Source: Verrucomicrobiota bacterium
GTDB lineage: Bacteria > Verrucomicrobiota > Verrucomicrobiia > JAWXBN01
Assembly (NCBI GenBank): GCA_034440155.1
Contig: JAWXBN010000062.1
Span: forward strand, 1 to 47,329
Length of the DNA: 47,329 nucleotides
Direction of reading: 5' to 3'
In this document: positions 1 through 47,329 of the stretch, in pieces
Position numbering within the stretch: the first letter of the stretch is position 1
Layout: each line of letters begins with the position of its first letter
Program-made: the position numbers and the translations under genes
Notes under the pieces: model-generated
The model's input: only the letters and a program-made list of their open reading frames with translations
Database searches by the model: none
What the model was told of the DNA's origin: nothing

Positions 1-923
1 ATTTGGGGTTTTGGCGCTGTTTGTGCGGCCTCGGGAGCGGATACTGTCGCTGTATCAGCGACTTTCTCCGGTCTGAGTTTCGGGGCTTCATTAAATTTTA
101 CTAATTCGGCGGTTTTTGAATCGGAAGACATTAAGGCTGCCTGATCCGGTTTCGGTGCGGCTGTCTGGTCTGTTTGTTTAACATCCGGCGTGGGATTTTT
201 GGGCGGGGTATCGAGGGGTTTTACCTGGTTAGGTGAAGCAGTTTGTTGGTCTTGGGTTTTCTCGGGCTGTTTTTCTTGGGCAGGGGGTTGTTGTGTCTGC
301 TGCTGGGGTTGTGTTTCGACCGGTTTTGGCTGCGGTTGGGGCGGAGTTTGTTGGTCGGGCTTGGCCTGTTGCTGCTGTGATTGCTCTTTGGCTTGCTGCT
401 GTGATTGTTGTTGGGGAGAAGGCTGCTGGGGTTGAGCTGGTTGGGCTTTCTGGGGGGGACCCCCTGATCCTTCCAGTGCGGCAGATTGTTTCTGGTTTAC
501 AAAACCAAGCCCGGGAACTTTTGCCCCTTCTTGATTGGGATTTGTATTGTCTTCCTTTCCCTGGGAACTGCTCGCGGCTATTGTATTTTCAGCAGAAAAG
601 AATTTTGGGTCTTTGGGAGCCACTTTACTGGCTTGGGCAGGATCGGTCGGCATGAATTCCGGCTGTTTCTGCATCATGGGAGGCTTTTGAACAGGCATTT
701 GTGGGGCTGTCCGTGTTGTATCAATCGTTAAAACAGCCGGCGTCGTTTGAATGGGCTGGATATGGGAAGCGGTCATCTTTCGGAGCATCGGGAAGAGCAA
801 GAAAAATAGTAAAATAATCAAAAATGATTCAATAAAGGCTAACGCAAGCCTTTTAGCATATTCTGTATCAGGACGATAGGGCTGAATCACACGTGTCAAT
901 CTATCTGATTTTTTAAAAATCAT
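1..923 (-). CDS. TonB/TolA-like membrane-anchored Pro/Gln-rich protein, C-terminus cut off by window edge
   Basis: An open frame runs leftward from an ATG at 923-921 to the window edge without a stop, giving 307 residues of an incomplete protein. It begins MIFKKSDRLTRVIQPYR, then has one hydrophobic segment at about residues 26-46 (ALAFIESFLIILLFFLLF), then a long low-complexity stretch rich in Pro, Gln, Lys and Ala (about residues 145-260). A short cytoplasmic N-terminus, a single membrane anchor and an extended Pro/Gln-rich linker is the plan of TonB and TolA energy-transducing proteins, in which the C-terminal domain contacts outer-membrane partners. That domain would lie beyond the edge, so the family is an inference from architecture; another membrane-anchored linker protein is possible. 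It is divergent from the polyprenyl synthase gene, with 93 bp between the start codons. Confidence 0.6.
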   Translation of the reverse strand, partial: MIFKKSDRLTRVIQPYRPDTEYAKRLALAFIESFLIILLFFLLFPMLRKMTASHIQPIQTTPAVLTIDTTRTAPQMPVQKPPMMQKQPEFMPTDPAQASKVAPKDPKFFSAENTIAASSSQGKEDNTNPNQEGAKVPGLGFVNQKQSAALEGSGGPPQKAQPAQPQQPSPQQQSQQQAKEQSQQQQAKPDQQTPPQPQPKPVETQPQQQTQQPPAQEKQPEKTQDQQTASPNQVKPLDTPPKNPTPDVKQTDQTAAPKPDQAALMSSDSKTAELVKFNEAPKLRPEKVADTATVSAPEAAQTAPKPQ

Positions 924-1016
924 CCACAATTCATTTTGCTAATTTTTGACTATAACCATGAACTTTCAATATTTTCTGAAAGTTCGTGTTGACTCTTCCC
1001 GACTAGGCGTTAATTT

Positions 1017-2102
1017 ATGTCTACAGTGAAATCTCTCGTTCAAAAAACGGTCTCAAGAATCAGACAACACGTCGTCGAGAAAGCCGTTCAGCACCCCGAA
1101 AAATTCATCACTAAAGAATCCCCGGAACTGGCTGCGATCTTTGATTGTGTCCGCGAACCTATCTCAAAAGTGGAGGATTTAGTCCTCAAGCAAGTGGAGC
1201 GATTTGATGCCGGAGTGCAGTCCTATATCCAGTATACGCTTTCCACGCACGGGAAAAGAATCCGTCCGGCCTTGGTCTTTTTTGCCGCAGGGGCTTGCGG
1301 GGTCAAAACCCCAGAGCACGATAAACTAGCAATGATCCTCGAGCTCATCCATCTGGCGACCTTGGTGCATGATGACATTATCGACGAGGCCAGTGTCCGC
1401 CGCGGTCAACCTACCGTCCAAAGAAAGTGGGGGGCTGAAACAGCGGTTCTTGTTGGGGACTCGATTTTTGCCCATGCATTGATGGAGGCCACATATTTTA
1501 CAGATAATGAGATTTGCCGACGGATTTCTTTTGAGTCGAATGAGGTTTGCCAAGGGGAAATCCTCCAGACACAACGCCGTTATGACTATACCATGACGAT
1601 TCCGGAATATTTTAAATTAATCGAAATGAAAACCGGGGCCCTTTTCCGGGCCAGTACCGAGCTCGCCGCTAAAATCAGCGGGGCTACTCTGGAGCAAGTT
1701 GCAGCGATGCGGGAATTTGGCACAAAACTCGGCGTTGCCTACCAGATTTGGGATGATTGTGTGGATATTTACGGGAAGGAGAATGAAATCGGAAAATCCC
1801 TCGGGACCGATCTAGATAAAGGGAAATTAACCCTGCCCATCCTCATTTTCCTCAGCCATGCAAATCAAGAAGCCCAAGCAGAAGTCCGTGAACTCATGCT
1901 CCACCACACGGACAAAGCCCGGAAGCAACTTGCCCGTATGATCGAGGAGTCCGGTGCTTTTTCTGAGTCAATCCAGATTATTAGCAATCACCTCGACGAT
2001 GCGCATAATGCACTCACGCCATTTGCCCCATCCGAGTTCAAGACCTCCCTCATTAACTTCATCGACTATCTCCGCTCCCGCACCATGAAACTCAAGGCGT
2101 AG
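1017..2102 (+). CDS. Polyprenyl diphosphate synthase (trans-isoprenyl diphosphate synthase family)
   Basis: A 361-residue protein that should condense isopentenyl diphosphate onto an allylic diphosphate to build a long-chain polyprenyl diphosphate, probably for quinone side chains. Both aspartate-rich motifs are visible: the first as LVHDDIIDEASVRRGQP (about residues 115-131), the second as YQIWDDCVDIYGK (about 242-254). The substrate-binding GKRIRP segment lies near residue 79. The length is slightly above the usual 320-340 because of an N-terminal extension of about 40 residues. The ATG at 1017 has no clear ribosome binding site. Chain length (octaprenyl versus another) cannot be read from the sequence, so I give no symbol. 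Confidence 0.9.
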   Translation: MSTVKSLVQKTVSRIRQHVVEKAVQHPEKFITKESPELAAIFDCVREPISKVEDLVLKQVERFDAGVQSYIQYTLSTHGKRIRPALVFFAAGACGVKTPEHDKLAMILELIHLATLVHDDIIDEASVRRGQPTVQRKWGAETAVLVGDSIFAHALMEATYFTDNEICRRISFESNEVCQGEILQTQRRYDYTMTIPEYFKLIEMKTGALFRASTELAAKISGATLEQVAAMREFGTKLGVAYQIWDDCVDIYGKENEIGKSLGTDLDKGKLTLPILIFLSHANQEAQAEVRELMLHHTDKARKQLARMIEESGAFSESIQIISNHLDDAHNALTPFAPSEFKTSLINFIDYLRSRTMKLKA

Positions 2103-2320
2103 GGACAGAGTGCTGCAACGGGTTAGTCCGAGGTAAAGTTTTATCCTAATAGATATGGTGATGGACTTTCCCCGCTATAGGAATGGTTATCCGTAATCAT
2201 TAGGGACAATTGCATGCTGGATAGGATATCTTTGACTGTATTTAGAAATTCGAAATGAGATAGCCGCAGGTGGATGCTGGAGCAATTTGCTTTAGATCGG
2301 TAGGGGTATATCTTGATAAA

Positions 2321-2360
2321 CAAAAAAGCCCCGGTGAACAAATGGATGGTCACCGGGGCT
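2321..2360 (-). terminator. Rho-independent terminator of ppdK
   Basis: The arms AGCCCCGGTGA (2327-2337) and TCACCGGGGCT (2350-2360) form a perfect 11-bp stem with a 12-nt loop. On the minus strand the stem is followed by a run of six T (2321-2326). It lies 37 bp past the ppdK stop codon. The 294-bp gap between the polyprenyl synthase and ppdK holds nothing else except one GCAATTTGC word at 2282. Confidence 0.9.
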
Positions 2361-2396
2361 GATGGATTTTAAAAACGGATTACTCTCGGGTTTTAC

Positions 2397-5246
2397 TTAT
2401 TTCTTTTTGGCACTTTTCTTATTAGCACTTTTCTTTTCTGAGGCTTCTTCGAGGGCTGCTTGGGCAGCGGCCAAACGTGCAATCGGCACGCGGAATGGAG
2501 AACAGCTGACATAGCTGAGTCCGAGTTTGTGGCAGAACTTCACTGAGGAAGGTTCACCACCATGCTCACCGCAGATACCGATCTTGATATTCGGGCGGGT
2601 GGCGCGGCCACCTTCGATCCCGATTTTCATGAGTTTACCCACGCCTGTCTGGTCGATAGAGGCGAAAGGATTATTTTTCACGATATCAAGTTCTTGATAT
2701 TGAGGGAGGAAGCTACCGGCGTCGTCACGGCTCATGCCCAGAGTTGTCTGGGTGAGGTCGTTGGTGCCGAAGCTGAAGAATTCCGCCTGCTTGGCGATCT
2801 CATCGGCGATGAGGGCTGCACGGGGGATTTCGATCATGGTGCCGACCATATAGTCGAACTTGACCTTTTGCTCTTCGCCGACTTGTTTGGCGATACGGTG
2901 GACGATCTCGAGTTGGAGCTCCAGTTCTTTGGGGAACCCGACGAGCGGGATCATGACTTCGGGTTTGACCTTGATCCCTTTTTTCTGCACTTCAGCAGCG
3001 GCTTCAAAGATCGCACGGGCTTGCATTTCAGAAATCTCCGGATAGGTGATTCCCAAACGGCAACCGCGGTGACCGAGCATGGGGTTAGCTTCGTGCAAGG
3101 CGGCGACGCGGGCATGGACCCAATCAGCGCTCTTACCGAGTTTCTCGGCGACTTCACGGATCATGCTGCCTTCGTGAGGAAGGAATTCATGAAGGGGGGG
3201 ATCCAGCAAACGGATGGTGGCCGGGAGTCCTTTGAGGGACTTAAAGAGTCCGACGAAATCTTCCCTTTGGAAAGGAAGAAGCTTGGCTATTGCATGTTCA
3301 CGTTCTTTCAGATTAGTGGCCAGGATCATTTCGCGGACACTATTGATACGGTCACCTTCGAAGAACATGTGTTCTGTACGGCAGAGACCGATTCCTTCGG
3401 CGCCGAAGGAGATGGCGTTTTCGACTTGATCAGGTTGATCGGCATTTGTGCGGATAGCGAGCTTACGGTATTTATCAGCCCATGTCATGAGTTGGTTAAA
3501 GACCTGGAAGGTGTAGCTGTCGGAAGGTTTGAGTGTCTTATTCAAGAGCACTTGGATGACTTCGGAAGGGGCCGTCTTGACTTGGCCAGCGAAGATTTCA
3601 CCGGTCGTTCCGTCAATCGAGATAAAGTCACCCGCTTTGAATGTACGTCCTTTGACGGTCAAAGTCAGTTTATCATAATCCACGAGCAGGTCAGCGGCAC
3701 CGCATACGCAGACTTTACCCATTTGGCGGGCGACGAGGGCTGCGTGGGAGCTGACACCACCACGGGCGGTGAGGATACCTTCAGCAGCGATCATACCGCG
3801 CAGGTCCTCGGGGGACGTTTCGACACGGACCAAGAGGACTTTTTCCCCGCGTTCAGCAGCTTCGACGGCGCGTTCAGCATTAAAATAGATTTTTCCGCTG
3901 GCGGCACCCGGACCTGCAGGCAGGCCTTTACTCAGGAGCTCTGCTTTTGTGACAGCTTCCGCATCAAAGATCGGTGCGAGCACCTGGGAGAGGGAATCGG
4001 CTGGGATACGGCGGACAGCTTCTTCAGTGGTGATTAATTTTTCCTTCACCATTTCAGCAGCGATACGCAGAGCGGCGAGGCCGGTCCGTTTCCCGTTACG
4101 GGTTTGCAGCATGAAAAGTTTACCCTCTTCAATCGTGAACTCAAAATCCTGCATGTCGCGGAAATGGGCTTCGAGGGTCTTGCGGACCTTCTCGAGCTCG
4201 GCATAACTCTTGGGCATGATGTCATTGAGTTTTTTGACGGGTTCAGGTGTGCGGACACCTGCGACGACGTCTTCACCTTGGGCATTAATGAGGAATTCAC
4301 CGTAGAAGACTTTTTCACCGTTGGCTGGGTCACGTGTGAAGGCCACACCGGATCCGGAATCGTTTCCGGTATTTCCAAAGACCATGGCTTGGACATTGAT
4401 GGCAGTACCCCATTCCGAAGGAATATTGTATTTGCGGCGGTAAACGATAGCACGATCATTCATCCATGAGTTAAAAACGGCGCCAACGGCTCCGTCGAGT
4501 TGGTCCCAAGGGTTCGAAGGGAAGTCTTTACCGGTGCGGTCGTGCACGAGTTTCTTGAAACGGCGCACGAGCTCTTTGAGGGCTGCTGCATCGAGACGGG
4601 TGTCTTCGACTTCGTGTTCATTCGGGAAAAGCTCGTTTTTAAGTTCTTCAATAGCTGTTTCGAAGGGTTCATGCTCTTCACCAGCGCGTTTTTGGACACC
4701 CATAACGACATCACCGTACATTTGGACAAAGCGGCGGTAACAATCGTAGGCGAAACGTTCGTTATTACTGAGTTTGGCTAGACCGGCGACAGTGGCGTCA
4801 TTCAAGCCAAGGTTCAAAATAGTATCCATCATGCCGGGCATGGATTCACGGGAACCAGAACGGACAGCGACCAAGAGGGGTTTGGAAGGATTACCTAGTT
4901 TTTTATTCAGGTTTTTTTCCATCTTTTCAACGGCTTCGCGCACTTGGGCTTTGAGGGCTTTTGGATATGTCCTCTTGTTGTCATAATAATAAGTACAGAC
5001 TTCGGTAGTGATGGTGAATCCCGGAGGAACGGGAAGCCCGATGCGTGTCATTTCCGCGAGGTTAGCACCTTTACCACCGAGGAGGGATTTCATTGTCCCG
5101 CCGCCTTCAGCCTTACCACCGCCAAAATAATAGACGAGTTTGGAAGAAGCTTTAGAACCTGGACTCTTTACAGAGGACGGTTTTTTGGAGGGTTTGGCCT
5201 TGGAGGCCAATTTTGACTTTGATGTTTTTTTTGCCTTTTTGCTCAT
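2397..5246 (-). CDS. ppdK: Pyruvate, phosphate dikinase with lysine-rich N- and C-terminal tails
   Basis: Interconverts pyruvate + ATP + Pi and phosphoenolpyruvate + AMP + PPi. I chose the ATG at 5246 ([10 protein letters not shown]), which gives 949 residues; an upstream in-frame start would add 29 unlikely residues. After a tail of about 36 residues rich in Lys, Ser and Ala, the ATP-grasp domain begins at [14 protein letters not shown]. The swivelling domain carries the catalytic histidine (about residue 501) in [16 protein letters not shown]; the residue two before it, usually the regulatory Thr, is Ser here. The PEP-binding barrel ends with [18 protein letters not shown] and [19 protein letters not shown]. 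The C-terminus is a second Lys-rich tail ([13 protein letters not shown]). Typical bacterial enzymes have about 870-890 residues, so most of the excess is in the tails. It is a single gene with its own terminator. Confidence 0.97.
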
Positions 5247-5510
5247 AAATTTTCCACTTAGCCGTTTTGTTGTTTTTATTTCTACTGCCAAAATAGAGGT
5301 CGAAAATAGCAGAGCACGGGAGTCTGTCAACACTCCGCAAGAGGGGATTTAGCCTATAGAGGGGATGAATAATGTCAGATTCCATATTGTCAGGGTATGA
5401 ACCGGGCATTATTCAGTTCAGTCTTTGGATATCCAGAATGAAAAACGGAATAAAAAGGGTTGTTTTGTAGGCCTGAGTGGCTTTGTGTCTAGAGTCTATA
5501 AAGGTTGACT

Positions 5511-6341
5511 ATGAATATCACATTTTTTGGAGAAGAAGGAAGTTTTTCGCAAATTGCTGCGCGCCGGCGTTTTCCCAAGGCCAAGATGCAGTCCGGGAAA
5601 ACCGCTTTTGACTGTTTTGACGCTTTACGCAGGCAAAAGGCGGATGTCATTATTGTCCCTATCGAGAATGGTTCAGGAGGCATGATCGACTTGACTGTCG
5701 ATGAGATGATCCGTTTTCCGAAGTGGAATCCGGCATCGGCACTTGTCCGTGAGGAGTTACTCATGCGTATCGAGTTACTCCTGATGGCAAAGGGCAAATT
5801 GCCTGCCAGTGCGATCAAACGGATTTATTCACACCGGGCTCCCTTTGATCATTGTAACTCTTGGTTACGAAAGCATTTACCAAAGGCTGAACGGGTAGTT
5901 TGTGGGAGCACATCGGTGGCCGCACAAGAAGCCATCAAGGATCCGCAAGGGGCGGCCATCGCCAGTATCGAGGCAGCCCAGCTCTATCAACTGAAGATTA
6001 TTACGAAGGATGTGGGGAAACATGCGGTAAACCAAACAAAGTTTTTTGTTATTGGTAAACCGGTTACTCCCAAGAATAAACCCGGATTATCGACACTTTT
6101 TTTTGAGACTAGGGATAAGCCCGGGGCCTTATGTGATGTCTTGACAGTCCTCAAAAGCGAAAAGATCAATATGACGCGGATTTATTCCCGTCCGATTTTT
6201 AACCGTCTGGATGAATATATTTTTATGGTGGAGCTCAAGATCCCATCCCGAACCAATGCTCTGGACAAATTGCTCGTGAAACTCGGGCCGGTGACAGACC
6301 TACTCCAGCCTGTCGGGCATTATGCCATGGTCAAAGTCTAG
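5511..6341 (+). CDS. pheA: Prephenate dehydratase with C-terminal ACT domain
   Basis: Converts prephenate to phenylpyruvate in phenylalanine synthesis. The N-terminus reads MNITFFGEEGSFSQIAARR, and VPIENGSGGMIDLTVDEM matches the conserved VPIEN region. The catalytic TRF motif appears as NQTKF, a conservative Arg to Lys change. The ACT domain (about residues 190-270) contains the allosteric region TRDKPGALCDVLTVLK and IYSRP, consistent with feedback control by phenylalanine. No chorismate mutase domain is fused. I chose the ATG at 5511 because AAAGG sits at 5500-5504, six bases upstream; an in-frame TTG at 5505 is less likely. The gene carries two perfect GCAAATTGC words (5549 and 5794). glf follows after 20 bp, probably in the same transcript. 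Confidence 0.9.
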   Translation: MNITFFGEEGSFSQIAARRRFPKAKMQSGKTAFDCFDALRRQKADVIIVPIENGSGGMIDLTVDEMIRFPKWNPASALVREELLMRIELLLMAKGKLPASAIKRIYSHRAPFDHCNSWLRKHLPKAERVVCGSTSVAAQEAIKDPQGAAIASIEAAQLYQLKIITKDVGKHAVNQTKFFVIGKPVTPKNKPGLSTLFFETRDKPGALCDVLTVLKSEKINMTRIYSRPIFNRLDEYIFMVELKIPSRTNALDKLLVKLGPVTDLLQPVGHYAMVKV

Positions 6342-6361
6342 ATATTGATATTACCTTTCCC

Positions 6362-7525
6362 ATGAAAATATATGATTACTTGATCGTGGGCGCAGGATTT
6401 TCCGGACTGGTACTCGCCGAAAGGCTCTCTTCACAACATGGCAAGAAGTGCCTCATTGTGGATAAGAGGAATCATATCGGGGGGAATGCTTATGACCGAC
6501 TAGATGATGCCGGGGTTTTGATCCACCAATACGGGCCACATTATTTCCGGACGAATTCCCCGCGTATACGGGAGTACCTTTCACAATTCACCGAGTGGCA
6601 TGCCGTTAACTATCAAATCCTGAGTTATACAGATGGCAGGTATTGGAATTTCCCGATTAACCTGAATACTTTTGAGCAATTAACCGGATCCCCATCGACT
6701 CCCGAAGAATTCCAAGCTTATTTGGAAAGTAAAAAAGTGAAAATAGAAAAACCGCTAAACTCTGAGGAAGTCATCATTTCCCAAGTGGGCTGGGAACTTT
6801 ATGAGAAGTTTTTTAAGGGGTATACTCTCAAACAATGGAAGCGGGACCCCAAAGACCTTGACGCGAGTGTTTGCGGGAGGATTCCCATCAGGATAAACCG
6901 GGACGACCGTTATTTAACCGAAGAATTCCAAGCCCTCCCGAAAGAAGGTTATACAAAAATGTTTGAACGCATGCTCGCCGCCAGTCCCGGGGTGGAGGTG
7001 CGGCTAAATACGAATTACCGTGACGTCCTCAGCGAAGTGCAATTTGCACACATGATCTACACCGGCCCGGTGGATGAATACTTTGACTGCCGCTTGGGCA
7101 AATTGCCTTACCGCTCACTTCGTTTTGAAAATGAATCATTCACGGAGGATGAACTTGTGGCATCCGATCGTGGGCAAATTGCGGGAAAACCCGGATTTTG
7201 GCAACCGGCTATGCAGGTAAATTACCCAAATGACGAGGACTTCACCCGGATAGTGGAAATCAAACACGCCACCGGGCAAGAGTGTGACGCGACGACCATT
7301 GTCCGTGAATACCCGGAAGATTTTGGTCCCGGCAAAGAGCCTTATTACCCGATCCCGGCACCTGAAACGGCGGTATTATACCAGAAGTATGCCTTACTAG
7401 CGGAGGCCGAGAAAAATGTCAGTTTTGTGGGGCGCTTAGCTACCTACCGGTATTATAATATGGATCAGGTCGTGGGGATGGCTCTGGCGGAATACGAAAA
7501 ACTCGCATCAAAATATCCCGCTTAG
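6362..7525 (+). CDS. glf: UDP-galactopyranose mutase
   Basis: A flavoenzyme that interconverts UDP-galactopyranose and UDP-galactofuranose, the donor for galactofuranose in surface polysaccharides. The 387-residue protein starts with the FAD-binding Rossmann motif YLIVGAGFSGLVLAERL and has the family signatures DKRNHIGGNAYD, YGPHYFRTNSPR and FKGYTLKQWKRDP. The C-terminal FAD contact region reads SFVGRLATYRYYNMDQVVGMAL. The length is normal. It contains three perfect GCAAWTTGC words (7039, 7098, 7174). Galactofuranose use fits the STT3-like glycosyltransferase gene just downstream, but a shared pathway is only inference. Confidence 0.95.
   Translation: MKIYDYLIVGAGFSGLVLAERLSSQHGKKCLIVDKRNHIGGNAYDRLDDAGVLIHQYGPHYFRTNSPRIREYLSQFTEWHAVNYQILSYTDGRYWNFPINLNTFEQLTGSPSTPEEFQAYLESKKVKIEKPLNSEEVIISQVGWELYEKFFKGYTLKQWKRDPKDLDASVCGRIPIRINRDDRYLTEEFQALPKEGYTKMFERMLAASPGVEVRLNTNYRDVLSEVQFAHMIYTGPVDEYFDCRLGKLPYRSLRFENESFTEDELVASDRGQIAGKPGFWQPAMQVNYPNDEDFTRIVEIKHATGQECDATTIVREYPEDFGPGKEPYYPIPAPETAVLYQKYALLAEAEKNVSFVGRLATYRYYNMDQVVGMALAEYEKLASKYPA
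7039..7182. repeat. Three GCAAWTTGC words within 144 bp of glf
   Basis: Perfect copies lie at 7039-7047, 7098-7106 and 7174-7182. Two more are in the preceding pheA gene (5549-5557 and 5794-5802), and the near-match ACAAATTGC is at 6265. Confidence 0.85.
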
Positions 7526-7594
7526 TCTGCGACCTCGTAAATTACTTTACTTTCAAATTTACAAAATCTTCCGCAACCAATAGATTCAAAGGAT

Positions 7595-8104
7595 ATGGCA
7601 TGGTTTAAAAAAGACGCTGAAGATCCGCAACCTAATTCTGAAATCACAGCCCGTTTCATTGAGTTCATCATGATGCTGGCCCAAGAAACCCTATTTTTCC
7701 TCGGAAAAATCCCCCATCCTTCGACTGGAAAAGGGGAGGTGAATCTTGAAGTGGCAAAACTGCGCATTGACCAGCTGGAGATTATTGAGATCAAAAGCAG
7801 AGGGAACCGCACGCCTGAAGAAGAAGATGCTTTAAAACAGGCATTACAAGCTGTCCGTTTGGCCTTTGTCGAAGTCGCAGGGGTCGGGGCCCGTGAATCC
7901 CTCAATGGTGAAGGGGAAAAGAATACCCCAGCACCCAAGGCAAAAGAACTTCCCGAGACGGAAAAAGTGCCGGTTCAGAAACCAAAACCTTCCGGGGAAA
8001 CCGATCCAAAACCACTTCCTTCCGCATTCCAAAAAGATAATGACAATGAAGGAGAGGATGACAGTCCTAAAAAGAGATATTCGAAATCTTACGGAAGTCT
8101 GTGA
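7595..8104 (+). CDS. DUF1844 domain protein
   Basis: A 169-residue soluble protein. Residues 14-94 match the DUF1844 pattern: ITARFIEFIMMLAQETLFFL, then KIPHPSTGKGEVNLEVAK, then a helical segment with EIKSRGNRTPEEEDAL. The family's function is unknown. The rest (about residues 95-169) is a charged tail rich in Lys, Pro and Glu and is probably disordered. The stop codon shares the bases GTGA with the GTG start of the next gene (8101-8104), which predicts translational coupling to the STT3-like protein. Confidence 0.85.
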   Translation: MAWFKKDAEDPQPNSEITARFIEFIMMLAQETLFFLGKIPHPSTGKGEVNLEVAKLRIDQLEIIEIKSRGNRTPEEEDALKQALQAVRLAFVEVAGVGARESLNGEGEKNTPAPKAKELPETEKVPVQKPKPSGETDPKPLPSAFQKDNDNEGEDDSPKKRYSKSYGSL

Positions 8105-9771
8105 TTGTTGGTAGACTAAAAAATATCATCAAGGAAGGAGGCAAGGGCCTCCTTTTTCTATTCTGCTCGTTCTACTTTTTCTCCCTTTGCTGTTTAAATT
8201 GGGATTTTGTCTTTTTTGGAGGGCAGATCTTTTTTATTGATGCTGATTGTTACACGAGGATGTACCGTGTCCTGCTGCTAGAGAATTCAAACCAGTGGGT
8301 GATACATACACATGCCTTTGAGAATGCCCCTTATGGTATTAGCCCCCATACGACGCTTCTTCTGGATTATGCGATCCTGATATTAAGTAAAATATTTTCT
8401 TTCTTCAATCTTACCCCCTCCTTGGATTATGCAGGGGCCTTTGTTTCCCCGGTGATCGGGCTCATTGCTTTTATTTATCTATGGTTCTGGTCGGCAAAGG
8501 TGTTACAGGGAAGTGCACGAGGTATGTTGATCACCGCATTTATTTTTTCCCCACCGTTGATATTTGCCTTTCAGCTCGGGAGGCCTGATCACCAGAGCCT
8601 GATCCTGCTTTTTATCCTTATCTTCATTACCATGCTTTACTTGTGGATCAGGGAAAATAAACGTGATGGTGATTTCCAGAACCATCGGAATCTGTCGCAT
8701 GTTTACGCTTTGATCACTGGTTTATCATGGGGTGCTGCCCTCTGGGTCTCTTTGTTCGAACCCCTGATTATCGGTTTACTCACGATCGTTATTATTGTGT
8801 TTTTGATTAAAAACCCTTTACGTCAGAAACATTATTTCTTGGCGGCATTAGTTATGATCATCTTTTTAATGCTGACGATTGAAGGCTGGAAAATCCGGTT
8901 TTCGGATTTTGCAGCAAATCCTTTCTTGATGAATTGGTATCAGACAATAGGGGAGCTTCAGGGATTAAGTGCGGGGAAGTTATCCACTTACTTTGGTTGG
9001 TTAATCTGGTTAAGCCCCCTTTTACTCATCCATGGATTCCGCAAACGGGAGCTGCCACTCTTTTACACGATGATCACAGGGATCCTTTTTTTCTCACTGC
9101 TACTGTTATCTTTTTATCACAGCCGATGGGTATCGTGTGCGGGGTTACTTTTCTCCCTTTCGATTCCCCCTTTACTCGGGGCGATGAAGGGACGAGTTTG
9201 GAAATGGATATTCTTCTTGATCTTGATTTCACCTTGTGTGAGGTATCTAGGCAATGAATCCATGAGGAGGCCCGATCCCGATTCACTGGTCGTCCAACAG
9301 CAGGATCTCCGTTATTTATCCCAGATTATCCCCAAAAATCAAAACCTCATTATCATGGCACCTTGGTGGTGGTCACCCTATTTGCTTTACTGGACGGGTA
9401 ATCCCATTGTTGCCAGTAGCAGTCACCAGAGTATTGACGGGATAGTAGATTCCGCCCGTTTTTATTCTGCTCTGAAGGTCAAAGATAGCTTGGAAATATT
9501 AGATAAACGACATGTACAGATCGTCATCGGTTATGATACCCCCAGAGTTTTGTCGGATTCCCTCCGTATTTTAGGCTTTAAAGATATTAATGACCAGAAT
9601 GTCATCGATACGGAAGGTTACGCGTTTTCGACCATTAGCCGGTTAATGGACGAGATGAGGGAGGATTATTCATCCCTTGACGGCCATTTATTCATGCAAG
9701 CTTATTCCGGGCCCATGACAAAATATCAATTCAGGATATTCTGGGTACTCGACAAGCCTCGGAAAAATTAA
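8101..9771 (+). CDS. STT3/PglB-like GT-C membrane glycosyltransferase
   Basis: A 556-residue integral membrane protein with about 10-12 hydrophobic segments covering the first two thirds and a soluble C-terminal part. Features resemble oligosaccharyltransferase STT3/AglB/PglB: an acidic motif after the first membrane span (FIDADCYTRMYRVLLL), a downstream NAPYGISPHTTLLLDY segment comparable to the P.G...GPL.D region, a GRPDHQSLILLF segment comparable to the DHH region, and APWWWSPYLLYWTGNPIVAS in the place where STT3 proteins have WWDYG. The exact WWDYG is absent (WWWSP instead), so N-glycosylation should not be assumed; transfer of a lipid-linked sugar to another acceptor is possible. Start is GTG, overlapping the DUF1844 stop. 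It converges with rpe, with a 4-bp overlap of the stops. Confidence 0.7.
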   Translation: MIVGRLKNIIKEGGKGLLFLFCSFYFFSLCCLNWDFVFFGGQIFFIDADCYTRMYRVLLLENSNQWVIHTHAFENAPYGISPHTTLLLDYAILILSKIFSFFNLTPSLDYAGAFVSPVIGLIAFIYLWFWSAKVLQGSARGMLITAFIFSPPLIFAFQLGRPDHQSLILLFILIFITMLYLWIRENKRDGDFQNHRNLSHVYALITGLSWGAALWVSLFEPLIIGLLTIVIIVFLIKNPLRQKHYFLAALVMIIFLMLTIEGWKIRFSDFAANPFLMNWYQTIGELQGLSAGKLSTYFGWLIWLSPLLLIHGFRKRELPLFYTMITGILFFSLLLLSFYHSRWVSCAGLLFSLSIPPLLGAMKGRVWKWIFFLILISPCVRYLGNESMRRPDPDSLVVQQQDLRYLSQIIPKNQNLIIMAPWWWSPYLLYWTGNPIVASSSHQSIDGIVDSARFYSALKVKDSLEILDKRHVQIVIGYDTPRVLSDSLRILGFKDINDQNVIDTEGYAFSTISRLMDEMREDYSSLDGHLFMQAYSGPMTKYQFRIFWVLDKPRKN

Positions 9772-10454
9772 AGGGTTTGAGGGGAGGCCTCGACGGCGTT
9801 TTTCCTGAGTTTATTAATCGATGACTCAATGTCATTGGCAAAAACGGATGTACCACAGACAAAAACATTTGCCCCAGCTGCAGCCGAGAGACTGATCGTG
9901 TCTTGGTTGACTCCGCCATCGACCTCGATTTGGCAATTGATCAGCTCGGCATCAATGATCTTTCGGAAAAAGCGTACTTTTTCCATGACCTCTTTGATAA
10001 ATGGTTGTCCACCAAAACCGGGATTAACCGTCATGCACAACAAAAGGTCAATTTCCTTAAGAAAAGGGATTACCCTGTCTTGGATGGTCGGGGGATTAAT
10101 GGCCAATCCACATTTTGCGCCCATCTCACGAATGGTTTTTAAGGTTTTCGACACGGGGTGGGGCGCTTCAAGGTGGACTGTGACAATGTCAGCCCCCGCC
10201 TCAATAAAGGAACGGATATAACGATCTGGTTGTGTAATCATCAAATGCACATCCAGCGGGATTTTTACAGCCTTTCGGAGGGCCCCGACGATATTCGGGC
10301 CGAAACTGAGATTGGGCACAAAATGCCCATCCATTATATCCACATGGATGTAGTCGGCACCGGCTTTTTCGGCTTCACGGGCTTGTTCAGCCAGACGCCC
10401 GGGATCAGCGGCTAGAATGGATGGGGCTATACGGAGTTTTTTACAATCATTCAT
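9768..10454 (-). CDS. rpe: Ribulose-phosphate 3-epimerase
   Basis: Interconverts ribulose 5-phosphate and xylulose 5-phosphate in the pentose phosphate pathway. The 228-residue TIM barrel shows IAPSILAADPGRL, HVDIMDGHFVPNLSFGP with the metal-binding His and Asp, the MTVNPGFGGQPF loop and EVDGGVNQDT. I chose the ATG at 10454 because the family begins right before the first strand; in-frame starts further up (10508 and 10484) would lie inside argJ. It begins four bases after the argJ stop, so argC-argJ-rpe looks like one operon. Confidence 0.95.
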   Translation of the reverse strand: MNDCKKLRIAPSILAADPGRLAEQAREAEKAGADYIHVDIMDGHFVPNLSFGPNIVGALRKAVKIPLDVHLMITQPDRYIRSFIEAGADIVTVHLEAPHPVSKTLKTIREMGAKCGLAINPPTIQDRVIPFLKEIDLLLCMTVNPGFGGQPFIKEVMEKVRFFRKIIDAELINCQIEVDGGVNQDTISLSAAAGANVFVCGTSVFANDIESSINKLRKNAVEASPQTL

Positions 10455-10458
10455 GGGA

Positions 10459-11670
10459 TTATTCGGATTTATTGAGTTCGACATACTTTTCCGTGATATC
10501 ACTGGCATAAACCGTATGTTCGCCCGATCCCAAATGAAGGTTAATGGTGATGGTGAAACGTGGTTTTTTGACGATTTTCCTTAGTTTTTCGACCGGTGTT
10601 TTTGAAACGATACCATTTTGCACGGCACATGACCCGTCATAATAAATATCCACGCATTCCTCTTTGATCTTGGCTGAGGAATAACCGATGGCATCCATAA
10701 TCCTTCCCCAATTTGGGTCGCCACCGCACCAAGCACATTTGACGAGACTTGAGTTTGCGACACTTTCGGCGGCGAGTTTTGCATCACGATGACTACTGGC
10801 CCCTTTGACAACGACTTCTACAACCCTTGAGATTCCTTCTCCGTCGGCCACGATCATCAGGGCGAGTTTGCGTGTGATGGTATTAAGTGCATTCTGGAAT
10901 TTTGAAAATTCAGGATGGGCAGGTGTGAGTGCCTCATTTTCTGCGAGACCATTAGCGAGGAGCAAAACCGTATCATTCGTGCTCATGTCACCATCCACGG
11001 TGATGCTGTTAAAGGATTGTTCCACCGCTATACCTAGTGCCCTATCGAGGGATTTTTTGTCAATGGAGGCATCTGTCGTGATAAAACATAACATGGTCGC
11101 CATATTCGGGTCGATCATTCCCGCACCTTTGGCGATGGCACCAATGGTGACGCGTTTACCATTGATTTGAAATGATAAGGCGACTTCCTTTTTACAAGAA
11201 TCACTGGTCATAATCGCCTCGGCAGCATCTTTGCTCCCATTCCGGGAGAGTTTTTTGACGGCTTTGGTGATTCCTTCCTCGATTTTCTGGATGGGCATAA
11301 AAACACCAATCCGTCCTGTGGAACAGATCAAGACCTCGGAATCCTTTACCCCCAAAGCTTTTGCGGTGGCAGAAATCATTTTCTTTGCGTCTTCGACACC
11401 TCGGACGCCTGTACAAGCATTCGCATTGCCGCTATTGGCGATAATGGCATAGGCCTGTTTATTTTTTACATTTTTGATTGAAACTTTGACCGGTGCGGCT
11501 TTGACCTGATTTGTTGTGAATTTTCCCGCTGCAACACAGGGTACCTCCGAGAAAATGACGGCGATATCCCTCTTGGTCTTATTTGTGGCCTTGATTCCGG
11601 CATAAATACCCGAGGCGGTAAATCCGAGCGGGGCGGTGATGCCACCTTTGATTTCAGTGAATTTTTCCAT
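10459..11670 (-). CDS. argJ: Glutamate N-acetyltransferase / amino-acid acetyltransferase ArgJ
   Basis: Transfers the acetyl group from N-acetylornithine to glutamate (and possibly makes N-acetylglutamate from acetyl-CoA) in the cyclic arginine pathway. The 403-residue precursor contains the self-cleavage site in KGAGMIDPNMATMLCFI, where the Thr of ATML becomes the N-terminal nucleophile of the beta chain. The oxyanion-hole type segment CSTGRIG and NSGNANACTG are also present. The length is standard. It lies 14 bp after argC. Whether it is mono- or bifunctional cannot be told from the sequence. Confidence 0.96.
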   Translation of the reverse strand: MEKFTEIKGGITAPLGFTASGIYAGIKATNKTKRDIAVIFSEVPCVAAGKFTTNQVKAAPVKVSIKNVKNKQAYAIIANSGNANACTGVRGVEDAKKMISATAKALGVKDSEVLICSTGRIGVFMPIQKIEEGITKAVKKLSRNGSKDAAEAIMTSDSCKKEVALSFQINGKRVTIGAIAKGAGMIDPNMATMLCFITTDASIDKKSLDRALGIAVEQSFNSITVDGDMSTNDTVLLLANGLAENEALTPAHPEFSKFQNALNTITRKLALMIVADGEGISRVVEVVVKGASSHRDAKLAAESVANSSLVKCAWCGGDPNWGRIMDAIGYSSAKIKEECVDIYYDGSCAVQNGIVSKTPVEKLRKIVKKPRFTITINLHLGSGEHTVYASDITEKYVELNKSE

Positions 11671-11684
11671 AAGAGATAAGTTTT

Positions 11685-12767
11685 TTAAATCAGTCCGGTT
11701 GTTTCTGGTAGTTGATAAGAAATATTAAAGGCCTGGACGGCTTGGCCTGAGGCTCCTTTGACTATGTTATCAATGGCTGAAAAGGCCAATATCCGATTCA
11801 TCCGCCAGTCCAGTTTGAATGATATTTCGATAAAATTTGTCCTGACGACATTTTTTGTGTCCGGTAAACGGGTGTCACCGAGAAATGATACAAAGGGTTC
11901 ATTCCCGTATTTTTCTTGATAGAGATTTGTGATTCCTAAGGAAGCATTTGCCTTATCTGAGAGGAATAAATCCTTAAAGGTCGGACTCATTTCAAAATAA
12001 AGGGTGGTCAATATTCCACGGCTCACTGGCATCAGGTGGGGGGTGAAACTAATGACTACAGGTTTTGCTATTTCCGGGAAAGCCCTCTTTTGAGCAAGTG
12101 AGAGCTCTTGCTCAATCTCGGATAAATGCCGGTGCTTTGGTACACCATAAGCCCGGAGGCTTTCATTACACTCCACAAAGAGGTAGTCTAACTCCGCCTT
12201 CCGCCCCGCGCCGGACACACCGCTGAGACTATCGGCTGTGATCCGCTCAGGATCAATCCATCCTTTTTCCAAGAGCGGGATAGTCGGCAATAATATACTC
12301 GTGGGATAACAGCCAGGGCAAGCTATGAGGGAGGATGACTTGATTTCTTTACGGTATATTTCAGGGGAACCGTAGACGGCCTTTTGGAGGAGGGCCGGTG
12401 CTGGATGGTCGTGCTGGTAGAATTCCTGATAAGTGTCAGCTGATCTGAGCCTAAAATCAGCACTCAGATCGAATATTTTCAAACCCTTTTCCACAAGAGG
12501 ACAGGCAAAATCCGACGCGACTCCATGGGGGAGGGCGAGGAATACCGCTTCAGCATTTTTGCTGATAGCATCAATATCGGGTTCAGTAAAACAAAGGTCA
12601 CCCCGGTAATGTAGGGAGGGGAAAACGTCACTGAGATTTCTGCCGGCATACTGGCGTGAAGTAACTGTTGTTAATTCGACATGGGGATGATTGACGAGGA
12701 GGGCGACTAATTGTTCCCCCGAATACCCAGAAGCACCGATGACAGCAACTTTGATTTTGTTTTTCAC
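11685..12767 (-). CDS. argC: N-acetyl-gamma-glutamyl-phosphate reductase
   Basis: NADPH-dependent reduction of N-acetylglutamyl phosphate to the semialdehyde, the third step of arginine synthesis. The 360 residues start with the nucleotide-binding motif VAVIGASGYSGEQLV; the catalytic cysteine sits in IACPGCYPTSILLP (about residue 155), and SGVSGAGRKAE and PHLMPVSRGILTT are typical of the family. The start codon is GTG at 12767. It is the first gene of argC-argJ-rpe. Confidence 0.96.
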   Translation of the reverse strand: MKNKIKVAVIGASGYSGEQLVALLVNHPHVELTTVTSRQYAGRNLSDVFPSLHYRGDLCFTEPDIDAISKNAEAVFLALPHGVASDFACPLVEKGLKIFDLSADFRLRSADTYQEFYQHDHPAPALLQKAVYGSPEIYRKEIKSSSLIACPGCYPTSILLPTIPLLEKGWIDPERITADSLSGVSGAGRKAELDYLFVECNESLRAYGVPKHRHLSEIEQELSLAQKRAFPEIAKPVVISFTPHLMPVSRGILTTLYFEMSPTFKDLFLSDKANASLGITNLYQEKYGNEPFVSFLGDTRLPDTKNVVRTNFIEISFKLDWRMNRILAFSAIDNIVKGASGQAVQAFNISYQLPETTGLI

Positions 12768-12818
12768 TAGACTAAAGATTACAACAGAAAATCAGTCGAA
12801 ATCTCTAGAGAAAATTAG

Positions 12819-12877
12819 AAAAAAATCCGATAAGTATTAAGACCAAGACTTATCTTTATTTACGCAAAATGCGTAAA
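12819..12877 (-). terminator. Two successive hairpins after the SufR-like gene
   Basis: Five bases beyond the stop codon lies an arm pair TTTACGCA/TGCGTAAA (12859-12877, loop of 3). It is followed on the minus strand by GATAAGT/ACTTATC (12829-12854), after which the minus strand reads GGATTTTTTTC. The second hairpin plus T-run is a plausible intrinsic terminator, though its stem is AT-rich. Confidence 0.55.
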
Positions 12878-12881
12878 AAAC

Positions 12882-13601
12882 TTAAGCTACAGCGACTTGC
12901 TGCATGATCTTGTCTTGGGTATGGAATTTAATCGGGGAATCAATCTGGAAGGTACACTTATACAATCCTGATGTTCTTTGTTCCGAACGCTTCACTGGCA
13001 TTCCGAGGACTTTTTGGAAAAGTTGCTCTTCTAAGGATTGAATAATAGGAAAATGATCAGAGATCCCGATAACAGGGGAGTTGTATTCGACAATCTCAAA
13101 AGTCTGCTCTTCTTCCTTAAAAATAACCTCGCTCATATAACCATCATCGTCACGGAGTGAAGCTAATTGATGAGCCCTGTTAATAGGATCGCTGGCTTTG
13201 ATTTTTTTGAGGTAATCTTCTGCGACGTCCTGATAAATCGAATAGAGGACTTTGTCACCGGAGCTTGGACCAAACATTTTATCAGATGCTGCCAATATCG
13301 ACAGTGTGAGCTCGGTAAATTGTGTCGGGAAGAACTCTTGGGCCAGAGCCGTCAGGCGGTAGGCTTTCTCAGGACGACCCATTCCTTTTGGACGTCTCCA
13401 ACAATCAAGGTACCCGTCTTTCTCAAGAGATATACAGTGCTGCTTGATCCCCATGTAAGATAAACCAATCTTTTCACAAAGTTCAGCAACGGACAGTCCC
13501 CCATTACTTTTCTTGATGGATGTCAAGATTTGATATTTTTGACTTTTGACAACTCTTTTCAGCAAACGACTCTTCATGGTTTTATTGATTAGTTTGAGCA
13601 T
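12882..13601 (-). CDS. SufR/ArsR-like winged-helix transcriptional regulator with reduced cysteine set
   Basis: A 239-residue regulator. A winged helix-turn-helix covers about residues 22-85 (QILTSIKKSNGGLSVAELCE, LSYMGIKQHCISLEKDGYL, and the wing GMGRPEKAYRLT). The C-terminal half aligns by eye with the iron-sulfur-sensing part of SufR-type proteins: EYNSPVIGISDHFPIIQSLE and GLYKCTFQI. In SufR the equivalent spots carry Cys (NC, PxxC, C near the end); here the first two are Ser and Gln and only the last Cys remains. It may therefore sense something else or none at all. Several perfect inverted repeats lie directly upstream of the ATG, suggesting autoregulation. It is transcribed alone, divergent from hisA. 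Confidence 0.75.
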   Translation of the reverse strand: MLKLINKTMKSRLLKRVVKSQKYQILTSIKKSNGGLSVAELCEKIGLSYMGIKQHCISLEKDGYLDCWRRPKGMGRPEKAYRLTALAQEFFPTQFTELTLSILAASDKMFGPSSGDKVLYSIYQDVAEDYLKKIKASDPINRAHQLASLRDDDGYMSEVIFKEEEQTFEIVEYNSPVIGISDHFPIIQSLEEQLFQKVLGMPVKRSEQRTSGLYKCTFQIDSPIKFHTQDKIMQQVAVA

Positions 13602-13701
13602 TACTTGATTTCAAGTATAAACTAAAAAATTAGTGAAAATAAAAAATCAAAATTGATTTGACTAAACTTTCAAAATTTCAAAAAAGTATTATTTTAATAC
13701 T
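13602..13701. promoter_or_regulatory. Cluster of four perfect inverted repeats upstream of the SufR-like gene
   Basis: Four palindromes stand in line: TACTTGA-TT-TCAAGTA (13602-13617, one base upstream of the start codon), ACTAA-AAAA-TTAGT (13621-13634), AAATCAA-AA-TTGATTT (13644-13659) and AGTATTA-TTT-TAATACT (13685-13701). Dimeric winged-helix regulators bind such dyads. The stretch is AT-rich, which raises chance matches. The rest of the 355-bp gap up to hisA (13702-13956) shows a TTACGTAA palindrome at 13735-13742 and nothing else I can name. Confidence 0.5.
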
Positions 13702-13956
13702 GATTTTATTGATTAGAATGATTATTTTTAATTTTTACGTAATAGTCGTTTTATGATAGGGTACATCAAAAGAAAACCCTCCGCTCAGTGGTGATAATTG
13801 CGATTAAAACCCCCGAGAAAATCATCTGGAATACATTCAAAATCAAAATAAGACATAAATCATCCTGTTCCCAATAGTCAGTAAAGACGGGAATCCTGAT
13901 CTTTTTTTGTTTTTTTCATTAACAATCTACCTATTGCACGATAGATTCTGCCACCT

Positions 13957-14682
13957 ATGATCATATTTCCTGCAATCGATTTAAAAGACGGTAAGGTCGT
14001 CAGGCTGCGCCAAGGGAAGGCCGAGGACGTAACCATCTATTCGGAGTCACCGGTCACCCAAGCCCTCTTTTGGCAAGAACAAGGGGGTGAATACCTTCAC
14101 ATCGTAGATTTGGATGGGGCATTCACCGGAGAGGGTAAAAACTTAGCGGCTGTCTGTGAGATCACCCGGGCTATAAAGATACCTTGCCAGATGGGCGGGG
14201 GGATCAGGGACCTCCAAAGGGCAAAAAAGGCTTTTGATGCCGGTGTCGCGCGGGTCATTGTGGGAACCAAGGCCTGTGAAAGTGTTGAATTCGTCGGTTC
14301 CTTGGTCAAGGAGTTTGGAGCGGACCGTGTCGCTGTCGGGATTGATGCGAAGGACGGCAAAGTAGCGGTAAAAGGATGGACAGAGTCAGGTACTTGGGAT
14401 CCGATCAATCTTGCCCAAGCAGTTTCAACCGCAGGAGTGGAGACCATTATCTATACTGATATTTCGACGGATGGAATGCTCAAGGGGCCAAACCTCCCAG
14501 CGATGGAAGAAATGGTCAAGTCTGTCGATGCAAAAGTCATCGCCTCCGGTGGCGTCAGTGTGAAGGAAGACATTACAAATCTGGGGATGATCAAAGGCCT
14601 GTATGGCGTGATTGTCGGCAAAGCCCTCTATGATGGCCATGTGCACCTGCCCGAAATCCTTAGCCTCGCCCAAAAAACGTGA
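13957..14682 (+). CDS. hisA: Phosphoribosylformimino-5-aminoimidazole carboxamide ribotide isomerase
   Basis: Amadori-type isomerisation of ProFAR to PRFAR, the fourth step of histidine synthesis. The 241-residue TIM barrel opens with IIFPAIDLKDGKVVRLRQG, whose Asp is the catalytic base. It has HIVDLDGAFTG, QMGGGIRD (first phosphate loop) and IASGGVSVKED (second phosphate loop); the second catalytic Asp is in IYTDISTDGMLKG. No other his genes are nearby. Its stop overlaps the GTG start of the helicase gene (GTGA, 14679-14682), indicating co-translation of unrelated functions. Confidence 0.96.
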   Translation: MIIFPAIDLKDGKVVRLRQGKAEDVTIYSESPVTQALFWQEQGGEYLHIVDLDGAFTGEGKNLAAVCEITRAIKIPCQMGGGIRDLQRAKKAFDAGVARVIVGTKACESVEFVGSLVKEFGADRVAVGIDAKDGKVAVKGWTESGTWDPINLAQAVSTAGVETIIYTDISTDGMLKGPNLPAMEEMVKSVDAKVIASGGVSVKEDITNLGMIKGLYGVIVGKALYDGHVHLPEILSLAQKT

Positions 14683-16733
14683 GTGAACGCGAATATGAAA
14701 TCCGCCATGAGCATCGGCCGTTATCGATTGATTACAAGCAGGAGCTTAATGAACAACAATACACGGCTGTAACGGCTCCGCCGGGGCCGATGCTGGTGAT
14801 TGCGGGGGCGGGCAGTGGGAAGACACGCACACTGACTTACCGGGTCGCCTATCTTATCGATAATGGTGTCGCCCCAGAGAATATCCTCCTTCTCACATTC
14901 ACAAATAAAGCCGCACGTGAAATGCTGCACCGCGTCGAGCAACTTGTTCCCCAGAATATCTCAAAGCTTTGGGGCGGGACATTCCACCATGTCGGTAACC
15001 GGATTCTCCGCCGCCACGCGACTCTGCTTGGTTACCAGAATGACTTTACCATTATCGACCGGGATGACGCAAAAAGCATGCTTAACCTGTGTATTGACGA
15101 CTTAAAAATCGACAAGAAAGATAAGAAATTCCCAAAAGCCGATGTGATCCTGGAAATATTCAGTTATGCCAATAATACTCAATCGCCCCTGCGTAGCATT
15201 ATTGACCGGCAATTTGCCTATTTTGAGGATGTAGCCACTACGATAGAAAAGCTTTACCCCGTATATCATGAACGTAAAGTCCGTGCAAATTGCATGGATT
15301 ATGATGACTTGCTGCTGAATATCATCGGGTTATTCGAGAAAAATCCGGATGTGCTTGATCTCTACCAGAGACAATTCCAATTCCTTCTCGTCGATGAGTA
15401 TCAGGATACGAATGCTGTCCAATTCCAGATGATCGAGATGTTAGCCAAAGCACACCAGAATATCATGGTTGTCGGGGATGATGCCCAGAGTATTTATTCA
15501 TGGCGGGGGGCGAATTTTACGAATATCCTGAAGTTTCCGGATCGTTATCAGGGAGCCAGCGTCTACAAAATCGAGATTAACTACCGTAGTACCCCTGAAA
15601 TCCTCGCATTAGCCAATCAAGTGATTAAAGGAAATACTCAGCAATTTGAAAAGGAACTCCGGCCTGTCCGCAAAACCAGTGTCCGCCCCGTGGTGATCCC
15701 GGCAAGTAACTCCTCGGAACAAGCAGCCTTCATCTCCCAACGCCTCATGGAGATCAGGGACGAGGGGATTTCTCTGAATGATTGTGCAGTCCTTTATCGC
15801 TCCCATTTCCACGCAATGGAGCTCCAGATGGAACTCACCCGCCGCCAGATCCCCTATTTAATCACCTCCGGGATCCAGTTTTTCGAGCAGGCTCATATCA
15901 AGGATGTCGCCGCCTTTCTGAAAGTGGCGGTGAACCCCTCTGACGAGTTATCCTTCCGCCGGATCCTCAAGATGTTACCGGGTATCGGACAGAAAACGGC
16001 TGATAAATTATGGACGTTGGCCAGTGCAGGAGTCATTCCTGATCCAAATGATTTATTGGCCACCAAACATTTTTCAGAACAATTCTGGCTCAATATTACA
16101 AAAGGGAAAGTGGGCGCGTCTGTCCCGGCAAAAGCTTACCGCGCTTGGTCACAAGTGGTCAAAACCCTTAGAGAACTCAATGATGAAAATATCCGTGGGA
16201 AGGTTCCCCAACAAATCAAAATCGTCATCGAAGCCTATTACGATGATTATTTAAAAGCGGAATTTACTAATTACCAATCACGCTTGGAAGATTTGAATCA
16301 ATTGGCCATTTTTTCCCGGAATTTCGAATCCGCCTCGGATTTCCTGGGCCAACTCTCCCTCATGACCTCTGTCGAGATGGAGTCATCATCGGCAAATCCC
16401 CTCCGAAATGATGAGTACGTACGCTTAAGCACGGTTCATCAGGCAAAAGGACTGGAATGGCCGGTCGTTTTTATCATCGGGGCGGCTGACGGGATGTTCC
16501 CGAGTGCAAAATCTCTCGACTCGGAAACCAGCGCCGAGGAAGAGGAGCGGCGGCTGTTTTATGTCGCTGTGACGAGGGCCAAAGACGAACTCTACATCTT
16601 ATACCCGATCATCCGCCAGACAATGAATTATAGCGACATGCTCCAAGGGCCGTCGCGTTTTATTTCGGAGATTCCCAAAGGATTCTTTGATGAGTGGCGG
16701 ATAAAAAGCGGGTATGTGGGGTTAGGAGGCTAA
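14679..16733 (+). CDS. UvrD/PcrA/Rep-type superfamily I DNA helicase
   Basis: An ATP-driven 3'-5' DNA helicase for repair or replication restart. The 684 residues carry the Q-motif region (LNEQQYTAVT), Walker A IAGAGSGKTRTLTYR, motif Ia LTFTNKAAREM, motif II LLVDEYQDTNAVQ, motif III GDDAQSIYSWRGA, motif IV INYRST, motif V VRLSTVHQAKGLEWPVVF and motif VI LFYVAVTRAKDELYI. The length fits PcrA/UvrD. It cannot be assigned to one of the three subtypes by eye. The GTG start overlaps hisA. Two GCAAWTTGC words lie inside (15209 and 15285). Confidence 0.93.
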   Translation: MSEREYEIRHEHRPLSIDYKQELNEQQYTAVTAPPGPMLVIAGAGSGKTRTLTYRVAYLIDNGVAPENILLLTFTNKAAREMLHRVEQLVPQNISKLWGGTFHHVGNRILRRHATLLGYQNDFTIIDRDDAKSMLNLCIDDLKIDKKDKKFPKADVILEIFSYANNTQSPLRSIIDRQFAYFEDVATTIEKLYPVYHERKVRANCMDYDDLLLNIIGLFEKNPDVLDLYQRQFQFLLVDEYQDTNAVQFQMIEMLAKAHQNIMVVGDDAQSIYSWRGANFTNILKFPDRYQGASVYKIEINYRSTPEILALANQVIKGNTQQFEKELRPVRKTSVRPVVIPASNSSEQAAFISQRLMEIRDEGISLNDCAVLYRSHFHAMELQMELTRRQIPYLITSGIQFFEQAHIKDVAAFLKVAVNPSDELSFRRILKMLPGIGQKTADKLWTLASAGVIPDPNDLLATKHFSEQFWLNITKGKVGASVPAKAYRAWSQVVKTLRELNDENIRGKVPQQIKIVIEAYYDDYLKAEFTNYQSRLEDLNQLAIFSRNFESASDFLGQLSLMTSVEMESSSANPLRNDEYVRLSTVHQAKGLEWPVVFIIGAADGMFPSAKSLDSETSAEEEERRLFYVAVTRAKDELYILYPIIRQTMNYSDMLQGPSRFISEIPKGFFDEWRIKSGYVGLGG

Positions 16734-16738
16734 CGGGT

Positions 16739-16960
16739 ATGCCGCGGGCTCCAGTAAAACTCATTCTCGGATTGATTTTTTTTCAGACCGTGGGGGATTT
16801 TGAAGCCGTATGGGAAGAGTTTTATAAAAATTGTGATGAGAAAGTCATCGGGATGTTGGAGATTCATCCCGCGATTATGTTTCATCTCCATTTTTCAGGC
16901 AATTTGCTCGAATACCTTTTGCACCGGCATCTTGATTATATTATCCGACTAAAAAACTGA
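16739..16960 (+). pseudogene. Truncated GH57 family glycoside hydrolase remnant
   Basis: A 73-codon frame beginning MPRAPVKLILGLIFFQTVG and containing HPAIMFHLHFSGNLLEYLL resembles the first 70 residues of GH57 alpha-amylase/4-alpha-glucanotransferase proteins, which start with a strand of the form LVLGLHFHQPVGNF and continue with HP.....LHFSG.LLE.L. The frame stops where those proteins go on for several hundred residues, and the HFHQP motif has become IFFQT, so catalysis is not expected. A strong Shine-Dalgarno sequence AGGAGG (within GTTAGGAGGCTAAC, 16719-16732) precedes the ATG, so a short peptide may still be made. Nothing downstream in the same frame continues the family. The family match is from memory and not checked. 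Confidence 0.55.
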
Positions 16961-17321
16961 TCAGGCGCGGATAATCTGAAAATGATCGAAACACTCTTTA
17001 CCGGAGAGTTAAATTTTGGACTTTTATGGAAAAGCTAATAATGAATTTATTTATATGACGCCAAATAGGTAGACCGGCCCTCGTGTCAAGAATATTAATG
17101 TGACCGACACGTTCGGATTTGCAAGTAGTCATCCGGTGCGGCTATGAACCTCATGACAGAAGAACCTGAGCTGGTATGGATATTTCCTATTCAAACATCC
17201 TTATTCTGTTGAAAGCGTTTGCCAAGGAGGCAGCTTCACGATAGTGTACAAAATTGTACTCCCTCTCTTATCCCATGTCACAGGTGGGTGGGATTATAAT
17301 GAGATTTAATCAGGATAGCAT
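16961..17321. other. Intergenic stretch without recognisable gene
   Basis: About 360 bases between the GH57 remnant and the lipoprotein gene. The reading frames are short and broken. I see no continuation of the GH57 remnant, no RNA gene and no clear repeat. The end presumably holds the lipoprotein promoter; AGGA about seven bases before the ATG at 17322 is its likely ribosome binding site. Confidence 0.5.
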
Positions 17322-17753
17322 ATGAAACTTAGAGCTTACTTACAATTGATGATTTTTGGAATGATATTATCCCTTTTTGCCGGTTGTGAAAGTACCTCCG
17401 TCAAAGAGCCTAACGCCGCAGTTTCCACAGCAGGTAAAACTAAAACGACGGTGACCACTACGACTAATATTACTCAGACCGTTACAAATTCTGCTCCCCA
17501 TGAAGTTTATAACGTAGGCCAGACAACTCCTGTGACGTCGGCCAATAAAGCTTATACACCTCCACCGGCAAAATCACGCCCGAAAAAGGCGACGGATCAA
17601 TCCGGGAGTAAGGCAGTAGGATTAAGAACTGCAAAACCTGGATATGTGATTAGTCCCTATGCTGTGTATGATGAGCCCATAGACGTGAGTGGTTTACCGA
17701 GTGGAACAGAGGTTAAATGCCCCTATAGCGGTAAAATATTTATTATCCCTTAA
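17322..17753 (+). CDS. Small lipoprotein with Thr-rich linker
   Basis: A 143-residue secreted lipoprotein of unknown role. The signal peptide MKLRAYLQLMIFGMILSLFA ends in the lipobox LFAGC, with the acylated Cys at residue 22. A Thr/Ser/Ala-rich low-complexity linker follows (TKTTVTTTTNITQTV, about residues 40-55), then a Pro/Lys-rich part. The C-terminus ends with DVSGLPSGTEVKCPYSGKIF; as I recall, similar tails occur in several verrucomicrobial secreted proteins, which is one reason for the suggested phylum. It is 14 bp upstream of the LOG gene and may be co-transcribed with it. Confidence 0.8.
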   Translation: MKLRAYLQLMIFGMILSLFAGCESTSVKEPNAAVSTAGKTKTTVTTTTNITQTVTNSAPHEVYNVGQTTPVTSANKAYTPPPAKSRPKKATDQSGSKAVGLRTAKPGYVISPYAVYDEPIDVSGLPSGTEVKCPYSGKIFIIP

Positions 17754-17767
17754 CTCCTGAACAAAAA

Positions 17768-18460
17768 ATGTATTCAGTTGATTTAAATTTTGATAATGAG
17801 GAAACAGCACGAGTTTTTCGGATTACCGCCGAGTTTGTTGTGGCCTTCCAAAAAATGTCCCAGATCGGATCGGCCGTAAGTTTTTTCGGATCCGCGAGGA
17901 CAAAACCGACAAATATTTATTATAAACAGGCCGTTGAACTTTCCTACAAATTCGCCTGGAACCATATCGCTGTAGTGACCGGTGGGGGGCCGGGAATCAT
18001 GGAGGCTGCCAACCGTGGGGCGGCAAATGCCAAAGGTATCTCCGTGGGATTGAATATTGAGTTACCCCATGAGCAATCTTCAAATTCTTATATTAATTTC
18101 CCGGTGAATTTCCATTATTTTTTCGTCAGGAAAATCTGTTTTGTGAAATATTCCATGGCTTTTGTGATCTTTCCGGGAGGATTCGGAACCATGGATGAGG
18201 CCTTTGAGCTTTTAACTCTTGTCCAAACAAAAAGGGTAGGACGGCGTCCGATTGTTTTATTTGGTACAAAATATTGGGGTGGTTTAGTCAAATGGATCAA
18301 AGGCCAGCTTCTTAAGGATAAATATATCACTCCAGGGGACGAGAATTTATTTGTCGTCACCGATTCTGTGGATAAAGCCTTCAAAGCGGTGATGGATTAT
18401 CACTGTGACCTTAATGGTTGCGCGAAAATTAATGATGATGTTCAAGATATTAAGCTTTAA
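17768..18460 (+). CDS. LOG family protein (putative nucleoside 5'-monophosphate phosphoribohydrolase)
   Basis: 230 residues with the LOG fold once annotated as lysine decarboxylase. The signatures are VTGGGPGIMEAANRGA and FPGGFGTMDEAFELLTLVQ, the PGGxGTxxE motif that binds the substrate phosphate and holds the catalytic Glu. Characterised members release the base from cytokinin ribotides or from AMP; the substrate in a bacterium like this one is unknown. Its 3' end overlaps the start of the M16 peptidase gene. Confidence 0.88.
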   Translation: MYSVDLNFDNEETARVFRITAEFVVAFQKMSQIGSAVSFFGSARTKPTNIYYKQAVELSYKFAWNHIAVVTGGGPGIMEAANRGAANAKGISVGLNIELPHEQSSNSYINFPVNFHYFFVRKICFVKYSMAFVIFPGGFGTMDEAFELLTLVQTKRVGRRPIVLFGTKYWGGLVKWIKGQLLKDKYITPGDENLFVVTDSVDKAFKAVMDYHCDLNGCAKINDDVQDIKL

Positions 18461-19706
18461 AGGGGGCGGCACCCTCATTCTCAGGGAAATGCCCCACATG
18501 GAAACTGTCTCCATGGGTATATGGGCTGGAGTAGGTTCCCGCCATGAAACAAAAGGACAGGAAGGCATATCCCACTTTCTTGAGCACATGATTTTTAAGG
18601 GGACAAAAAAACGTTCATCCCACCAGATTTCCCAAGAAGTGGAAGGAATAGGGGGATACCTGAATGCTTTCACCACCGAAGAAAATACATGTTATTATGC
18701 ACGCGTCACGGGAGACCACTTTTCCCGTGTGGCAGATGTCCTCACGGATATGTACCAGTCGTCGGTATTTTCCCCTGAAGAGATTAAAAAGGAGAGGGGG
18801 GTTATTCTTGAAGAGTTATCCATGATCCAAGATCAACCTTCACAAAAAGTGCAAGAGATCCTCCAAGCCCTCCTCTGGCCTGCACATCCCCTCGGTAGTC
18901 CGATTGCGGGCACGGTTAAATCTGTCAAATCACTGAAACGCCGGGATTTAATCGGGTATTTCCATTCACGTTATAACCGCAACAACACGGTCGTCTCCCT
19001 TGCCGGAAAATTTAATGTCGATGAGGCTCAAAGCCTTTTTGGTGATTTTTTTAAAAAATTGCCAGCGGGACAAAAAGCCGGTTTTAAAAAATTTCCAAAT
19101 AAGAATTATCCTCCTGCTTTCCTCTATGAAGAAAAGGAGATTGAACAGGTGAATGCCGTCTTGGGTTTCAGGGGATTGTCCCGCTCTCATCCGATGCGGT
19201 ATGCCGCAAAGTTATTAAATGTTATCCTTGGGGAAAATATGAGTTCCAGGCTTTTCCAAGTGATCCGGGAGCAACACGGACTGGCTTATTCGATCGGGAG
19301 TGGCCAAAGCCTTTTTTCTGATACCGGGGCTCTGACTATTTTTGGTGGTCTTCCCTTTGACAAATATGCGAGGGCTTTAGCTTTGATTGGGCGTGAGCTT
19401 CATAGGATTAAGACGAAAAAAGTGATGTTAAAAGAGTTAAACCAAGCCAAGGATTATACCATCGGCATGATGAGCATGGGATTAGAAAGCACCACCGACC
19501 AGATGATTTGGGGGGGGGAATCATATTTAGCCTATGGTCGTGTCCAGGAATGTCCGGCAATCAAGAAGAAGCTTGAAGAAGTTTCCATCAGCGACATCCA
19601 GGAAGTCGCAAATTTACTTTTCACACCAAAGCAATGTGCTTTAGCTGTTATCGGGCCGAAATCTGCTGATAAACCGACCCTTCACAAGATTATTGATTTG
19701 AATTAA
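18432..19706 (+). CDS. M16 family zinc metallopeptidase
   Basis: A processing-peptidase-like (pitrilysin family) protein of about 425 residues. The inverted zinc motif HxxEH is present as ISHFLEHMIFKGT with the third ligand expected in FTTEENTCYYARV. The second half contains GENMSSRLFQVIREQHGLAYS, the Arg/Tyr-containing substrate-closing segment of M16B enzymes. The frame is open further up (18405), but ATGs at 18432, 18435 and 18438 are better starts; the conserved part begins with MFKILSFKGGG. All overlap the end of the LOG gene by 23-29 bases. No signal peptide is seen, so it is probably cytoplasmic. Confidence 0.9.
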   Translation: MMMFKILSFKGGGTLILREMPHMETVSMGIWAGVGSRHETKGQEGISHFLEHMIFKGTKKRSSHQISQEVEGIGGYLNAFTTEENTCYYARVTGDHFSRVADVLTDMYQSSVFSPEEIKKERGVILEELSMIQDQPSQKVQEILQALLWPAHPLGSPIAGTVKSVKSLKRRDLIGYFHSRYNRNNTVVSLAGKFNVDEAQSLFGDFFKKLPAGQKAGFKKFPNKNYPPAFLYEEKEIEQVNAVLGFRGLSRSHPMRYAAKLLNVILGENMSSRLFQVIREQHGLAYSIGSGQSLFSDTGALTIFGGLPFDKYARALALIGRELHRIKTKKVMLKELNQAKDYTIGMMSMGLESTTDQMIWGGESYLAYGRVQECPAIKKKLEEVSISDIQEVANLLFTPKQCALAVIGPKSADKPTLHKIIDLN

Positions 19707-19760
19707 TATAATAATTCTTTTTGATTGAATCAATCCCCTGACATGAACGTCATAATCCCT

Positions 19761-20525
19761 ATGAAAAAAAACTTTTTTTTATTCACCATTATTCTTTTCT
19801 TACTCGCTCCCTATATAAAAGCCGAGGATGCCCCAGTACCACCGCCTGCGAAGATTGTGAAAATAAAATGGTACGGCCAATCCTTTGTCACATTGATTTC
19901 ATCCGTCGGGATTCGTATTGCGATCGACCCCTTTGACAACAAGACAAACCGTTATCCTTTACCCGTAAATATCCCCATGGACATCGTACTCGTCAGTAAT
20001 GAGGACGATGATCATAATAATACTGATTTCATCGCCGGAAATCCTATTATTTTCAGAAGCTCCACGGGTGAGGGGACAAACCGTGGTAATGGGATTATTT
20101 TTAAAGGTACTCCAGGAATTAAAGACGAGACATCCACTGCCCAAATCGGTAATAAAAGCATGATTTATACATTTTCACTCGACGGGGTGAAGTTCTGCCA
20201 TCTGGGTAATCTAGGGCAAAAGAGTCTGAAGGAAAAACAGCTTCAACAAATCGGTGCAGTGGATGTATTGATCCTCCCCATCGGGGATTCAGACCGGGAG
20301 GAATTATTAGCCCAGATCAAACCGAAAATCGTCATCCCGATTCATTACAAAACCCCCTTAACTGTCGTGCCCTTGTACTCGGTAGAAGATTTTGTCAAAA
20401 ATAAGCCTGTAAAAAGATTCCCGACAAATGAAATATCCATTTCTAAAAATGATTTCCCCCCCCAGATGGAAGTCTGGTTGTATGCAAATCCCCCTGAGAA
20501 AATTCCAGAACTGATTCAACCCTGA
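19761..20525 (+). CDS. Secreted metallo-beta-lactamase-fold protein with altered metal ligands
   Basis: About 254 residues from the ATG at 19761. A signal peptide (MKKNFFLFTIILFLLAPYIKA) is followed by a UlaG-like MBL fold: IKWYGQSFVTLIS, IAIDPFD, DIVLVSNEDDDHNNTDF, FCHLGNLG, DVLILPIGD and KIVIPIHYKTP. In active relatives the third segment reads SHxHxDH. Here the two first His are Asn and Asp (NEDDDH), and the later His-x-Gly-Asp is HLGN. Only part of the zinc site therefore survives, and hydrolase activity is doubtful; a binding role or a different metal is possible. Upstream in-frame ATGs (19743 and a near-cognate at 19725) would bury the signal peptide. The gene converges with rarA and overlaps it by 10 bp. 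Confidence 0.75.
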   Translation: MKKNFFLFTIILFLLAPYIKAEDAPVPPPAKIVKIKWYGQSFVTLISSVGIRIAIDPFDNKTNRYPLPVNIPMDIVLVSNEDDDHNNTDFIAGNPIIFRSSTGEGTNRGNGIIFKGTPGIKDETSTAQIGNKSMIYTFSLDGVKFCHLGNLGQKSLKEKQLQQIGAVDVLILPIGDSDREELLAQIKPKIVIPIHYKTPLTVVPLYSVEDFVKNKPVKRFPTNEISISKNDFPPQMEVWLYANPPEKIPELIQP

Positions 20526-21868
20526 TTTTTTTTAAGGGCTTCAATTCGCCTTTGTTTGAAGACATCAAGGCGTTCTTGGATCTTTTTTTCAAACCCGAGT
20601 CCGCTGGGCTTATAGAAGCTTTTTGATTCACGCATGTAATCTTGTGGAGCATATCCGTCTTGGTAGTCATGGGCGTATTTGTACCCCTTACCGTGTCCGA
20701 GTTTTTCAGCACCGGAATAATGACCATCCTTGAGGTGATCAGGGACTTCTTGGATTTTCTCCTTCCGCACTACGGATAAGGCCTCATCAATCGAAGTGAT
20801 GGAGGAATTACTCTTTGGAGCTGTGGATATATAAATGACCGCTTCTGCCAGGGGAATCCGTGCCTCGGGCATTCCGACAAACTCAGTAATTTGCTGGGCT
20901 GCCGAAGCGATAAGGAGTGCTTGGGGGTCAGCCATACCGACATCTTCGGCAGCACAAATCACGATCCTCCGGGCGATAAACCGGATGTCTTCACCAGCCT
21001 CCAGCATTTTTGCGAGCCAATAAAGTGCCGCATCGGGGTCGCTGCCACGCATGCTCTTAATAAATGCCGAGATGGTATCATAGTGTTGATCACCGTCCCG
21101 GTCATAAACAGGGGATTTCCGCTGGATGGAATCTTCAAAAATGATTTGGTTGAGGACGATTTCCCCTGATGACGCAGGCTCGGTCGTACGCGCGGCAATC
21201 TCCAGAGAGTTTAATGCCTTTCGGGCATCTCCCTCACACAGGCGGGCCAGATACCGGAGGTCCTCTTCAGTTACCATTACCGGGAGGTTTTTTAATCCAC
21301 GTTCATCCATTAAAGCCTTTTGCATGGCCACGAGCAGATCGTCTTCCGTCAGCGATTTAAGTTCAAAAACAAGGGAACGTGAGACTAACGGGGCATTAAC
21401 GGCGAAATAGGGGTTCAGGGTGGTCGCCCCGATTAATCGAATGACCCCGCGCTCGACCTCAGGCAAAAGGAGATCCTGTTGAGCTTTATTAAAACGGTGG
21501 ATCTCGTCGATAAAGACGATGGTCTGTTGTCCCGAGGTTTGTAGGCGGTTAAGTGCGACACTGAGTATCTTCCTGACTTCCGCTGTTCCAGCCTCGACCG
21601 CATTGATCGACTCAAATTTTGATTTGGTCGTGGAAGCAATGACATGGGCCAAGGATGTTTTGCCCGTACCCGGAGGCCCGAAAATAATTACGGAATTTAT
21701 ACGGTCAGCCTGGATCGAGCGCCGGAGTAACTTGCCCGGGCCCACAATGTGGGATTGGCCAATATATTCGTCCAATGAACGCGGCCTCATCCTTGTCGCC
21801 AGGGGTGCGGCCCCGTTCATGGGATCATGGGCAGGAGTATCCTTGGACTGGAAGAGTTCCTCGCTCAT
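20516..21868 (-). CDS. rarA: Replication-associated recombination ATPase RarA/MgsA
   Basis: An AAA+ clamp-loader-like ATPase acting at stalled replication forks. The 450 residues include LDEYIGQSHIVGPGKLLRR, Walker A FGPPGTGKTSLAHVIA, Walker B IVFIDEIHRFNKAQQDLLLP, sensor 1 IGATTLNPYFAVN, and the family-specific C-terminal segment EDVGMADPQALLIA with GHGKGYKYAHDYQDGY. The length is normal. Confidence 0.95.
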   Translation of the reverse strand: MSEELFQSKDTPAHDPMNGAAPLATRMRPRSLDEYIGQSHIVGPGKLLRRSIQADRINSVIIFGPPGTGKTSLAHVIASTTKSKFESINAVEAGTAEVRKILSVALNRLQTSGQQTIVFIDEIHRFNKAQQDLLLPEVERGVIRLIGATTLNPYFAVNAPLVSRSLVFELKSLTEDDLLVAMQKALMDERGLKNLPVMVTEEDLRYLARLCEGDARKALNSLEIAARTTEPASSGEIVLNQIIFEDSIQRKSPVYDRDGDQHYDTISAFIKSMRGSDPDAALYWLAKMLEAGEDIRFIARRIVICAAEDVGMADPQALLIASAAQQITEFVGMPEARIPLAEAVIYISTAPKSNSSITSIDEALSVVRKEKIQEVPDHLKDGHYSGAEKLGHGKGYKYAHDYQDGYAPQDYMRESKSFYKPSGLGFEKKIQERLDVFKQRRIEALKKNQG

Positions 21869-21895
21869 GAAGTCAACCGTGGGAGGGGGGGGTGA

Positions 21896-22249
21896 TTAAC
21901 TCCGTCCACTTTTTTCACGCTCTTTGGATATCTGGACTTTATGGCGTTTGTTTTGTTTGAGTTTAGTTTTACGTTTCCGTAGCTGCTGTAAAATAATATC
22001 TGAGACCTTGTCGATGGCTTTATAAAGATCGTCTTCGCGGTCCTCTGCGTGGATGTCAGGTCCGGGAAGGCTTAAATGGACCTTCACGACAAAACGTTTC
22101 TTCGGATTACTTTTTTCATCGTCCCAGAGAACGACATGGGCTGCGATCAGGTCAGTTTCGACATCCTCGGCATGACCGATTTTTTCAGCCACAAACGAGT
22201 GGATTGCAGAAGTGAGTTTTATGTGTCTAGGCGTAATATGAATGTGCAT
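21896..22249 (-). CDS. hpf: Ribosome hibernation promoting factor, short form
   Basis: A 117-residue HPF/YfiA-like protein that binds the 30S decoding centre in stationary phase. It begins MHIHITPRHIKLTSAIHSFV, with the usual beta-alpha-beta-beta-beta-alpha pattern and the conserved EDDLYKAIDKVSDIILQQL helix, then a basic tail of about 25 residues (RKRKTKLKQNKRHK). It lacks the long-form C-terminal dimerisation domain. It lies 27 bp upstream of rarA. Confidence 0.9.
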   Translation of the reverse strand: MHIHITPRHIKLTSAIHSFVAEKIGHAEDVETDLIAAHVVLWDDEKSNPKKRFVVKVHLSLPGPDIHAEDREDDLYKAIDKVSDIILQQLRKRKTKLKQNKRHKVQISKEREKSGRS

Positions 22250-22305
22250 ATCATTAATTTAATCTTTACTGGATTACATTCAACTGAATTAAGAAAAAAT
22301 GTTCA

Positions 22306-23280
22306 TTAATTCACGATATTAACCGGTGTGCCTTGGAGGAAACTGCTGATATTATGCGCCGTTATTTCGAGCAATTTGCGCCTCGCTTCAGTTGTGGCCC
22401 ATGAAATATGAGGGGTGATAATACAATTTGGTGCTTTTAAAAGGGGGTTAGCCGCGATCGGGGGTTCGGTCCCGAGGACATCAACGGCGGCTGCAGCAAT
22501 TTGCCCGGTCGAAAGGGCATGTGCCAAAGCACTCTCATCAATCAGGGGGCCACGTGAATTATTAATGATCCTACAGGACTTTTTCATATAGGAAATCGTT
22601 TCTGTATTAATCAACGAACGTGTTTGTGGGGTGAGGGGACAATGAAGGGTAATAAAATCAGCCGCTTGAAATGCTTCTTTGAGCGGGAGCTCGCGATAGG
22701 GGCAATCCTTTTTTGGTTCTCGTCCCGAGGTGAGGGCGACGATAATTTCCATTCCCATGGCTTGGGCGATTTTTGCGACCCGGCCTCCGATGGCACCTAG
22801 CCCGACGATGCAGAGTGTCTTACCCTCAAGTTCGATCAAGGGACTTTCCCAGAATGAATAATAAGGGCAACTGGCCCATTTTCCTTCATGCACCAAACGG
22901 TCATGGAGTCCGATCGATTGGGCTAATTCAAGCAATAATGCGATGGCAGTTTGTGAGGTCGATGCACTACTGTAAAATGGGACATTCGACACAGGAATCC
23001 CTTTTTGCCTTGCAGCCACCGGGTCGACACAATCATAACCTGTGCCCAAGACACTGATATATTTCAGGTGAGTAGCAGCCGCCATATGCTCAGCCCTGAT
23101 GCGGACCTTGTTTGTCAGCACGATTTCCGCATTCTGGATGCGTTCAATGACTTGTGAAGGCATAGTCTGATCGTGGCGTGTCAAATTAACGAGGCCGGCA
23201 ATCCCGTCCCAAGCGACATCACCTTTATCCAAGGGATAGGAATCGAGTACAACGGCAAGCGGTTTCAGACTCTGGGACAT
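22306..23280 (-). CDS. D-isomer-specific 2-hydroxyacid dehydrogenase
   Basis: A 324-residue NAD(P)-dependent reductase of the glycerate/hydroxypyruvate dehydrogenase type. The cofactor loop is CIVGLGAIGGRVAKIAQAMG. The catalytic Arg is in INNSRGPLIDE, the Glu in VLGTEPP and the His in IITPHISWATTEAR. The best guess is hydroxypyruvate/glyoxylate reductase, but the substrate cannot be read off. It carries two GCAATTTGC words (22371 and 22496). Confidence 0.9.
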   Translation of the reverse strand: MSQSLKPLAVVLDSYPLDKGDVAWDGIAGLVNLTRHDQTMPSQVIERIQNAEIVLTNKVRIRAEHMAAATHLKYISVLGTGYDCVDPVAARQKGIPVSNVPFYSSASTSQTAIALLLELAQSIGLHDRLVHEGKWASCPYYSFWESPLIELEGKTLCIVGLGAIGGRVAKIAQAMGMEIIVALTSGREPKKDCPYRELPLKEAFQAADFITLHCPLTPQTRSLINTETISYMKKSCRIINNSRGPLIDESALAHALSTGQIAAAAVDVLGTEPPIAANPLLKAPNCIITPHISWATTEARRKLLEITAHNISSFLQGTPVNIVN

Positions 23281-23439
23281 AATAAAAACTCCATTCTTTT
23301 TTTAAAAAAGTGAACAAACAAAAGTTTAAGCCTTCCAAACCCTTTTGAAAAGCAATACCTCCCGGAAAATCGCACAAAGGGAGGTTGCAAACAAGGGGGT
23401 ATCCTCTTTAAAAGAGGGTTATTCAAATATTCTAAAATC

Positions 23440-23784
23440 ATGGCTCCCATTATCATTTATCATAACCCCCGATGCAGTAAAAGCCGTGAGGCCCTAAAAA
23501 TCCTGGAAGAAAAGCAAATTGCTTTTGAAGTGAGGGAATACCTCAAGGAGCCACCCTCCGTAGATGAAATCAGGGGTTTATTAAAAAAACTCAAGTTACC
23601 GATCAAAGACATCATCCGGACCGGGGAGGATGAATATACCAAACACGATTTAGATCAAGCCAGTGATGATGATTTGATCGGGGCAATAGCGGAATATCCT
23701 ATCCTCCTCCAGCGCCCTATTGTCGTCCATGGCCAGAAAGCCGTGATTGGGCGTCCGGCCTCACAGATCGACTTGATCCTTTAG
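23440..23784 (+). CDS. arsC: Arsenate reductase, ArsC glutaredoxin-coupled type
   Basis: 114 residues of thioredoxin fold. The catalytic Cys is in IIYHNPRCSKSREAL (residue 12). The three Arg that bind arsenate in the plasmid R773 enzyme have counterparts in DIIRTGEDEY, LLQRPIVVH and IGRPASQIDLIL. The length matches ArsC rather than Spx. There is no ars operon around it, so it is an orphan copy; another ArsC-like reductase role is possible. Confidence 0.88.
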   Translation: MAPIIIYHNPRCSKSREALKILEEKQIAFEVREYLKEPPSVDEIRGLLKKLKLPIKDIIRTGEDEYTKHDLDQASDDDLIGAIAEYPILLQRPIVVHGQKAVIGRPASQIDLIL

Positions 23785-23907
23785 GGGAAATGCCCAATGG
23801 CTTTAAATCCCTCGAAGCCCCACCATTTTTGTGTGAAGTCCTGAATCCCTCGGGCGTGTTATCTTTCTGCTTTGCGCTTTTGGACGGAGTTGTCTATATC
23901 ATCTCAC

Positions 23908-24639
23908 ATGGGAAGACAATGGTTACATGCGAAACGGGCGGTTGCCTCACTGAAAAAATCACAGGCAACGATGAAATTTGTACGGGAAATCATGATTGCT
24001 GCGAAGCTTGGCGGCTCCGATCCGGACACGAATCCCCGGTTAACCGCAGCGATGGAGAAAGCCCGCAGGGAAAGTGTCACTAGGGATGCCATAGAACGCG
24101 CCATTAAAAAAGGTGCCGGCACCGGTGAAGAAAAACTCACCCTGGAGCACATTGTTTTCGAGGGGTACGCCCCACACAAGGTTCCAGTCATTGTCGAGGC
24201 CCTCACCGATAACCATAATCGTACAGCCCCAGAAATCAGGGTTCTTTTCCGTGATGGTCTACTCGGGATCAGCGGGAGTAATAAATTCCTCTTTGACCAT
24301 GTCGGCCTAGTCGAGGCTCACTGCCCTGATCCAGCTACCGATATCGAGTCAGCCGCTATCGAAGCAGGTGCCAACGATTTCCAAACCATCGGACATGCGC
24401 AGAATAATGATATTCCTGAAGGTGTCTGCGGGGCGCGATTCATCACGGAAAGAGCCGAGATTCACAATACATCCCAGTGGCTAGCCAAAAACGGGTGGAC
24501 TGTGGTGACCAGTGAAATGGGGTACCTCCCGAAGAATTTCCCGACAATCACTGAGGAACAACTTGCCGAAGTCGGTGAATTCCTCCAGGCCCTCGACGAC
24601 CACGATGACGTCCACCGTGTCTGGGCAGCGATTAAGTAG
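23908..24639 (+). CDS. YebC/PmpR family protein
   Basis: A 243-residue protein of the YebC/TACO1 family, described as transcriptional regulators or as factors that help ribosomes through difficult sequences. I chose the ATG at 23908 because the family begins MGRQWLHAKRAVASLKKSQA; the open frame upstream adds 12 unconserved residues. Other conserved parts are AAKLGGSDPDTNPRLTAAME, ERAIKKGAGTGEEKLTLEHI, EALTDNHNRTAPEIR and ALDDHDDVHRVW. Downstream (24644-24679) is a weak hairpin TTAGGAG...CTCCTAA. Confidence 0.93.
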   Translation: MGRQWLHAKRAVASLKKSQATMKFVREIMIAAKLGGSDPDTNPRLTAAMEKARRESVTRDAIERAIKKGAGTGEEKLTLEHIVFEGYAPHKVPVIVEALTDNHNRTAPEIRVLFRDGLLGISGSNKFLFDHVGLVEAHCPDPATDIESAAIEAGANDFQTIGHAQNNDIPEGVCGARFITERAEIHNTSQWLAKNGWTVVTSEMGYLPKNFPTITEEQLAEVGEFLQALDDHDDVHRVWAAIK

Positions 24640-24783
24640 GGGGTTAGGAGGCAGTTCTCAGTGCGGAAGTTGCTCCTAATATATATCCACAGATACAGTC
24701 TTCTAACCTAGCACTTCGCACATAGTACCTATCGTCTTACCGCTGGAAAAAGTTTAGGGCTGACTGATTATGCTGGTCGAACG

Positions 24784-26589
24784 TCACTCTTCCTCACATT
24801 CTTTCTGGATTACTTCGAGATGCTCCCAGCGTGCATAGGCTTCTTTGATTTTTTTGTCCAATGCCGCAATTTGCCCTTCCAGAATAGGAATGAGCTGGGG
24901 TTCATTCTTATAGGTTTCAGGGGCACCGAGTTTTTGATTTAGGACCATATGCTCTTTTTCCAGCTTTTCGACCACGACGGGCATTTCTTCGAGTTCGCGA
25001 CGTTCCCGGTTAAGGAATTTCCGGGGTTTATCTTTTTTTGATTTTGATTTAGGGGCTGAAAAGGCTTTTAGCGCCTCTGCTTCTGTCGGGAGCTTTGGTC
25101 TTTGTCTGAGGTAATCCTCGTAACCGCCATTATATTCTCCGACCTGTCCGTCACCTTCAAAAACAAGTGTATTGGTCACGACCTCATCGAGAAAGGATCG
25201 GTCATGGCTGACCAAGAGCAGGGTGCCTTCGTACGACACGAGCAGGTCCTCAAGCAGTTCGAGAGTCTCCGCATCGAGATCATTAGTCGGTTCATCCAAG
25301 ATCATGAGGTTGGCAGGGTTCAGAAAAAGCTTGGCCAGAAGGAGACGGTTGCGTTCACCCCCGGAAAGCATTCCTGCGGACATGCGTACTTTTTCCGGGT
25401 CAAAGAGGAAATCTTTGAGATAACTATTAATATGTTTATTGCGCCCTTGGAATGTCACCATTTCAGAGTGGCCGGCGACATTTTCGGCTAGGGTTTTACT
25501 CTCGTCGATTTGGGCACGCATCTGGTCGAAATAAACGACCTGGAGGTTTGTCCCGTGTTTGACTGTTCCTATCTGTGGGTCGATTTCTTTGAGGAGAAGC
25601 TTGAGAAGGGTCGTCTTGCCCGTGCCATTGGCACCGATGATCCCGATTTTATCCCCGCGCCAGATGGTGGTTGTTAATGTGGAGATAATGGCGGACTCAC
25701 CGTAGTTGAATGATACATTGACCATATCAATGACTTTTTGCCCGGAGAGATCGGATTTCTGGAGCTCCACCCTCGCTTTACCGTCGCGCTCCCGGCGTTG
25801 GGTGCGTTCATTCCTCATTTTCATGAGGGCTTGCACACGGCCTTCGTTGCGGGTACGGCGGGCCTTGACCCCTTGCCGGAGCCAGACTTCCTCTTGGGCG
25901 AGTTTCTTATCGAAGCTGGCCCATTGTTTTTCCTCAGCCTCGAGCCAGGCCGCCTTGCGTTCGAGGTAAGTATGGTAATCACAGGCCCAGCTCGTCAGGT
26001 GCCCCCGGTCCAGCTCGATGATCCGGGTCGCTGTCTTTTGCAGAAATGTACGGTCGTGAGTGACAAAAGAGAGGGTAATCTTCTTTTCTACGAGGAATTT
26101 TTCCAGCCAGATGATCGATTCGATATCCAGATGGTTAGTCGGTTCATCGAGCAAGAGTAGGTCGGGTTCATCCACCAGCGCACGCGCTAATAACGCCCGG
26201 CGTTTGAGCCCCCCCGAAAGACTTTCGAAATGGGTGTCATCAGTTATATTCGTCAGGCGCATGATATTCTCGACCTTGAGATCAATGCTCCAGTCCTCTT
26301 CATGTGTATCCGGGCGCATGCCTGAACGGATCACATCGGAGACAGGGCCTGTGAGGTCATCGGGGATTTTCTGGTCTAGACGCGTGATAAATGTCTTTGC
26401 TGAAAGGACGATTTCCCCGCCATTGGGTTTTTCCTCACCGGTAATCAACCGCATAAGGCTCGTTTTTCCCGTACCGTTACTCCCGATCAGACAGACCCTT
26501 TCGCGGTCATCGATTTGGAGGTCCGCTTCATCCAAGAGGGGGATTGAACCGTAACGGAGTGTGACTTGTTTTAATTGGATCAAGGGCAT
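24784..26589 (-). CDS. uup: ABC-F ATPase of the Uup type
   Basis: A soluble ABC-F protein of 601 residues with two ATPase domains. The first has IGSNGTGKTSLMRLITG, ESLSGGLKRRALLARAL and LLLLDEPTNHLDIES; the second has IIGANGTGKTTLLKLLL, GMLSGGERNRLLLAKLF and LMILDEPTNDLDAETLE. The linker contains WLRQGVKARRTRNEGRV, a signature I associate with Uup. A C-terminal coiled coil (about residues 520-600) is consistent with Uup, which acts at ribosomes and in branched-DNA tolerance. I chose the ATG at 26589 (MPLIQLKQ) over a GTG three codons upstream. Confidence 0.92.
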   Translation of the reverse strand: MPLIQLKQVTLRYGSIPLLDEADLQIDDRERVCLIGSNGTGKTSLMRLITGEEKPNGGEIVLSAKTFITRLDQKIPDDLTGPVSDVIRSGMRPDTHEEDWSIDLKVENIMRLTNITDDTHFESLSGGLKRRALLARALVDEPDLLLLDEPTNHLDIESIIWLEKFLVEKKITLSFVTHDRTFLQKTATRIIELDRGHLTSWACDYHTYLERKAAWLEAEEKQWASFDKKLAQEEVWLRQGVKARRTRNEGRVQALMKMRNERTQRRERDGKARVELQKSDLSGQKVIDMVNVSFNYGESAIISTLTTTIWRGDKIGIIGANGTGKTTLLKLLLKEIDPQIGTVKHGTNLQVVYFDQMRAQIDESKTLAENVAGHSEMVTFQGRNKHINSYLKDFLFDPEKVRMSAGMLSGGERNRLLLAKLFLNPANLMILDEPTNDLDAETLELLEDLLVSYEGTLLLVSHDRSFLDEVVTNTLVFEGDGQVGEYNGGYEDYLRQRPKLPTEAEALKAFSAPKSKSKKDKPRKFLNRERRELEEMPVVVEKLEKEHMVLNQKLGAPETYKNEPQLIPILEGQIAALDKKIKEAYARWEHLEVIQKECEEE

Positions 26590-26722
26590 AAAGTCCACGG
26601 ACTCTAGCGGAAGCAGCCCGCCTGTGAAGCTGCTTTTTTGTGATTTCCACTTTTCGAGACAGATAATGGGGTATAAAAAATAGGATTGTTTTTCCTGCCG
26701 GTGCAGGATTATCTCCCGTGTA

Positions 26723-27520
26723 ATGAATAACCGGTGGCTGAAACTCAGGAAATATCTCCAGACCGAAATGGGGCTTTTCCCGGTAGCCCCCCCGCCAGCA
26801 GTGCAAAAACCACCCTCCGATCAAATCGTCATTAATGGACACACGGTCACTATCCTCTTTGTCCCCAATCCGAAAGCGCGGAATTATATCATGCGTTTCA
26901 GGGATAATGGGGTGCTGCGCGTGACCGTACCCCGTATGGGGTCCATGCGGCAAGCCCGCGCTTTTGTGTCGAAAAATAGAGATTGGATCACGAAACACTA
27001 TGATAAAGTTGTTTTATCTCCAAAACCGCAGAAAACGTGGGAAAATGGTTCGATCCTCCTTTTCCGGGGTGAACCCACTCCCTTACACGTAACCCGTGAT
27101 GAATCCGGCCATCCCGTGCTGGCATTTGCTCAATACCAGATCAAATTGCGCGGGGACAGTGAACACGGCGATTTCCGCCCAGTCATCGAAAGTTATCTCA
27201 AACAAATTGCTGCAAAGGAATTACCCGCGCAACTTGCGCAGTTAGCCCACACCCTCGGCGTACAATTTTCGCGGGTCACGATCAGGGCCCAACGCACCCG
27301 CTGGGGATCATGCTCTACCCGTAAAACCATTTCGCTTAACTGGAGGCTGATCCATACCCCTCCATTCGTCCAAGAATACATCCTGATCCATGAGCTCATG
27401 CACCTACGGGAGATGAATCACTCCCGCCGCTTCTGGCAACAAGTCGAGACGGCTTGTCCTGATTACCGCAAAGCCGAAAAATGGCTGAATGACAATAAAG
27501 TCTTAGGTACCTTTGAGTAG
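26723..27520 (+). CDS. YgjP-type zinc metallopeptidase (DUF45)
   Basis: 265 residues with the YgjP/SprT-like arrangement: an N-terminal beta-rich part with RVTVPRMGSMRQARAFV, the RTRWGSCSTRKTISLNWRLI segment and the zinc motif ILIHELMHLREMNHSRRFW (about residues 217-235), with HELMH plus a distal His. Biochemical function is unknown for most members. It is divergent from uup, with 133 bp between the starts. Confidence 0.9.
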   Translation: MNNRWLKLRKYLQTEMGLFPVAPPPAVQKPPSDQIVINGHTVTILFVPNPKARNYIMRFRDNGVLRVTVPRMGSMRQARAFVSKNRDWITKHYDKVVLSPKPQKTWENGSILLFRGEPTPLHVTRDESGHPVLAFAQYQIKLRGDSEHGDFRPVIESYLKQIAAKELPAQLAQLAHTLGVQFSRVTIRAQRTRWGSCSTRKTISLNWRLIHTPPFVQEYILIHELMHLREMNHSRRFWQQVETACPDYRKAEKWLNDNKVLGTFE

Positions 27521-27616
27521 GGGAAACCCACCGGCGGGCGGGGGGAGTCTTATGATCCAGCCTATTGACTTTGCTGGGGCGATTTGCGAAAGTCAGACCA
27601 CTGCTTCACACAGCAT

Positions 27617-27693
27617 CGGGCTGTGGCTCAGCTTGGTAGAGCGCCTCGTTCGGGACGAGGAGGCCGTGGGTTCAAATCCCACCAGCCCGACCA
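27617..27693 (+). tRNA. tRNA-Pro (anticodon CGG), CCA encoded
   Basis: A complete cloverleaf is visible: acceptor arms CGGGCTG and CAGCCCG, D-arm GCTCAGCTTGGTAGAGC, anticodon arm CCTCG-TTCGGGA-CGAGG with anticodon CGG, variable loop AGGCC, T-arm GTGGG-TTCAAAT-CCCAC, discriminator A and a genomic CCA at 27691-27693. It reads CCG codons. It borders the repeat-rich gene-free stretch. Confidence 0.97.
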
Positions 27694-28076
27694 GATTTTT
27701 AGGTTCTGAAGGAGTGGGGGGGGGTACTTCACCTTCCCGCGTTCTCCCGCCTTTCAATTGACCGTCTGAGGGAGACAATTAATCTAAAGTTCTATAATGT
27801 CCGTCCCTTCGGATCCAAGGCGCGAGCGACGTCGCGACTCCTGCGGGGGCATTTCGATCAACCGACGAAGCCCGCTCTCCGCCCCCCACATCAGCAGGAT
27901 GTGTGACGGAGCGATTCATCGGCGTTTGACGGAGGGTTGTCGTCTGGGGCCAGGACTGGACCGCTGAATTGTGCGGAGTAGAGAGACGTTGACAAATCAG
28001 AATCTCACCAATCCAAAGAGCTTTGCTCCCCGCTGCAATCCTTAAATCACCATTGATTACTCAAAAAAAGAATAAT

Positions 28077-28163
28077 CTCAAATCTCAGCATGACCCCTAT
28101 CCTCAAATCTCAGCATGACCCCTATCCTCAAATCTCAGCATGACCCCTATCCTGACCCCTATC
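28077..28163. repeat. Three exact tandem copies of a 25-bp unit plus a partial fourth
   Basis: The unit CTCAAATCTCAGCATGACCC followed by CTATC occurs at 28077-28101, 28102-28126 and 28127-28151 without mismatches. A 12-bp partial copy, CTGACCCCTATC, follows at 28152-28163, and CCTGACCCC recurs once more at about 28181-28190. No spacers separate the units, so this is not a CRISPR. Exact identity suggests recent slippage or duplication. Confidence 0.9.
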
Positions 28164-28288
28164 CCCGAATGGATCATAATCCCTGACCCCGCGCAAATTG
28201 CCCGTGCTGCTGGTGTAAGGCAGAGCAGAGTTTAACCGCAGATTAGCGTAGATTATCACAGGATCTTTTTCTACCACGAAGCTCCCGA

Positions 28289-28342
28289 AAGACACGAAGA
28301 TTTTTAAAATCCTCTTCGTTTTTAACTGCCACTTTGTGTCTT
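28289..28342. repeat. Imperfect inverted repeat with nested hairpin
   Basis: The arms AAGACACGAAG (28289-28299) and CTTTGTGTCTT (28332-28342) pair with one mismatch, and inside them ACGAAGATTTTT and AAAATCCTCTTCGT can pair as well. The long foldable shape in noncoding DNA resembles REP/MITE-like elements. No transposase is nearby. Confidence 0.55.
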
Positions 28343-28641
28343 GTAACTTTTCTCAGTTCACCCGGACTATGGTGTGCCTTTGTAAATAAGGCCCTGACTT
28401 TTCCCACCTCCCTTTGACCGTTAGCAAAGGCCTAAGCACTCGAACTCCACTGGAACGAGCATGCATCGGTTTATCTCGAATTTACGCCACTTCTTGATGA
28501 GAAAATTTGGACACCGATATTTGAGGCCGCAGGCCTCCGATTGTCTTCCATCCGGGCGAGACACCGACTCTTTTTGAAAGTTTATTCCCGACTTGGCATG
28601 CTGATATATGGCTCGCTATTGTTTGCATCATTTACAGTTCC

Positions 28642-29895
28642 TTAACCATAGACCTCATCGACAATATTGCGGGCGAGGGCGACCCAACGTCCGATACGGT
28701 CGGGTTCCCCGTTGAGTGTGTGGAGGTCTTTCATGGTGAGTTCGACGGCTAAGCCTTTGCTTGGGATGAGGAAGTCGCGCAGATTTTGGGCGATGACTTT
28801 TTCATCCCAGTTTGCACTGATAAAGGAGGGGTTTGGTTTGGCACTGAAGATATAATCTTTCCCGAGTTGTTGAGCCATAATATCCGGTTTAGCCCATGGA
28901 GAAACAGAAATACGGCGGAGGTTGGGGATTTGTTTGATTATCCGGACTCTTTTATCTAGACCTTCACAGCAACCGTAGGAAGAGAGGCCAAATCGGCTGA
29001 TCACCGGGAGTTGATAGGGGAAAATAAACTCTTCAAACATATCGGGGGCTACGCCCACGGTTTCTTGGGATTCACTGAGCCCCCAAAGGTCTTTGATCCT
29101 GACTTTATCGCCATCATGCCAGTCTTTTTGTGGGAGCAGATCCGTATATCCGACGCCCCCGGAGCCGACGAAGCTTTCATCATTATTCAGTGTTAAGAGT
29201 CCATTTGATTCGAGCCATTGTTGGATCCTGATATGGTCATCACGTAAAAAGGCCATGAGTTGGTGTAATTCATCAGGGGTATCATACATCGATAACATCA
29301 ATGGCTCCAGCCCGATCAAATCAATAGCGACAATGGTCAATCCTTGTGTCCACCAGTAATCCGAACGTAACTTGATCGGAGCGACCCCGCCATAAATGCT
29401 TTCCATGAGGAGGCGCATGGATCCTGTGGCATCACGGTCATAGGTGAGCTCGCGGAATTTGAGTTTGCCGAGGTCTTTGGTTAAATCCTTAATGGGTGCA
29501 TCCCAGACTTCACTGCCGTGACCAGCACCGTCATCACCCTTACGTTTGATGACCTCGACACCAAAATCGCTTTGATGAACGACACTGCCATAGGTAACTC
29601 GGGGGGCGAGCAAGTAATCATCCTTGGCCCGTTCCACATGGCAAATCTGGTCGAGTAGCCCTCGTTCTTGTTGTTTTGCCCATTCACCTTCACAGTGGAT
29701 GTCTCTGGGGGTAATGGCCAATCCGGCTTCGATAACAATCATGGGACGCTCGGGCTCGAGGCGATTGAACTTATTCCAAAGCCGCCGGAGCTCATCCATA
29801 TGAGGTGTCGTGGCCAACTCCATGACCCTGCCAGCGAGTCGACGGAGGCGTTCCCGGTCTTTTGTCGAAACTTCGGGAGTATTAGTCTGAGACAT
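28642..29895 (-). CDS. Uroporphyrinogen decarboxylase/cobalamin methyltransferase-like protein
   Basis: About 417 residues resembling the UroD-like superfamily that includes corrinoid methyltransferases rather than true HemE. Recognisable parts are RERLRRLAGRVMELA near the N-terminus, MIVIEAGLAITPRDIHCEGE, a central SMYDTPDELHQLMAFLRDDH, and SSYGCCEGLDKRVRIIKQIP then LRRISVSPWAKPD; the Cys pair in YGCCEG sits where such proteins bind metal or thiol. The substrate is unknown. Start is uncertain between ATGs at 29895 and 29919, neither with a good ribosome binding site. It may be expressed separately from dsbD, from which it is 105 bp away. Confidence 0.7.
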   Translation of the reverse strand: MSQTNTPEVSTKDRERLRRLAGRVMELATTPHMDELRRLWNKFNRLEPERPMIVIEAGLAITPRDIHCEGEWAKQQERGLLDQICHVERAKDDYLLAPRVTYGSVVHQSDFGVEVIKRKGDDGAGHGSEVWDAPIKDLTKDLGKLKFRELTYDRDATGSMRLLMESIYGGVAPIKLRSDYWWTQGLTIVAIDLIGLEPLMLSMYDTPDELHQLMAFLRDDHIRIQQWLESNGLLTLNNDESFVGSGGVGYTDLLPQKDWHDGDKVRIKDLWGLSESQETVGVAPDMFEEFIFPYQLPVISRFGLSSYGCCEGLDKRVRIIKQIPNLRRISVSPWAKPDIMAQQLGKDYIFSAKPNPSFISANWDEKVIAQNLRDFLIPSKGLAVELTMKDLHTLNGEPDRIGRWVALARNIVDEVYG

Positions 29896-30000
29896 GCGTA
29901 TCATTTTGGGTTTACCCATCCTAAAAGGAAAGCCTGCATCAAATCCAGTATGGGCTCATTCTGGATTATTTTGATCTTAATGGGCGGAATACTCTGGGTA

Positions 30001-32166
30001 TTATTTTTCCAAGATTGTTTTACGTAAAATTTCCTTAGTTAAAACCTCTGGCAAAATGACCGGTTGGGATAGACCGGGGGGGTAATAGAGATAGAGAGGA
30101 ACCCCTGATCGCCCGAATTCCTTGAGTGTAGCTGTAATTTGGGGGTTATAACTCGTCCAATCAGCAATAAGGAAAAGGACGTCTTTATCTTTAAATAAAT
30201 CTTGAATTTCTTCGGTCTTTAAAACAGCCCGTTCATTTACCTTACAAGACAGGCACCAATCCGCCGTGAAATCCACAAAGACAGCTTGTCCGTTTTTGAG
30301 TGCTTCTTGGACCCTTTGGGGGCTCCACTTGAGTGATGATGAGACAGTATTTTCTCCTGGCTTTTCAGGATTCGTTTTTAATGCGGGAATAACCAATGTC
30401 AAAAATCCAACCAAGGTAATGAGTAAGGCGATTAAAAATCCTGATTGTTTCCCTGTGACTTGAAATTTCCCATAAATCCAAAATCCAAAGGAGACTACGA
30501 GAAGGAAAAAGAGAACGAGTGTCGTCGCATCGCGCCCTTGTTGTGCATTAAATACCCAGATAAGCCAAATAGCAGTCGCCAGCATTGGAAATCCGAGGAA
30601 TTGTTTGGCGGTATTCATCCACGCACCGGGTTTGGGGAGGAATTTGAGGAGTGAGGGGAATGCGGAGAGGATGACATAGGGGGTGGCCAAACCGAGGCCA
30701 ATCGCCGTAAAAATCAGGATAATGACCCAAGCTGGTTGGACAAAAGCGAATCCCAGTGCAGCCCCCATGAATGGTGCGGTACAAGGTGTGGCTAAAACCA
30801 CAGCCAAGACCCCGTTAAAGAAAGCCCCAGAAACGCCGCTTTTTTGGGCAAGCTGCATCGTACTAGCGGTAGGAAAAAATAGGACCTCAAAAACACCAAA
30901 TAAATTCAGCGTGATTAATAGGCAAAGCGTGATCATGGCTAATACATAAGCAGGACTTTGGAACTGGAATCCCCATCCGATTTGATGGCCTGCAAATTGT
31001 ACAGCCAGTGTTGCAGCAGTAAGGCCCCACATGGAGATCAGTATTCCAAGAGCGAACCAGAGACCTAGTTTGAATGTTTGCCCCTTAGAATCTTGTGAAT
31101 GCTGGACAAAACTGATTATTTTCAGGGAAATGACAGGTAATACACAAGGCATGATATTGAGGATGATCCCACCAGCAAAGGCGAGTAGGAACATAAATGC
31201 AATTTGTATGGGGTAGGGGAGACTCTGATTTGAATCAGCGGATTGAGGTAAATGATCTTGATCAATGGCTGCCGATGTGAAAACTAATGGTAAATCAATG
31301 GCATAGGCGTATTTGGTGATTTTTCCTTTTGAATCCTTTATATCGATGCCAAGAATCCCTTTTAAGTCCAAAGATGCAACGTTCTGATGAGGAGTAATCG
31401 GTATTGCGACGACCATCATAGGTGAGTATTGCGCATCTTCCTTCACGATGATTTCAGCATTTTGCGGGCCGTTATTTTCAGTGAAGGGGAAGAATTTTAT
31501 TTTTTCAAAACTACCGTTATTATGTTCTAAATCGAAGGGAATAACCACCAGAGCATCATAATGTCCGTCGGGTAACTTGAGCAATTTGCCGAGCTTTGCC
31601 CCATCCTTCGGTTTTTCTCCATATTGCTGAAACAACACCGCATCTTTGGTGGATAATGGATGTCCTGAAACTTTAAGGGAAATGGAAAGTAGGGCTCCTC
31701 CTGGAATACAGGTTTCGTTACAAACGAGCCATTCGGTTTTAGCTTTTATCTCGATTCTTTCACCGGGCTTAGCAGTATCGGGAATTTTCACCCGGGACAT
31801 AAGGATCGTTTCTTTCCCATAACCAAACCCAACAATTCCCCCATAAATAAACCATGAAGGAATCGGATAGAGAGTGGGGGAGAAAGTGACTCCAGCGGTC
31901 GATGAAGACCATTGGATATCCGTAGGAATCCCGCTTTCCCCGGGATTTGACCAATATATATGCCAATGGTCTCTGATATTGAATTTCACGCCAACGAGGA
32001 ACTCTTGGCCGGGGGAAACAGTCTCAAACTCCGAGAGAAGATTCTCCTGAACCAATTCCGCTGAAGTCGGCGCTTTCGAGGCTGGAGCAAATTGTGTAAA
32101 TGAAAAAAGTAAGATAGCAGAGATGCTTAAACAACGAATAAAACTTTTCGATAGAGACAGAATCAT
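30001..32166 (-). CDS. DsbD/ScsB-type thiol:disulfide interchange protein
   Basis: A 721-residue membrane protein that passes electrons from cytoplasmic thioredoxin to the periplasm. It has a signal peptide (about residues 1-31), an N-terminal periplasmic domain with the Cys pair EWLVCNETCIPGG, a membrane domain of about eight spans (about residues 315-610) with the Cys-containing NIMPCVLPVISLK and ATPCTAPFMGAALGF, and a C-terminal thioredoxin domain with DFTADWCLSCKVNERAVL. All three redox pairs are therefore present. The N-terminal domain is longer than in E. coli DsbD, more like ScsB. No partner oxidoreductase is next to it. Confidence 0.92.
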   Translation of the reverse strand: MILSLSKSFIRCLSISAILLFSFTQFAPASKAPTSAELVQENLLSEFETVSPGQEFLVGVKFNIRDHWHIYWSNPGESGIPTDIQWSSSTAGVTFSPTLYPIPSWFIYGGIVGFGYGKETILMSRVKIPDTAKPGERIEIKAKTEWLVCNETCIPGGALLSISLKVSGHPLSTKDAVLFQQYGEKPKDGAKLGKLLKLPDGHYDALVVIPFDLEHNNGSFEKIKFFPFTENNGPQNAEIIVKEDAQYSPMMVVAIPITPHQNVASLDLKGILGIDIKDSKGKITKYAYAIDLPLVFTSAAIDQDHLPQSADSNQSLPYPIQIAFMFLLAFAGGIILNIMPCVLPVISLKIISFVQHSQDSKGQTFKLGLWFALGILISMWGLTAATLAVQFAGHQIGWGFQFQSPAYVLAMITLCLLITLNLFGVFEVLFFPTASTMQLAQKSGVSGAFFNGVLAVVLATPCTAPFMGAALGFAFVQPAWVIILIFTAIGLGLATPYVILSAFPSLLKFLPKPGAWMNTAKQFLGFPMLATAIWLIWVFNAQQGRDATTLVLFFLLVVSFGFWIYGKFQVTGKQSGFLIALLITLVGFLTLVIPALKTNPEKPGENTVSSSLKWSPQRVQEALKNGQAVFVDFTADWCLSCKVNERAVLKTEEIQDLFKDKDVLFLIADWTSYNPQITATLKEFGRSGVPLYLYYPPGLSQPVILPEVLTKEILRKTILEK

Positions 32167-32357
32167 AGCTCCAAATTATACACCATTTAAGGAAAAACCA
32201 CTCAAAAACATTACCATGATTTTCCGGCTGTACTAAACCAATCAGTGATTCCCCTGTTTTACCCCCAAGGATTTAGCATGGGTATCTTAGGTGAATTTTA
32301 TAGCTCCTACCTGAGTAAAATGGTGAATTAAAACGAGGAAAGATAAAATGAATAGAC

Positions 32358-33287
32358 TCAGCAAATCTGTCCGCGTTTTCCCGCCACACCATGGGCGATC
32401 GGGTTTTCGCCAATCCATCGTTCATCAATAGGCTCTGAAGCAAGTTGATAACGGGTATCCGAAGACAGGCGTATCTTTTCCGTTTGATTATCGAGCGAAG
32501 AATGGATCATACGCATGCCAAAACTAAGAAAATCACCCACTTTGAAATCAGCGCTAAGCCAACGCCCCCCGATTTTATTTTGTAGCCTTGCAGCACTATT
32601 ACTCAAGGCGCCGCTAAAAGTAAATTGCGGCCAACTTTTTTTACCGGACTCGATATCTTTAGCATCACTGAAATTCGTACAGTATGTATCTACATCACGA
32701 TCCAAGTAACGTTTGATCATGGGAGATTTCTTATGAGAGTCTTCAAGGACCATAATTGTTCCCATCTCCATCGGGGTATCGCCATACGGCACCCATGCTG
32801 TGAATAAATTGCTTGTTCCGCGTCCCATATAAACGATATCACAATGAGGATTGATTCCAGGCAATCCGCCTGAAACAGCCCTTAACCAACGAAAATCAAA
32901 ATGTCTCACTTCTCCCCCAAGTAACCGTTGGTAAAAGGCCATCATCGTCTGACCAAAAACGACGTTTTTAAGAGCAACACTGCCCATGGCATATTCAGGA
33001 GCAAAACCGATTTTTTTCTCTGGATGAGAGATTCCCTCCATCAACGGAAAATCGGGATGCACAAAACCGTCCTTGGCCATTTTCTCCAAAAGTTCACGAC
33101 GTGCCTCAATAACATCATCGTGGTTTAAAACACCTTTGAAGTAGAGATAACCATCTTCTGACATGCGCTGACGTATCTCTAAAGGATTACTAAAAATATC
33201 TGATGAATCTCTTAAAGAACCAAAATGCTCGGGAGAAGCATTGATGATTTCCCCATGGTTCTTTTGTGTTAAAATAGATGTATTCAT
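32358..33287 (-). CDS. Phytanoyl-CoA dioxygenase (PhyH) family protein
   Basis: A 309-residue Fe(II)/2-oxoglutarate-dependent oxygenase. The double-stranded beta-helix carries the metal motif as GINPHCDIVYMGRG (HxD), the distal His probably in GMRMIHSSLDN and the 2-oxoglutarate-binding Arg in KIRLSSDTRYQLASEP. The N-terminus has EDGYLYFKGVLNHDDV, typical of the family. The substrate is unknown. It is divergent from the AraC gene with 74 bp in between, so it is the probable target of that regulator. Confidence 0.88.
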   Translation of the reverse strand: MNTSILTQKNHGEIINASPEHFGSLRDSSDIFSNPLEIRQRMSEDGYLYFKGVLNHDDVIEARRELLEKMAKDGFVHPDFPLMEGISHPEKKIGFAPEYAMGSVALKNVVFGQTMMAFYQRLLGGEVRHFDFRWLRAVSGGLPGINPHCDIVYMGRGTSNLFTAWVPYGDTPMEMGTIMVLEDSHKKSPMIKRYLDRDVDTYCTNFSDAKDIESGKKSWPQFTFSGALSNSAARLQNKIGGRWLSADFKVGDFLSFGMRMIHSSLDNQTEKIRLSSDTRYQLASEPIDERWIGENPIAHGVAGKRGQIC

Positions 33288-33330
33288 CGATAAATATTAT
33301 CTTGTTTACTTGAAAAATGAATGGCTTGTT

Positions 33331-33361
33331 TGGTATTCTATATGTATAAAATGGTATTATA
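33331..33361. promoter_or_regulatory. Direct repeat TGGTATTNTA, candidate AraC-family operator
   Basis: TGGTATTCTA (33331-33340) and TGGTATTATA (33352-33361) match at nine of ten positions and start 21 bp apart, two helical turns, as expected for the two DNA-binding halves or monomers of an AraC-type regulator. They lie between phyH and araC, directly before the araC start codon, and about 44-74 bp upstream of the phyH start. Confidence 0.45.
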
Positions 33362-34204
33362 ATGAATAGTATGAATTTTCATGAGCGACTCCTGAATCAT
33401 CATAATACAAAGCTTGGAAGCATATCCATGAGTGGTTACATCCCCAAAGCCACGGGTATAAGTAAGAAAAAAATGCGTCTTTTGGGAAAATATGCCGTTG
33501 TCTATATTTTAAAAGGAAAGGGGAGGTTTGGAGATAATCTCAGTCATGATATTAGTTTTAAAGAAGGAAGTCTCCTTTATCTTTTTCCAAAAGTCTCACA
33601 TTTTTATGAACCGATCGATGAAGAGTCTTGGGAGGAGATCCATTTCATATTTTCCGGTCCCCAATTCGACTTCCTAGAAAAACGAGGAATCCTTGATCCT
33701 CAAAATCCCGTTCGACAGCTTGAACCGATTTCATACTGGCGTAATCGATTCTTTGAATTAATCGGAAACCCGAAATGTTCAAATGAACGTCAAGGCCTAG
33801 GTGAGGTGCTCAAACTATCTGGAATACTTTCTGAAATTGATTGTTTAGAGGGTTATCAAAATCATGAGCTTACTGAAGATGCTGTATGGTTAGATCGTGC
33901 AAAAAGCCTCATAATAAATTATCAACAAGTTGATATTGATTATAATAGTATATCCCGCCGGATGAATCTCTCATATGAGACATTCAGAAAACGATTTACT
34001 GGACTGGCAGGGTTATCTCCTGGCCGCTACCATGTGCGTATACTCATGGAAAAGGCAGTATCCCTGATCATTCATGATCGTTTAAGCAATAAGGCTATCG
34101 CGGATGAACTTGGTTTTTGTGATGAATTCCACTTTTCCAAACGTTTTCGTTCTGTTATGGGAATGAGCCCGCGTGCTTATCGACTTTACTTGCCGACACC
34201 ATGA
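33362..34204 (+). CDS. AraC family transcriptional regulator
   Basis: A 280-residue regulator with an N-terminal cupin-like sensing domain (YAVVYILKGKGRFGD, SLLYLFPKVSHFYEP) and a C-terminal pair of helix-turn-helix motifs (about residues 185-278): ISRRMNLSYETFRKRFTGLA and KAIADELGFCDEFHFSKRFR, followed by GMSPRAYR. Carbohydrate-type ligands are common for the family, but the ligand is unknown here. The start is 33362 or the ATG at 33371. Base composition is more AT-rich than the housekeeping genes around, and no GCAAWTTGC word lies within it, hinting at transfer. Confidence 0.92.
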   Translation: MNSMNFHERLLNHHNTKLGSISMSGYIPKATGISKKKMRLLGKYAVVYILKGKGRFGDNLSHDISFKEGSLLYLFPKVSHFYEPIDEESWEEIHFIFSGPQFDFLEKRGILDPQNPVRQLEPISYWRNRFFELIGNPKCSNERQGLGEVLKLSGILSEIDCLEGYQNHELTEDAVWLDRAKSLIINYQQVDIDYNSISRRMNLSYETFRKRFTGLAGLSPGRYHVRILMEKAVSLIIHDRLSNKAIADELGFCDEFHFSKRFRSVMGMSPRAYRLYLPTP

Positions 34205-34243
34205 GTTTTTATCTATCCTTGACTGAAATCAAAAATTTAACCT

Positions 34244-35026
34244 ATGGATTCTAGCCAAATCATCATTATCATAGCGGGATTTGCTGCCGGGCTGATGAAT
34301 TCGGTAGCGGGTGGGGGAACCATTCTTACTTATCCGGCTCTTCTTGCTGCTGGATTGACGCCGATCGAGGCGAACGCCACGAGCACAGTGGCCTTGTTGG
34401 CAGGGATCCTTAGTAGCATCGGGGGGTACCGGAAAAGGATTGGAACTGTCACTTTATGGCTGAAGACTTTTATTCCGGTCAGTGTGATCGGAGGATTATT
34501 TGGCGCGGTTCTCCTCTTGCAGACGCCCGAGAAGACTTTTGGGATTTTGGCACCATTTTTGATCATGGGTGCAACGGTACTTTTTGGGTTCCAAGGACTC
34601 CTTCAAAAGATATTTAATCCGACAAAGTGTGCCCCGAAAAATTTGGAGGAATCAAAAAAATGGTGGATCATCTCAATCGGGATCCAACTCTTGGTGTCTA
34701 TTTATGGGGGATATTTTGGGGCCGGTATCGGGATTATGATGTTAGCATCTCTGAGTATACTGGGATTTCAGGACATCCATGAGATGAATACAGTTAAAAC
34801 CATCCTCGCATTTGCTATTAATGTCATCGCAGCAGTGTATTTTATTCTCTTTGCGCCAATTGCCTGGATGAATGTCATCTTATTAGCTTGTGGAGCTTTT
34901 ACAGGTGGTTATCTAGGGGCGGTTATCGCCCAAAGTGTCAATCAAAAGTTTGTCCGCTTGTTTGTCGTTTTGATTGGCTGTATTATCACTCTGAATCTCT
35001 TTTATAAACAATTCTTTACCCCATAA
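34244..35026 (+). CDS. TauE/SafE family membrane permease
   Basis: 260 residues with about eight hydrophobic segments in two repeated halves. Each half has the family motif: AGLMNSVAGGGTILTYPALL near the N-terminus and YGGYFGAGIGIMMLASLS in the middle. Members export or import small sulfonates, sulfite or other organic anions; the substrate is not predictable. It is 39 bp after araC and 14 bp before the unknown gene, so the three may share a transcript. Confidence 0.9.
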   Translation: MDSSQIIIIIAGFAAGLMNSVAGGGTILTYPALLAAGLTPIEANATSTVALLAGILSSIGGYRKRIGTVTLWLKTFIPVSVIGGLFGAVLLLQTPEKTFGILAPFLIMGATVLFGFQGLLQKIFNPTKCAPKNLEESKKWWIISIGIQLLVSIYGGYFGAGIGIMMLASLSILGFQDIHEMNTVKTILAFAINVIAAVYFILFAPIAWMNVILLACGAFTGGYLGAVIAQSVNQKFVRLFVVLIGCIITLNLFYKQFFTP

Positions 35027-35040
35027 ATAACACGATCCAT

Positions 35041-35622
35041 ATGAAATTTTATTCATCACACACTGACCGGTTACTGATTAAGTATCAGCTTGGCGATTTA
35101 CTGGATAAAGTAATTGTTACTGATTTTCAATGGGAAGCCAAAGATAGAATTACCAAGAGCAAAATATCAGAAATAATTGGTGTAGAGACTGATATGGTAA
35201 CTAATTACTCATTAATAGTAAAATCTCTTCTTTTTTATCTATATGACTGTAATAAGTTCGCAAGAGACTTGATTACAGGTATTTCTGATTCTTATTCATG
35301 GTATATCCAGTCCATGTGTTACCGCCGCGAAGGTGAATTTTCCCTTGCCCGAAAATTCCAAGATCGGGTCGATCAGCTTGGCTTTTATGCTGATCTCCAT
35401 AAGAAAGTGTCTCTCCGTTATGATCTCTATGCCCGTCAGCCAATGTGGGATCCCTATCTCCTGATTAAAGAAATGGAAATGTATAAATTTGGGGAGAGGG
35501 AACTCGAACCACAACTCAAAGAAATTCTAAGGCTGGAATGGGAAATCATTTTTGATACATGCTGGGATAAGGCACAAGCTGAGATATCGGAGGCAATTAA
35601 AAAAACTGATAAAACCCTGTAA
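35041..35622 (+). CDS. Protein of unknown function, 193 residues
   Basis: I do not recognise this gene. The predicted protein is soluble, mainly helical and rich in aromatic and charged residues. The central part, SWYIQSMCYRREGEFSLARK followed by FQDRVDQLGFYADLHKK, looks TPR-like, with one repeat-sized helix pair. A second conserved-looking segment is YDLYARQPMWDPYLLIKEME. There is no signal peptide or membrane span. The N-terminal third is markedly AT-rich in its codons compared with the C-terminal part. It follows the TauE/SafE gene after 14 bp and may be co-transcribed. Confidence 0.7.
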   Translation: MKFYSSHTDRLLIKYQLGDLLDKVIVTDFQWEAKDRITKSKISEIIGVETDMVTNYSLIVKSLLFYLYDCNKFARDLITGISDSYSWYIQSMCYRREGEFSLARKFQDRVDQLGFYADLHKKVSLRYDLYARQPMWDPYLLIKEMEMYKFGERELEPQLKEILRLEWEIIFDTCWDKAQAEISEAIKKTDKTL

Positions 35623-35752
35623 TAATCGGTATTTCGACGCATATTAATATATGCACAATTTATATATAGCAAAGTACATAAAACGCCTGAAACTCCCCTA
35701 TACGAAGATAAATCATGTGTACATCATACGACTGAGGAAATTCTATTGGCTC

Positions 35753-36226
35753 CTAACAAATTCCCTGCTTTTTAGCCAGTTCGCATAGTTTTTGGTCGAG
35801 GATGCGGATGCGGCGGCTGAGATCGCGGGCGAGATTCATCATGATGACGGTGAAAATATGATGGTTATCGCGGAGTATATGGAGGAGATCTTTATTGGAT
35901 AGGCTGACAGTTCGACATGGAGTAAGGGTTTTGATGGTGGCGGAACGGGATTGAGTGTCAATGAGCTCCATTTCACCAAAAGTGGCCCCTTCGGGGAGTT
36001 TGGCGACTTCAATGAGGTCATTAAGACCTTCGAGCTGCTTGAGGACTTGCACTTCTCCAGTAAGTAAGCAATAAACCCGGTCCCCGATTTCCCCTTCCCT
36101 GATAATCTTTTCCCCCTTCAGGAAGGACTCTTCTTTCAAATACCCCGTCATAAACTTTAATTCCTCATCTGAGAGCCCTCCGAATAGCGGATAGTTTTCC
36201 AGATGCTCAATGAGGGGTGTAAACAT
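35753..36226 (-). CDS. Cyclic-nucleotide-binding domain protein
   Basis: About 157 residues consisting of one cNMP-binding beta-roll: PLFGGLSDEELKFMTGYL, KIIREGEIGDRVYCLLTGEV, then the phosphate-binding cassette FGEMELIDTQSRSATIK. The C-terminal helix continues to residue 157 without a DNA-binding helix-turn-helix, so this is a stand-alone sensor, not a full Crp. FGEMELI replaces the usual FGExALL, and the Arg that contacts the phosphate is present (SRSAT). The ATG at 36226 was chosen because the longer frame would run into the neighbouring CRM-domain gene. Ligand and partner are unknown. Confidence 0.85.
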   Translation of the reverse strand: MFTPLIEHLENYPLFGGLSDEELKFMTGYLKEESFLKGEKIIREGEIGDRVYCLLTGEVQVLKQLEGLNDLIEVAKLPEGATFGEMELIDTQSRSATIKTLTPCRTVSLSNKDLLHILRDNHHIFTVIMMNLARDLSRRIRILDQKLCELAKKQGIC

Positions 36227-36254
36227 GATACTATTTTTGCCTTTAGGTACAGGA

Positions 36255-36557
36255 TCAAATGGATATCTTACGTTTCTTCTGATCAGGGTTTTGCCGAAAA
36301 ATAACAAAGACATTACCCACGAGTGTCACGAGATGGGCCTCCATGGCTTGGGCGATTTTTGGGGCGAGTGTTTTCCTCTCATCCTTGAATTGGATGAATT
36401 TTCCTTTCACGAGTTCCCTCTGATCCAGCATCCGGTCCAGTTCCCCATAAAAATCTTCGGATAACCCGTTTTTACCAACCATAATCGTCGGGTCAATCGT
36501 CTGGGCTTTTGAACGCAATTTGCGTAATTGGATTTGAGTGAGGGAGTTTTCGGGCAT
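36255..36557 (-). CDS. YhbY/CRS1-YhbY (CRM) domain RNA-binding protein
   Basis: A 100-residue single CRM-domain protein. It shows LTQIQLRKLRSKAQTIDPTI, the GxxG-type loop VGKNGLSEDFYGELDRML, LVKGKFIQFKDERKTLAP and HLVTLVGNVFVIFRQ. E. coli YhbY associates with pre-50S ribosomal subunits, and a similar role in ribosome assembly is likely. It sits 28 bp upstream of the cyclic-nucleotide-binding gene. Confidence 0.93.
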   Translation of the reverse strand: MPENSLTQIQLRKLRSKAQTIDPTIMVGKNGLSEDFYGELDRMLDQRELVKGKFIQFKDERKTLAPKIAQAMEAHLVTLVGNVFVIFRQNPDQKKRKISI

Positions 36558-36597
36558 AGGGTATTTTTTCTTTGGGGCGAGCTTGTGAATACAGTGT

Positions 36598-37326
36598 TTA
36601 TTGTTTGGATTGGGCCTTCGTAATATCGTATCCCTTAGCCTGACACTTGGCCTCGAGTTGTTTGGCTTCTTTAGCCATATTAAATTTATAAAATCCTTTT
36701 AACATAAAGAGTGATGTATCTTCACGGGAGAGGATCTGATCTCCCGTGATTCCTGCAATCGCTTGATTAAAGAGGTCTTTGTCGTTTTTATTTTCGATGG
36801 CGTTTGCCATTAGGACATTAACGACTTCGATGTTTTTGGTTTTATTCGCTAGCATATCCGACTGAATGGCATCAAGTTCATCAAGTCTTTGAGTGGAAAG
36901 GAGAGCGACAGAAAGGGCAGCGAGGGAATCCGCATCTTTGAGTTTCCATCCTAATTTATAATAACCGATGGCCTCACTAGTGCTTCCCATCATGAGATAA
37001 ACATTTCCTAAACCACGGTAGGCACGGGGATTATCCGTATTTTTCTCGAGGTATTTAAGGAATGTATCACGGGACTCAGGGAGTTTTTTCTGGCTGGCGT
37101 AACTGATTGCCGTCGCGAGTAATTTGCTGCCAGTGAATGATTGTGGGTTTTTCTCGTATTGAGTCGTCAGCTCCACGCGCATTTCAGGAGTCTTAAGTAA
37201 ATTATCCACGGGATCAACGGCGGGAGCATTAACCGGTGGCATTTGTGCATGGGTCACACTGGAAAGAGTCAGAGCGGCGCAGGCGATGACACCAGCGACT
37301 AAAAAGTTTCTATTGATTAATCTCAT
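36598..37326 (-). CDS. Exported tetratricopeptide-repeat protein
   Basis: 242 residues from the ATG at 37326. A signal peptide (LINRNFLVAGVIACAALTLS with THAQ as cleavage region) precedes helical repeats: RDTFLKYLEKNTDNPRAYRG, LGNVYLMMGSTSEAIGYYKL and LKDADSLAALSVALLSTQRL look like TPR units. It probably scaffolds protein contacts in the periplasm. It is divergent from pdxJ with only 23 bp between start codons. Confidence 0.75.
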   Translation of the reverse strand: MRLINRNFLVAGVIACAALTLSSVTHAQMPPVNAPAVDPVDNLLKTPEMRVELTTQYEKNPQSFTGSKLLATAISYASQKKLPESRDTFLKYLEKNTDNPRAYRGLGNVYLMMGSTSEAIGYYKLGWKLKDADSLAALSVALLSTQRLDELDAIQSDMLANKTKNIEVVNVLMANAIENKNDKDLFNQAIAGITGDQILSREDTSLFMLKGFYKFNMAKEAKQLEAKCQAKGYDITKAQSKQ

Positions 37327-37349
37327 ATATTGATGCAAAAAATCATAGC

Positions 37350-38090
37350 GTGATAAAACTCGGAGTCAATATCGACCATGTGGCCACCATTAGACAGGCC
37401 CGTTACAGTAAAATCCCGCATACAAAGCCTTATGTTGAACCCGACGTCGTTCAGGCCGCCCTCGCCGCCATCCAGGGAGGAGCTGACGGTATCACCATTC
37501 ATCTCCGTGAGGACCGCCGCCACATTGCAGATCATGATGTTTACGATATCCGGAAAGAAGTCGATACCCGCCTGAATTTAGAAATGGCCCATTGGCCAGA
37601 GATTGTCGATCTGGCCTTGGAGATCAGGCCCGACAGCGTCTGTCTGGTGCCAGAGAAACGCCAAGAAGTGACCACGGAAGGCGGACTAAATCTTTTAGCT
37701 CTTAATGACGATTTTGCCAATATGGTCAGTACTTTCCGTAAAAACAACATTCAAGTCAGCCTCTTTATCGATGCTGAACCCGCACAAATTGCCCGGTCTG
37801 CGGAACTCCATGCGGACATGGTGGAATTCCACACTGGCCAATATGCGACCGCTGAAGCCCCTGAGCAAATTGCCCGCGAACTGGACAAATTGCGGGAGGC
37901 AGCGGAATTCGCCCATTCACGAGGTCTCATTGTCAATGCAGGGCACGGGATCAATTATCGAAATATTACTCCCCTACTCACATTACCCCATTTAAATGAG
38001 TTCAATATCGGCCACACGATTATTTCCCGTGCCCTTATCGTCGGGATGAAACAAGCTGTGAGAGAATTAAAAGATTTAATCAAAAATTAA
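37350..38090 (+). CDS. pdxJ: Pyridoxine 5'-phosphate synthase
   Basis: Condenses 1-deoxyxylulose 5-phosphate with 3-amino-2-oxopropyl phosphate to pyridoxine 5'-phosphate (the deoxyxylulose-dependent B6 route). The 246-residue TIM barrel shows LGVNIDHVATIRQARYSK, GGADGITIHLREDRRHI, CLVPEKRQEVTTEGGLNL, VEFHTGQYA and GLIVNAGHGINYRN. The start codon is GTG at 37350, fixed by the conserved N-terminus. No ribosome binding site is visible. One perfect and two near-perfect GCAAATTGC words cluster at 37794-37893. Confidence 0.96.
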   Translation: MIKLGVNIDHVATIRQARYSKIPHTKPYVEPDVVQAALAAIQGGADGITIHLREDRRHIADHDVYDIRKEVDTRLNLEMAHWPEIVDLALEIRPDSVCLVPEKRQEVTTEGGLNLLALNDDFANMVSTFRKNNIQVSLFIDAEPAQIARSAELHADMVEFHTGQYATAEAPEQIARELDKLREAAEFAHSRGLIVNAGHGINYRNITPLLTLPHLNEFNIGHTIISRALIVGMKQAVRELKDLIKN

Positions 38091-38134
38091 GCACTTGCAG
38101 GATGCCTTGCTTCAGCGTATCAAATTGCCTCCCT

Positions 38135-39931
38135 ATGGGTTGTGAATATATTAGAAATTTCTGTATTGTGGCGCATATCGACCACGGAAAGACCACTCTT
38201 TCCGACCGTTTGCTTGAGATGACCAATACCATCACCAAACGTGAGTCGCAGGACCAACACCTTGACTCGATGGATTTGGAGCGAGAACGCGGGATTACAA
38301 TCAAAGCCCACCCCGTGACTATGTTCTATAAGGCAAAGGACGGCCATGAATACCGTCTCAACCTGGTGGATACCCCGGGGCATGTGGACTTTGCCTATGA
38401 GGTCTCCCGCAGTCTTGCATCATGTGAAGGCGCATTACTCCTTGTCGACGCAGCCCAAGGGGTCGAGGCACAGACAGTGGCCAATGCCCATCTGGCCATG
38501 AAACAGAATCTTAAAATCATCCCCGTCATTAATAAAATCGACCTTCCCAATGCCGACTTAGACATGGTGAAAAAACAGTTGGAAGACATTTTAGCTATTC
38601 CTGCCGATGACGCTGTTTTGGCCAGTGCAAAAAACGGAATCGGGATCGAGGATATCCTCGAGGCTGTGATTAAACGGATCCCCCCACCCAAAGATTGGGA
38701 TCGTCCGGACATGCGCGCCCTTGTTTTCGACTCCATTTTCGATACTTACCGCGGGGGGGTTGTTTATACCCGTGTATTTTCCGGAGAAATCAAAGCGGGT
38801 ATGAATATCATGCTCCTGAGTGAAGGCCGTAAGTACGAAGTAAAAGAAGTCGGTATTTTCATGCCGAAAATGAAAAAGACAGATGTTCTGTCAGCCGGAT
38901 ATTCAGGATACATCATTCCAAATATTAAAAGTGCCCGGGAAATTAATATCGGGGATACCATCACCGATGCTTATACACCTACGACCGACCCATTACCGGG
39001 ATTCCAGAAAATCCATCCGATGGTTTTTAGCGGCATCTACCCGATCAATACCGCGGACTTTGAGCAACTTAAATCCTCCATGGAGAAACTTTCGATCAAT
39101 GACTCCTCATTTGTCTTCCAGCCGGAGAACTCCATCGCTCTCGGGTTTGGATTCCGATGCGGATTTCTCGGTCTCTTGCACATGGAGATTATTCAGGAAC
39201 GCCTCCGCCGGGAATACAACATGGACATCATTTCGACCTACCCCAGTGTTGTTTACAAGGTAATCAGGACAAATGGTACAGACATCGTAGTCGATAACCC
39301 CGCACAAATGCCAGACCCGTCGGTAATTGAAGAGATTCAAGAGCCGTATGTGAAAGCCTATATCATGTGCCCAAATGAAAATATCGGGGATATGATGCAG
39401 CTCGTCATGGAAAAACGTGGTGATATCAAACACACCGAATCCATTGATTCTCGCCGTGTGATGATGAATTGTGATATGCCATTGAATGAAATCCTGGTTG
39501 ATTTCCATGACAAAATCAAAAGTATGACACGGGGTTATGGTTCGATGGATTACGAACATGATGAATACCGCACTTCCGACCTGGTGAAGATGGATATGCT
39601 CATCAATGGTGAGCCCATGGACGCATTCTCTTGTATCGTCCACCGTTCTAAAGCTGAGTTTCGGGGACGTGCATTAGCTTCAAAACTTAAAGAAGTCATC
39701 CCTACCCAAATGTTCACTGTCCCGATCCAGGCTGCCATTGGTGGGAAAATCATCGCACGTGAAACCATTGCTGCCTTGAGGAAGAATGTAACGGCAAAAT
39801 GTTATGGTGGTGATATCAGTCGTAAGCGCAAATTGCTCGATAAACAAAAAGAAGGTAAGAAAAAGATGAAACTATTCGGGAAGGTTAATATTCCCCAAGA
39901 AGCATTCATTCAAGTCCTTAAAAACGATTAA
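38135..39931 (+). CDS. lepA: Elongation factor 4 (LepA)
   Basis: A ribosome-bound translational GTPase of 598 residues, the family's usual length. It begins MGCEYIRNFCIVAHIDHGKT, with the G1 loop AHIDHGKTTLSDR, switch I RERGITIKAHPVT, G3 VDTPGHVDFAYEVSRSL and G4 NKIDLPNA. The LepA-specific C-terminus reads KRKLLDKQKEGKKKMKLFGK, ending PQEAFIQVLKND. I chose the ATG at 38135; one at 38102 would add 11 unconserved residues. lepB follows 15 bp later, as in many bacteria. Confidence 0.97.
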   Translation: MGCEYIRNFCIVAHIDHGKTTLSDRLLEMTNTITKRESQDQHLDSMDLERERGITIKAHPVTMFYKAKDGHEYRLNLVDTPGHVDFAYEVSRSLASCEGALLLVDAAQGVEAQTVANAHLAMKQNLKIIPVINKIDLPNADLDMVKKQLEDILAIPADDAVLASAKNGIGIEDILEAVIKRIPPPKDWDRPDMRALVFDSIFDTYRGGVVYTRVFSGEIKAGMNIMLLSEGRKYEVKEVGIFMPKMKKTDVLSAGYSGYIIPNIKSAREINIGDTITDAYTPTTDPLPGFQKIHPMVFSGIYPINTADFEQLKSSMEKLSINDSSFVFQPENSIALGFGFRCGFLGLLHMEIIQERLRREYNMDIISTYPSVVYKVIRTNGTDIVVDNPAQMPDPSVIEEIQEPYVKAYIMCPNENIGDMMQLVMEKRGDIKHTESIDSRRVMMNCDMPLNEILVDFHDKIKSMTRGYGSMDYEHDEYRTSDLVKMDMLINGEPMDAFSCIVHRSKAEFRGRALASKLKEVIPTQMFTVPIQAAIGGKIIARETIAALRKNVTAKCYGGDISRKRKLLDKQKEGKKKMKLFGKVNIPQEAFIQVLKND

Positions 39932-39946
39932 CTCCTATATCCAGCC

Positions 39947-41128
39947 ATGGCATCAACGTCCCCCCTACCCACCTATTCCAAGTCGATGCTCAAGGAGATG
40001 CGCAAATTCCTTTATCGGAATATGCGGTATGAACAAGATTTATTAAAGTCGGATGATCAAATCGATATCTTTAATGTATTAGCTGAAGTAGATGTCGTGA
40101 TACGGTCCAATGATAAAGGAAAAATCCAAAAGACCGCCGAAACAACGAATAAGACAATCGAAAAATACTTTCCCCGTCGCCCTGATGCTTCATGGCGCGA
40201 AAATATCGAGGTCTTGCTTGTAGCATTTGTCTTGGCTTTTGCGATCCGCACCTATTTCCTCCAGCCCTTCCAGATACCTACCGCCTCGATGCAACCTACC
40301 CTCTTTGGCATTGATGTGCAGTCGGAGAATATTCCCAAGACAGAGTACCCCGGTGTATTTACCCGAATATGGGAAAAGTTTGCATACGGGAAAAGTTATA
40401 TCAATATTCCTGCAAAAAATTCCGGCCGTTTGGAATTCACCAGCCACGATGGCAATATTTCCGTCCGGAATATCCAAATAAAACCCTATAATTTCCTTTT
40501 CCTCTATTGGCTCCAATTTTCTTCTGTGACTGTTGATAACGACCAATATTGGGTTTGGATGCCTTCCGACTACATTATGAAGGCATTTATGAAAAGGGGT
40601 GCAGCCCCTTATCAACCAGGTGAGTCGATTGTGAGTGCCTGTGTTCAAACCGGGGACTTTGTTTTTGTGGACAAGATCATATATAATTTTAGAAAACCGG
40701 CTCGTGGCGATGTTTTTGTCTTTCTCACAGATAATATTAATGACATCACGATGAGCCAAAGGATGCGCGGGGTGATGGGGGCGGAATACTATATTAAACG
40801 TCTTTCTGCTGTGAGCGGTGACCTCGTCCAGATTACAAATCCCCATCTCTTAGTGAATGGAAAAATAGCACACTTTAATGACATGTATGACCGTATTTAT
40901 TCTCCTCAAAACGGTTACAGCGGTTATGTTCATTTACCTAATAGTAATATATTAGCCCGTGATTCGGACACCTACCTTCTCCCCCCACAGAGTTATCTGG
41001 CATTAGGTGATAATTCCCCCAATAGCTGGGACAGCCGTGGTTGGGGGTCTGTTCCTGCCGAAAATGTCGTCGGCAAAGCCCTGCTCGTATTCTATCCTTT
41101 TGGTTCACGTTGGGGTTTGATCAAGTAA
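39947..41128 (+). CDS. lepB: Signal peptidase I, enlarged
   Basis: A membrane-bound Ser/Lys protease that removes signal peptides. A cytoplasmic region of about 85 residues is followed by one clear membrane span (VLLVAFVLAFAIRTYFL). Box B contains the catalytic Ser in IPTASMQPTL, box D the Lys in YYIKRLSAVSGD, and box E is LALGDNSPNSWDSRGWG. At 393 residues it is larger than the E. coli enzyme (324), mainly through the N-terminal part and an insert between the Ser and Lys boxes (about residues 125-235). It is coupled to lepA. Confidence 0.95.
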   Translation: MASTSPLPTYSKSMLKEMRKFLYRNMRYEQDLLKSDDQIDIFNVLAEVDVVIRSNDKGKIQKTAETTNKTIEKYFPRRPDASWRENIEVLLVAFVLAFAIRTYFLQPFQIPTASMQPTLFGIDVQSENIPKTEYPGVFTRIWEKFAYGKSYINIPAKNSGRLEFTSHDGNISVRNIQIKPYNFLFLYWLQFSSVTVDNDQYWVWMPSDYIMKAFMKRGAAPYQPGESIVSACVQTGDFVFVDKIIYNFRKPARGDVFVFLTDNINDITMSQRMRGVMGAEYYIKRLSAVSGDLVQITNPHLLVNGKIAHFNDMYDRIYSPQNGYSGYVHLPNSNILARDSDTYLLPPQSYLALGDNSPNSWDSRGWGSVPAENVVGKALLVFYPFGSRWGLIK

Positions 41129-41180
41129 GAAACTCGCATTGCCAAATAGAATACGTCCGAGTACATTGACTTTCAACTTT

Positions 41181-42410
41181 ATGAATGTCGAAGTCATTAA
41201 CACCGGTTCAGAGCTTCTCCTCGGATTAGTTACGAATACGCATATCGGTTACATGGCACAGCAAATTGCCCCGCTGGGCTTAAAAATCTCCCGTCAAGTA
41301 ACGGTTCCTGACGGCTCAGACATAGGCGAAGTTTTTATGGAATCCCTTTCGAGGGCCGATGTGATTTTTATTACCGGTGGTCTCGGACCCACTTCCGACG
41401 ATATCACCCGTGATATTATCGCTGAGAAACTCGGGCGCAAATTGCTGAGGGATGCGAGAATTGTTGAATGGCTCAATGGTTTCTTCTTGAAACGCGGCCT
41501 CGCCTTGGCCCAGATGAATTACCGTCAAGCCGATTACCCCGAAGGTTCCCAAATTTTAGATAATGCACATGGCACCGCACCGGGTATATATATTACGGAA
41601 AATGGGAAACATATTTTCCTTTTGCCCGGGCCTCCCCGTGAACTCAAACCAATGTTTGAAAATGTAGTCCTTCCGATTTTAAATACCTTGATTGCTCAGG
41701 ATTCAAAATTCGACTGTCATATTTTGAGGATGACTGGGATTGCTGAATCCTCTGTGGCCAAAGAAATCGAACCTCCCCTCGCCCACTTGAAGAATCTTGA
41801 AATCGGTTATTGTGCCCGTGTTGGAGAAGTCGATCTCCGTTTTATCTCTCCTGAACCGGAAGTTGTCCAAGAAGCCTCGCAAATTGCACGGGAGACTTTT
41901 AAGGAACTGATTTTCTCAGAAGATAATGAGTCTTTGGAGGAAGTAGTTATTCATATAGCGAAAACAATGGGGGTAAAGCTGGCCACTGCCGAATCCTGCA
42001 CAGGTGGATATATCGCCCATCGCCTGACGAATGTTCCGGGTAGCTCCTCTGTATTTACAGGGTCAATCGTCTCATACTCAAATGAAGTGAAGCAAAATGT
42101 CCTGAATGTGGACGCCAGTAATTTAAATGTCTATGGCGCGGTTTCCGAGCCTGTCGTCATACAAATGGCCGAGGGTGCCCGCAAATTGCTCGGAGCAGAC
42201 ATCGCTGTCTCCGTGACGGGAATCGCAGGCCCCGATGGAGGCACCCCTGAAAAGCCTGTCGGTCTTGTTTATATCGGGTTAGCGACCAAAGATTTCACTA
42301 AAGTCTGGAGTTGTCATTATCTCCTTAACCGCGAAAGCTTTAAACAAATGGTCGCGCAATTTGCCCTCGACCGCCTCCGCCGTGTCCTCACAGGACTTGA
42401 TCTGGAATAG
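41181..42410 (+). CDS. cinA: CinA: competence/damage-inducible protein with NMN amidohydrolase domain
   Basis: 409 residues: an N-terminal MoaB/MogA-like domain (MNVEVINTGSELLLGLVTNT, FITGGLGPTSDDITRD, LPGPPRELKPMF), which in related enzymes has ADP-ribose pyrophosphatase activity, and a C-terminal PncC-type domain (TAESCTGGYIAHRLTNVPGS, SVTGIAGPDGGTPEKPVGLV) that deamidates NMN. The ATG at 41181 fits the conserved start; an upstream frame from 41139 is unconserved. It contains five perfect GCAAWTTGC words, the densest gene of the window. It converges with groEL across a bidirectional terminator. Confidence 0.95.
   Translation: MNVEVINTGSELLLGLVTNTHIGYMAQQIAPLGLKISRQVTVPDGSDIGEVFMESLSRADVIFITGGLGPTSDDITRDIIAEKLGRKLLRDARIVEWLNGFFLKRGLALAQMNYRQADYPEGSQILDNAHGTAPGIYITENGKHIFLLPGPPRELKPMFENVVLPILNTLIAQDSKFDCHILRMTGIAESSVAKEIEPPLAHLKNLEIGYCARVGEVDLRFISPEPEVVQEASQIARETFKELIFSEDNESLEEVVIHIAKTMGVKLATAESCTGGYIAHRLTNVPGSSSVFTGSIVSYSNEVKQNVLNVDASNLNVYGAVSEPVVIQMAEGARKLLGADIAVSVTGIAGPDGGTPEKPVGLVYIGLATKDFTKVWSCHYLLNRESFKQMVAQFALDRLRRVLTGLDLE
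41261..42364. repeat. Five GCAAWTTGC words in cinA
   Basis: Perfect copies start at 41261, 41437, 41879, 42181 and 42356. They are read as QIA (CAA ATT GCC), KLL (AAA TTG CTG or CTC) and QFA (CAA TTT GCC), that is in different frames and encoding different residues. This argues for selection on the DNA word rather than the peptide. Confidence 0.85.
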
Positions 42411-42436
42411 ACTTCATTAGCTTGTTATAACCACAC

Positions 42437-42471
42437 AAAAAAACGCACCTTGTTTCCAAGATGCGTTTTTT
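42437..42471. terminator. Bidirectional terminator between cinA and groEL
   Basis: A-run/T-run flanked hairpin: AAAACGCA..TTG pairs with CAAG.TGCGTTTT, with one internal mismatch and a short T-rich loop. A run of A on the left and T on the right lets it work on both strands, ending cinA (+) and groEL (-). Confidence 0.85.
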
Positions 42472-42514
42472 AGAATTATTTCTTTTTGATAAAGAAATGT
42501 GTGTGAGGGTCGGA

Positions 42515-44170
<1,656 letters not shown>

Positions 44171-44203
44171 TTATCTCCTTTTAAATTTTTGTTTTGGAAA
44201 CGA

Positions 44204-44491
44204 TTAGTCGATAATTCCGAGGATATCCTCTTCCTTGATGATGATATGTTCAGCACCGTTGATTTTGACTTCCTGTCCACTGTACTTTCCGTACATGACG
44301 CGGTCGCCTTTTTTCACGCTGAATTCAACCTTTTTACCATCTTCATCGATACGGCCTGTACCGAGAGCGATAATTTCCCCTTCTTGGGGTTTTTCCTTGG
44401 CTGAATCAGGAATAATGATTCCACCTTTTTTGGTTTCTTTTTCTTCGACGGGTTTCAAAAGAACCCTGTCACCGAGTGGTTTAAACGCCAT
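44204..44491 (-). CDS. groES: Co-chaperonin GroES
   Basis: 95 residues forming the lid of the GroEL cage. It shows [20 protein letters not shown], the mobile loop [18 protein letters not shown] and [26 protein letters not shown] lies eight bases before the ATG. No CIRCE element was found in the 117 bp between dnaK and groES. Confidence 0.98.
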
Positions 44492-44575
44492 AGTATTCTT
44501 CTCCTAATCGTGTTTTTGTGTTTTGTAAATTAATCCACTCCCACTCGGGAATGGATATATTGTGAAAATTATAAA

Positions 44576-44601
44576 ATGCCGCTTTTGGTAAAAAACGGCA
44601 T
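44576..44601 (-). terminator. Possible terminator hairpin after dnaK
   Basis: The arms ATGCCG (44576-44581) and CGGCAT (44596-44601) form a stem that extends through inner TTTT/AAAA pairing with one mismatch. It lies eight bases beyond the dnaK stop. The T-run on the minus strand is weak (TTTATAATTTT), so read-through into groES is plausible. Confidence 0.5.
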
Positions 44602-44608
44602 GGATTGA

Positions 44609-46546
44609 TTATTTTTTGTCGTCAACACTCTTGAACTCCGCGTCAATGACATCGTCTTTAGCCTCAGGCTTTGCATCAGCAGATTGCTCGGCGGCACCGC
44701 CGCCTGTTGCCTCACCCGCTTTGGCTTGAGCCTCAGCGGATTGCTTGTACAAGAGCTCTGAAAATTTATGGAGCTTCTCTTCGAGTTCCTTCTGTGCTGC
44801 TTTGATTGACTCGAGGTCTTCACCTTTGAGTGTTTCGCGCACTTTGCTGAGCGCATCTTCTATTTCTTTTTTATCGTCTGCACCCACTTTATCAGCATTA
44901 TCCTTGAGCATCTTCTCGGCTTGGTAAGCCATGCTGTCAGCGGTATTTTTTACTTCCACGCCTTCTTTACGTTTTTCGTCTTCGGCGGCATGCAGCTCGG
45001 CATCCTTTTTCATCTTCTCGACTTCGTCCTTGGACAACCCACTTGAACCGGTAATCGATATCTTTTGTTCTTTCCCTGTTCCGAGATCTTTGGCGGAAAC
45101 GTGTAATATCCCGTTTGCATCAATATCAAAGGTGACTTCGATCTGAGGTGTGCCACGGGCTGCTGGGGAGATACCATCAAGGCGGAAGAGCCCGAGTCTC
45201 TTATTATCGTCTGACATGGGGCGTTCACCCTGGAGGACCACGATATCCACGGCTGATTGATTGTCAGAGTAAGTGCTGTAAATCTGTGATTTTTTCGTCG
45301 GAATAGTGGTATTGCGGGTAATCATCGGTGTGGCCACTTTCCCGGCGGTTTCGATCGCCAAAGTCAAAGGAGTCACATCCAGAAGGAGAACATCGTTGAC
45401 TTCACCTTTCAACACACCTCCCTGGATGGCAGCCCCAATGGCGACGACTTCATCAGGATTAACACCTTGGTGGGGGTCTTTGCCAACGAGACGTTTTGCG
45501 ATTTCGATAATCTTTGGCATACGGGTCATACCCCCGACGAGTACGAGTTCATCAATATTTGACATGGTCAGTTCCGCATCGCGCAAACAGGCTTCGACCG
45601 GTTTGATCGTACGTTCACTCAAGGTCTCGGTTAATTGTTCGAGTTTGGCACGGGTGAGTTTCTTTTGGATATGTTTGGGACCGCTGGCATCAGCAGTAAT
45701 AAAGGGCAAGCTAATCTCATATTCCATGGTCGATGAAAGGGCGATCTTGGCTTTTTCAGCCTCTTCTTTGAGGCGTTGTATAGAGTCAGCCTGGCTGCGG
45801 AGATCAATCCCACTATCAGCCTTAAATTCATTCAAAAGCCAATCAACAATGGTGTTATCCCAGTCATCACCCCCGAGGTGTGCGTCGCCATTTGTCGCTT
45901 TGACTTCAAAAACCCCTTCACCGATATCGAGGACGGAAATATCAAATGTTCCACCACCAAGATCGTAAACAGCTATTTTCTCATCTTTTTTCTTATCCAG
46001 CCCGTACGCGAGTGAAGCGGCTGTGGGTTCATTGATAATACGGAGGACCTCGAGTCCAGCGATCGCACCTGCATCTTTGGTGGCCTGGCGTTGGCTGTCA
46101 TTAAAATAGGCAGGAACAGTAATAACTGCTTGAGTGATTTTTTCGCCTAAACGGGCTTCCGCATCCGCTTTGAGTTTGCTCAAAATCATGGCGGAGACTT
46201 CCTGTGGGCTATAAGTCTTCTTTTCACCATTTACATCGACTTCGATGGCGGCATCACCATTTTTACCTTCTACAATCTTATAAGGAACACGACCCATTTC
46301 ATCTTTAACTTCCGCATATTTGCGGCCCATAAAACGTTTGACTGAAAAGATGGTATTCTTGGAATTGGTCACAGCCTGGCGTTTTGCTGCCTGACCGACC
46401 AAACGTTCCCCATTCTTCGAGAAAGCAACGATTGAGGGTGTCGTACGTGCGCCCTCTGAATTTTCCAACACGCGGGGTTCACCCCCGTCCATTACAGACA
46501 TACATGAGTTGGTAGTTCCTAAATCAATTCCTAAAACTTTTGGCAT
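44609..46546 (-). CDS. dnaK: Chaperone protein DnaK (Hsp70)
   Basis: 645 residues. The ATPase domain begins [20 protein letters not shown] and has [40 protein letters not shown] and [13 protein letters not shown]; the substrate-binding domain shows [35 protein letters not shown] and [12 protein letters not shown]. The C-terminus is the usual Gly/Ala/Asp/Lys-rich tail. AAGGAGAGG precedes the ATG. No grpE, dnaJ or hrcA adjoins it. The order dnaK-groES-groEL on one strand suggests joint heat-shock control, but the promoter is separate or only partly shared. Confidence 0.99.
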
Positions 46547-46883
46547 AAAATAAAATCCTCTCCTTCTTTTGGACTCTTATACGCTAGTAGGGTGCCAAGT
46601 ATTATTTATTCAAATTAATTATGTTAAATAACTCAATATCAATAACTTATAATATTTATGACATAATCGATAAAATCATAATATCGTGTGCTTATGACTC
46701 ACGCACGTGTCACATTGTCGCAGTTATGTCCCGATTCAAACTCTTTCCATGTCACGATTATTTCACGAAATTACCCCGAGCAATATGCAATCATTCGAGA
46801 ATCTCGTCTCCGCATTCGTCCCCTAAAATTAAGAAAAGTCACCAGAGTTTTTAAAGTCGCAGCATCTTAGCCCTAGCCTTTCA
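46547..46883. other. Intergenic AT-rich stretch upstream of dnaK
   Basis: About 340 bases between dnaK and the PIN remnant. Apart from the dnaK promoter region near 46547-46600, I see only short unsupported frames and no RNA gene or repeat. Confidence 0.5.
46582..46598 (-). promoter_or_regulatory. Possible sigma-54-type -24/-12 element upstream of dnaK
   Basis: On the minus strand TTGGCACCCTACTAGCG matches the -24 part (TGGCAC) well and has the GG-N10-GC spacing required for sigma-54, but the -12 part is TAGCG rather than TTGCA. It would place the start of transcription about 25 bases upstream of the ATG, just ahead of the ribosome binding site. A non-canonical heat-shock promoter using the same bases is an alternative. 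Confidence 0.3.
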
Positions 46884-47075
46884 TCATACAGGCACGACCA
46901 AACCTTCCGCCTCAGCAAGTTTCTTTTGGTTTACGTCAAAGGTGAGAAACTCTTTGGTTTTGAGTTCGAGAGAAGCTGCAACTTGAAGAATATCAAAACC
47001 GCGATGTCCCCCGCTCAGTAAGCTTGTGTAGAGGTCTCTTAAATCACAGATGGTCGCAGTTTTCGTGATGTTCCA
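46884..47075 (-). pseudogene. 5'-truncated PIN-domain (VapC-like) remnant
   Basis: On the minus strand, 63 codons and a stop read GGHRGFDILQVAASLELKTK, EFLTFDVNQKKLAEAEGL, VVPV. This matches the C-terminal third of PIN toxins, where R..D..HVA.A, FLTFD..Q..LA...GL follow each other with the last acidic residues of the active site. Upstream in the frame is a stop (47076-47078), and no start or N-terminal PIN part follows, so the gene is broken. No antitoxin is visible. The usual His of DALHVA is Gln here (DILQVA), another sign of decay or divergence. Confidence 0.65.
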
Positions 47076-47329
47076 TTACTGTAGCACATTTCTAAAGTCG
47101 TAAGGATGTTGAAGGATACGATGAGAAAGGGGAAAAGCCATCAGGAGCAAGTTGAAAGGCTGAAGCGGCAGAAAGTTCAGAGAGCGGAGCTGCCCATTTT
47201 TTCTCTGATTACCATCGTCTTCCCTCACCCCCTTGAGATAAGAGTTGCTCACCCTTTCCCCACTGCCTTATGATCAGTTCGTGGAAAATAAAAGCTATGA
47301 TGAATTCGGCGCGGCGCAAATTGCTTCCA
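47076..47329. other. Unassigned right edge
   Basis: About 250 bases in which I recognise no gene. A 49-codon frame starting at 47121 has no family features. A GCAAATTGC word lies at 47316-47324. Confidence 0.4.

Follow-up and report, generated by a model that had tools for sequence, protein, structure and literature searches.

An apparently exported metallo-β-lactamase-fold protein with a dismantled metal site and its widespread relatives in a bacterial class

To our knowledge, metallo-β-lactamase (MBL) folds that lack their metal are found mainly in eukaryotic RNA-processing complexes (INTS9 and CPSF100). According to PMC7980224, both proteins have an MBL fold without the HxHxDH motif and serve non-catalytically beside an active partner, INTS9 having kept its function with NYHC in place of the motif. 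A different departure is presented in PMC5018959: the class B2 metallo-β-lactamase CphA, which has Asn for the first metal His, functions with one zinc, and the B2 enzymes keep His118 and His196, both of which are implicated in the mechanism. Among the solved proteins of this fold, TM0207 of Thermotoga maritima (PDB entry 1VJN) keeps SHQHFDHN, HD, HLGD and MHYKT; UlaG, an L-ascorbate-6-phosphate lactonase, and UPF0173/PRK00685 belong to the same superfamily. None of the open-access papers returned by our literature searches describes the degenerate MBL family reported here in its title or abstract opening. A Pfam match would label its members as metal-dependent hydrolases, though the metal-holding residues are gone, and a bacterial, exported and operon-linked family would be a simple place to ask what a metal-less MBL fold does.

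The gene from which this analysis started (positions 19761–20525, plus strand) lies in contig JAWXBN010000062.1 of a Verrucomicrobiota bacterium (assembly GCA_034440155.1), a stretch of 47,329 nucleotides that is called the window below. Its reading frame, together with profile and fold searches, identifies the product (the window protein, 254 amino acids) as an apparently exported MBL-fold protein (PF13483) with a dismantled metal site. The frame contains no internal stops, and alternative in-frame starts occur 5′ of 19761, at ATG 19743 and TTG 19725. Residues 1–21 (MKKNFFLFTIILFLLAPYIKA; 19761–19823, plus strand), which are followed by ED, look like a Sec signal on inspection, and the window protein passes a simple hydrophobicity test for export; sequence and test together point to a probable Sec signal peptide. 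An initial annotation of this DNA had considered the gene to be intact, with a signal peptide, and not a case of simple decay, and the open frame and the signal-like N-terminus of an apparently exported protein agree with it. On the 5′ side, a gene for an M16 peptidase (18405–19706, plus strand), in which HFLEH is visible, is separated by 54 nt from the window gene's ATG (19761). On the 3′ side, a convergent gene for an AAA ATPase (20516–21868, minus strand), which we take from its sequence to be RarA-like, overlaps the 3′ end of the window gene by 10 nt. Neither M16 nor RarA was matched beside the MBL genes of the relatives in the neighbourhoods searched. Promoter-like sites occurred at chance level, terminator-like sites showed little excess (3, against a mean of 1.5 by chance), and a scan for repeats returned short or imperfect repeats and nothing else.

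The MBL fold, which the initial annotation had regarded as retained and as UlaG-like, is indeed retained. PF13483 (Lactamase_B_3) matched the window protein with 92.8 bits and E 2.9e-26, above its curated cut-off of 24 bits, and was the sole Pfam family above its cut-off in this protein. An AlphaFold2 model built from five sequences (mean pLDDT 74.9, pTM 0.77), with low confidence in residues 1–20, 122–130 and 244–254, had TM0207 (1VJN) as its best PDB match (Foldseek E 7.7e-16), and the superposition on 1VJN aligned 187 residues with Z 23.0, rmsd 2.2 and 32% identity. The Pfam E-value and this Z score rule out chance as the source of the similarity in fold. A 14-row profile (A1), headed by the window protein itself, also ranked 1VJN first (E 7.9e-47), and the window protein has the same motif blocks as TM0207 in the same order, so that the two correspond both in fold and in collinear sequence. 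The UlaG-like label fared less well. The entries 3X2Z, 7E3V/7E3W and 2WYL, the last of which we take to be UlaG, came below TM0207 in the fold search, and NCBIfam PRK00685 scored 36 bits against a cut-off of 144, which places the window protein outside the UPF0173/PRK00685 equivalog. The catalytic metal motif of UlaG is absent from the window protein, and UlaG was rejected as the nearest relation since TM0207 is closer by both sequence profile and fold. Whereas INTS9 and CPSF100 combine the MBL domain with a β-CASP domain and are paired with an active paralogue, the window protein is a single exported MBL domain of 254 residues, with PF13483 only and no β-CASP domain.

The metal ligands of the window protein were assigned by alignment. 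In place of SHxHxDH it reads SNEDDDH (residues 79–85, within LVSNEDDDHNN; 19995–20015, plus strand), where N80 and D82 replace the first and second His of site 1, D84 and H85 of site 2 are kept, and E81 is conserved in the family. The third site-1 His, which stands in HDE in canonical relatives, is Lys121 (20121–20123, plus strand). The bridging metal Asp is replaced by Asn150 in HLGNLG (residues 147–152, within FCHLGNLGQ; 20199–20216, plus strand), and the last metal His, H195, is kept in IPIHYKT (residues 192–198, within VIPIHYKTP; 20334–20354, plus strand). The ligand set H,H,D,H,H,D,H has become N80,D82,D84,H85,K121,N150,H195, with three of the seven kept and four lost, and the full active set of PF13483 (HxHxDH, third His, bridging Asp and last His) is no longer there. 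The SNEDDDH reading, the Asn in HLGN and the final His in IPIHYKTP had all been recognised in the initial annotation and stand as described; what its ligand list had overlooked is the change of the third His to Lys121. By the usual MBL numbering, D84, H85 and H195 correspond to the terminal ligands of metal site 2. As judged from the aligned sequence, the window protein thus lacks the whole of site 1, has Asn for the bridging Asp, and keeps only these site-2 residues. TM0207 keeps its blocks, and the absence of site 1 and of the bridging Asp from the window protein argues against a metal dependence of the TM0207 type. Four further ORFs with PF13483 matches in this genome (L156–L159, of which L159 falls below the Pfam cut-off) served as a control, and all have HxHxDH.

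Searched against its own genome, the window protein matched only itself, and that genome is the single representative of its order among the genomes analysed. Within the class, 37 of 141 genomes matched the window protein and 68 of 384 matched a profile at E <= 1e-10, the own genome being counted in both searches. A sample of 387 genomes of the phylum, which takes in many of the same class, gave matches in 13, of which 11, the own genome counted, were of the class; the two outside it were weak and keep HxHxDH. A search of plasmids returned weak, partial matches, two with a canonical relative as query and two with the window protein. We aligned 75 rows, namely the window protein, seven canonical relatives with one family code (f4), nine outer rows and 58 degenerate rows, in which the metal site is lost and which are spread over 15 family codes within the class. 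The domain limits of L011 and L021 were set by hand, and the degenerate rows L086, L096 and L109 are fragments.

All seven ligands are present in the f4 rows, and the outer rows keep the motif wholly or largely. In the degenerate rows, both His of HxH were kept in none of the 57 that were readable there, the third His in none of the 58, and the last His again in none of 57 readable rows; 16 rows retain no ligand, 18 retain one, 20 two and four three. Residues at all three positions of the site-2 triad could be read in 56 degenerate rows, and not one of these has D-H-H. At the position of the third His, 43 of the 58 rows have Lys or Arg. An acidic residue at the D3 position accompanies this basic residue in 36 of 42 rows, versus 5 of 15 rows without Lys or Arg (Fisher p 2.9e-4, with rows counted as independent despite their relatedness). 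At most ligand positions the replacements differ between relatives, and the feature that they share is the loss of the site. The initial annotation had raised the question of whether NEDDDH defines a clade. This exact string occurs in the window protein only, among the 75 aligned rows, and a clade drawn by it was rejected on that single occurrence. Partial loss of the motif was also seen outside the class, in a homologue from a deltaproteobacterial MAG (L034) that reads REHPNH; its ligands are R,H,N,H,Q,D,H, with three lost, though it is counted in the canonical group.

Selection was estimated on pairs of relatives rather than on the window gene: dN/dS was 0.022–0.292 in close pairs of degenerate rows (12 of 14 pairs computable, two saturated) and 0.122 and 0.179 in two canonical pairs. 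Compared with the rest of the alignment, the ligand columns were more variable in 55 degenerate rows (p 0.012) and less variable in the 16 canonical-group rows (p 7e-5), in which these columns come close to invariance in six cases out of seven, the third-His column having His in 10 of 16. Among the 38 main degenerate rows, several non-ligand residues are near-invariant: E81 (36 rows), R99 (37), G105 (38), N107 (33), D141 (38) and D168 (38). By this conservation, the segment from R99 to G109 (20055–20087, plus strand) is a conserved R-S plus G-x-N element. N107 is common to most degenerate relatives and differs from the canonical f4 relatives; E81, R99, G105, D141 and D168 are conserved in the f4 rows too, and these five may therefore be kept for the sake of the fold, not for a new role in binding. 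The branch leading to the window protein is fairly long, with 0.74–0.82 changes per column, and each missense change should on average be accompanied by about 0.052 stops, so that its frame, if unselected, would be expected to hold several stops. Since 58 of the 75 rows are degenerate and their close pairs have dN/dS of 0.02–0.29, these data indicate that loss of the metal site is not a decay private to the window gene. An MBL fold, the loss of most ligands and selection, the last as measured on relatives, are features that the window protein has in common with INTS9 and CPSF100.

The gene order of the degenerate relatives is distinctive. In 53 of the 57 readable degenerate rows, purD lies 400 nt or less downstream, and in 29 of those 53 the two genes overlap by 4 nt. 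Of the four rows without purD in this range, one has it at 429 nt. Downstream purD was absent from the other three, from the window, from all seven f4 rows (0 of 7 within 400 nt) and from the eight readable outer rows, with about 0.9–9 kb covered. In the window genome, purD is on another contig (C56), and the window gene is not directly upstream of it; because the window gene stands outside the purD cluster, the gene-order argument applies to the relatives.

A second protein recurs in this neighbourhood. An S41-peptidase-like protein follows purD in 14 of the 19 distinct purD-adjacent neighbourhoods that were read at length. At the position that we take, by comparison with tail-specific proteases, to be that of the catalytic Ser, Gly was found in 15 of 15 distinct sequences, the window genome's own among them. 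Further S41-like sequences had Gly there in 17 of 18, the eighteenth having Asn, and three ordinary S41 proteins had Ser. The S41-like protein also stands beside purD in genomes that yielded no MBL relative, such as L137–L141, and six f7 genomes that do have the MBL–purD pair (G006, G013, G022, G031, G049 and G056) gave no S41-like match at E <= 1e-25. Because each occurs without the other, the two proteins are not obligate partners. The window genome has both an S41-like gene and purD, unlinked: the S41-like gene is on a separate contig, beside genes that are presumably argB-like and argD-like, and the MBL, S41-like and purD genes are distributed over three contigs. Since the MBL family is so often linked to another degenerate enzyme near purD, its function could be probed by deletion and pull-down; the single window gene is of less interest than the family as it occurs, with its gene order, throughout the class. 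Exported S41-like proteins, usually beside purD, are exemplified by L071:10513-11706 and L135:1141-2325. In the former neighbourhood, Pfam searches also identified an ORF of about 724 amino acids (L071:11757-13931) that fuses a low-molecular-weight tyrosine phosphatase, RpiB and serine hydroxymethyltransferase and is matched in L075, L076, L079, L081 and L082.

The window gene is best explained, we think probably correctly, as encoding an exported MBL-fold pseudoenzyme that acts by binding. A non-catalytic binding protein had been named as a possibility in the initial annotation, and it is the function that we now infer. With four of seven ligands gone, the window protein would no longer hydrolyse anything. 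Lys121, at a position occupied by Lys or Arg in most relatives, would take the place of the site-1 metal and, by pairing with Asp84, neutralise this remaining acidic residue. The conserved non-ligand residues, among them E81, R99 and N107, which are assumed to be placed around the old pocket, would serve in the cell envelope to bind either a ligand or a partner. Because most relatives are joined to purD, often then followed by an exported S41-like protein, the usual role of the purD-joined family is probably within an envelope module, of which the S41-like Gly-for-Ser pseudoenzyme would sometimes be part. A broader proposal, tentative and rather doubtful in its entirety, is a class-wide envelope system in which two exported pseudoenzymes (the metal-less MBL protein and the S41-like protein with Ser changed to Gly) are connected with PurD through gene overlap, several families adding the phosphatase–RpiB–GlyA fusion, and would sense or carry a metabolite of glycine, one-carbon or purine supply; in the window genome this system would be dispersed.

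A binding pseudoenzyme is compatible with another account of its origin, to which we assign somewhat less than an even chance: the window protein may derive from a canonical f4-like lineage and have lost its site independently of the purD-linked family. Its seven best pairwise matches are canonical f4 proteins (38–44% identity), it has IDPFDN, GQS and DHNN in common with several of them, and its gene, like theirs, is away from purD; N107 and the basic residue at the third-His position are, however, common to the window protein and most degenerate relatives. We computed two trees with the ligand columns removed. A quick one used 71 rows, leaving out a distant row and three fragments; for a careful one we also set aside near-copies and very long rows, 15 rows in all, which left 60. 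In both, with weak support, the canonical f4 rows fell between sets of degenerate rows. The best careful tree, which requires two changes of the degenerate label, grouped the window protein with the main degenerate set, also weakly (support 83/13), and to that extent speaks against an independent loss. The AU test did not reject a grouping of the window protein with the f4 rows (p 0.505), nor did it reject the union of all degenerate rows, as expected from a single origin of the metal-site loss, either with the window protein (p-AU 0.248) or without it (p-AU 0.249). At the 24 columns that distinguish the f4 rows from the main degenerate rows, the window protein agrees with the degenerate rows at 9, with f4 at 8 and with neither at 7.

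Because D84, H85 and H195 are kept, the window protein may still hold one metal. A single-metal variant, in which site 1 is lost and one metal sits at site 2 through these three residues, with D82 or N150 perhaps assisting, might hydrolyse a substrate slowly or in some specialised way; we regard it as unlikely. What is retained coincides with the set of terminal site-2 ligands, a triad that would be the one left, with three of seven kept, in 1/35 of cases by chance, a calculation made post hoc. The last His, however, is found in none of the readable degenerate relatives, and the bridging Asp is Asn. The likeness to CphA, as PMC5018959 presents the B2 enzymes, extends to the Asn for the first His but not to the full set of Asn116, His118 and His196, the latter two positions being D82 and K121 here. 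The metal may instead be held through Asp residues, as the initial annotation had suggested, but the D-H-H set that such a metal would most easily use is absent from the readable degenerate relatives. That the gene is a pseudogene or is decaying, as the lost ligands and the fairly long branch might suggest, is very improbable and was rejected on the open frame and the dN/dS of the relatives, given an intact ORF with a signal-like N-terminus, a conserved fold and widespread site-less relatives under purifying selection.

With regard to export of the pseudoenzyme's relatives, the hydrophobicity test was applicable to 68 of the 75 rows and was passed by 51 of them, with all seven f4 rows falling just below. 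Most rows of f18 and f29 have a lipobox-like pattern. The N-termini of the degenerate relatives mostly look like those of the Sec or lipoprotein type, whereas some canonical f4 proteins have N-termini that look Tat-like by eye, with twin arginines in four of the seven (L002, L005, L006 and L008). As for the genomes that carry these relatives, PF02461 (pmoA-type) genes were present in all three f7 genomes tested, which are among the six with the MBL–purD pair named above, and in none of six others tested, including the window genome, a distribution that would fit an assignment of the f7 genomes to Methylacidiphilaceae.
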